Positions 1 to 48,875 of a stretch of DNA of 48,875 nucleotides are shown here, one piece after another. The stretch spans positions 174,475-223,349 of the forward strand of contig NZ_MU255056.1 of NCBI RefSeq assembly GCF_000227725.2. The letters are read 5' to 3'. This DNA comes from Thiorhodospira sibirica ATCC 700588. Lineage in GTDB: Bacteria > Pseudomonadota > Gammaproteobacteria > Ectothiorhodospirales > Ectothiorhodospiraceae. The position numbers and the translations under genes are program-made. Under the pieces are notes generated by a model that worked only from the letters and a program-made list of their open reading frames with translations, searched no databases and was not told the DNA's origin. Positions within the stretch are counted from its first letter, which is position 1; every line of letters begins with the position of its first letter.

Positions 1-1
1 C

Positions 2-712
2 CACCACGGCCAGGAACTGGGCGCGATCCTCACCGACACCTCCGACAAACTCAAGATCAAATACCAGCGTCGCGCCAAGCTGCGGGCACTCGCCAACAAC
101 ACCCGCAACCCGCGCAAGCGTCAACACATTCGCCAGTTCAACCTGGGACGCAAAAAGCTGAACCGGCAAATGGATAAAACCCACGCGCACATTCGCGACA
201 TCGTATTTCAATCCGTTCACAAGGTGGTCGATAAAGCCGCCGTGATTGCGGCAGAAGATTTAACCGCCCCAATGGCGAGCAAGTCCTTCGGCAAGAATGT
301 CAATCGTCGGCTGGCCAGCTGGACGAAAGGTGTTATTGCCGAAGCACTTGACAGTGTTTCACGCCGTCGAGGTTCGACGGTCGTTCTGGTCAATCCGGCT
401 TACACATCGCAAATGGATTCCCGAACCGGCTGCCTTGACGGCAAACGGCAAGGGGATCAATTTTACTGTTCCGACGGGGTTGTGTTGCAGGCAGACCAGA
501 ACGCTGCGCGAAACGTGCTGGCGAGATTGTATGACCCGGACATTGAGCGGTTCACCCCGTTCAAGCAGGTCAAGGCGATCTTGCTGGAACGGACTGAGCG
601 CCTCCGGTTGGGACTGCTCAACCCGGACTCCAGTTGCTCGCCCTTCGGGGCGCTATCAACGGAGAGCGAATTACCGAAAAACCATCCTGAGCAACTTTGT
701 TTAGGTTTTTAG
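2..712 (+). CDS. tnpB: TnpB (IS200/IS605 OrfB) RNA-guided nuclease, 5' end outside window
   Basis: The frame is open from base 2 to the stop at 710-712 (236 codons), so this is the C-terminal part of a TnpB protein. TnpB proteins are RuvC-like nucleases guided by an omegaRNA made from the element's own right end. The RuvC-II glutamate lies in the AAEDLTAP segment and the RuvC-III aspartate in ADQNAARN; the RuvC-I aspartate would lie upstream of the window. The segment that normally carries the first CxxC of the zinc ribbon reads YTSQMDSRTG and has no cysteine; only scattered cysteines follow (GCLDG, FYCSDG). I recall similar cysteine-poor TnpB proteins from gammaproteobacteria, so this may be a natural lineage and not decay. 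The frame has no internal stop. The 3' end runs antisense into rlmKL. No tnpA is visible here. Confidence 0.9.
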   Translation, partial: HHGQELGAILTDTSDKLKIKYQRRAKLRALANNTRNPRKRQHIRQFNLGRKKLNRQMDKTHAHIRDIVFQSVHKVVDKAAVIAAEDLTAPMASKSFGKNVNRRLASWTKGVIAEALDSVSRRRGSTVVLVNPAYTSQMDSRTGCLDGKRQGDQFYCSDGVVLQADQNAARNVLARLYDPDIERFTPFKQVKAILLERTERLRLGLLNPDSSCSPFGALSTESELPKNHPEQLCLGF

Positions 713-718
713 GAACAG
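605..718 (+). ncRNA. Predicted omegaRNA scaffold / IS right end overlapping the tnpB 3' end
   Basis: This 114-nt segment covers the last codons of tnpB and the element's right end. It recurs at 4,564-4,676, where almost nothing else of tnpB survives. The two copies match closely through TTAGGTTTTTAGG(A/G)(A/G)CAG and diverge immediately afterwards, which fixes the right boundary at about 718. In characterised TnpB systems the omegaRNA covers the tnpB 3' end and right end, and the guide is the flanking DNA just downstream. Here the guide would start at about 719, inside the rlmKL 3' end. Conservation of this exact segment in a relic fits an RNA or transposition-end function. That it is transcribed and bound by TnpB is inference. 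Confidence 0.6.
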
Positions 719-2843
719 TCTCTGAACGCTTACGGATAAACCAGCATTGATGGATGCGCTGATGGCGCTCAAAATCCTTGGGGATGGACCAGCGGCTGCG
801 GTCTTCGATATGCAGGTCGGCACTAAGACTGGCATCCAGCTGAAAACGGCGCAGGTTGGTGGAAAATATCAACACGCCGTCCGGGGTCAGGCAGCGCGTC
901 GCTTCACGAATCAGGGCAACGTGGTCGCGCTGAATGTCGAGGGTGTGATCCATGCGTTTGGAGTTGGAAAAGCTCGGCGGATCGAGAAAGATTAGCTCAT
1001 AACGCTGTTTGCAGTCAGCGAGCCAGTCCAGCACATCCGCCTGGATACGCTGATGGGCGGGGCGATCCTGACCATTGAGCGCCAGATTGCGATCGAGCCA
1101 GTCCAGATAGGTTGGCGACAGGTCTACACTGGTGGTGCTGCGTGCTCCGCCACAGGCAGCATGTACGGTGGCGGTGCCGGTGTAGCAAAACAGATTCAGC
1201 AGGCGTTTGCCCTGCGCATGGGCAGCCAGCCACAGGCGCACCGGGCGATGATCAAGAAACAGGCCGGTATCCAGATAGTCGGTGAGGTTGACATAGAAGC
1301 GGCAGGCCCCTTCACGCACCGTCAGCCATTCGCCGCGCTCGCCCTGGCGCTGATATTGGGCATTGCCGCGCTGGCGCTGGCGGACTTTCAACAGAATACG
1401 TTGTGGTTCAACCGCCAAGGCATGAGGCAGGGTACTGAGCGCATCGCGCAGACGCGAGGCCGCCTGGGCCGGGTCGATGCTGGCGGGGGCCTGATATTCC
1501 TGAACGTGCAGATAAGCGCCTTGTGTGCTGTGATAAACATCAATGGCCAGGGCATATTCGGGAATATCAGCATCATAGACGCGATAGCACTCAATCCCCT
1601 CGCGCTTGAGCCAGCGGCTCAGATGGCGCTGGTTTTTCTGGATACGGTTGAGCAAATCTGGGGCTTTAATCACCGTCGTGGTGGGGATCGGGCGGTTGGC
1701 GATCTGGAAATATTCCAGCTGGCACTCCAGTGGGCCGTTACTCATCTGCCAGCGGCGTTTCGGGGCCAGACCCAGCTGATGCCCGGCACCGTTGAGAATA
1801 ATCGCCTGCCAGCCGGGGAATTGCTCGCGCAAACGCGTGCCCAGTTGGGCATATAAGGCCAGCAGCGTGGCTTGGCTGCCGATGCGCTCCCCATAGGGCG
1901 GGTTGGTTGCCAGCAAACCGGGCGGCATCTCGGCGGGCAACGCAAGCGAGGCGATATCTGCCTGAGCGATGTGGATGTGGCCGTCTAATCCCGCCCGCGC
2001 AACACTGCGGGTGGTGATACGCACGGCACCGGGGTCACTATCATAGGCAAAGATCGGCGGTAAACCCTGTGCCAGCGCCTGCTGCCTTTGGGCCTGGGCC
2101 TCGGCATAAAGACGCGTCCAGGCATCCGCCTGATGACCGCGCCACTGCTCGAAACCAAAGCGCGAACGCAGCAAACCCGGCGCGATGCCCCCCGCCATCC
2201 AGGCAGCCTCAATGGCCAAAGTGCCTGAGCCACACATCGGATCAATAAAGCCACCGCCCAGCTGGGCAATCGCCGGCCACTGGCCGCGCACCAGGATAGC
2301 CGCCGCCAGATTCTCCTTCAGCGGGGCGTTAATCTGTTCCTCGCGATAGCCCCGACGGTGCAAACTGGGGCCGGAAAGATCCAGCGCCAAGGTGACTTCA
2401 CGCTCGTGCATGTGTCCATGCAGGTAAATATCGGGATGCTGCAAATCCACCGAGGGCCGCTCCCCGGTGCGTTCGCGTAGCTGATCGACCACCGCATCCT
2501 TGATACGCTGCGCGGCATACTGACTGTGCGTGATCACCGGACGCACCCCGGTAAACTCAATCGCCAGCGAGTGCTCCGGGCCTAAATGATCCAGCCAGTC
2601 CAGCGTGCGCGCCCCGGCATACAGGCCGTCGGCATCCTCTGCGCTAAAGTGCGTTAGCGGCAATAAAATGCGATTGGCCAGACGCGACCACAGGCAAGCG
2701 CGATACCCCCCGGCCAGATCCGCCTTAAAGGCAACACCGCCGCGCTGTTCGCGCACCTCAGCCAACCCCAGCTGACGCAACTCCTCAGCGAGCAGTCCTT
2801 CCAGACCGCGCCCCGCCGTGGCAAAAAAAGCAAGTTCAGACAC
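618..2843 (-). CDS. rlmL: RlmKL, bifunctional 23S rRNA guanine methyltransferase, with IS-derived C-terminal tail
   Basis: Fused enzyme that makes m2G2445 (RlmL half) and m7G2069 (RlmK half) in 23S rRNA during large-subunit assembly. The order is a THUMP domain (about residues 45-155), the RlmL Rossmann domain with DPMCGSGT at 201-208 and the NPPY motif at 314-317, then the RlmK domain with LFCYTGTATV at 551-560 and LDPPSF at 620-625. The E. coli protein has about 702 residues and ends a few residues after a CWLI-like motif; here CWFI falls at 700-703, yet the frame runs to 741. The extra residues from about 709 onward are read antisense through the right end of the TnpB element, so the insertion removed the native stop and added about 33 foreign residues. 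Both catalytic domains are intact, so activity is likely kept. The start ATG at 2,843 gives the standard MSELAFFATAGRGLE opening. Confidence 0.93.
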   Translation of the reverse strand: MSELAFFATAGRGLEGLLAEELRQLGLAEVREQRGGVAFKADLAGGYRACLWSRLANRILLPLTHFSAEDADGLYAGARTLDWLDHLGPEHSLAIEFTGVRPVITHSQYAAQRIKDAVVDQLRERTGERPSVDLQHPDIYLHGHMHEREVTLALDLSGPSLHRRGYREEQINAPLKENLAAAILVRGQWPAIAQLGGGFIDPMCGSGTLAIEAAWMAGGIAPGLLRSRFGFEQWRGHQADAWTRLYAEAQAQRQQALAQGLPPIFAYDSDPGAVRITTRSVARAGLDGHIHIAQADIASLALPAEMPPGLLATNPPYGERIGSQATLLALYAQLGTRLREQFPGWQAIILNGAGHQLGLAPKRRWQMSNGPLECQLEYFQIANRPIPTTTVIKAPDLLNRIQKNQRHLSRWLKREGIECYRVYDADIPEYALAIDVYHSTQGAYLHVQEYQAPASIDPAQAASRLRDALSTLPHALAVEPQRILLKVRQRQRGNAQYQRQGERGEWLTVREGACRFYVNLTDYLDTGLFLDHRPVRLWLAAHAQGKRLLNLFCYTGTATVHAACGGARSTTSVDLSPTYLDWLDRNLALNGQDRPAHQRIQADVLDWLADCKQRYELIFLDPPSFSNSKRMDHTLDIQRDHVALIREATRCLTPDGVLIFSTNLRRFQLDASLSADLHIEDRSRWSIPKDFERHQRIHQCWFIRKRSETVPKNLNKVAQDGFSVIRSPLIAPRRASNWSPG

Positions 2844-3115
2844 AGTGATTATTTTCAGATGATGTAGGAATGTGGCGACATCTTATCGAATGCCGCATAA
2901 ATGCGAATACGCTGCGAACGCAAAAGGCGTCCAGCTACGGCTGGCGATAGCCACCCATGCGGTTATTGGCAGGGTGCCGATGCAAAGGTATGATGCAGCA
3001 CATCATTAAGCAACACAAGCGCGGCATTGCAGCGCTGCAATGGCCTTGCTGTGATGCCGCAAAGATACGCAGTAATTGGCACGCAAGCAGCCGGCAACAA
3101 CAACGGAGAGCGTTT

Positions 3116-3382
3116 ATGATCAAGACGGTCAAGCAGGCCTGTCGGTTTAACCCGATCATCCGAGAGTACCAGATGAGTCAGGCCATTGAGAACCTGGCCG
3201 AACTCATCAAGGATGAAGGCGACGGTCGCGAATTTTTTTCGCGTAACTATGTTACGCACGGCATGGAGCAGCTCTTTCGCGAAGGGCTGCTAAGGCTGTC
3301 TGGTAAGTCAGATCAAGCCGTGTTTGAACTCACCCAGGCGATGGGCGGCGGTAAAACACACTTGACATCCTCCCCGCCCTAA
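3116..3382 (+). pseudogene. Truncated DUF499-type ATPase (anti-phage-associated family), cut at Walker A
   Basis: ATG at 3,116 follows a good ribosome site (GGAGAG, 3,105-3,110). The protein opens MIKTVKQACRFNPIIREY, continues with a FFSRNYVTHGMEQL segment, and reaches TQAMGGGKTHL, a Walker A-like loop (GGGKTH). This is how the large DUF499 ATPases (about 1,000 residues) begin; they occur in defence loci with DUF1156 methyltransferases. Directly after the loop the sequence becomes the left end of an IS200/IS605 element, and the frame ends on a junk stop at 3,380-3,382. About 80 native residues remain. The rest of the gene is not found beyond the IS block: the next native sequence is pilC. This is a dead gene and probably the relic of a lost defence system. 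The family call rests on remembered N-terminal similarity. Confidence 0.7.
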
Positions 3383-3392
3383 AGGACGGGGA
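3371..3392. repeat. Subterminal hairpin at IS200/IS605-type left end
   Basis: TCCCCG and CGGGGA arms enclose CCCTAAAGGA, giving a strong imperfect palindrome five bases after TTGAC. The same design (C-rich arm, TAAA/TTTA centre, G-rich arm) recurs inverted at 4,734-4,755 and at 26,505-26,525. IS200/IS605 transposases recognise such hairpins as single strands; the assignment here is by shape and context. Confidence 0.6.
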
Positions 3393-3398
3393 TTCCTA

Positions 3399-4289
3399 AG
3401 AAGCTGTTTGGAAACTACCGCCTCAAACCAAGCGGTTAGCCATCAGTCGACTCATTGCGAGATAAATCCAGGCTTCGCTGCTCGACATCAAGCGCTCGTA
3501 GTCCTTGCTCAGACGGCGTGAGTGGTTCAGCCAGCCAAAGGTCTGCTCAACAACCCAGCGTCGCGGCAACAAAACAAACCCTCGGCGCTCCTTGGGACGC
3601 AAGACCCCCGTCAAGACGAAACGAAAGCGCTGGGCAACCCAGTCAACCAGGCGTCCACTGTAGCCGCCGTCAACCCAGATTTTGCGCAGCTTTTTGCAAT
3701 GACCGGGGAGATGGCACAGGAGTTGGCGCGCCCCATCACGGTCTTGCACGCTGGCGGCGGTGACAACGACGGCCAGCACCAGCCCCAGGGTATCGACCAG
3801 AAGATGGCGTTTGCGGCCCTTGATCTTCTTGCCGGCGTCATAGCCGCGCTCACCAGGGATCGCCGTGGTCTTGACGCTTTGGCTGTCCAGACACCCGGCG
3901 CTTGGATGCTTGTGACGCCCGTGGCGTTGCCGTAGCCGAGCGCGTAGCCTGTCATAAAGACGCTGCCAGGTTCCATCGCGCCGCCAGCGATTGAAGTCAT
4001 AGTACACTGCCGACCAGGCAGGAAAGTCGCGCGGCAGCTGACGCCACTGGCAGCCCGTCTGCAGGACATAGATGATCGCATTGATGACTTGGCGCATGCT
4101 GAGCTTACGAGGGCGCCCGACCGGGGCGCTCGGCAACAGCGGCTTGATCGCCTTCCAGGCGCCGTCGCTGAGGTGACTCGGGTAGCGTTTTTTTGCGAAT
4201 CTTCTTGCTGCATTTCTAGGGCATGTGGGCCACTTCCTAGAAAAAATCGTAGGTTAAGCCATTACGCGATTAATTTCCAAACAGCCTCT
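3399..4289 (-). mobile_element. IS5-family (IS427-group-like) insertion sequence
   Basis: An 891-bp element bounded by 16-bp inverted repeats AGARGCTGTTTGGAAA (left 3,399-3,414, right 4,274-4,289, one mismatch) with a TA dinucleotide on both sides (3,397-3,398 and 4,290-4,291). IS427-group elements duplicate a short TA-type target, which fits. Removing it rejoins the IS200/IS605 relic. The repeats are nearly perfect and the transposase has no stop, so this is a fairly recent insertion. The exact target length (TA or TNA) cannot be settled from one copy. Confidence 0.85.
3423..4213 (-). CDS. IS5-family DDE transposase, probably made by -1 frameshifting
   Basis: The main frame (TTG at 4,136 to stop at 3,423) carries the DDE parts of IS5-type transposases: CLDSQSVKT, IWVDGGYSG and VVEQTFGWLNHSRR. 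The conserved N-terminus (RYPSHLSDGAWKAIKPLLP) lies upstream in the same frame but has no start codon there. A second frame starts with ATG at 4,213 (MQQEDSQK) and meets the first at a run of seven A. That run reads A AAA AAC in the upstream frame, a canonical -1 slippery heptamer, and a -1 slip leads straight into RYPSHLSD. I therefore annotate 3,423-4,213 as one product made by frameshifting. The alternative is a one-base indel that killed the gene. Initiation at the internal TTG would lose the N-terminal domain. Confidence 0.8.
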
Positions 4290-4563
4290 TAGAGGTCTGA
4301 GCCTTCGGGCGCTTCTCACGGTAGGGCGTGTGTACGAATAATGGGAGCAAAAAACAGTTCTTGATTTTTTCTTCATTCTTCATCAAAATTCCCTACTGTA
4401 GATAGGTTATCTACAAGCGCGAAGGTTTCGCGTTCTATGGTCGGGGTCTAAGTCGAATCGCAAAGTTGTTCTCTGTTCAGGATGAACGCCGAGGCCACTT
4501 TTATGGCGCAAGCTGGGTTTCGACGGCTGAAACCGCCCATGTTGCCGGTGTTGACCGGCCATT

Positions 4564-4676
4564 CGGTTGGGACTGCTCAACCAGGACTCCAGTTGCTCGC
4601 CCGCAAGGGTGTTATCAACGGAGAGCGAAGTGCCTAAAAATCGCATAAGCAACTTTGCTTAGGTTTTTAGGAGCAG
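4564..4676 (+). ncRNA. Solo omegaRNA/right-end segment with residual tnpB C-terminus
   Basis: Second copy of the 605-718 segment. It still encodes the last 32 residues of a TnpB (opening RLGLLNQDSS, stop TAG at 4,660-4,662), but upstream similarity stops abruptly and the frame is closed at 4,552. The right-end stem is better preserved than in the first copy: CCTAAAAA (4,633-4,640) pairs with TTTTTAGG (4,664-4,671) around AAGCAA/TTGCTT. A guide taken from the flank would start at about 4,677. Without its own tnpB it would need the TnpB of another copy. Confidence 0.55.
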
Positions 4677-4761
4677 GTGCACAACTGGCAAGCATCTTCC
4701 TGCGGTCGGGCAGGGGTATCTCGCAGAAGGAATCCCCCCGGTTTTAGCCAGGGGGAAAGGT
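4677..4761 (-). mobile_element. Left-end relic of a minus-strand IS200/IS605-type element abutting pilC
   Basis: Read on the minus strand, TTGAC (4,766-4,762) is followed by a strong hairpin (plus-strand 4,734-4,755) of the same type as the one at 3,371-3,392, with the same GGATTCC continuation. The TTGAC overlaps the pilC stop codon (4,763-4,765), so the insertion fell immediately after pilC. No transposase from this element is present. The rest of this stretch is unrecognised. Confidence 0.45.
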
Positions 4762-4762
4762 G

Positions 4763-6019
4763 TCAAACGACCGAGCCTAACTGGAAGATCGGCAGGTACA
4801 TGGCAATCACCAGACCGCCGACCACGATCCCGAGAAACGACATGATGAGCGGTTCCAGCAAGCTGGACATGGCATCGACCATGTTATCCACTTCTTCTTC
4901 ATAAAAATCAGCGACCCTGGCCAGCATGTCGTCCAAAGCGCCGGATTCCTCACCAATGGACACCATTTGTACGACCATATTGGGAAACAGGCCGGTGTTG
5001 CGCATGGCTTGCTGTAATTGCGCGCCTCCGGCGGTTTCATCGCGCATCCGCAGTGTGCCTTCGTAATACAGCGCATTGCCGGTGGCCCCAGCGACGGATT
5101 CCATAGCCTCCACCAAAGGCACCCCGGCCGAGAACATGGTCGAGAGGGTACGCGCAAAACGGGCAATGGAGGCTTTGCGCAAGAGCTCTCCGACGATGGG
5201 CAGGCGCAGCGATAGCAGATCGACCTGGCGGCGAAAATTTTTCGACCTTACATGGGCCTCTCGATAGACAAAGGCCACCACGATAATAGCGCCAAAGATC
5301 GCCCACCAATAGGTCTGAAACATCTCGGATAATTGGATAACCATCTGGGTAAATACTGGAAGATCGGCGCCAAAACCTTGAAAGAGATCCTGGAATTGCG
5401 GCACTACCTTGATCAGCAGAATTGCTGTCACAATGAAGGCCACCACAATCACCGCCGCCGGATAAAACAGCGCTTTTTTGATCTTGGCCTTGAGTGATTC
5501 GGTTTTTTCTTTATAGGTGGCGACTTTATCGAGCAGATTTTCCAAGGCACCGGCTTGCTCACCCGCACCGACCAGATTGACCACCAGATCATCAAAATAG
5601 CGTGGGTGTTCTGCCAGCGCGGCTGAGAAGGTAGTGCCGCTTTCAACGTCAGATTTGATTTTAAGAATCAGCTCTTGCATGGCGGGGTTTTCATGGCCGC
5701 GCCCGACAATCTCAAAAGCCTGCACCAGGGGAACCCCGGCCTCCATCATGGTGGACATCTGCCGTAAAAAGATGGCGATATCTTTGGGAATGATCTTTTT
5801 TTTAGCCCCAAACAGCGGCTTGGGTTTTTTGCGCACCCGCAGCGGATTCATGCCCTGGCGGCGCAGATCGGCCTTGGCCAGAATCTCACTGGTTGCCACG
5901 ACCTCGCCTTTGACCCGCTTACCTTTTTTATCCAGACCTTCCCAGACGAACACGATATTGTCATTGGGTGGGGGGGCTTTTTTGCCGACCTTTTTGGCCG
6001 GTGCCTTGCTTATCGCCAT
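4763..6019 (-). CDS. pilC: PilC, type IV pilus inner-membrane platform protein
   Basis: Polytopic inner-membrane protein of the type IV pilus machine that couples the PilB extension and PilT retraction motors to pilin movement. The 418 residues match the family size. A lysine-rich cytoplasmic N-terminus is followed by two T2SSF domains, each with the FARQMSTM/FARTLSTMFSAGVPL-type signature (here FLRQMSTMMEAGVPL and FARTLSTMFSAGVPL). Membrane segments occur near residues 190-210, 240-260 and at the C-terminus, which ends YLPIFQLGSVV as is usual. It lies 3 bp downstream of pilB in one transcription unit. pilD (prepilin peptidase), often next in gammaproteobacteria, is absent: IS debris begins at the stop codon. 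No pilin gene is in the window. Confidence 0.95.
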   Translation of the reverse strand: MAISKAPAKKVGKKAPPPNDNIVFVWEGLDKKGKRVKGEVVATSEILAKADLRRQGMNPLRVRKKPKPLFGAKKKIIPKDIAIFLRQMSTMMEAGVPLVQAFEIVGRGHENPAMQELILKIKSDVESGTTFSAALAEHPRYFDDLVVNLVGAGEQAGALENLLDKVATYKEKTESLKAKIKKALFYPAAVIVVAFIVTAILLIKVVPQFQDLFQGFGADLPVFTQMVIQLSEMFQTYWWAIFGAIIVVAFVYREAHVRSKNFRRQVDLLSLRLPIVGELLRKASIARFARTLSTMFSAGVPLVEAMESVAGATGNALYYEGTLRMRDETAGGAQLQQAMRNTGLFPNMVVQMVSIGEESGALDDMLARVADFYEEEVDNMVDAMSSLLEPLIMSFLGIVVGGLVIAMYLPIFQLGSVV

Positions 6020-6022
6020 CGT

Positions 6023-7741
6023 TTAATCCTTCGTCACGCGGTTGATCTCATCAAGGCTGATCATGCCCGCCTTGACCTTAAGCAGCCCCGAGCGACGCAG
6101 ATCATTAAATCCCTCCTTGTGCGCCTGCTCGGCCAGCTGCATGGCATTACATCCCTCCAAAATCATGCGCTGCATCTGTTCAGAAATCGCCAGAACCTGA
6201 TAAATACCAACGCGCCCTTTATAGCCGTTGGTGCATTGATCACAACCGACCTGGCGGTAGATCGTCAGACCACTGTCCACTTCTTCGGGAGTAAAGCCTT
6301 CTTGCAGCAGGGTTTCTTTGGGCAGCTCATGAATTACCTTGCAATTGTTGCAAAGCCGCCGGGCCAGACGCTGGGCAATGATTAACAAAATTGACGAGGC
6401 GATGTTATATGGCGGTACCCCCATATTTGCCAGACGGGTCAAGGTCTGCGGCGCGTCATTGGTATGCAGGGTGGAAAGCACCAAATGCCCTGTCTGCGCG
6501 GCCTTGATGGCGATTTCGGCGGTTTCCAGGTCACGAATCTCACCGACCATGATGACATCGGGGTCTTGACGCAAAAAGGCACGCAGGGCGGCGGCAAAAG
6601 TCAGGCCCACCTTGGGATTGACGTTAACCTGATTCACGCCAGGCATATTGATTTCCGCCGGATCCTCGGCGGTGGAGATATTGCGGTCCGCCGTGTTTAA
6701 AATCCCCAGCCCGGTATACAGTGAAACCGTTTTACCGCTGCCGGTGGGGCCGGTCACCAGGATCATGCCATAGGGCTTGGACAGGGCATCCAGATAGAGC
6801 TGCTTTTGCTCTTCTTCATAACCCAGCGAATCAATGCCCAGGGTGGCACTGGTGGGGTCGAGAATACGCATGACCACCTTTTCCCCATACAGCGTGGGGC
6901 AGGTGTTGACACGAAAATCAATGGCCCGGCTTTTGGAGAGCTGCATCTTGATGCGTCCATCCTGCGGGACGCGCCGTTCGGAGATGTCCATGCGCGACAT
7001 CACTTTCACGCGGGCGATGATGCGCGGTGACAGTGCCACCGGGGGGTGGGCAATTTCGTGCAGTACGCCGTCCATGCGAAAACGCACCCGAAAATCCTTT
7101 TCATACGGCTCAAAGTGAATGTCCGAGGCCTTGCGGTTGATCGCATCCAGCAGCACTTTATTCACAAAGCGCACCACCGGCGTGTCATCAACCTCACTGG
7201 TATCCCCGCCCTCCGCCCCCTTTTCATCCGCATCCGCCTGAATTTGCAGATTATCCAGGTCAGAGTCCAGGCCATCCATGACGGATGTGACCTCGGTCAA
7301 GGCCTCCTCAATGAGCTTGCTGAGTTTGTCTTGCTCAACCAGGACGGGTTCGGTAGGGATGCCGGTATTGAACTTGATTTCATCCAGCGCATTGAGATTC
7401 ATCGGGTCCGCTATCGCGACAAACAAGCGATTGGCGCGGCGAAACAAGGGCAGGGCCTGATGCTGACGCACCAGCTTTTCATCCAGCAGCTTGCGCGGAA
7501 TCAGTTCCTTATCCAGCGCATCCAGATCAAATACCGGCATCCCGAATTCTTCAGCGGCCGATTGTGCCAGGAGATTGGCCGCGACCAGCTTCTCAGAGAC
7601 CAGGTGAGCAACCAATGGAATACGCTTCTTTTGCGCCTGATCCATGGCTTGACGGGCATCGACTGCATTGAGCAGACCATCTTCGACCAAGCGGCGGGCC
7701 AGGCCACTAAGCATGATATTGGGAGAAGCAGCGGTTGACAT
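6023..7741 (-). CDS. pilB: PilB, type IV pilus extension ATPase
   Basis: Hexameric cytoplasmic ATPase that powers pilus assembly. Features are an N-terminal T2SSE_N/MshEN domain (about residues 20-150), Walker A GPTGSGKT at 331-338, the Asp box around TAEDPAE, Walker B DVIMVGEIRD at about 395-404, the His box [10 protein letters not shown], and paired cysteines CNNC (about 464-467) and CDQC for zinc. I start at ATG 7,741 (MSTAASPNIMLSGLA, 572 aa) because AAGGA lies just upstream and this matches PilB N-termini; an upstream in-frame start at 7,786 would add 15 untypical residues. First gene of pilB-pilC. Confidence 0.95.
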   Translation of the reverse strand: MSTAASPNIMLSGLARRLVEDGLLNAVDARQAMDQAQKKRIPLVAHLVSEKLVAANLLAQSAAEEFGMPVFDLDALDKELIPRKLLDEKLVRQHQALPLFRRANRLFVAIADPMNLNALDEIKFNTGIPTEPVLVEQDKLSKLIEEALTEVTSVMDGLDSDLDNLQIQADADEKGAEGGDTSEVDDTPVVRFVNKVLLDAINRKASDIHFEPYEKDFRVRFRMDGVLHEIAHPPVALSPRIIARVKVMSRMDISERRVPQDGRIKMQLSKSRAIDFRVNTCPTLYGEKVVMRILDPTSATLGIDSLGYEEEQKQLYLDALSKPYGMILVTGPTGSGKTVSLYTGLGILNTADRNISTAEDPAEINMPGVNQVNVNPKVGLTFAAALRAFLRQDPDVIMVGEIRDLETAEIAIKAAQTGHLVLSTLHTNDAPQTLTRLANMGVPPYNIASSILLIIAQRLARRLCNNCKVIHELPKETLLQEGFTPEEVDSGLTIYRQVGCDQCTNGYKGRVGIYQVLAISEQMQRMILEGCNAMQLAEQAHKEGFNDLRRSGLLKVKAGMISLDEINRVTKD

Positions 7742-7866
7742 AGAAATCCTTGCAACAATAGCGGCAAAACCTGTGATAAGGCGCATAGTAAAATAACCGG
7801 GCGCATTGTGTACACCACTGGTTTTTATTGTAGCCAGCCTGCAAAGGCCCTGCCAGTATTGTCAAG

Positions 7867-7896
7867 GCAAAAAAAACCCCGCTATGGAGCGGGGTT
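7867..7896 (-). terminator. Rho-independent terminator of the cold-shock gene
   Basis: On the minus strand GAACCCCGCT-CCAT-AGCGGGGTT is followed by a run of eight T. It lies about 60 bp past the csp stop and before the pilB promoter region, separating csp from pilBC. Confidence 0.9.
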
Positions 7897-7957
7897 CCGG
7901 AATCATGACGATACCAATCTGATCGCCAGGGATAATTAATCTTGATATATCAAGCGA

Positions 7958-8161
7958 TCAGACCGCCTTGACGTTGGCAGCGGAAGGTCCTTTAGGTCCA
8001 TTCTGGGTTTCAAAAGAAACCTTCTGCCCTTCAGCCAGCGTCTTAAAGCCGCTGCCTTCAATCGCAGAAAAATGAACGAAAACATCCTTACCGCCATCAT
8101 CAGGCGTAATAAAGCCGAAACCCTTGCTCTCGTTAAACCATTTAACGGTGCCTGTAATCAC
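7958..8161 (-). CDS. CspA-family cold-shock protein
   Basis: A 67-residue single-domain OB-fold nucleic-acid chaperone. The RNP1-like KGFGFI and RNP2-like VFVHFS motifs are both present. Such proteins melt RNA structure in the cold or in stationary phase. The start is GTG (8,159-8,161) with GAGG eight bases upstream. The gene is monocistronic, with a strong terminator downstream and an AT-rich leader that can pair across the ribosome site. Which Csp paralogue this is cannot be said. Confidence 0.95.
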
Positions 8162-8203
8162 TGCTAATACCTCATAAAAACAAAAAGATAATAAATTTAG
8201 CAG
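8161..8203 (-). promoter_or_regulatory. Leader hairpin enclosing the csp ribosome site
   Basis: On the minus strand CTGCTAA (plus 8,197-8,203) can pair with TTAGCAG (plus 8,161-8,167), which touches the GTG start. The 29-nt loop is AT-rich and contains the GAGG ribosome site. A weak stem around a start region could make translation depend on temperature, as known for cspA leaders. Function is inferred from geometry only. Confidence 0.35.
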
Positions 8204-8448
8204 AAGCGCTTAAAGCACCGGGGTCATGGCTTGGCAAGGCCGCCCATAGGGACTTCAAGATCAACCGCTGAAGCCATCATACGCTTACCGGCGGCGCGAT
8301 ACCAGCAATTTTTGCATTTCTGTCGCGGCAAAGATGGGACTGCGCTGAACATGCGGATATTTGCATGAACTTATAGCGCTTTTAGTCGTGAACTTGTCTG
8401 CTGAAATTTTTACCCATGAAGCCCTCAATCGCGATCAGCAGGAGGCAC

Positions 8449-9489
8449 CTATGCACCCACCCAGTGTGCCTGCCAAGTCTGGTCATCAATCGGCTGGCCG
8501 TGTTGCCAGAAAGTTTGCAGGTGCTGGCGCTGCGCTAAAGCACGCCGCAAAACCGGGCCATAATGATCCTCTAGCTCCTCAGCATATTCATCCAGCGCAG
8601 TACCCTGGCCCAGAAAATCCAGCGCAGCCTGTCCGGCCATTTCCCCCGACAATACCGCAGCGGCAATGCCCGCCCCGGTGATCGGGTGCGTCAGACCTGC
8701 CGCATCGCCCACCCACAGGATATTGCGGGTATTCAGCGTCGGGCGCAGACCACCCACCGGGACTGCGCCGCCAGTGCGCGCCAGAATCTCTGCGCCCACG
8801 CGCCCGCTACGGATCAAGTGCTGACGCAGCCGATCCAGCGGGGTTTTCAGTTCACGCTGCCAGCGTTTATCAACACCGAGACCCAGATTGGCCTGCTGGC
8901 CTTTGGGAAATAGCCAGGCATAGCCACCCGGATAGTCATCATGGAGCCAAAAATCAGTTGCATCATGGGGCTGTAGCAACGGCACGGTGTATTGGCGGGT
9001 ATGCAGACAGGGCTGCGGAGCGAGCCCTGCGGCCTTGGCAACCAAAGAATGCGGGCCATCGGCGCCAATCAGCACCTGGTAGCGCACGGTGAAGGGCTTG
9101 TCGTCATGCCAGAGCGTCGCCGTGTTATTGGCGGCATCCAGCGCCACCAGAGCAGTACCCGTCCACAGGCGGGCTCCTGCCGCCTGAGCCTGTGCGGCAA
9201 GGGCTTGATCAAAAGCAGCACGATCAATCATTAGCCCCGGATAATCTGCGCGGTGTAGCGTTCCCGAAGGCAGATAGGTATGCATCGCTGCAAGGCGTTG
9301 TATACACACCCCAGGGGCAGTGGCATAGCGACCCAGCGGCAAGGGGATGAACTCCGCACATTGCACTGGCATACCAATCATCGCCCGCCGCTCCACCGCC
9401 ACAACCTGCGCGCCTCCATGGGCGGCCATCCCGGCAGCACTGGCACCCCCCGGCCCCAGGCCGATCACCAAGACCTCGGTGGTCTCCAT
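8449..9489 (-). CDS. Geranylgeranyl-reductase-family FAD-dependent oxidoreductase
   Basis: Flavoprotein of 346 residues. The FAD dinucleotide motif GLGPGGASAAG lies at about residues 10-20 and the second FAD segment WVGDAAGLTHPITGAGI at about 268-285. VQCAEFIP near residue 42 resembles the QCAE/CGE stretch of geranylgeranyl reductases. The family includes BchP/ChlP, which saturate the isoprenoid tail of (bacterio)chlorophyll, and archaeal lipid reductases. This one is shorter than BchP (about 390 aa), so the substrate is uncertain; a quinone, carotenoid or lipid tail is equally possible. Its ATG directly follows the stop of the upstream SDR gene (TAAATG), so the two are co-translated. Confidence 0.75.
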   Translation of the reverse strand: METTEVLVIGLGPGGASAAGMAAHGGAQVVAVERRAMIGMPVQCAEFIPLPLGRYATAPGVCIQRLAAMHTYLPSGTLHRADYPGLMIDRAAFDQALAAQAQAAGARLWTGTALVALDAANNTATLWHDDKPFTVRYQVLIGADGPHSLVAKAAGLAPQPCLHTRQYTVPLLQPHDATDFWLHDDYPGGYAWLFPKGQQANLGLGVDKRWQRELKTPLDRLRQHLIRSGRVGAEILARTGGAVPVGGLRPTLNTRNILWVGDAAGLTHPITGAGIAAAVLSGEMAGQAALDFLGQGTALDEYAEELEDHYGPVLRRALAQRQHLQTFWQHGQPIDDQTWQAHWVGA

Positions 9490-10188
9490 TTAGAACGGAA
9501 TATCCAGGCCGTCGATATCGATGAAACGCCCACTGTCGTCCAGGGTGAGTTCGCTTAGATTGCGACGCAGAGAAATGGCGGATTCCACCACAGATAATTC
9601 ACCGTTAGGCCCGCCCATTTCGGTGCGTACCCACCCCGGATGCAAGGCCACCACGGTGATACCACGCGCCTTGAGATCACGCGCTGCACTGACGCTAATG
9701 GCATTCAAGGCCGCCTTACTGGAACGATACAGATAACTGCCGCCGGAGCCATTGTCGAGGATACTGCCCATCTTGCTGCTCATATTGGCGATGATCTTGA
9801 GCTCACTGGCCGCCACCTGTTCCACAAAGCATTCCATCATCTGCATCGGCGCCAGCACATTGGTGCGCCACACCGTGTCCCATTCCGCGCTATCTGACTG
9901 CCCAAAGCCCTGATGCGCCCAGTCACCATACACCCCGGCATTATTAAGCAGGATATCCAGCGGCGTGTTTTTCAGGTGCGCGGCCAGCGCCTGACGCTGT
10001 GCCTCGTTACTGACATTGAGCAAATGCACCTGAATGCGCCCATTGCTATCCTGCGCCAGCGTGTTCAGCTCATGGGCATTCTCCGGCATACGACAGCAGG
10101 CGTGTACCGTCCAGCCACTTTGTGCATATTGACGGGTCAGCTCCAGGCCGATCCCCCGGTTAGCACCGGTTATTAAAATCGTTGCCAT
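9490..10188 (-). CDS. Short-chain dehydrogenase/reductase (CsgA/C-factor-like SDR)
   Basis: Classical SDR of 232 residues. It has the Rossmann motif TGANRGIG (about 7-14), NNAG (about 86-89), a serine in MSSKMG, and the catalytic YRSSK. The sequence resembles the C-factor-like branch of small SDRs that act on unknown carbonyl compounds. A strong ribosome site (GGAGGAAATTT) precedes the ATG at 10,188. The gene heads a two-gene unit with the flavoprotein. An NAD(P)H-dependent reaction paired with the flavoenzyme is plausible, but the substrate is unknown. Confidence 0.85.
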   Translation of the reverse strand: MATILITGANRGIGLELTRQYAQSGWTVHACCRMPENAHELNTLAQDSNGRIQVHLLNVSNEAQRQALAAHLKNTPLDILLNNAGVYGDWAHQGFGQSDSAEWDTVWRTNVLAPMQMMECFVEQVAASELKIIANMSSKMGSILDNGSGGSYLYRSSKAALNAISVSAARDLKARGITVVALHPGWVRTEMGGPNGELSVVESAISLRRNLSELTLDDSGRFIDIDGLDIPF

Positions 10189-10422
10189 AAATTTCCTCCA
10201 AAAAGAGTACCAAAGTGAATCACTTATCGTTTCATACCGCGCTATTATAGCGTTTAATGAAACGGCATGTATGTTGATGATTCAAGAGGTGTCGTCACAA
10301 GAAGACCCATCAGACAAGCGATTGCCATGATGACACCTCCGTCATCGGCATTGGATTGAGAACCCCTTCTTGCACTTCAAAGGCTGGCAAGGGATTGCAC
10401 CCGCTATACCAAGAACGTTGCT

Positions 10423-10950
10423 TCATTCCTGGATGCGGAACAGATCCGCTGCATGGCCATCCCGGCCAGGTCTTGTGACGATGTTATCTAAATATTCATT
10501 CCAAGGCTCTGGAAATGGAGGATTTTCAGCAACCACTCTTTGCAAGTCTTCCATGGTGTATCCAGTCCCTAATCCACCAAAGGTTTGGTCGTCTTGGTGG
10601 TATAGCCAGGCACCTTGCGGACCATTGACGATTTTATAGCTATAACGTCCTTCCAAAAACAGAACGTAGTACTGGCTTTCTTTGAGTGTTGGCGATATTG
10701 TGATATTGCCATAGCTTCTTATGGTTATTCTTGTTTCTTTACCAATGTTGCCTTTTATCATTTTTTTAATGGTTGCTCGGCTTGAAACATTTGAAAATCC
10801 TTCCTGATTTATTTTCATTTCATGGACGGAATTTATTTTAGCAATGACTATTAAATCAGAAGAGCCTACAAGATCATGCAAGCTCATTAAATTCACCATC
10901 GCGTGCGCAGGAGCAAATGAAAAAACAAAAAACATCATAAAAATTCTCAC
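10423..10950 (-). CDS. Hypothetical secreted protein
   Basis: A 175-residue protein with an N-terminal signal peptide (MRIFMMFFVFSFAPAHA, likely cut after AHA), so it is periplasmic or secreted. The start is GTG at 10,950 with GAGGAA six bases upstream. The segment SLHDLVGSSDLIVIAKI resembles the start of a domain seen in uncharacterised exported bacterial proteins (SDLIV-type), but I do not recognise the function. The DNA is much richer in AT than the neighbours, suggesting foreign origin. It begins 14 bp after the membrane-protein gene and is probably co-transcribed with it. Confidence 0.7.
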   Translation of the reverse strand: MRIFMMFFVFSFAPAHAMVNLMSLHDLVGSSDLIVIAKINSVHEMKINQEGFSNVSSRATIKKMIKGNIGKETRITIRSYGNITISPTLKESQYYVLFLEGRYSYKIVNGPQGAWLYHQDDQTFGGLGTGYTMEDLQRVVAENPPFPEPWNEYLDNIVTRPGRDGHAADLFRIQE

Positions 10951-10964
10951 TTTAATTTCCTCGT

Positions 10965-11876
10965 TTATTTTGTTTGCGCTGGTTGAGATATTTTAAGAAA
11001 TAATGATATTTCCTTGATGATGGATTGAGCTTGTTCTTCGCAGTCCTTTTGAACAGGAACGAGCTGCTGTTGTTTTTCATATTTTTTCATGAAATAAAAT
11101 AAGTTTATATAAGCCTGTTGATTGTCGAGGTGCTTGATTTCCAGTAAATAAAACTGTGGCCCAAAAAAGCGTCCTTTGCACCACCAAGATGCTTGTCGAC
11201 CGATACACATTCCTTGCAATCCAATCCAGACTTCCCTGGGGCCCTGCAAAAGGCGGTATCGGCGACGCCTAGGATACAATATAGCACCGGCAAATACTGC
11301 GGCCAATAGACCATAGACACCCAGCTCAATGATCAAGCTGTCTCCTGATATCAGTTTGCCGACATAAATGATAGAGCCTATCATCGCTATGAGCATGATA
11401 GCGCCTGAAATTCCTATACGTTCCAGCATTTCCTTGCGGCGTTGCTGGTAGTCATGTTCTACAAAATGATGCCAGTGATTTTTTTCTATGAACCAATGCG
11501 CCAGCAGGTTTTTTCCATTGATCAGCTGGGTTAGTTTTTTCAGCTGATAATTGAGTACGAGCAAGGGAATCAGCATGGTGATGGTAGTTGAGGTACCTAA
11601 TGTCACGCCAAGCCAAAAAGCATCGTGTTCATCGACTAGCATTAAACTGCTGATGGTGACAATGAATAAAAACACTGAGCTGCCACATAAGAAACGAAAA
11701 TTCCGTCCTATGTTGGTGGCTTCTGCCTGAGAGGCGGCAGCAGGATGCCACGCCAGTGCCAAGGCTAATGCAATGCCTGCTGGCAGTAAAACGATAAACC
11801 ATGATACCGGAAGTAACCACAGCAGCAGGGGTAGGGGAAATAACCCGCCAATGATGATACTACGCAGAAGCAGCAT
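10965..11876 (-). CDS. Hypothetical integral membrane protein with four predicted helices
   Basis: 303 residues from ATG 11,876 (MLLLRSIIIGG), chosen because GAGG lies nine bases upstream; the frame is open further upstream to a TTG at 12,056, but those residues look like unrelated remnant sequence. Hydrophobic segments fall in two pairs, at about residues 5-45 and 60-110, with further helices near 165-205, followed by a soluble C-terminal half of about 90 residues. The segment between the pairs is charged and rich in H, W and K. No family is recognised. AT-rich, like the following secreted-protein gene, with which it likely forms a pair. Confidence 0.65.
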   Translation of the reverse strand: MLLLRSIIIGGLFPLPLLLWLLPVSWFIVLLPAGIALALALAWHPAAASQAEATNIGRNFRFLCGSSVFLFIVTISSLMLVDEHDAFWLGVTLGTSTTITMLIPLLVLNYQLKKLTQLINGKNLLAHWFIEKNHWHHFVEHDYQQRRKEMLERIGISGAIMLIAMIGSIIYVGKLISGDSLIIELGVYGLLAAVFAGAILYPRRRRYRLLQGPREVWIGLQGMCIGRQASWWCKGRFFGPQFYLLEIKHLDNQQAYINLFYFMKKYEKQQQLVPVQKDCEEQAQSIIKEISLFLKISQPAQTK

Positions 11877-12202
11877 ATCACTTTTCCTCAATGATGAGTG
11901 TTTGTAAATGCTATGCATTACGCCGTTGAGATCAGTTGATAGACCGAAGTCTTCAAGCAGACCCTGACAGCCATCGCGGAATGGTGGCGTGCTTGGCCTC
12001 GAACGCACGGATGCCGCGATGGTAAGCATTCGGCATCCGGCGCCAAGCTGATGCAACCATTCGGTGAGCGCATCAGGGCTATGGGTATCATAGCCGATTA
12101 TCTGCTAAAGTCTGACGGAATGCCTGAGTGACTCGGCGCCCGCTGTTTTGCCTGAGGGCGGGGTCACGGGGACGTTATTAATTTTATGAGGTTTTGATTT
12201 TT
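11877..12202. other. Intergenic stretch with decayed coding-like sequence
   Basis: 326 bp between divergent genes. On the minus strand, 11,930-12,060 gives protein-like stretches in two different frames (for example HRGIRAFEAKHATIPRW in one and YDTHSPDALTEWLHQL in another), interrupted by stops. This looks like a frame-shifted gene remnant, possibly of a transposase, that I cannot name. A hairpin GGCTATG/CATAGCC lies at 12,077-12,095. The right edge carries the promoter and ribosome site (GAGG at 12,188) of the next gene. Confidence 0.35.
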
Positions 12203-13567
12203 ATGAAAAAAGAACGACAGGTAGACGGTTTGATTGTGGGTGGTGGGCCAGGGGGTATGAGTACGGCGATTACCGCCGCGAAGGTGTGGCCAGAGCGCAA
12301 GATTTTGCTGGTCCGCCCGGAGGAGGAGCCGATTGTTCCCTGTGGCATTCCGTATATTTTTGGTACGCTGAAAGGGGTGGAGCAGGATTTGCTGAGTAAT
12401 GCGCCGTTTCGTGCCCTGGGCGGGGAAATTTTATGCGATACGGTGCGTGAGATTGATCCCAAAGCGCGCACTGCCTTGACCGAGGATGGGGTGTTGATCC
12501 ATTGGCAGCGCCTGGTTTTGGCGACCGGGACGCGGCCACATCAGCTCCCTTTCCCCGGTATTGAGCGCCCGGGGGTGTTTGTGATCCGTAAAGATTACGA
12601 TCACCTGGAGCATCTGTTTGATGAGGTGTTGCCGCAAAGCAAGCGTCTGGCGGTGATCGGTGGCGGCTTTATCGGGGTGGAGTTTGCCGATGAGGTGCGC
12701 AAAAGTGGTATTGAGGTGGCCATCATTGAGCAGCTACCGCATCTGCTTTTGCATAATTTTGACGAGGAAGTCGCGGTCAAGGTTGAGGCGACCTTGCTGG
12801 AGGCCGAGATTCAGCTATATACCGGTAACGGGGCGCTGGCCCTGGAGGGTGAGGGGGATAAAGGCCCGGTGCAGGCGGTGCGTCTGGCTAATCAGGAGCG
12901 GGTCGAGGCCGATGCGGTGCTGGTGGCAATTGGTGATCAGCGTAATGTCGATCTGGCACAGGCTTTGAATTTGACGATGGCGCGAGGCGGCGGCATTTGG
13001 GTGGATGCCTTCCAGCGCTGTCGTGAGTATCCCGAGATCTTTGCGGTGGGGGATTGCGCCTTTAAGCAGGATTTGCTGTTGCGCCGCTCGGTGCCGTCGC
13101 TGCTGGCCTCAACGGCGGCGGCGGAGGGGCGCATTGCGGGGATCAATCTTTTCGGGTTGCAACATGAACGCTATAACGCCGGGACCATTGCCATTTATGC
13201 CAGCCAGATTGGCGATCTGGCCTTTGGTTGCGCCGGGATGACAGCCAATGCGGCCCGCCATGAGGGGCTGGATGTGGTGGTCGGGCGTGTGGAAGTGCCG
13301 GATCATCATCCGCCGACCATGCCGGGTACGCGCATGATGACCTGCTTGCTGGTGGTCAGTCGCAGCGGTTTATTGCTGGGCGGGCAGGTACTCGGTGGTC
13401 CAACCACCGCCGAGGTGCTCAATGCCATCGGTTTGGCGATTCAGGCACGTTTAGGGGTGCATGAATTGGTGAGCTTTCAGTTCGGCAGTCATCCACGCCT
13501 GACCGCCCCGGCGCATCCCATTGCCCTGTGTGCCCTGGAGGCCCTGGAACAGCTGCGCTGTCGCTAA
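12203..13567 (+). CDS. Flavoprotein disulfide reductase, CoA-disulfide reductase/NADH oxidase-like
   Basis: A 454-residue pyridine-nucleotide-disulfide oxidoreductase. The FAD motif GGGPGG is at residues 13-18, the NAD(P) motif VIGGGFIGVEFADEV lies mid-protein, and the second FAD motif is FAVGDCAF. A single redox cysteine, Cys47 in PIVPCGIPY, takes the place of the CxxxxC of lipoamide-type enzymes; this defines the CoA-disulfide reductase, NADH oxidase/peroxidase and persulfide reductase group. In a sulfur oxidiser, CoA-disulfide or persulfide reduction is a reasonable role, but the substrate is not proven. ATG 12,203 is preferred; a TTG at 12,194 in the same frame is too close to the GAGG site. 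Confidence 0.8.
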   Translation: MKKERQVDGLIVGGGPGGMSTAITAAKVWPERKILLVRPEEEPIVPCGIPYIFGTLKGVEQDLLSNAPFRALGGEILCDTVREIDPKARTALTEDGVLIHWQRLVLATGTRPHQLPFPGIERPGVFVIRKDYDHLEHLFDEVLPQSKRLAVIGGGFIGVEFADEVRKSGIEVAIIEQLPHLLLHNFDEEVAVKVEATLLEAEIQLYTGNGALALEGEGDKGPVQAVRLANQERVEADAVLVAIGDQRNVDLAQALNLTMARGGGIWVDAFQRCREYPEIFAVGDCAFKQDLLLRRSVPSLLASTAAAEGRIAGINLFGLQHERYNAGTIAIYASQIGDLAFGCAGMTANAARHEGLDVVVGRVEVPDHHPPTMPGTRMMTCLLVVSRSGLLLGGQVLGGPTTAEVLNAIGLAIQARLGVHELVSFQFGSHPRLTAPAHPIALCALEALEQLRCR

Positions 13568-13598
13568 TGGATGCTTAACCGATCATCTCTTAACGTAG

Positions 13599-15729
<2,131 letters not shown>

Positions 15730-15783
15730 CTTTTTGCCGTTACAAACCCTGCGCGCACAACATTTGAAAAACCCGGATCAAGC

Positions 15784-16137
15784 ATGCACGAATTATCATT
15801 ATGTCAGGCGATTGTGGCGCAGGTGGAGCGGCTGGTGGCGGCGCATCAGGCGCGAGGGGTGAGCCGTATTGAGGTGCAGGTGGGCCCGCTGGCGGGGGTG
15901 GAGGCGCATTTGTTACGTCAGGCGTTTCCGCTGGCTGCCGCCGGGACTGGTGCGGCCCAGGCTGAGCTGGTGTTGACGGCCTTGCCGGTGAAGGTGCATT
16001 GCCGTGTGTGCGGTGCAGATAGCGAGGTGAGCGTCAATCGCTTATTATGCGGGCATTGCGGTGCCTGGCAGACCACCGTGTTATCGGGAGATGAGTTGTT
16101 GCTGGCGCGTGTCGAACTGCTTATGTCTTCTTCTTAA
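15784..16137 (+). CDS. hypA: HypA, hydrogenase nickel insertion protein
   Basis: 117 residues opening MHELSL; His2 and neighbouring residues form the nickel site of the family. A zinc ribbon follows with CRVCG and CGHCG. HypA delivers nickel, with HypB, to the large subunit of [NiFe]-hydrogenase. The length is normal. It is followed 27 bp later by hypB. No hydrogenase structural genes nor hypCDEF are in the window, so the target enzyme is encoded elsewhere. Confidence 0.95.
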   Translation: MHELSLCQAIVAQVERLVAAHQARGVSRIEVQVGPLAGVEAHLLRQAFPLAAAGTGAAQAELVLTALPVKVHCRVCGADSEVSVNRLLCGHCGAWQTTVLSGDELLLARVELLMSSS

Positions 16138-16164
16138 AACCTCTCCGTCAAAAGGTCTTTAGTC

Positions 16165-16956
16165 ATGTGTGATCAATGCGGTTGCAGTACCCCCCATCAC
16201 CACCACCATCATAGTCACCATCATGCCCATGACGCGGCACATAGTCACAGTACCAGCACCAGCACCCGCAGTACCCACGAGGTCACGGTACTTTCGCGGG
16301 TGTTAGATGCCAATGATCACGCAGCGGCGCATAATCGCCGCCATTTTGAGCAGCGTGGCATTTTGGCCATCAATCTGATGTCCTCGCCGGGTTCTGGCAA
16401 GACGGCATTACTGGAGCAGACCATCGAACGGCTGGATGGGCGTTTGCGGGTGGCGGTGATTGAGGGTGATCTGGAGACCGAAAACGATGCGCAGCGCATC
16501 CGTGCCAAGGGGGTGCAGGCCGCACAGATTACCACCGGCACCGCCTGTCATCTGGATGCAAGCATGGTGCATCAGGCCTTGCATGCGCTGGCGCTTGAGC
16601 AGGTGGATCTTGTGTTTATCGAAAATGTCGGCAATCTGGTCTGTCCAGCGGCCTTTGATCTTGGCCAGCATTATAATGTGGTGTTGCTGTCAGTGACCGA
16701 AGGCGATGACAAACCGGCGAAATATCCGGTGATGTTTCGCGCCGCTGACCTGGTGTTATTGAGCAAAAGCGATTTGCTGCCCGTGCTGGGGGATTTTTCC
16801 CCCGCCAAGGCAGAGCAGCATCTGCGTGCTTTAGCTCAGGCAGCACCGCTTTTGACGGTATCGGCGCGCAGCGGCGAGGGGCTGGATGCCTGGATTGACT
16901 GGCTCAAACAGCAGCTCGATGCCCTGCGGGCGCAGATAGCCACCAAAGCAGGCTGA
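16165..16956 (+). CDS. hypB: HypB, hydrogenase nickel incorporation GTPase
   Basis: 263-residue SIMIBI GTPase that works with HypA in [NiFe]-hydrogenase maturation. The N-terminus has the high-affinity nickel motif MCDQCGC, then a histidine-rich tail (six His in a row at about residues 11-16, more up to residue 27) that may store nickel. The G-domain shows the P-loop SSPGSGKT, the ENVGNLVCP segment with the metal-binding cysteine, and the LLSKSDLL specificity loop. The ATG at 16,165 has AAAAGG upstream. Confidence 0.96.
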   Translation: MCDQCGCSTPHHHHHHSHHHAHDAAHSHSTSTSTRSTHEVTVLSRVLDANDHAAAHNRRHFEQRGILAINLMSSPGSGKTALLEQTIERLDGRLRVAVIEGDLETENDAQRIRAKGVQAAQITTGTACHLDASMVHQALHALALEQVDLVFIENVGNLVCPAAFDLGQHYNVVLLSVTEGDDKPAKYPVMFRAADLVLLSKSDLLPVLGDFSPAKAEQHLRALAQAAPLLTVSARSGEGLDAWIDWLKQQLDALRAQIATKAG

Positions 16957-17011
16957 GCCCCTTGGGCTTTATCTATCTATTTCCCGGTTCACTTTGTTTT
17001 GATGCTGATCC

Positions 17012-18895
17012 ATGACCTCTGAATTTGATCCCGGCGCGGCTCGTGCGCGCTACAGTATGCGCCACTGGAGCGGTGGTTATTTTGACATCAATGCCGCTGG
17101 TCATGTGGTGATGCGCACGCCTGCGCAACCGCATCACCCCGGCGTTGATCTGTATGCCTTGACCGATACCCTGCAAGCCCAGGGCATCAATCTGCCGGTG
17201 CTGGTGCGTTTTGAGGATATTTTGCAGCATCGGGTGGCCCGTTTGACCGAGGCCTTTGCCCAGGCGCGGGCGAGTTTTGACTATGCGGGTGACTATACGG
17301 CGGTGTATCCCATCAAGGTTAACCAGCAGCGCAGCGTAGTGGCCGGAATTTTGGGCTACGGCGGTGAGCAGGTAGGGCTTGAGGCTGGCAGTAAACCGGA
17401 ATTGATGGCGGTGCTGGCGCTTGCACCCACAGACGGGGTGATTGTCTGCAATGGCTACAAGGATCGCGAATATCTGCGCATTGCCTTGATCGGGCGCCTG
17501 CTGGGACAGCGTTTGTATATCGTGATTGAAAAGCCCTCCGAGCTTGACGGAGTGCTGGAAGCCTGCCGTGATCTCGGGGTGCGGCCATGGCTGGGAGTGC
17601 GGGTGCGGCTGGCCTCCATCGGCAAGGGCAAATGGCAAAACACCGGCGGCGAGAAGGCTAAATTTGGTCTGTCCGCCGCCCAGGTGCTGGCCCTGATTGA
17701 ACGGCTGCGCGCCCTGGACATGCTCGATTGCCTGCGGCTGCTGCATTTTCACATGGGCTCGCAAATCGCCAATATCCGCGATATTCAAACCGGGATGGTC
17801 GAAGCAGCGCGGTATTATGCCGAGCTGCGCGCCCTGGGTGCGCCGATTGACGTGGTTGATGTCGGCGGTGGGCTGGGGGTGGATTATGAGGGCACGCGCT
17901 CGCGCACGGATTGCTCCATCAACTACAGCCTGCAGGAATATGCCAATAATATCGTGCGTACCCTGCACCATGTCTGTTTGGAGGAAGGCTTGCCCGCGCC
18001 CACGATTTTTACCGAATCCGGGCGCGCCATGACGGCGCATCATGCGGTTTTGATCACCAATGTGATTGACAGTGAGCGCACCCGCGTCGAACAGAGGCTG
18101 CAGCCGCCGGAGCAGGAAGCCCCGCTGATTTTGCAGGATATGTGGCGCCTGTATGAACAGCCCAGCGCCATTGCCCCCAGCGAGATTTATCACGATGTGG
18201 CGCATTGGCTGGGTGAGGCGCAGGTGATGTTTAGTCACGGCATGTTGACCTTGGCCGAACGCGCCTTTGCCGAACAGCTCTATATTGCCACCTGTGAGCG
18301 GCTGGTGGCGCAAGAGGATGGACGCCTGTCGGCAGAAATCCGCGACGAGATTAACGACAAGCTGGCGGATAAATATTTTTGCAATTTTTCCGTGTTTCAG
18401 TCGGTGCCGGATGTCTGGGGGATTGATCAGATCTTTCCCATCATGCCCTTGCATCGCCTGCATGAAGCGCCGACCCGGCGGGTGGTCTTGCAGGATCTGA
18501 CCTGTGATTCTGATGGCCATATTGGCCGTTATGTGGATGCCGACGGGGTGGCCAAAAGCCTGGCCTTGCACGCCGTACACAGTGGCGAGGATTATCGCAT
18601 CGGGATTTTTCTGGTGGGCGCCTATCAGGAAATTTTAGGGGATTTGCATAACCTGTTTGGCGATACCCACTCGGTGAATGTGGTGCTGGAAGCCGATGGC
18701 AGCTATCGACTCAGTGATGCCGAAAAAGGCGATCAGGTCGATGAACTGCTGCGTTATGTGCATTTTGATCCGCTGCAGCTGGCCAAAGCCTATCGGGAAA
18801 AGGTCGCCCAGGCAGGTCTTGAAGCCGCGTTAAGTGCGCGCATTCTCACCGAGCTGGAACAAGGTCTGACAGGCTACACTTATCATGAAGACTGA
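17012..18895 (+). CDS. speA: SpeA, biosynthetic arginine decarboxylase
   Basis: 627-residue PLP enzyme (alanine-racemase-fold, group IV decarboxylase) that converts arginine to agmatine for putrescine synthesis. PLP-binding Lys102 is in YPIKVNQQ. Other signatures are GLEAGSKPEL, HFHMGSQI, DVGGGLGVDYEG, FTESGRA and, near the C-terminus, the substrate-site CDSDG. Size and layout match E. coli SpeA (about 658 aa). The long complementary open frame (16,973-18,580, minus) is a shadow. speB is not adjacent. Confidence 0.96.
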   Translation: MTSEFDPGAARARYSMRHWSGGYFDINAAGHVVMRTPAQPHHPGVDLYALTDTLQAQGINLPVLVRFEDILQHRVARLTEAFAQARASFDYAGDYTAVYPIKVNQQRSVVAGILGYGGEQVGLEAGSKPELMAVLALAPTDGVIVCNGYKDREYLRIALIGRLLGQRLYIVIEKPSELDGVLEACRDLGVRPWLGVRVRLASIGKGKWQNTGGEKAKFGLSAAQVLALIERLRALDMLDCLRLLHFHMGSQIANIRDIQTGMVEAARYYAELRALGAPIDVVDVGGGLGVDYEGTRSRTDCSINYSLQEYANNIVRTLHHVCLEEGLPAPTIFTESGRAMTAHHAVLITNVIDSERTRVEQRLQPPEQEAPLILQDMWRLYEQPSAIAPSEIYHDVAHWLGEAQVMFSHGMLTLAERAFAEQLYIATCERLVAQEDGRLSAEIRDEINDKLADKYFCNFSVFQSVPDVWGIDQIFPIMPLHRLHEAPTRRVVLQDLTCDSDGHIGRYVDADGVAKSLALHAVHSGEDYRIGIFLVGAYQEILGDLHNLFGDTHSVNVVLEADGSYRLSDAEKGDQVDELLRYVHFDPLQLAKAYREKVAQAGLEAALSARILTELEQGLTGYTYHED

Positions 18896-18934
18896 TCGCC
18901 AACGTGGCGCCATCTTCCCCGCCTGCGCCCACGC

Positions 18935-19258
18935 ATGAGCATCCTGCTATGGTTGACGGTGCTGGGCGCGGTGGCACTGTATATCAACGACACCCTGCGC
19001 ACCCGTGAAAAGGCCGCCCAAGCCGCCGCGCAGGCGTGTCGTGAGGTTTCGGCACAATTGCTGGATCAGAGCGTGATGGGGGCAGGGATGCCGCGTCTGG
19101 TGAAGGATGCGCAAAAGCGCTGGCGGCTGCGCCGTGAATATGTGTTTGAATTTACCGTCGCCGGTGAACAGCGCTACACCGGGCGTATCATCTGTCTGGG
19201 CGGAGCGGTATATCAACTGAGCCTGGAACATCCCGAAGGGCGCACCTTCCTTGATTGA
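18935..19258 (+). CDS. DUF3301 family small membrane-anchored protein
   Basis: 107 residues with one N-terminal membrane segment (about residues 3-18, ILLWLTVLGAVALYI) followed by a soluble part containing RLRREYVFEFTVAG and GRIICLGG, characteristic of DUF3301, a short gammaproteobacterial family of unknown function. It lies 39 bp after speA and 12 bp before oxyR on the same strand and may be co-transcribed with either. Confidence 0.8.
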   Translation: MSILLWLTVLGAVALYINDTLRTREKAAQAAAQACREVSAQLLDQSVMGAGMPRLVKDAQKRWRLRREYVFEFTVAGEQRYTGRIICLGGAVYQLSLEHPEGRTFLD

Positions 19259-19270
19259 GTCCCCGCGCCG

Positions 19271-20200
19271 ATGACCCTCACTGAACTGCGCTATATCGTT
19301 GCCGTGGCCCGCGAACGCCATTTTGGCCATGCCGCCGAGGCCTGTCATGTCAGCCAGCCGACCCTGAGTGTGGCGGTGAAAAAACTCGAAGATGAACTCG
19401 GCACAATTTTATTTGAGCGCGGCAAGCACGATGTCAGCATGACACCGGTCGGTGAACGGATTGTGCAGCAGGCGCAAAAGGTGCTTGAAGAAGCCGAGGA
19501 GATTTATCACATTGCCCAGCACACCCATAGCCAGCTGGAAGGGCCGCTGCGCCTGGGGGCGATTTATACCATCGGGCCGTATCTGCTGCCGCACCTGATC
19601 CCCTTGCTGCGCGAGCGGCACCCCTTGATGCAGCTCTTGATCGAGGAAAACTACACCGCTCAGCTGACGTATGCCCTCAAGCAAGGCGAGTTAGACGTCA
19701 TCATTCTTTCGCTGCCCTTTGAAGAGCCGGGGCTGTTGACCTTAGCCGTCTATGATGAGCCCTTTGTGGCGGTGCTGCCCGCAGAACATCCGTGGGTGGG
19801 TCGCAGTCATTTAAGTCTCGATGATGTGGCCAGTGAAACCCTGCTGATGCTCGGTGATGGGCACTGTTTTCGGGATCAGGTGCTGCAATGGTGTCCACAG
19901 TGTCGTCGCCCGACCACCTCCAGCAACGACATTGAGCGCAGCGTCCAGGGCAGTTCCCTGGAAACCATTCGTCACATGGTCGCCAGCGGGCTGGGGATTA
20001 CCATCCTGCCCTGCACCGCGACCACCCATGAACTGTACACCCAGCGCCTGCTGGCCACCTGCCCGCTGGCCCCGCCAGTGCCCAAACGCCGCGTGGCCCT
20101 GGCCTGGCGCAGCAGCTTCCCGCGCCCCAAGGCGATTGAGGCCCTGCGCATGGCGATTTTATCGTGTGAACTGCCCTGCGTAGAGCCGATTTACCGCTAG
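19271..20200 (+). CDS. oxyR: OxyR, hydrogen-peroxide-sensing LysR regulator
   Basis: 309-residue LysR-type regulator. The N-terminal winged helix carries [17 protein letters not shown]; the effector domain has [14 protein letters not shown], whose cysteines fall at residues 199 and 208, the same numbers as the redox pair of E. coli OxyR. Peroxide oxidises them to a disulfide, and the protein then activates catalase and peroxidase genes. No such target gene is adjacent. Its TAG stop (20,198-20,200) shares CTAG with the stop of gspE on the other strand. Confidence 0.95.
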
Positions 20201-21747
20201 CTTCCAGGGCTGGCGGTGAGGCGCAACACCTCCTCGACACTGGTTTCCCCGGCCAGGATACGCCGCAGACCGTCACGATGAATGCTGGGGCTATGCTGAC
20301 GAGCATGGCGTTCCAAGGCGTTTTCGCTGGCCTCGTCATGAATCAGGGTGCGCAAGGTATCATCAATGGCAATCAGCTCATAAATCCCGCTGCGTCCGCG
20401 ATAGCCCAGATCATTGCAGTGGCTGCAGCCGACCGGGCGGTACAGCAAGGGCGGCGTATCGGGATTTAGTCCCAGGCGCTCACAATCCTTGGGGCTGGCA
20501 GTATAGGCCAGCTTGCAGTGAGGGCATAACAGCCGCACCAAGCGCTGCGCCAGGATGCCAATCACAGATGAGGACAGCAAAAATGGCTCAACGCCCATAT
20601 CCCGCAGGCGGGTAATGGCGCCGATGGCGGTGTTGGTGTGCAGGGTAGACAACACCAGATGCCCGGTCAGACTGGCCTGCACCGCAATCTGCACGGTTTC
20701 CAGATCACGAATCTCCCCCACCATCACCACATCCGGGTCCTGGCGCAAAATGGCCCGCAAGCCCCGCGCAAAGGTCATGTCCACCTTGGTATTGATCTGT
20801 GTCTGGCCGATGCCGTCGAGATAATATTCAATGGGATCTTCAACCGTGAGGATATTGCGCTTGCGGTCATTCAGTTCCGTCAGTACCGCATATAAGGTGG
20901 TGGTCTTGCCCGAACCGGTCGGCCCGGTCACCAGCAAAATGCCGTGCGGGCGGTGAATCAAATCCCGCATAACCTCATGCGCGCCGGGTTCCATCCCCAA
21001 CTGCGCCAGATCCAGACGCCCGGCCTGCTTATCCAGCAGCCGCAACACCACCCGCTCGCCGTGTCCAGACGGCAGGGTAGATACCCGCACATCCACCGCC
21101 CGTCCGGCGACGCGCAAGGAAATGCGCCCATCCTGAGGCAGGCGCTTTTCGGCAATATCCAGCCGCGCCATGACTTTGATGCGCGAAATGATCAACGGCG
21201 CGAGCAGACGCTGGGGCTGCAAAACCTCGCGCAACATGCCATCCACCCGAAAACGCACGCTCAAGCGATGCTCAAAGGGCTCGATATGAATATCCGAGGC
21301 ATCTTCTTTGATAGCCTCGGTCAACAGCGCATTGATCAGGCGAATGATCGGCGCATCATCGGCACTTTCTAGCAAATCCTCAGGTTCGGATAACTCCTGG
21401 GCAATGGCCCTTAAATCATCGGCATCTTCCATGCCCTCCATTAACTGCATGGCATCATTGGCACTGCGCTCATAACGACTGCGCAGCAAACGATCAAACT
21501 GCTCGGCACTGACCGGATTAAGGTGCAAACGGCGTCCCAGATAACGCCGCAATTCCAGCAGCGTACTGCTGGCAACGCGCTCACGGCAGGCGATGGTCGC
21601 CTGCGCCGCAGACAGCTCCACAATCACCACCCCAAAGCGGCGCGCAAAGCTAAAACTGATGTCATGCCGCCCAGGCATATCCACATCGTCCGACACCGGC
21701 AATCCAGCAGACGCCGCCGGTAAAACAGCAGATAAGGTTTCCGTCAT
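20197..21747 (-). CDS. gspE: GspE-type secretion ATPase (type II secretion)
   Basis: 516-residue GspE/PulE-family ATPase from ATG 21,747. It has Walker [11 protein letters not shown] at about 275-284, Asp box [10 protein letters not shown], Walker [11 protein letters not shown], His box [10 protein letters not shown], and a zinc tetracysteine (CPHC and CSHC). Against PilB of this window, the VEDPIEY box and the GQTQIN segment favour type II secretion. No other gsp genes are beside it, which is common for split gsp clusters, so a role in another type IV-pilus-like machine cannot be excluded. Converges on oxyR with a 4-bp overlap. Confidence 0.88.
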
Positions 21748-21766
21748 GGTCTCAAGACAAGGCAAT

Positions 21767-21796
21767 ATCGGCCTTCCCCGAACAGAGAAGGCCGAT
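21767..21796 (-). terminator. Hairpin between the DUF4214 lipoprotein gene and gspE
   Basis: ATCGGCCTTC and GAAGGCCGAT form a perfect 10-bp stem with a 10-nt loop, directly after the stop of the minus-strand lipoprotein gene and 20 bp before gspE. It lacks a T run, so it may only attenuate or stabilise the transcript. Confidence 0.4.
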
Positions 21797-21804
21797 GTGG
21801 GGGA

Positions 21805-23409
21805 TCAATGGAAGGGACGCAACAACCCCGGAATGGCAGCCAGCGCCTGATCACGGCTGGCCGGGTCGGCCGTCACTGCGGCAACAGCAGTGCGTCCGGC
21901 CTCACGCAAGGCACCCTTGGCAGATTCACTCAAAGTGCTATACGCAATGCCATGCTGTGTCTGGTAGTCGGCAAAGGCCAGACTGACCTCAATGCGATGG
22001 CTGAAGCGGGCAATATCATCAGCGGCCTCGGGGTTGCCCCAGGCACCGTTGATCAGGGCAATAATCATCTGATTACGCGCTAAACGCCCTTGACTCAGCT
22101 CAGCCAGCCAGTAGTCATATCCATCCCGGTCGGCAGGCCGTCCAAAGATATTCTGGTATAAAGCCTCAATCAGCGCACCATAGCCCAGCGACTCAGGATA
22201 CAGGGCCTGCACCAGCTCCTGATCAAAGAAGCTTTGCGCCACTGTCAGCGGCTCCCATTCCGGGCGGGTGTGGATATTGTTGACCCAATAATTCAGACCC
22301 TCGGCATCCGGGGCATACCCCAGCGTCGCCAGATAAATCTCCGTCACCTGCCATGCCGTATTGCGCTCAGGTGCGGGATCTGTTACGCCAAACAAAACCG
22401 CCTGGACGCTATACGCTAATGGATCGGCAGGTAGCACAAATTGCCTGGTATCATTTAGCAGTACGCCTACGACTTCTTGATGGCTGGCGAAAATATCATT
22501 CAAGGCGATTTGCATACGATCCGTGATCTGCTTGACCACCAAAGGATCGGTGTGATCAAAGGGGCCATCTTGATCCATGCGCGCATCCAGGGCATCAGTG
22601 AACTGGTGCATCGCGGTTCGGCTCAAATGTCCTTCCAGACGACTCAAAAACTGCGGATAATCGGTCTCAAGGATTGCAAAGGTACTGCTTGGCAGACGGC
22701 GATGCCGATCAATGACGGCCAGACGCAGCTCGTAATCCAGCCCCCGTAAAAGCTGGTCAATCTGACCCAGGGCATATAACAGCTTGGTCAGTTCAATCTG
22801 GGCAGATTCATCAATCAGGTTTTCAAAGGCCCTGTGATAGTGCGCTACAAAATCCTCCTGATTCCCCCCTAAGCTTTGCAGTTCAGCGAGGAACTCCTCA
22901 ATAAAAGCGAGTAGATTGGTCGAGCTATAGCCGTGACTGGCAAAGCGGATGAAAAACAGGGGATCGTGCTGTTGCAGATGGTTATAAACCCGCTCTGCCG
23001 GTGAGGTGGCCGATGCTGCCAGTGGCATGGCTTTAGTGCTATGTCGCGGCGCTTGTTGCGAACATGCCACCCGCTGCCCCTGTGAATAGCAGGCTATCAG
23101 TTCACGGCTTCCTGAGGGACTTACACGGTAAAATATTCCTTCCCTTCTACCGTTGGCATAGGTACCTAGGATTTTAGTGCCATCTTTCAGAGTTGTTTCA
23201 ACCTCTCCGTGGAACCTGCCACGTTCATCCATAGGTCCTCGACGGCGTTCAAATAGCTCATCATATCCGTCATAATGGCTGATTTCATATATGCCATCAC
23301 CAAGGTGTCGTTTTACATCATACGGCACCGTAGTACATCCCGCAGCCAGCAGAATGAATATCAGCAATACCAGTAAATGGATAAAGGATTTCAAGTGATT
23401 CGTTTTCAT
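21805..23409 (-). CDS. Lipoprotein with MORN-like N-terminus and DUF4214 repeats
   Basis: 534 residues from ATG 23,409 (GGAGG five bases upstream). A signal peptide ends in the lipobox LLAAGC (lipidated Cys25); the next residues TT predict outer-membrane sorting. Residues about 55-95 (RGRFHGEVETTLKDGTKILGTYANGRREG) look like a MORN-type repeat. A helical middle of unknown type follows, and the C-terminal third holds two copies of a DUF4214-like motif (IYLATLGYAPDAEGLNYW and LYQNIFGRPADRDGYDYW). DUF4214 occurs in surface and S-layer-associated proteins. The role is unknown; a cell-surface attachment or secretion function is a guess. Possibly co-transcribed with gspE. Confidence 0.8.
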   Translation of the reverse strand: MKTNHLKSFIHLLVLLIFILLAAGCTTVPYDVKRHLGDGIYEISHYDGYDELFERRRGPMDERGRFHGEVETTLKDGTKILGTYANGRREGIFYRVSPSGSRELIACYSQGQRVACSQQAPRHSTKAMPLAASATSPAERVYNHLQQHDPLFFIRFASHGYSSTNLLAFIEEFLAELQSLGGNQEDFVAHYHRAFENLIDESAQIELTKLLYALGQIDQLLRGLDYELRLAVIDRHRRLPSSTFAILETDYPQFLSRLEGHLSRTAMHQFTDALDARMDQDGPFDHTDPLVVKQITDRMQIALNDIFASHQEVVGVLLNDTRQFVLPADPLAYSVQAVLFGVTDPAPERNTAWQVTEIYLATLGYAPDAEGLNYWVNNIHTRPEWEPLTVAQSFFDQELVQALYPESLGYGALIEALYQNIFGRPADRDGYDYWLAELSQGRLARNQMIIALINGAWGNPEAADDIARFSHRIEVSLAFADYQTQHGIAYSTLSESAKGALREAGRTAVAAVTADPASRDQALAAIPGLLRPFH

Positions 23410-23655
23410 CAATGCCTCCAGTGAATGTCAAAGCACATCGCCTCTCTTTCTCAAAAAAGAAGCGCCCAACAAACGGATCTCTAAAAATACAGACCCTGAT
23501 ATCCACTATAGACCGCTTGATCTGCTTTATCCACCTTGGTCATGCTATATCTGTCAAATGCCTGACCCTGCGCAGCTTTAGATGGCGCGGGGTCAGCGTG
23601 CTGAGATCAAGACCTTTAAATAAAAATTTTTATCATAAAAATCAAAGGAGTATGT

Positions 23656-25434
23656 ATGTGCGGTATTTGCGGTGAATTGAGCTTTGGTCGGCAGGCACCG
23701 GATTTGGGGGGAATTCAGCGGATGCTTTCGCGGCTGCAGCGTCGCGGGCCGGAGCATGAGGGCAGTTATTGCGACGGGCCGATGGCTCTGGGGCACCGGC
23801 GTTTGTCGATTCTGGATTTGTCGGTTCACGCAAACCAACCAATGATCGACCCTGAGCTGGGGGTGGCGGTGGTTTTTAATGGCACGATCTATAACTTCCC
23901 CGAGTTGCGGGCGCAGTTACAGGGGCTGGGCTATCGCTTTTTTTCTCAGGGCGATACCGAGGTGCTGCTCAAGGCGTATCATGCCTGGGGGGAGGATTTT
24001 GTCCAGCGTCTGCATGGCATGTTTGCCCTGGGCGTGTGGGATATGCAGGCGCGGCGTTTATTGCTGGCGCGTGATCGCCTGGGGATCAAGCCGCTGTATT
24101 ACACCGAGGAGGCTACGCGCCTGCGCTTTGCCTCCAATACCCAGGCCCTGCTGGCCGCTGGCGGGGTGGATTGCGCCCTTGATCCGGTGGCGCTGCATCA
24201 TCATTTTTCCTTACATGCGGTGGTTCCGGCACCGCGCACCCTGCTCAAGGGCATCGCAAAATTGCCACCGGCGCATTATATGGTGATTGAGGCCAATGGG
24301 CGGCGGCGCACCCAGCGTTATTGGGAATTATCAGCCCAGCGCCGGGAGGATGGCCCGCACACCCTGCAAGACTGGGGGCAACTGATCTACCCGGCCCTGC
24401 GCAAGGCGGTTGAGCGGCGTTTGCAAATCTCTGATGTGCCGGTGGGGGTATTGCTTTCTGGCGGGCTGGATTCAAGTTTGCTGGTGGCCTTGCTGGCCGA
24501 ATGCACGGATCGTCCGGTGCAGACCTTTTCGGTCGGTTTTGAGGATCAGCCGGAAGAGCGTGGCAGTGAGTTTGAATATTCCGATCAGGTGGTTGCGCGC
24601 TTTAACACCGATCATCATAAATTGCAGATCCCCAACGGCGCGGTGCTGGACCGCCTGCCCGAGGCGGTTTTGCAGATGGCCGAGCCGATGGTCGGACAGG
24701 ATGCCGTCGCCTTTTATCTGCTGGCAGAGCAGGTATCCCGGCATGTGAAGGTGGTGCAATCCGGACAGGGGGCGGATGAGGTCTTTGGTGGGTATTTCTG
24801 GTATCCGCAGATGCAGGCTGATTCGCACGGCTCGGCGCTGGAGCGCTTTCGGCGTCACTATTTTGACCGTGATCACGAGGAATTTGCGCAGATGCTGTGT
24901 CCGGAGTATGTCGGCGAGGATTACACCAGCGCCCTGGTGGAACAAGCCCTGGCGCAACCGGGTGCGGACAGTTTTATGGATGCGGTGTTGCGCTTTGATG
25001 TGACCACGCTCATTGTCGATGATCCGGTCAAACGGGTGGATAATATGACCATGGCCTTCGGGCTGGAGGCGCGGGTGCCGTTTTTGGATCACACCTTGGT
25101 CGAGCTGGCGGCGGCCATGCCGGTGGAACTGAAATTACAGGATGGCGGCAAAAGCATCCTCAAGCACATCGCCCGAGGCAAACTGCCCGATGCGGTGATT
25201 GACCGTCCCAAGGGCTATTTTCCGATGCCTGCCCTGAAATATGTACGCGGCCCCTTTCTGAGCTTCATGCGCGATATTCTTGATTCACAGGCCTGCCGGG
25301 AGCGCGGGCTGTATCAGCGTGCCTATGTCGAGCGCCTGCTGGCACAGCCCGAGGCCCATCTCACCCGCATCAAAGGCAGCAAGCTCTGGCATCTGGCCCT
25401 GCTGGAGCTGTGGCTGCAAGGTCAGCGGCTCTAA
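23656..25434 (+). CDS. Asparagine-synthase-like amidotransferase, N-acetylglutaminylglutamine (NAGGN) type
   Basis: 592 residues. The N-terminal class II glutaminase begins at the nucleophile Cys2 (MCGICGE) with RGPEHEG and FNGTIYN; the synthetase domain has the PP-loop SGGLDSS at 268-274. Sequence features such as LHAVVPAPRTLLKGI, VKVVQSGQGADEVFGGY and the exact length match the family that amidates N-acetylglutaminylglutamine, a dipeptide osmolyte of halotolerant bacteria, better than ordinary AsnB. The usual partners (an acetyltransferase/ligase fusion and an M42-type peptidase) are not adjacent here; the next gene converges. AAAGGAG precedes the ATG. If the partners are missing genome-wide, plain asparagine synthesis is the alternative. 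Confidence 0.8.
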   Translation: MCGICGELSFGRQAPDLGGIQRMLSRLQRRGPEHEGSYCDGPMALGHRRLSILDLSVHANQPMIDPELGVAVVFNGTIYNFPELRAQLQGLGYRFFSQGDTEVLLKAYHAWGEDFVQRLHGMFALGVWDMQARRLLLARDRLGIKPLYYTEEATRLRFASNTQALLAAGGVDCALDPVALHHHFSLHAVVPAPRTLLKGIAKLPPAHYMVIEANGRRRTQRYWELSAQRREDGPHTLQDWGQLIYPALRKAVERRLQISDVPVGVLLSGGLDSSLLVALLAECTDRPVQTFSVGFEDQPEERGSEFEYSDQVVARFNTDHHKLQIPNGAVLDRLPEAVLQMAEPMVGQDAVAFYLLAEQVSRHVKVVQSGQGADEVFGGYFWYPQMQADSHGSALERFRRHYFDRDHEEFAQMLCPEYVGEDYTSALVEQALAQPGADSFMDAVLRFDVTTLIVDDPVKRVDNMTMAFGLEARVPFLDHTLVELAAAMPVELKLQDGGKSILKHIARGKLPDAVIDRPKGYFPMPALKYVRGPFLSFMRDILDSQACRERGLYQRAYVERLLAQPEAHLTRIKGSKLWHLALLELWLQGQRL

Positions 25435-25450
25435 CCGCTGCCTCTGCGAT

Positions 25451-26395
25451 TCAGGCCGTGCGATAGCCCAGCAATACGTCGGCGGCAGTCCCCAGGCTGC
25501 CGTCGTCGCGTTCAAACTGGCCCATCTGCGCCACCTGATCATAGGCATTGAGCCATTTCTGGGTGTGACGATAGTCCAGATGAATGGCGCGCACTCCGGC
25601 ATCTTCCAGGGTTTTGGTGCGCTGCGAGCCATCTTCTGCAAGGCTAAACAGCAATAATTGGGAAAACACCGCATCATTGGTATCAATCAGACCGTCGCGG
25701 TTGTCATCAAAGCGCGCCAATTCCTCAAAGCCATTGGCCGCGCCGTGCTGATCACCAAATAATTCGCGGCCATCGTCAATCAGACCGTTGCCATTGCGAT
25801 CCAGGGCCAGAAACCAGGATTCCCCGCGCACAAAGCTGACCTGCTCAGTGCGTCCATCGCCGGTCATATCAAAGAGGGTGCCTTGGGCAATGCCAGTGGT
25901 GGTAATCCCCTGCCCGCCCAAATCCAGAACCAAGGGATCGGCCTGCTGAGGGGGCGGTTCCTCACCCCAGCGCATCAGTAACTGCCCCTGCGTACGCTGG
26001 CTTAACTGGATGCTAAGTTGCGTGCCGTCAGCGGTGCTGACCTGTACGCGCATTTCCGTGTGCTGCTGCCAGGTCAGGCTAAGTTCCAGGCTTGCCGGTG
26101 CCGCTGCGCTTTGAGCATTTGGCGTCTCGACCACCGACATCTGGGTTTGCGTCGGGCTTGCGCCTTCATCCGCTGGCGTAGCTTGTTCCGTCGTTTTACC
26201 GAACATTCGTTTTAACAGCTGATATCCCACATCGTTTTCAGCCTCTTTGCGCGCCTGAGCCACTGGATCATCGGCGGGTGCAGCGGGCTCTGGAACAGAT
26301 GCTACAGGTGCGACAGCGACTGGCACAGCAGCGGGCGGCCCAGGCAGGCGCGTGGGCAAGGCAGACATCAAAGGGCTAGGGCTAAGCGGCGTCAT
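25451..26395 (-). CDS. Protein with EF-hand-like calcium motifs (RTX/VCBS-associated type)
   Basis: 314 residues from ATG 26,395, with GGAGG seven bases upstream. A proline/alanine-rich N-terminus (about 1-60) precedes a region of LQLSQRTQGQ type and then DPLVLDLGGQGI, FDMTGDGRTEQ, LALDRNGNGLIDDGRELFG and RFDDNRDGLIDTND. These DxNGNGxID loops are typical of the calcium-binding module near RTX toxins, VCBS proteins and some flagellum/adhesin-linked proteins. There is no signal peptide, so export, if any, would be by another route. Function unknown. Confidence 0.75.
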   Translation of the reverse strand: MTPLSPSPLMSALPTRLPGPPAAVPVAVAPVASVPEPAAPADDPVAQARKEAENDVGYQLLKRMFGKTTEQATPADEGASPTQTQMSVVETPNAQSAAAPASLELSLTWQQHTEMRVQVSTADGTQLSIQLSQRTQGQLLMRWGEEPPPQQADPLVLDLGGQGITTTGIAQGTLFDMTGDGRTEQVSFVRGESWFLALDRNGNGLIDDGRELFGDQHGAANGFEELARFDDNRDGLIDTNDAVFSQLLLFSLAEDGSQRTKTLEDAGVRAIHLDYRHTQKWLNAYDQVAQMGQFERDDGSLGTAADVLLGYRTA

Positions 26396-26500
26396 GATTG
26401 CGCCTCCACGACATGAATGCAAGAAGGGTAAGCAGCTTAGCGGCGCGCAGATTGAAAACTTAAGGGGTGGGCAGAAAAATCAGCGCCCGATGCAGCCGAG

Positions 26501-26546
26501 TCAATCCCCCGACTAAAGCCGGGGGCGGGAACATCAAAAAGATGTT
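26501..26546. repeat. IS200/IS605-like end hairpin relic
   Basis: CCCCCG-ACTAAAGC-CGGGGG (26,506-26,525) followed by GGGAACATCAA. Read on the minus strand this is TTGAT, a spacer, then the hairpin and GGATTGAC, resembling the left ends at 3,362 and 4,766. A small hairpin AACATC/GATGTT (26,530-26,546) overlaps. No transposase gene goes with it; it lies between the EF-hand gene and the ISNCY element. Confidence 0.4.
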
Positions 26547-26557
26547 GGGAAGCGGAA

Positions 26558-26574
26558 ATGCGCGGTTGGGTTGT
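26558..26574 (+). repeat. Left copy of the 17-bp target-site duplication
   Basis: ATGCGCGGTTGGGTTGT, identical to 28,016-28,032. The bases outside the two copies differ, so the duplication is 17 bp. Confidence 0.92.
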
Positions 26575-28015
26575 GTCAACCCAATTCAGAAAAGTCCCCT
26601 TTTGTGCAAAGCAGAAGTGTCCCCCGTAGAATGCGTGGTTATGGTGTTTGGGCTGGTGCCGGAGTGATGTTGCCCCGACCTCTCCAAGGGTGGTCCGGCG
26701 CCGGTTTGTAGGTTGGCTTGGCGGTCTGTTTTGCCTTGGCCTGGTCGACGCTGTGGTGGACACTTTTTTCATCATCCAGCGGTGTGGGCGGTTCGCCCTC
26801 AGCCAACAGACGGTAAGGCATGATGTGCCCCTGGTGCAGGAGGGTGATGGTGCCGTCGAAGGCCTCGCAGACGGTGAGGGTGGCACCCCGCAGGCGGTAG
26901 CCCTTGCCCTGTCCCTGAAGCTGATATTCCCGGTTCTTGAACTGGAAGCAAAGGTTCTTGGAGAGCTTACGGGTATGGTGCAGGCAAAGGATGAGGGCCT
27001 GCTCCTCGGGGCTGTGCAGCACCGGTCGGTGGGCATCCTGGGGGCTTTGTGGCTCGACGGCGAAGCGGGCGTTGAAGTCGGCCATGAAGGTGGGGAGGAA
27101 GGCGTTGGCGGCGTCGATGTCCGAGATCTCACGCAGGCGCAGCTCCTTGACCAAACGGTCTTGCAGGGTCTGGTTGGCCCGCTCCACCCGCCCCTTGGCC
27201 TGAGGCGTGTTGGCATGAATGGCGGCGATGTCGAGGGTCTTGAGGGCGCGGGAAAACTGGGTCAGCTCCCCGTCGTGCTCAGGATGATTGACACGGAAGA
27301 TGCTGTGTTTGTCTGAGTAGAGGGCCACCGGACGTCCGTGCTGATCCAGGTATTGCTGTAGGGTCTCCATGTAGGCCTGGGTGGTCTCGGCGGGCACGAA
27401 GCGCAGGGCCATCAGGCGCCCTGTGGCGTCGTCGATGAACACAATCAGGGTACAGCGCGGGCCGCGCACCTCAAACCAGTCATGGGGCGAGCCGTCGATT
27501 TGAATGAGCTCCCCCAGGCAGGGGCGGCGTGGACGGCGCTGATGAATGCGGGCTTGCTTGCGTTGCTTGGGCTGCCATAGCCCATCGGCCACCATCCACT
27601 GGCGCAGGGTCTCGACCGAGAGATGATGACCATGGCGCTCGGCCAGCTTTTCGCAGGCCAGGGTGGGGCCAAAGTCGGTGTAGTGCGTCTTGACCAAGGC
27701 GAGCACCTCCTGGCGTACTGTCTCGGCAATGGCGTTATTGGGACGTCGGCCACGGTGGCCACTGCGTAGCCCTGTCGCCCCATGCTCACGATAGCGGCGA
27801 ACCAGGCGCTTGACCTGGCGCACGCTCAACCCCAGGCGCTGGGCCGCCTCGGCCTGCCGCAGATGCTTGTTCGCCACCGCCTGAATCATCTCTAGTCGGT
27901 CAATTTCTTTGTGACTCATCGTAATGTGCTCCTTCGTCATGCGTGCCCCTCCCGCTTAAATATAAAGGGGACATTTTAGAATTGGACGAAGGGGACATTA
28001 CTGCTTTGGGCTAAC
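26575..28015 (-). mobile_element. ISNCY/IS1202-type insertion sequence, 1,441 bp
   Basis: Bounded by imperfect inverted repeats: left GTCAACCCAATTCAGAAAAG, right (minus strand) GTTAGCCCAAAGCAGTAATG, both continuing into GTCCCCTT. Each end holds two GTCCCC boxes about 20 bp apart, probable transposase-binding sites. A perfect 17-bp duplication flanks it. Long duplications (about 15-18 bp in one branch) are, as I recall, a hallmark of the IS1202 group. The perfect duplication and open transposase frame indicate a recent insertion. Confidence 0.9.
26639..27919 (-). CDS. ISNCY-family DDE transposase
   Basis: 426 residues from ATG 27,919 (MSHKEIDRLEMIQAVANK, AAGGAG nine bases upstream; an in-frame ATG at 27,940 would add seven residues). 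The N-terminus has helix-turn-helix segments (RQAEAAQRLGLSVRQVKRLVRRY) for end binding. The catalytic core shows ELIQIDGSPHDWF (first Asp), LYSDKHSIF (second Asp) and KGRVERANQTLQDRLVKELR (Glu). The C-terminal tail is rich in P, K and T. No stops or shifts. Confidence 0.9.
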   Translation of the reverse strand: MSHKEIDRLEMIQAVANKHLRQAEAAQRLGLSVRQVKRLVRRYREHGATGLRSGHRGRRPNNAIAETVRQEVLALVKTHYTDFGPTLACEKLAERHGHHLSVETLRQWMVADGLWQPKQRKQARIHQRRPRRPCLGELIQIDGSPHDWFEVRGPRCTLIVFIDDATGRLMALRFVPAETTQAYMETLQQYLDQHGRPVALYSDKHSIFRVNHPEHDGELTQFSRALKTLDIAAIHANTPQAKGRVERANQTLQDRLVKELRLREISDIDAANAFLPTFMADFNARFAVEPQSPQDAHRPVLHSPEEQALILCLHHTRKLSKNLCFQFKNREYQLQGQGKGYRLRGATLTVCEAFDGTITLLHQGHIMPYRLLAEGEPPTPLDDEKSVHHSVDQAKAKQTAKPTYKPAPDHPWRGRGNITPAPAQTP

Positions 28016-28032
28016 ATGCGCGGTTGGGTTGT
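28016..28032 (+). repeat. Right copy of the 17-bp target-site duplication
   Basis: Identical to 26,558-26,574. Its last base is the first base of the -35-like element at 28,032-28,037. Confidence 0.92.
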
Positions 28033-28060
28033 TTACTGTGCCTAAAGTATTTGTTATGAT
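28032..28060 (+). promoter_or_regulatory. Sigma-70-like promoter for a candidate small RNA
   Basis: TTTACT (28,032-28,037), 17-bp spacer, TATGAT (28,055-28,060). A dyad with 12-bp arms and one mismatch (28,052-28,063 and 28,065-28,076) overlaps the -10 box and expected start, as an operator would. Confidence 0.45.
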
Positions 28061-28066
28061 GCAGTG

Positions 28067-28185
28067 CACCATAACAGTAAAAGCTTACTGCGATGGTGTG
28101 TCTAACAGGGCCGCATTTCGGTCGTGTTGGCCATTTCTCAACTCCTCCTGCTTTGGGGTGTATGCAAATGACACCCCATTTTTTT
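28067..28185 (+). ncRNA. Candidate small RNA of about 120 nt
   Basis: Between the promoter-like site above and the strong terminator at 28,154-28,185 there is no convincing plus-strand gene. The predicted RNA would contain a hairpin CAGTAA-AAGC-TTACTG (28,075-28,090) and the terminator stem. Both neighbours (the IS transposase and cheV) are on the minus strand, so a plus-strand terminator here needs a plus-strand transcript. The span contains CTCAACTCCTCCTGC (28,138-28,152), whose CTCCTCC could pair with ribosome sites. All functional statements are inference. Confidence 0.4.
28154..28185 (+). terminator. Rho-independent terminator, plus strand
   Basis: TGGGGTGT and ACACCCCA form a perfect 8-bp stem with a 9-nt loop, followed by seven T. 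No plus-strand coding gene precedes it. Confidence 0.85.
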
Positions 28186-28209
28186 GCGCGCTGTACGCGC
28201 TGCACCAAA

Positions 28210-28229
28210 AGCGGCAAAATTTTGCCGCT
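28210..28229. terminator. Perfect 20-bp palindrome downstream of cheV
   Basis: AGCGGCAAAATTTTGCCGCT is fully self-complementary, 26 bp past the cheV stop. It could end cheV transcripts, although the T run is inside the stem. Confidence 0.45.
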
Positions 28230-28255
28230 ATCATCGCCCCCATCAATCCCGGCGG

Positions 28256-29194
28256 CTAAACCTCACCGCGAATGCGCGTCATCACCGCGCCAGCCAGATC
28301 ATTGGGGTCGAACTTGGGGATGAATTTGTTGGCACCGGCGCGTTTAACCATAGCGTCGTTGAATTCGCCGCTCAATGACGAGTGCAACAATACATACATA
28401 TCGGCTAAGGCTGGATTTTTTCGGATCTCGCTGACCAGGGTATAGCCATCCATATCCGGCATTTCAATATCGGAGATCACCATGGCGATCTGCTCATGTA
28501 AGTCGCCTGCCCCCGCCATTTCAATGAGCTTATTGAGGGCCTCGCGCCCATCACGGGTCACAATGCAGTCGATATCAATCTGCGCCAAGGCTCGCACCAT
28601 CTGTTTGCGCGCCACCGAGGAATCATCGGCGACCAAAACCCGCCGGATGCGCTTGGGTGGTGCGTGATCATCCTGTCCTTCCGCCGGGCGAAACAGCTCC
28701 GGCGTCACTGGCGCAGCAGGCCCGGTGACCATTTCCAGAATCTTTTCAACATCAATGATTTCCACCAAAACATTATCAACATTGGTGACGGCGGTCAGAT
28801 AACTTTCCGTGTCTGCGCCCTTGGGTGGTGGACGGATGCTGTCCCAGTTGAGGTTGACGATACGATCCACCGATGACACCAAAAATCCCTGCACCGAGCG
28901 GTTAAAGGCGGTCACGATGACAAAGGCCCGGGCGGTAGATTCCGGGCCGCGCCGCCCCATCGAGCGCGCCAGATCAATCACCGACACGGTATGACCCCGG
29001 ATATGGCTGATGCCGCGAATGATCGGGTGAGAGTTTGGCAGGCGCTTGAGCGGCGGACAGGGAATCACTTCTTGCACCTTGAACACGTTGATTGCAAAGA
29101 GCTGTTTATCGCCAAGGTGGAATAACAATAATTCCAGGCGATTTTGCCCGACCATCTTTGTTCGGCGGTCAACGCCTTCCAATACCCCACTCAT
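28256..29194 (-). CDS. cheV: CheV, CheW-receiver chemotaxis coupling protein
   Basis: 312 residues. An N-terminal CheW domain (about 15-155; FHLGDKQLFAINVFKVQEVI, ISHIRGHTVSVIDL) couples receptors to CheA; a C-terminal receiver domain (about 185-312) has acidic residues D190/D191 and phosphoacceptor D242 in SDIEMPDMDG. ATG 29,194 is preferred because GGAGAG lies about ten bases upstream. It is divergent from flgA, as in Vibrio and Pseudomonas, but the cheR-flgB genes that normally follow cheV are absent: only the candidate RNA locus and an IS lie downstream. Confidence 0.95.
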   Translation of the reverse strand: MSGVLEGVDRRTKMVGQNRLELLLFHLGDKQLFAINVFKVQEVIPCPPLKRLPNSHPIIRGISHIRGHTVSVIDLARSMGRRGPESTARAFVIVTAFNRSVQGFLVSSVDRIVNLNWDSIRPPPKGADTESYLTAVTNVDNVLVEIIDVEKILEMVTGPAAPVTPELFRPAEGQDDHAPPKRIRRVLVADDSSVARKQMVRALAQIDIDCIVTRDGREALNKLIEMAGAGDLHEQIAMVISDIEMPDMDGYTLVSEIRKNPALADMYVLLHSSLSGEFNDAMVKRAGANKFIPKFDPNDLAGAVMTRIRGEV

Positions 29195-29556
29195 AAATAA
29201 ACACTCTCCGCTTTCGGTTGCCAAGGGCTTAGTGCCAGCTATTTTCCATTGTAGCCGCTTCTAAGGCAAATTACTTTTGTTTACGGTGTGATGGCGCATG
29301 TTGAGAGGCTTGGGTGCCTTTGCGTATCGCGCATGGGATTTATTGGCATTCATTGTGCATTCTATCTACACAAACAGCGCATGGCGGTGCGGTAATACAT
29401 AGGCTGCGGAGGATGCAACGTCATGTGACCGGGGATTTACCCCACCGCCAAGCCAACATTTTGACGAAGGCAACATGCTGCCGCTACACCTTAATTGGAT
29501 TCTGGCACAGTTATTTTGCCTGGGGTCGGTACGTGATGCGAAGCGAGGAGTTTTTG
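29195..29556. other. Divergent promoter region between cheV and flgA
   Basis: 362 bp with no convincing gene. It holds the sigma-54-like site of cheV (29,233-29,248). The flgA side has a TGGCAC at 29,503-29,508, but the downstream TTTTGC is two bases too far for sigma-54. GAGGAG at 29,545-29,550 is the flgA ribosome site. Confidence 0.5.
29233..29248 (-). promoter_or_regulatory. Sigma-54-like promoter for cheV
   Basis: On the minus strand TGGAAAATAGCTGGCA keeps the invariant GG and GC at the required 10-bp spacing, but the C and A of the -24 box are poor. The start would be about 28 bases before the cheV ATG. Flagellar genes at this level are usually RpoN-dependent in gammaproteobacteria. 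Weak match. Confidence 0.35.
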
Positions 29557-30279
29557 ATGATCAGGCACACGATGATAGCCATTGTGGCATATACTTTGCT
29601 GAGTACATTGGCGCATGCCGCACTGGCCAGCACGGCAGAACATGAGTCACATGAAACGATTCGCCAGACTGCCGAGGCCTTTATTTATGATGAGGCGCGC
29701 AAAACGCACGGCGCGGATTTTAACATTGAGGTCGATGTATCAAGACTGGATGCACGCCTGAGACTGCGCGCCTGCAGTCAACCACTGGAGGCATTTCTGG
29801 CACCTGGCGGGCGAACCACCGGCAGCACGACGGTGGGCATTAGTTGCAGTGCGCCGGCTCCCTGGTCTTTATATATACCCGTGACGGTGGGCGTTTCGGG
29901 CGAGGTGCTGGTAGCTGCGCGTTCTTTGCCACGAGGCACGGTATTAGCCGCCCAGGATATACGCCTGGAACGACGCGATATTACCCGCCTGACCTCTGGA
30001 TATTTAAGCGACCCGGTGGCCGTGAGAAGTATGGTACTACGCCGCGCCGTGGCCTCGGGCACCACCTTGATTCCGAATATGCTGGAGGCACAACGCATGG
30101 TACAACGCGGCCAGAACGTGGTTTTACTCGCCCAAAGCGACAATTTCTCCATCCGCATGTCGGGTGAAGCCCTAGGCGATGCTGCCTATGGTGAGTTAGT
30201 GAAAGTGCGCAACCGCAGTTCACGCCGGGTTGTGGAAGGTGTTGTAGTGTCTGCCGGCGTCGTCAGCGTCAATTTATAA
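29557..30279 (+). CDS. flgA: FlgA, flagellar P-ring assembly chaperone
   Basis: 240 residues from ATG 29,557 (GAGGAG six bases upstream; the frame is open further upstream but those residues are not FlgA-like). A signal peptide (MIRHTMIAIVAYTLLSTLAHAALA) sends it to the periplasm, where FlgA assists polymerisation of FlgI. The C-terminal SAF/ChapFlgA domain shows ARSLPRGTVLAAQDIRLERRDITRL and RGQNVVLLAQSDNFSIRMSGEALGDA. Upstream of flgM on the same strand, the standard gammaproteobacterial order. Confidence 0.94.
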   Translation: MIRHTMIAIVAYTLLSTLAHAALASTAEHESHETIRQTAEAFIYDEARKTHGADFNIEVDVSRLDARLRLRACSQPLEAFLAPGGRTTGSTTVGISCSAPAPWSLYIPVTVGVSGEVLVAARSLPRGTVLAAQDIRLERRDITRLTSGYLSDPVAVRSMVLRRAVASGTTLIPNMLEAQRMVQRGQNVVLLAQSDNFSIRMSGEALGDAAYGELVKVRNRSSRRVVEGVVVSAGVVSVNL

Positions 30280-30295
30280 GCTCTGGAGCGCAGCC

Positions 30296-30318
30296 TCAAG
30301 GCCACGCTTTGGCCTTGA
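30296..30318 (+). terminator. Hairpin after flgA
   Basis: TCAAGGCCA and TGGCCTTGA arms with a 5-nt loop, 16 bp after the flgA stop. No T run, so attenuation of read-through into flgM rather than full termination. Confidence 0.35.
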
Positions 30319-30368
30319 TGACCAGGATAGGCCCGACGGCTTTAATTGAAAAATGCGCAGTGGATCAC

Positions 30369-30395
30369 TAAAGATTTTTGCATCCATGCCGCTAT
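30369..30395 (+). promoter_or_regulatory. Sigma-28 (FliA) promoter for flgM-flgN
   Basis: TAAAGATT (30,369-30,376), an 11-bp spacer, then GCCGCTAT (30,388-30,395). The consensus is TAAAGTTT-N11-GCCGATAA, so 13 of 16 positions match with exact spacing. It lies 42 bp before the flgM ATG. It makes the classic loop in which FliA drives its own anti-sigma factor. Confidence 0.8.
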
Positions 30396-30437
30396 AGTGA
30401 CTGAAACCTTTTTACGCTCTGACCTGAGGATGTCCCA

Positions 30438-30752
30438 ATGTCAGTGGAAATCAAAAACCTGTCTCAAGCACAGGCAAAAAACGCCCGGGAGAGTCGCGAA
30501 CTCTTTCAGGCACGTCAGGCGGGTGGTGTTGGGCCACAGGCCAGTAAAGCTCAGGCCCCCGCCAACAGTGCAGGCGATACCGTCACCTTGACCAAAACGG
30601 CCAAGCGGCTTAACGATATCCAGCAAAAAATCAGCGCCCAGCCGGTGGTGGATGCTGAAAAGGTCGAACGCTTGCGCCAATCCATTGCCGCAGGCACGTA
30701 CAAAATCGACGTGGAAAAAATCGCTGAACGACTGATGAATGAGGAGATTTAG
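30438..30752 (+). CDS. flgM: FlgM, anti-sigma-28 factor
   Basis: 104 residues, the normal size. The N-terminal half is polar and probably disordered, as expected for a protein exported through the hook-basal body; the C-terminal FliA-binding part has DTVTLTKTAKRLNDIQQKIS and VDAEKVERLRQSIAAGTYKIDVEKIAERLM, the family signature. FlgM holds FliA inactive until the hook is complete. Two bases separate it from flgN. Confidence 0.95.
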   Translation: MSVEIKNLSQAQAKNARESRELFQARQAGGVGPQASKAQAPANSAGDTVTLTKTAKRLNDIQQKISAQPVVDAEKVERLRQSIAAGTYKIDVEKIAERLMNEEI

Positions 30753-30754
30753 CC

Positions 30755-31240
30755 ATGTCGCTCCAGCCTGATTTTGCTGAACAGCTCGCCGCTTTGTTGA
30801 CCCAGTGTGTCGCCGAGGCCTGTTTGCTGGAAGAAGCCCTGGAACGCGAAGGAGCCTCTTTGGCACGACGTGATCTGGACGGCCTGCACGATGCCATTGC
30901 GCAAAAACGCCAGCATGTCGCCACGCTCGAACAGGCCTCGCAGGCACAAAATGCCCTGCTGCGCAGTCATGGCTACGAAACCAACGCCCACGGCATGGAA
31001 ACCTGTCTGCGTGACTGGGATCAGGAAGGCCAGCTGCGTAGCGTCTGGGAGCGTCTGGCAGAGGTCATGCAAAATTGCCGACGCCTGAATCAGATCAACG
31101 GCGGCGTCGTTGAATCCAGTCGCCATCGCGTCGAGCAAGCCATCCAGATCCTGCGTGGCGGCGAATCCCCCGTCGATGTCTATGGCCCACATGGCCGCTC
31201 CGTCTCCAACGGTCATTCACGTTCCATTGCTCAGGCATAG
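30755..31240 (+). CDS. flgN: FlgN, flagellar export chaperone for FlgK/FlgL
   Basis: 161-residue, mostly helical cytoplasmic protein with FlgN features: LLTQCVAEACLLEEALEREGASLARRDLDGLHDAIAQK-type N-terminus and the RLAEVMQNCRRLNQINGGVVESSRHRVEQAIQIL helix. It keeps hook-filament junction proteins soluble before export. Follows flgM in the same unit and is closed by a hairpin. Confidence 0.92.
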   Translation: MSLQPDFAEQLAALLTQCVAEACLLEEALEREGASLARRDLDGLHDAIAQKRQHVATLEQASQAQNALLRSHGYETNAHGMETCLRDWDQEGQLRSVWERLAEVMQNCRRLNQINGGVVESSRHRVEQAIQILRGGESPVDVYGPHGRSVSNGHSRSIAQA

Positions 31241-31243
31241 TCC

Positions 31244-31282
31244 TGGCGGTATCGCCTTTGCCATAACCTCGCGATACCGCCA
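31244..31282 (+). terminator. Hairpin after flgN
   Basis: TGGCGGTATCGC and GCGATACCGCCA form a perfect 12-bp stem with a 15-nt loop right after the flgN stop. A second palindrome CCAAGGCATGCCTTGG follows at 31,280-31,295. No T run, so termination strength is uncertain. Confidence 0.5.
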
Positions 31283-31295
31283 AGGCATGCCTTGG

Positions 31296-31695
31296 CCTTA
31301 GCAAAAGCACATCATCGTCGCTGAACGTTTCGCTTTACCCATCCCGCCATTTTCCAATATCCATCGCGTATCCTGATTAAGCCTGAACAAATCCGTGCAC
31401 ATTCCTTCTGCCAGGCGTTAAGCCAAAGGAGCAAGCGCGCTTGCTAACACCCGCGAGCGCAGCATAGAGAACGCCAAGCACCCGCTCGGCACGAAGTGGC
31501 GGCGGCTTCCAGCCGTCGCTTTTGGAGCGACATCACGATGATGCCGCCACGGGGAAGCAGCGCATCCATGATGCGAAGCAGGTGCTTGGCGCTGTTGGCG
31601 GCGCTTGCGGCATTTGACGCGCAACATTGCTAGATAAAGCGGGGTAAGGATGGGATAATCTGCCGCTTTTCCAGCTGTGTGGAGTGCTGTGGCCA
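31296..31695. other. Gene-free stretch with palindrome and a MITE-like inverted repeat
   Basis: About 400 bp without a believable gene. It holds a perfect 14-bp palindrome GCAAGCGCGCTTGC (31,431-31,444) and an 11-bp inverted repeat CGCCAAGCACC/GGTGCTTGGCG (31,472-31,482 and 31,581-31,591) that would enclose a structure of about 120 bp. Inside lies a 34-bp block (31,496-31,529) that recurs in degenerate form at 33,166-33,199. Probably a small repetitive element of this genome. The right edge carries the ribosome site of pucC. Confidence 0.45.
31496..31529 (+). repeat. Dispersed repeat copy A, upstream of pucC
   Basis: GTGGCGGCGG, TT, GCCGTCGC and GGAGCG blocks are shared, in the same order and spacing, with 33,166-33,199 just after pucC. 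About 26 of 34 positions agree. The copies are direct repeats 1,670 bp apart. Confidence 0.5.
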
Positions 31696-33129
31696 ATGAA
31701 TAATTTACTCAATGCCTGGATGCGCGTGTGGGCAAGGATTGTGCCCAATATCGTGCCTTTCTCGGATGTTGCCTCGCCGGATTTTCCCCTGCATCGTATC
31801 TTGCGTCTGTCGCTGTTTCAGATTTCTGTGGGCATGGCGGTGGTGTTGCTCACGGGAACCTTGAACCGGGTGATGGTGGTGGAGCTGGGGGTGCCGGTGT
31901 GGCTGGTGGCGGTGATGATTTCCATCCCGCTGGTGTTTGCGCCTTTGCGCGTCTTGATCGGGCATCGTTCGGATTATCATCGCTCGGCCTTTGGGCTTAG
32001 GCGCATTCCCTATATCTGGAGCGGTACGCTGCTGCAATTTGGCGGCTTTGCGATTATGCCGTATGCCTTGCTGGTGCTCTCCGATCCGACCAATGATATG
32101 AGCTGGCTGGGGCAGGCGGCGGCGGCGGTGGGCTTTTTACTGGTGGGTGCCGGCCTGCACACCACGCAAACCGCAGGCCTGGCGCTGGCCTCGGATTTGG
32201 CGCCGCCGGATAAACGCCCTCGCGTGGTGGCCTTGCTGTATGTCACGCTGTTGTTGGGGATGAGTGCCAGCGCCTTGTTGTTTGGCTTTTTCCTCGAAGA
32301 CTTCACCCATGCCCGCCTGGTAGCGGTGGTGCAAGGGGTGGCGGTGGTCACGGTGATAATTAACCTGCTGGCGTTGTGGAAACAGGAGGCGGTGAATATT
32401 AAACGGGCGATTGCCGATATTCCGCGTCCGCCCTTTATAGATGCCTGGCGGGAATTTGCCGCCGGGGGGCGGGCCAGTCGGCTGCTGGTGGTGGTGGCGC
32501 TGGCAACCGCCGGGTTTAATATGCAAGACCTGTTGCTGGAGCCCTATGGCGGCCAGATTCTGGGCATGACGGTGGCGGAAACCACGCGCCTGACGGCGAT
32601 TTATGCCGCCGGAACCTTGCTGTCGTTTTGGGCCTCGGCGTATCTGCTGGGGCGTTTTGGCGGTTCTTATCATATTGCGGCGTATGGTGCGCTGATTGGC
32701 ATTGCGGGTTTGATGGGGGTGATTCTGGCGGCCAGCATTGACTCCGGGCTGGTATTTCGTCTGGGTGCCGGACTGATTGGCTTTGGCTCAGGGTTTTTTG
32801 TGGTGGGCAGTCTGACTGCCGCAATGGGACTGGCCAAAGAGGGCAACAGCGGGCTGGCTTTGGGCGCCTGGGGGGCGGTGCAGGCGACAACCATTGGTGT
32901 GTCCTGGGCCTTGGGAGGCATCCTGAAAACGCTGGTTGCCGGATTTAGCGAACGCATGGCTTGGACTAGCACCGACATCGGCCATGCGCTGATGGGGTAT
33001 AAGTTTGTATATAGCCTGGAGATTTTGCTGCTGATTGCCGCCCTGGTGGTGATTGTGCCGCTGGTGCGCAATCCGGGCAAGGAAGGTCTGCGTACCCATG
33101 ACAAGGTGCAGATGGAGCACATGCCCTGA
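31696..33129 (+). CDS. PucC/LhaA-type (BCD family) transporter, light-harvesting complex assembly
   Basis: About 477 residues from ATG 31,696 (a GTG at 31,684 is also possible) with about 12 membrane helices. MFS-like family members PucC, LhaA and Bch2 are needed to assemble LH1/LH2 antenna complexes and probably deliver bacteriochlorophyll. Signatures are LFQISVGMAVVLLTGTLNRVMVVELGVP, RVLIGHRSDYHRSAFGLRRIPYIW, LVGAGLHTTQTAGLALASDLAPP and NMQDLLLEPYGGQILGM. This is the strongest sign that the host is photosynthetic. It stands alone, away from puf/puc or bch genes, with a dispersed repeat on each side. Confidence 0.88.
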   Translation: MNNLLNAWMRVWARIVPNIVPFSDVASPDFPLHRILRLSLFQISVGMAVVLLTGTLNRVMVVELGVPVWLVAVMISIPLVFAPLRVLIGHRSDYHRSAFGLRRIPYIWSGTLLQFGGFAIMPYALLVLSDPTNDMSWLGQAAAAVGFLLVGAGLHTTQTAGLALASDLAPPDKRPRVVALLYVTLLLGMSASALLFGFFLEDFTHARLVAVVQGVAVVTVIINLLALWKQEAVNIKRAIADIPRPPFIDAWREFAAGGRASRLLVVVALATAGFNMQDLLLEPYGGQILGMTVAETTRLTAIYAAGTLLSFWASAYLLGRFGGSYHIAAYGALIGIAGLMGVILAASIDSGLVFRLGAGLIGFGSGFFVVGSLTAAMGLAKEGNSGLALGAWGAVQATTIGVSWALGGILKTLVAGFSERMAWTSTDIGHALMGYKFVYSLEILLLIAALVVIVPLVRNPGKEGLRTHDKVQMEHMP

Positions 33130-35461
<2,332 letters not shown>

Positions 35462-35618
35462 ACGAGGCACAGATTTTGCATTATTATTCATGTAGTGCAT
35501 ACATTCTGCCTGCTTAGGCAAGGATTTACCGGGAGTTTCCATCCCAACGATCTGTGCGTTTCGCAATACACCACCTGATTAGCCCTGAACACTCACCAGA
35601 CAGGGAGAGGATTTTTCC

Positions 35619-37253
35619 ATGAAAAACATGACCATCAAACTGCGCCTGATTCTGACCATCGGTTTTCTGGTGGTCTTGATGATCACGCTCTCCTTTCTTG
35701 GATTGCGCGGCATGGCCAGCAGCAATGATGCGCTCAATCGCGTCTACGACGACCGCCTGCTGCCGCTGTCACAGATTGCGCGTATCAACGATTTGATGCG
35801 CACCAATCTGCAAGAAATCCTGCTGGCTACCCAGCATGACCCCCGCCTGCCGCAGCGCGAGCATCACGAAGCCACCCACCGGGTTACCATGCATGGCGGG
35901 ATTATCGCCGCCAGTATCGAGAAAATCACCGCCGAGTGGGAGGCTTATATGGACAGCGAGCTGACGCCCGAGGAGCGGCGTCTGGCGGAGGAATTCGCAA
36001 CCCATCGTGCCCGCTTTGTAAACGAGGCCCTGCGTCCGGCGATTCGCATGATCGAGCAGGAACAATATGATGAACTGGGTCTGCATGCCGTGCTAACGGC
36101 AGGCCCCTTGTTTAACCGCGCCAAAGAGGCGGCGGAAAAGCTGGAGCGGCTGCAGGTGGATGTTGCCCGCGAGGAATATGAATATGCGGTAGCCGCATTT
36201 AACCGTACGCTCACCGTCATCCTCAGCGCCATTATTCTGGCAGTCTTGACGGTGGTGGCGGCGGGTTATCTCCTGATCCGCGCCATTAACAACCCCCTGA
36301 GCCAGGCCATCGGTATGGCCCGCAGCATTGCTGAAGGCGATCTGACCCAGCGCCTGGAAGTCACCTCGACCAACGAGATTGGTCAACTGCTCGCAGCCTT
36401 GATGGACATGCACGAAAAACTCAGTGATGTGGTACGCAATGTCAACGAAGGTTCTGCGACCATTGATGCGGCAGCCCGCGAGATTGCTCAGGGCAATATT
36501 GATCTGAGTCAGCGCACGGAAGAACAGGCCTCCTCACTCGAAGAAACCGCCTCCAGCATGGAAGAGCTGACTTCCACCGTCCGCCAAAACAGCGAAAACG
36601 TCAATCAGGCCAATCGCCTGGCCTCACAAACCCGTGAAGAGGCAGAAAAAAGCGGCAGTATCGCCAATCAGGCCATGCAGGCGATGGAAGACATCAAGGA
36701 TTCCAGCAAAAAGATCGCCGATATTATCGAGTTGATTGACGAAATTGCCTTCCAGACCAATCTGTTAGCGCTTAACGCCGCCGTAGAAGCCGCCCGTGCC
36801 GGGGAACAGGGACGCGGTTTTGCCGTCGTCGCCGGTGAGGTACGCAGTCTTGCCCAGCGCTCGGCCGATTCGGCGCGCAAAATCTCCAGCCTGATCAAAG
36901 ACAGCGTAGAAAAAGTCGAGGAAGGCTCGCGTCTGGTCAACTCCTCGGGCGAGGCCTTAACGCGCATTGTGACATCGGTTAAAAAGGTCAGCGACCTGAT
37001 GGCAGAAATTGCCGCCGCCAACACCGAGCAATCCTCCGGCATTGAGCAGGTCAACAAAGCCGTGGCGCAGATGGATGAAGTCACCCAGCAAAACGCCGCC
37101 CTGGTGGAAGAAGCCGCCGCCGCCGCCAAGTCACTAGAAAACCAAGCCAATGAACTGCGCGAAATGATGGCCTTCTTCCGCGTTGAAGACAGCGGCTTTG
37201 AAAATCACGGCATCACCCATCATGCCCACGGCGTGAAACTACTCGGCCACTAA
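35619..37253 (+). CDS. Methyl-accepting chemotaxis protein (Tar-like topology)
   Basis: 544 residues. A membrane helix at about 8-28, a periplasmic four-helix-bundle sensor (about 30-195), a second helix (about 196-218), a HAMP domain (about 219-272; RAINNPLSQAIGMARSIAEGDLTQRL), methylation helices, and the universal hairpin tip EIAFQTNLLALNAAVEAARAGEQGRGFAVVAGEVR. The ligand is unknown. The C-terminus has no NWETF-type CheR tether. AGGGAGAGG lies upstream of the ATG. Confidence 0.95.
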   Translation: MKNMTIKLRLILTIGFLVVLMITLSFLGLRGMASSNDALNRVYDDRLLPLSQIARINDLMRTNLQEILLATQHDPRLPQREHHEATHRVTMHGGIIAASIEKITAEWEAYMDSELTPEERRLAEEFATHRARFVNEALRPAIRMIEQEQYDELGLHAVLTAGPLFNRAKEAAEKLERLQVDVAREEYEYAVAAFNRTLTVILSAIILAVLTVVAAGYLLIRAINNPLSQAIGMARSIAEGDLTQRLEVTSTNEIGQLLAALMDMHEKLSDVVRNVNEGSATIDAAAREIAQGNIDLSQRTEEQASSLEETASSMEELTSTVRQNSENVNQANRLASQTREEAEKSGSIANQAMQAMEDIKDSSKKIADIIELIDEIAFQTNLLALNAAVEAARAGEQGRGFAVVAGEVRSLAQRSADSARKISSLIKDSVEKVEEGSRLVNSSGEALTRIVTSVKKVSDLMAEIAAANTEQSSGIEQVNKAVAQMDEVTQQNAALVEEAAAAAKSLENQANELREMMAFFRVEDSGFENHGITHHAHGVKLLGH

Positions 37254-37272
37254 GCAGTGATCTGAAGCCACA

Positions 37273-37304
37273 ACACGGCGGCATCTTCCCGGATGCCGCC
37301 GTGT
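37273..37304. terminator. Bidirectional hairpin between the chemoreceptor gene and spoVR
   Basis: ACACGGCGGCATC and GATGCCGCCGTGT make a perfect 13-bp stem with a 6-nt loop in the gap between convergent genes. The T run is poor. Confidence 0.7.
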
Positions 37305-37319
37305 CATTTGCACCGTCAG

Positions 37320-38867
37320 CTAGAAAGATTGATCGGGGAAAATGTCGTCGTATTCATTGAGGATGGCTTCATTTTTCGGGTCAATTTCATAAAGATGCAC
37401 CGGGTAGCCCCAGAGTGTGGCGAGGTGTTTGAGCACCATCACGGCCTGTTTGGCGTCCAGCAGGCGTCCGTTGAGTACGCGATGTTCGAGGATCAGGCGC
37501 CGATCTCCCGCCAAATCCACGTCAACCACCTGGATATCCGGCTCATGGTGTGACAGGTCATAGTGTCTGGCCAGGGCCCGGCGCACCTCACGATAGCCGT
37601 TGTCATCATGGATCGCCTCAACGTGCAATTCCGGATCATTGACATCATCGCGCACCATGAACAGGCGCAGGTCACGCATCACCTGTGGGCCGAGAAATTG
37701 CAAAATGAAGCTTTCATCGCGATATTGGGCCCAGGCGGTTTTCCAGGTGCCCAAGGCATCGCCATTGCCGGCAATATCGGCAAACCAGCGCCGATCCTCG
37801 GCGGTGGGCTGTTCGCAGACCCGCTTGAGATCCTGCAGAATACGAAAGCCCAGCGCGTAAGGATTGAGGCCGGCATAGCGCGGGTCATCATAATCGGGCT
37901 GAAACACCACGCTGGTGTGGTTGTGCAAAAATTCCAGAAAAGCACCGTCAGTGATCTGCCCGCTTTCATGCAGGCGCGTCATGATCTGGTAATGCACCGC
38001 CGTTGCACAGCCTTCATTCATCACCTTGGTTTGCTTTTGCGGATAGAAATACTGCGCCACCATGCGCACGATACGCAGACATTCGCGCTGCCAGTGGGCC
38101 AGATTGGGGGCGTGTTTTTCCAGAAAATATAAAAGATTTTCCTCCGGCAGACCGAGTTGGCGCGGGGCGTCCTCGTGGGGCGCTTCGCTGGGCGTGTGTT
38201 TAGTGCCTTGGCGCGGCAGGGTACGCCATAGATCGCTAAAGGTCTGTTCGGTGTAGCGGGCGCGTTCGCGTTCGCGTGCCAATTCGCGCTTGAGATTCAG
38301 TGGCTGCTTGCGTGGATAACGATGCACCCCGTGACTCATCAGGGCGTGGGCAGCATCCAGCACCCGCTCGACCTCGCGATAGCCATAACGCTGCTCACAT
38401 TCGGCGATATAGGACTTGGCAAAATCCAGATAATCCAGAATGCTGGAGGCATCTGTCCATTGCTGAAACAGATGATTGTTCTTGAAAAAATGGCTATGCC
38501 CGAAGGCAGCGTGGGCCATAACCAGGGTCTGCATGGTCATGGTGTTTTCTTCCATGATGTAGCAGATACAGGGGCTTGAGTTGATGACAATCTCATAAGC
38601 CAGCCCGGTGATGCCCTTGCGGTAATGCATCTGGTCACGCGCAAAGTGCTTGCCAAAAGACCAATGACGGTAAAACAGCGGCATCCCCATCGAGGCATAG
38701 GCATCCAGCATCTGCTCTGAGCTGATAATCTCGATCTGGCTGGGATAGATATCCAGGCCCATCTCATCAAAGGCAATCCGCGCAATCGCCTGATAAGCCC
38801 GCTGGATCAGCGCATAGTCCCAGTCAGCACCTTGATATAACAGTGTGGTTTGCTTTGGATCAGGCAT
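37320..38867 (-). CDS. SpoVR family protein (YcgB-like)
   Basis: 515 residues from ATG 38,867, with GAGG five bases upstream. Family signatures are DIYPSQIEIISSEQMLDAYASMGMPLFYRHWSFGK, INSSPCICYIMEENTMTMQTLVMAHAAFGH and NEGCATAVHYQIM. The family is found in sporulating and non-sporulating bacteria; in enterobacteria ycgB responds to stationary phase, but the biochemical role is unknown. The gammaproteobacterial partners prkA (serine kinase) and yeaH are not adjacent. Confidence 0.93.
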   Translation of the reverse strand: MPDPKQTTLLYQGADWDYALIQRAYQAIARIAFDEMGLDIYPSQIEIISSEQMLDAYASMGMPLFYRHWSFGKHFARDQMHYRKGITGLAYEIVINSSPCICYIMEENTMTMQTLVMAHAAFGHSHFFKNNHLFQQWTDASSILDYLDFAKSYIAECEQRYGYREVERVLDAAHALMSHGVHRYPRKQPLNLKRELARERERARYTEQTFSDLWRTLPRQGTKHTPSEAPHEDAPRQLGLPEENLLYFLEKHAPNLAHWQRECLRIVRMVAQYFYPQKQTKVMNEGCATAVHYQIMTRLHESGQITDGAFLEFLHNHTSVVFQPDYDDPRYAGLNPYALGFRILQDLKRVCEQPTAEDRRWFADIAGNGDALGTWKTAWAQYRDESFILQFLGPQVMRDLRLFMVRDDVNDPELHVEAIHDDNGYREVRRALARHYDLSHHEPDIQVVDVDLAGDRRLILEHRVLNGRLLDAKQAVMVLKHLATLWGYPVHLYEIDPKNEAILNEYDDIFPDQSF

Positions 38868-39140
38868 AAACACCTCATCAGTTTCTCAGCGAGAAACCCC
38901 GTCCACAAGACACGGGCAGGGAGAGTGGCTACGACCTCGCCGCCGCCAGGTAAATGCAGCGTATGGGTCAAGCGTGGGGGGGACATTTGAGTTGCAGCAT
39001 CACTTTTAGAGTGGTGATAATAGTCACGAAGGCGCGCGCTGGTCAACCTGCGGCACGAATACGGCCACGGCTCCCCCTTCGCAACAGATTTAGCCGTTGC
39101 AAACCCGTTAAAACACGCAGGACATACCGACAGGACGCCC

Positions 39141-40713
<1,573 letters not shown>

Positions 40714-40724
<11 letters not shown>

Positions 40725-42033
40725 ATGGGCTGAAACACGCGTAGGGAATTTGCTGTCGTTCGCGAATGGCCGTTCCAGCCCAGAACGGGCAGATGGGCTG
40801 CCTTATCCTGTTTACGGGTCGAACGGAATAATAGGCTACGCGAGTGAGGCTAACTCAGATCCGGGCACGATCATCATTGGCAGGGTGGGAAGCTACTGCG
40901 GTTCTCTTTATCAGAGCCCTCAGAAATGCTGGGTAACTGATAACGCGATACGTGCAGTTGCGAAAAACGGCAACGATCCAAGATTCTTATATTACTTGCT
41001 CGGCACGCTCGCACTGAACAGTAGACGCGCCGGCTCTGGCCAACCATTGCTGAATCAGGACATCCTAAGCAGCATCCCAACCTCAGCTCCAGAGCCGACC
41101 GAACAACGCGCCATCGCCCACATCCTCGGCACGCTGGACGACAAGATCGAACTCAACCGCCGCCGCAATCAGACCCTGGAGGCCATGGCTCGCGCGCTGT
41201 TCAAGGACTGGTTCGTCGACTTCGGCCCCGTCCGCGCCAAGATGGAAGGGCGAGCACGCCAGGATGGCGCGCGCAGCGGGCAACCAAGGACGCCGCAGGC
41301 GTCCGACTTGCCCTGGCCTGGAGCGGAGGCAGGAGCCGGAGCGCAAGGCGACCCCTACCTCCCCGCTGATCTCTGGCAACTCTTCCCCGACCGCCTCGAC
41401 GACGAGGGCAAGCCGGAGGGGTGGGTACAGCAGCGCGTGGGGGATATTGGCGCAATTATCTGCGGGAAAACGCCGCCTACAAAAAAAGCAGAATATTACG
41501 GCGACGACGTCCCTTTCATCACTATTCCAGAGATGCACGGAAATATTTTCGCAACTGATGTAAAAAAGCGTCTATCGCATCATGGTGCCCAGTCTCAACA
41601 AAAGAAAACGCTCCCACCTCGATCAATTTGCGTGAGCTGCATTGCAACACTTGGCTTGGTCGTCATAACGACGGAGCCATCTCAAACCAATCAGCAAATT
41701 AATAGCGTCATACCCCATCAAGAAGACGAAACCTATTTCTGGTACTGGACCTTGAAAAACCTTGGAGAGGAGATCAAGGCTGGAGGAAGCGGCGGGTCTG
41801 TACTGGGCAATCTTAGTACGGGCAGATTTTCTGAGCTACGAGTTAACGCTAGCTCAAGGCCGCTTCGATTAGCTTACAACGCAAGAGTCGAGAATCTGTT
41901 CTCACAGATTCTGGCAAACGAGCTTGAGTCACAATCCCTCGCCCAACTTCGCGACACCCTGCTCCCCAAACTGATCTCCGGCGAGCTGCGCATCGCTGAC
42001 GCCGAACGCTTCATGGAGGAACGCGCCGTATGA
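40714..42033 (+). CDS. hsdS: HsdS, Type I specificity subunit
   Basis: 439 residues from ATG 40,714, eight bases after AGGGAG. Two target-recognition domains (about 5-125 and 235-385) are each followed by a conserved helical region: [39 protein letters not shown] after the first and [20 protein letters not shown] after the second. Both recognition domains are visibly poorer in GC than hsdM, as expected for exchangeable modules. The linker after the first helix holds about 30 residues of repetitive A/G/P/R-rich sequence. The DNA target cannot be predicted. Its stop overlaps the next start (ATGA). Confidence 0.95.
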
Positions 42034-43796
42034 GCGACATGAAGACCTGCTTCAAACGGGTGGACTACGACTTGTCCAACCTGCTGCACTACCTCGACAT
42101 CGGCGACATCGGACTGCCCGACATCCAGCGGCCCTTCGTGTGGTCCAACGCCAAGGTGCGCGATCTGTTCGATTCCATGTATCGTGGCTTCCCGGTGGGC
42201 TACTTCCTGTTCTGGGAGAACGCCCAGACCAACGGCGTGAAGCAGATCGGCGTGGGCCAGAAGGCGCACAGCGCGCCCTCGCGGCTGATCGTGGATGGCC
42301 AGCAGCGGCTGACCTCGCTGTATGCGGTGTTCCGCGGCAAGCGGGTGCTGGACGAGGACTACCGCGAGCGCAAGATTGAGATCGCCTTCTGCCCGCGCAC
42401 CGGCGCCTTCGAGGTGGCCGATGCGGCGATCAAGCGCGACCCGGAGTGGATTCCCAACATTTCCGAGCTGTGGGCCTCGGGCAACTCCAGCTTCAAGATG
42501 GTCAAGGGCTTCCTCAAGACGCTGGAAGCCAAGGCCGAGCTCAGCGAGGAGGAGGAAGAGCAGATCAGCCACAACCTCGACCGGCTGTTCGACCTGCAGA
42601 AGTATCCGTTCACGGCGTTGGAGATCGCTTCCACGGTGGACGAGGAGCAGGTGGCCGACATCTTTGTGCGGATCAACAGCGAAGGCGTGAAGCTCAATCA
42701 GGCCGACTTCCTGCTGACGCTGCTGTCGGTGTTCTGGGACCAGGGCCGGGCGGAGCTGGAGCAGTTCTGCCGGCGCTCGCGGCAGCCTCCTGCCGCCGGC
42801 GGGGAGGCCTCGCCCTTCAACCACTTCATCGAGCCCGACCCGGACCAGATGCTGCGGGTGTCGGTGGCGCTGGGGTTCTCGCGTGGGCGCCTGAAGAGCG
42901 TGTACCAGGTGCTGCGCGGCAAGGACCTGGAAACAGGCCAGTTTTCCAGCGAGCACCGCGACGCCCAGTTCAGGGTGCTGCAGCAGGCCCAGGCCAAGGT
43001 GCTGGACCTGACCTGCTGGCATCAGTTCCTGAGCGCGCTGGTGGGCGCGGGCTTCCGCAGCGGCGAGATGATCTCGTCGCAGAACGCCCTGCTGTATGCT
43101 TACGCGGTGTACCTGATCGGCCGCACCCAGTGCCGCGTACCCGAGCACCAGCTGCAGAAGGTGATCGGCCGCTGGTTCTTCTTCGCCAGCCTGACCGGAC
43201 GCTACACTAGTTCGCCAGAGTCGGTGATGGACGGCGATCTCAATCGCCTGCGCGGGGTGGACGATGCAGCGCGGTTCGTCGCGGTGCTCGACGAGCTGAT
43301 CCGCAACCAGCTGACCGGCGATTTCTGGACGACCACCCTGCCCGCCGCGCTCAACAGCTCATCGGCGCGCAATCCGGAGCTGTTCGCCTATGTGGCGGCG
43401 CAGAACCGCCTGAACGCACCGGTGCTGTTCTCGCACAAGAAGGTCAGCGAGCTGCTGGATCCGGCGCTCAAGACCAGGAAGAAATCGCTGGAACGCCATC
43501 ACCTGTTCCCGCGCGCCTGGCTGGAGCGTGAGGGCGAGGAGGATCGCAAGATCATCAACCAGATGGCCAACTACGCCCTGCTGGAGTGGCCGGAGAACAT
43601 CGACATCAGCGACACGCCACCGACGCAGTACGTGCCAAAGGTCCGCGCACGGTTCAGCGCCGAGGAATGGCAGCGGATGCAGGAACTGCACGCCCTCCCC
43701 GAGGGCTGGGAGCAGATGGCCTATGCGGACTTCCTGGTGGAGCGCCGCAAGCGGATGGCGGATATCGTGCGGCGTGGTTTCGAGACGCTGAGGTGA
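42030..43796 (+). CDS. DUF262-HNH (GmrSD-like) putative restriction enzyme
   Basis: 588 residues. The N-terminal DUF262 domain shows LPDIQRPFVW at 29-38 and the NTPase signature DGQQRLTSL at 89-97, as in GmrS. A long helical middle contains VADIFVRINSEGVKLNQADF, typical of DUF262 proteins. The C-terminus has the HNH-type ERHHLFPRAWL at 488-498 and a later ANYALLEWPENIDISD, resembling DUF1524/GmrD nucleases. Fused GmrSD proteins are Type IV enzymes that cut phage DNA with glucosylated or otherwise modified bases, and other DUF262-nuclease fusions also block phages. It overlaps hsdS by 4 bp (ATGA) and ends 1 bp before fic, so it is made together with the Type I system. Confidence 0.88.
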   Translation: MSDMKTCFKRVDYDLSNLLHYLDIGDIGLPDIQRPFVWSNAKVRDLFDSMYRGFPVGYFLFWENAQTNGVKQIGVGQKAHSAPSRLIVDGQQRLTSLYAVFRGKRVLDEDYRERKIEIAFCPRTGAFEVADAAIKRDPEWIPNISELWASGNSSFKMVKGFLKTLEAKAELSEEEEEQISHNLDRLFDLQKYPFTALEIASTVDEEQVADIFVRINSEGVKLNQADFLLTLLSVFWDQGRAELEQFCRRSRQPPAAGGEASPFNHFIEPDPDQMLRVSVALGFSRGRLKSVYQVLRGKDLETGQFSSEHRDAQFRVLQQAQAKVLDLTCWHQFLSALVGAGFRSGEMISSQNALLYAYAVYLIGRTQCRVPEHQLQKVIGRWFFFASLTGRYTSSPESVMDGDLNRLRGVDDAARFVAVLDELIRNQLTGDFWTTTLPAALNSSSARNPELFAYVAAQNRLNAPVLFSHKKVSELLDPALKTRKKSLERHHLFPRAWLEREGEEDRKIINQMANYALLEWPENIDISDTPPTQYVPKVRARFSAEEWQRMQELHALPEGWEQMAYADFLVERRKRMADIVRRGFETLR

Positions 43797-43797
43797 G

Positions 43798-44822
43798 ATG
43801 GCACCCATGACCGCCTACCACCCACCCTTCCAGTTAACCCACCGCATGACCGAGGCGATGACCAGCATCGCCGAGCTGCTGGGCGCATGGAAGGCGGTGA
43901 ACGCCGATGCCCTGAGGCCGGAGCTGCGGCGTGGCAATCGCATCCGCAGCATCCAGGCTTCGCTGGCGGTGGAGCAGAACACGCTGACGCTGGAGCAGGT
44001 CACGGCGGTACTGGAAGGCCGGCTGGTACTGGGCTCTCCGCGCGAGATTCAGGAGGTACGCAATGCGTTTGCGGCCTATGAGTCGATGAGCCAATGGCAG
44101 CCGGATCGCGCGGAGGATCTGCTGGCTGCGCATGGCGTGATGATGGCCGCGCTGGTGGACGATGCCGGACAGTGGCGACGTGGCGGCGTCGGTGTGATGG
44201 CGGGTGACGAGGTGATCCATGTTGCGCCGCCTGCGAGCCAGGTACCGCGCCTGATGGACGATCTGCTGAGCTGGCTGGCGCGCACCGAAGCCCATCCATT
44301 GATTGCGTCGGCGGCGTTCCACTACGAGTTTGAGTTCATCCATCCGTTCAGTGACGGTAACGGCCGCATGGGCCGCCTATGGCAAAGCCTGATCCTCAGC
44401 CGCTGGCAGCCGGTACTGGCGTATTTGCCGGTGGAAACGGTAATCAAGCGGCGCCAGCAGGCCTACTACGACGAGCTGGCCGTCGCCGATGAGCGGGCAG
44501 ACTGTTCAGGCTTCATCCAATTCATCCTGACAGCAATCCAGGAAAGTCTGCAAGAGGCCATTTCTTCGGATCAGCCCCCCAAGACGCTGGTGAAAACGCT
44601 GGGGAAAACGCCGGGGAAAACGCCAGAGCGCATTCTGTCTTTACTTGCAGAAACTCCAAGTCTGTCCATCCCGGACTTGGCCCAGCACATTGGCAAGTCG
44701 GAAAGTGCCGTAGAGCGCGCCATTCGCAAGCTGAAGGCAGCCGGACGACTGGCGCGCATCGGGCCAGATAAAGGGGGGCACTGGCAGGTCCTGGATCGCG
44801 TCGGGCCCAAAGGAGGCCCTTG

Positions 44823-44823
<1 letters not shown>
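43798..44823 (+). CDS. Fic-domain protein (putative AMP-transferase) with C-terminal winged helix
   Basis: 341 residues. The Fic motif [12 protein letters not shown] is intact at 182-193, so nucleotide transfer (usually AMP to a target Ser/Thr/Tyr) is expected. An upstream helix [13 protein letters not shown] (about 54-66) aligns with the class II inhibitory motif (S/T)xxxE(G/N), with the key Glu59 kept but Gln in place of Gly. A short repetitive linker ([15 protein letters not shown], about 262-276) leads to a winged-helix domain (about 278-335). Start ATG 43,798, just after GAGGTGAG. It ends TGATG shared with hsdR. Such Fic proteins recur near hsd genes; their role in restriction is not established. 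Confidence 0.92.
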
Positions 44824-48020
<3,197 letters not shown>

Positions 48021-48234
48021 TATGGCTGATCAAGCGATTGAGATTTTCATCAAGGATTTTTTGCAGACTGCCGTCACAAGATTCGAGCCCAGATAGCCAT
48101 ACAACGGATTTGGGCGCCGTCAGGGACGAAGCCTTGCCACCTATCACTTTTATGGCAAACTCTGAGGGTTGGCTGAACTGAGGTCATGGGGGAGGGCATG
48201 GGAAGCATCAAACACTTGGCAGAAGAGGTGGAAC
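48021..48234. other. Junction between hsdR and an IS4-type element
   Basis: Gene-free; the left end of the IS4-type element must lie here. Its inverted repeat cannot be fixed because the other end is outside the window. Confidence 0.4.
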
Positions 48235-48875
48235 GTGGACTGCGCAAAGCCGCATCCGGGGCTGCGCCTGACGGTGGTGAGGAAGCTGTCGCTGGTGGTC
48301 GGAGCGATGATCGAAGCGCAAACCGCCAACACGGTGGAGTTGAGCCATGTGCTGGTGCTGGAGACCGAGCGCCAAGACATGCGCGAACAGTGGTTGAGAC
48401 GCTTGCTGAAGAACCCGTTGGTGTGTCCAACCGAGATCATGCAGCCGTTGGCGATGGCCGAACTGGCGCAGGCGGCCCGTCACGATCAGACGGTGTGCCT
48501 GAGTCTGGATCAAACCGATTTAGGGGATCGGATGGCGTTGCTGGTGTTGGCCTTGCGCGTGGGCGAGCGGGCGTTGCCGTTGGTTTGGTGGGCCAGGCAA
48601 GGCGCGGCGAACATCGGCTGTGCGGGCCAGAAAGCCCTCCTGGAGACGGTGTTGGCTTGGCTGCCGGCTGGGGCGCGGGTGCTGCTGTTGGCGGATCGGT
48701 TCTACCCATCGGCGACGTTGTTCGCGTGGTTGCATGCGCACGAATGGGGCTACCGGTTACGCTTGAAGGGGAATCTGCGGGTGGACACCGGCGTGGCGGA
48801 GACCACGACCGGGGATTTGGCCAAGGGTGTGCGAGAAGCGTATTTTCCGGGTGTGCGCCTGTTCGCCTCTGGGGT
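48235..48875 (+). CDS. IS4-family transposase, 3' end outside window
   Basis: Open frame from GTG 48,235 (MDCAKPHPGLRLTVVRKLSLVV; the frame opens at 48,166 and the true start is uncertain) to the window edge. LCLSLDQTDLGDRMALLVLALRVG carries the first catalytic Asp context and VLLLADRFYPSATLFAWL the second, as in IS4-type transposases acting as dedicated DDE enzymes; the YREK part with the Glu would lie beyond the window. It starts about 215 bp after hsdR. Confidence 0.8.
   Translation, partial: MDCAKPHPGLRLTVVRKLSLVVGAMIEAQTANTVELSHVLVLETERQDMREQWLRRLLKNPLVCPTEIMQPLAMAELAQAARHDQTVCLSLDQTDLGDRMALLVLALRVGERALPLVWWARQGAANIGCAGQKALLETVLAWLPAGARVLLLADRFYPSATLFAWLHAHEWGYRLRLKGNLRVDTGVAETTTGDLAKGVREAYFPGVRLFASG

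Follow-up and report, generated by a model that had tools for sequence, protein, structure and literature searches.

The window, by which we mean the whole stretch of 48,875 nucleotides from Thiorhodospira sibirica ATCC 700588, very probably carries, judging from its sequence, a real gene of a small regulatory RNA (sRNA) on the plus strand, situated between an insertion sequence (IS) and a cheV-like gene. Taken as a whole, the explanation that we favour, and regard as rather probable, is a trans-acting sRNA with an anti-Shine-Dalgarno (anti-SD) seed, which would be run by sigma-54 and NtrC in relatives and by a sigma-70-type promoter here. What comparison of the copies shows directly is that body, fold and seed are conserved, that relatives carry sigma-54-like and NtrC-like motifs which are absent here, and that the neighbouring genes differ. 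In the mechanism that we infer, the transcript would be about 118 nt long here and about 86 nt in relatives, would probably bind and depend on Hfq, and would pair by its unpaired ACUCCUCCUGC stretch with Shine-Dalgarno sequences, blocking or destabilising target mRNAs. Relatives would transcribe the gene under nitrogen limitation, using sigma-54 RNA polymerase with NtrC bound upstream as the activator. The window genome would have kept the body at another locus, where the sigma-54/NtrC control region is missing and a sigma-70-type promoter would have replaced it, the RNA starting at about 28068 and gaining an extra 5' hairpin; a dyad over the -10 box would probably be the operator for a protein that tunes this promoter.

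Fold, seed and terminator of the predicted RNA

The conserved body lies at 28098-28185 of the plus strand and is composed of a hairpin at 28098-28134, which opens the part common to relatives and is seen in fold, alignment and covariation, of the unpaired seed ACTCCTCCTGC at 28141-28151, identical in 13 of 13 family copies, and of a U-tailed intrinsic terminator at 28154-28185. A further hairpin at 28068-28097, beginning at the predicted RNA start, is found in the fold of the window copy only among the copies compared. The original prediction of a plus-strand sRNA with an anti-SD stretch is supported, as body, fold and the CTCCTCC motif are kept in 12 other family genomes; the internal hairpin that it described does exist, but two hairpins (28068-28097 and 28098-28134), not one, precede the terminator. 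The terminator is located where it was expected, as a stem at 28154-28178 followed by seven T, although a simple terminator scan did not pick up this stem, probably owing to its interruption. The strand was also correctly described as free of genes, for no plus-strand open reading frame (ORF) of at least 80 aa runs over the candidate.

Folding of plus-strand 28068-28186 yields -42 kcal/mol with a z-score of -4.4, equalled by none of 200 shuffles, and the minus strand is less exceptional (z -2.4 with 3 of 200 shuffles for 28066-28190; z -1.8 with 12 of 200 for 28040-28186). The bodies from the window and six relatives take the same two-hairpin fold in seven of seven cases, with z-scores from -3.1 to -4.2; the seed is unpaired or weakly paired in all seven, a weak partial pairing of the seed region being seen in L006 and L007. 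In a plain MAFFT alignment of the 13 copies, 93.6% of the cells are standard pairs, and this value drops to 32-49% when the pair structure is slid along the alignment, a comparison that favours the true position to some extent, the structure having been derived from some of the aligned sequences. Changes on both sides occur in 7 of 17 pairs (shuffles give 2.9 +/- 1.2, and none of 500 is as high), and further pair types are not in excess on the 13-copy alignment, 144 of 500 shuffles being as high. The fitted alignment A5, which contains weak rows and two minus-strand rows, was excluded as main evidence. Besides the U-tailed terminator of the RNA itself, hfq is present in 15 of 15 genomes tested.

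Distribution and control region in relatives

When the window genome and 95 relatives (96 genomes in all) were searched at the DNA level, 25 gave a match at E <= 0.1; the matches with E above about 1e-3 were short and were set aside. Six relatives, all of the same family, are convincing (E from 3e-14 to 3e-5), and their matches fall within 28116-28189 of the window, a part that comprises the seed and the terminator and not the sigma-70-like promoter. A covariance model, R1, built from these six and the window sequence and run over 47 family genomes, recognised 13 of them at E < 1e-7, namely the window genome, the sole g2 genome, all five of g4, six of the ten of g5 (none of which had entered the building set) and none of the 30 of g3. 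The carriers belong to Thioalkalivibrio and Ectothiorhodospira, with one MAG and the window genome in addition. A pattern scan of contigs gave eight stretches, all of this RNA kind, in Thioalkalivibrio denitrificans, T. sulfidiphilus, a Thioalkalivibrio MAG, four Ectothiorhodospira and a Chromatiales MAG, which correspond by sequence to g4, g5 and g2. Of the promoter, dyad and terminator whose conservation was to be checked in relatives, the terminator is kept, as is the body, and the sigma-70-like promoter and the dyad are not the conserved part. The proposition of no conservation beyond the terminator, one half of the original refuting condition, does not hold, the hairpin and the seed being kept too in the 12 other family genomes.

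Four weak matches, L043-L046 (E from 4e-4 to 0.03), were set aside, and none of them has a sigma-54 motif at the usual place. One of these, L044 (1488-1584, plus strand), is a second match within G022, gives 28.5 bits for PrrF against a threshold of 90, and is perhaps an iron-responsive sRNA.

Beyond the family, a search of 369 genomes of the class gave matches at E <= 0.001 in ten, of which two belong to the family and eight lie outside it. These E-values are per genome, and the two weakest of the eight (3e-4 and 9e-4) would be insufficient alone over 369 genomes; a sigma-54-like promoter backs them. At the level of the phylum, 398 sampled genomes, many of them again from this class, gave the window's own match alone; this sample and the class search both scored only 11-12 candidates per genome, which makes them less sensitive than the family search. 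The outside matches L058-L062 have other pyrimidine-rich seeds and may be analogues rather than homologues. Within this set, the sRNA-like loci L058 and L060 (family f37) have a terminator of the same kind behind a sigma-54-like promoter, with a different pyrimidine-rich seed, ACCCTCCCTCTC, and could represent a parallel sRNA family. The sRNA-like loci L055, L056 and L057 (family f151) have the GACTCCTCCTGCTT seed unchanged and are likewise preceded by a sigma-54-like promoter, but their hairpin is otherwise different.

The region before the RNA, which lies outside the covariance model, carries a recurrent pair of motifs. The first is GG-N10-GC, which we take to be the sigma-54 consensus. The 12 other family copies carry it without exception, 24-28 nt ahead of the hairpin and framed as TGGYAY...TGC; the eight outside-family matches likewise all carry it, at 20-26 nt and framed as TGGCAY...TGC. 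When 60-nt pieces are drawn at random from these loci, 1-9 of 300 reach such scores. Further upstream, GCAC-N7-GTGC, presumably the NtrC consensus, occurs with at most one mismatch at 94-127 nt in 11 of the 12 other family copies, the exception, L036 (G009), having a site with two mismatches. Outside the family it is found at 89-133 nt in four of the eight copies and is absent in the other four. A site of this kind arises by chance in 0-12% (family) or 1-18% (outside) of mononucleotide shuffles per locus, so it is the recurrence and the shared distance that carry the weight. Since L036 and half of the outside copies have no NtrC-like site at this stringency, the activator could differ there. 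On these motifs, the RNA family is most likely an anti-SD sRNA under sigma-54/NtrC, that is nitrogen, control.

The window copy: promoter, place and rival explanations

The copy in the window is the exception. No sigma-54-like motif is recognised in it, the best score being 7 of 14, which 288 of 300 random pieces attain, and a search upstream allowing one mismatch gave no NtrC-like site, although ntrC, rpoN and hfq are all present in the genome (3,196,878 bases in five contigs, the window falling within one contig). The place differs as well. A nagZ-like gene follows the RNA in the same direction within about 3.5 kb in six of the seven listed g4/g5 loci (Pfam places those of L007, L052 and L053, the three tested, in glycosyl hydrolase family 3), and a small lipoprotein ORF lies on the other side in four of the seven (those of L002 and L053, the ones tested, belong to the alanine-zipper family); neither is seen in the seventh locus, L038, which spans 3 kb only. 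The window copy adjoins cheV and is not near a nagZ-like gene; the nagZ-like gene of this genome follows a peroxiredoxin gene, and the 4 kb examined there contain no such RNA. The MAG copy lies beside a deaminase gene and retains its sigma-54-like promoter, so a different locus by itself is not enough to account for the missing control region in the window copy; the change would have been a loss here.

In place of these elements, the window copy, alone among the 13 family copies, has a sigma-70-like promoter at 28032-28060, with -35 TTTACT at 28032-28037, a 17-nt spacer and -10 TATGAT at 28055-28060 preceded by TG; the boxes and the 17-bp spacing had been correctly described, and they agree with consensus in 9 of 12 positions. 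Taken alone the match is not significant, three such being found in the 3.2 kb scanned against 1.5 +/- 1.3 expected. The predicted near-perfect 25-bp dyad over the -10 box, TGTTATGATGCAGTGCACCATAACA at 28052-28076, was confirmed as two 12-nt arms, complementary in 11 of 12 positions, with a 1-nt spacer; it is a candidate operator and is rarer, being equalled in 1 of 1000 dinucleotide shuffles of 28017-28110 and in 3 of 1000 random 94-nt pieces of the window. No second copy was found in the genome at up to three mismatches, so neither a regulon nor a binding protein can be named for it, and we know of no operator that fits. It contains TGCACCA, which we take to be an NtrC half-site, but the dyad was rejected as an NtrC site, the halves being wrongly oriented.

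The order of genes around the RNA is an ORF at 25451-26422 (minus strand, no Pfam match), the IS (minus), the candidate sRNA, the cheV-like gene at 28256-29224 (minus, with CheW and receiver domains, convergent with the sRNA) and flgA (plus). The IS spans 26575-28015, its ends being exact to 1-2 bases, and encodes a 433-aa helix-turn-helix transposase (26639-27940). Exact 17-bp direct repeats flank it at 26558-26574 and 28016-28032, and the right copy runs one base into the -35 box, as had been noted originally. The same right end occurs at six other places in the genome, which makes the IS a multi-copy element; as each of these is also followed by AT, the true target duplication is probably about 15 bp, not 17. 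Even at 15-17 bp the repeat is unusually long, and the rve_3 match of the transposase is below its cut-off. A perfect 20-bp inverted repeat, AGCGGCAAAATTTTGCCGCT (28210-28229), separates the sRNA terminator from the stop codon of cheV and is possibly the cheV terminator.

Several other explanations may be weighed against a working sRNA gene under a new promoter. The strongest of them, though unlikely, is a silent, decaying copy: the body would have reached its place by cheV and left the sigma-54 promoter behind, the sigma-70-like match and the dyad being due to chance or unrelated. The missing sigma-54-like and NtrC-like elements, a sigma-70-like match no better than chance and neighbours unlike those in Thioalkalivibrio and Ectothiorhodospira would all agree with this; decay, however, is hard to reconcile with a body, hairpin pairs, seed and terminator that are all intact, an 11/12 dyad exactly over the -10 box is rare, and the inferred start coincides with the first base of the added 5' hairpin. 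It had further been suggested that the IS may alter the expression of the sRNA; it could do so by bringing in a promoter or by removing an upstream activator site, and the IS repeat does abut the -35 box. This suggestion is not supported, and we consider it improbable: the direct repeat reproduces the bases by the -35 box exactly, so that the core promoter is as it was before the insertion, with the sequence unchanged from about -51 onward (counted from the inferred start 28068); both boxes lie outside the IS; and the displaced left flank (26301-26573) has no NtrC-like site with at most one mismatch.

Very improbable, to our mind, is a mere terminator for cheV and its surroundings with no RNA gene at all. 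The candidate does sit between cheV and the next locus, and the inverted repeat at 28210-28229 is a separate element between it and cheV, but the plus strand carries the T run, opposite to the reading direction of cheV, and the hairpin, the seed and the sigma-54-like promoter are kept where the neighbours differ. We give equally little credit to reading the conserved element on the minus strand, as a leader peptide or mini-ORF behind the strong ribosome site AGGAGGAG, with the plus-strand hairpins incidental. In its favour, a minus-strand ATG stands 5-8 nt after GCAGGAGGAGT in 12 of 13 family copies; the frames that follow range from 10 to 61 codons with little in common beyond the first two or three residues, the start is absent in one family copy and in the three outside same-seed copies checked, and the ATG is explained by pairing of CAT with GTG in the hairpin. 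No frame is common to the copies, and the mini-ORF was rejected; reading on the plus strand agrees with the T run and the covariation as well as with the sigma-54-like promoter. In the window itself a ten-codon minus-strand ORF at 28108-28160 lies behind AGGAGGAG, the ATG being the one kept in 12 of 13 copies and the frame not.

Related systems and possible targets

Rfam 15 has no match at the window RNA at either gathering or relaxed thresholds; the relaxed Flavo-1 match nearby (28180-28261, minus strand, 17.3 bits against a threshold of 42) was taken as chance. Elsewhere in the window, 7869-8293 on the minus strand gives a full-length match to the cspA thermoregulator RNA (94.6 bits against a threshold of 78).

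Three known systems have features in common with this RNA. NrsZ of Pseudomonas aeruginosa is induced by NtrBC together with RpoN under nitrogen limitation; it is a processed RNA of 226 nt with a conserved ACAGGCAG motif and activates rhlA (PMC9308961). The promoters of the relatives studied here carry the same two kinds of element, sigma-54-like and NtrC-like, but, as far as NrsZ can be compared by description, the RNAs differ: ACAGGCAG is absent from the body here and the seed is anti-SD. The NfeR1/alpha-r14 sRNAs of rhizobia are connected with NtrBC and leave the anti-SD motif CCUCCUCCC unpaired, three motif-bearing hairpins being described for NfeR1, with nfeR1 repressed by NtrC from a promoter without a sigma-54 signature (PMC10746234). 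An unpaired anti-SD stretch is common to both, as is a connection to NtrBC, which is predicted for the RNA here; in distinction, those RNAs are alphaproteobacterial, with three hairpins and NtrC repression, and the RNA here gives no Rfam match. The Qrr sRNAs of Vibrionaceae are preceded by a sigma-54 promoter and upstream enhancer sites, their activators being LuxO or SypG and not NtrC (PMC10162802). This arrangement directly before an sRNA gene is also what the motifs of the relatives suggest, but the activation by LuxO or SypG and the lack of an Rfam match for the RNAs here set the two apart.

Among the literature matches listed, there was no such sRNA in Thioalkalivibrio, Ectothiorhodospira or purple sulfur bacteria; one study reports other Thioalkalivibrio motifs, and the RNA here could be among its unnamed candidates (PMC11109978). 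Tentatively, and with somewhat less than even confidence, we propose an undescribed family of sigma-54/NtrC-driven anti-SD sRNAs, scattered in Gammaproteobacteria, which would couple nitrogen shortage to the translation of many mRNAs, and whose body would have moved here under another regulator by way of a new promoter with an operator. If so, it would be a natural case of an sRNA passed between signals with its seed unchanged, and would add, in sulfur-oxidising and phototrophic bacteria, an sRNA family without an Rfam 15 match, with an invariant seed and a testable regulator (NtrC/sigma-54). The window copy, having the same RNA body under a different promoter, would serve as a natural comparison for the effect of leaving nitrogen control for another input, and may illustrate how an sRNA gene comes to be rewired.

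With regard to targets, the exact 11-mer complement of the seed, AGCAGGAGGAG, has 75 matches in the 13 carrier genomes, 12 of which are the sRNA genes themselves, and the remaining 63 are no enrichment against 80 for the reversed control; pairing, if any, must thus be shorter or imperfect. In the window genome this complement occurs only at the sRNA gene itself. A duplex scan of three ntrC loci without annotated starts gave nothing at a recognised start. Among the 30 fetched loci, AGCAGGAGGAG stands before a possible start codon in four (L076, L080, L081 and L089), in which no shared gene was recognised. In L080 (G016) it lies 5 nt before the ATG of an ORF of at least 498 aa, which seems to us to resemble acetyl-CoA synthetase and is a possible target in this single genome.
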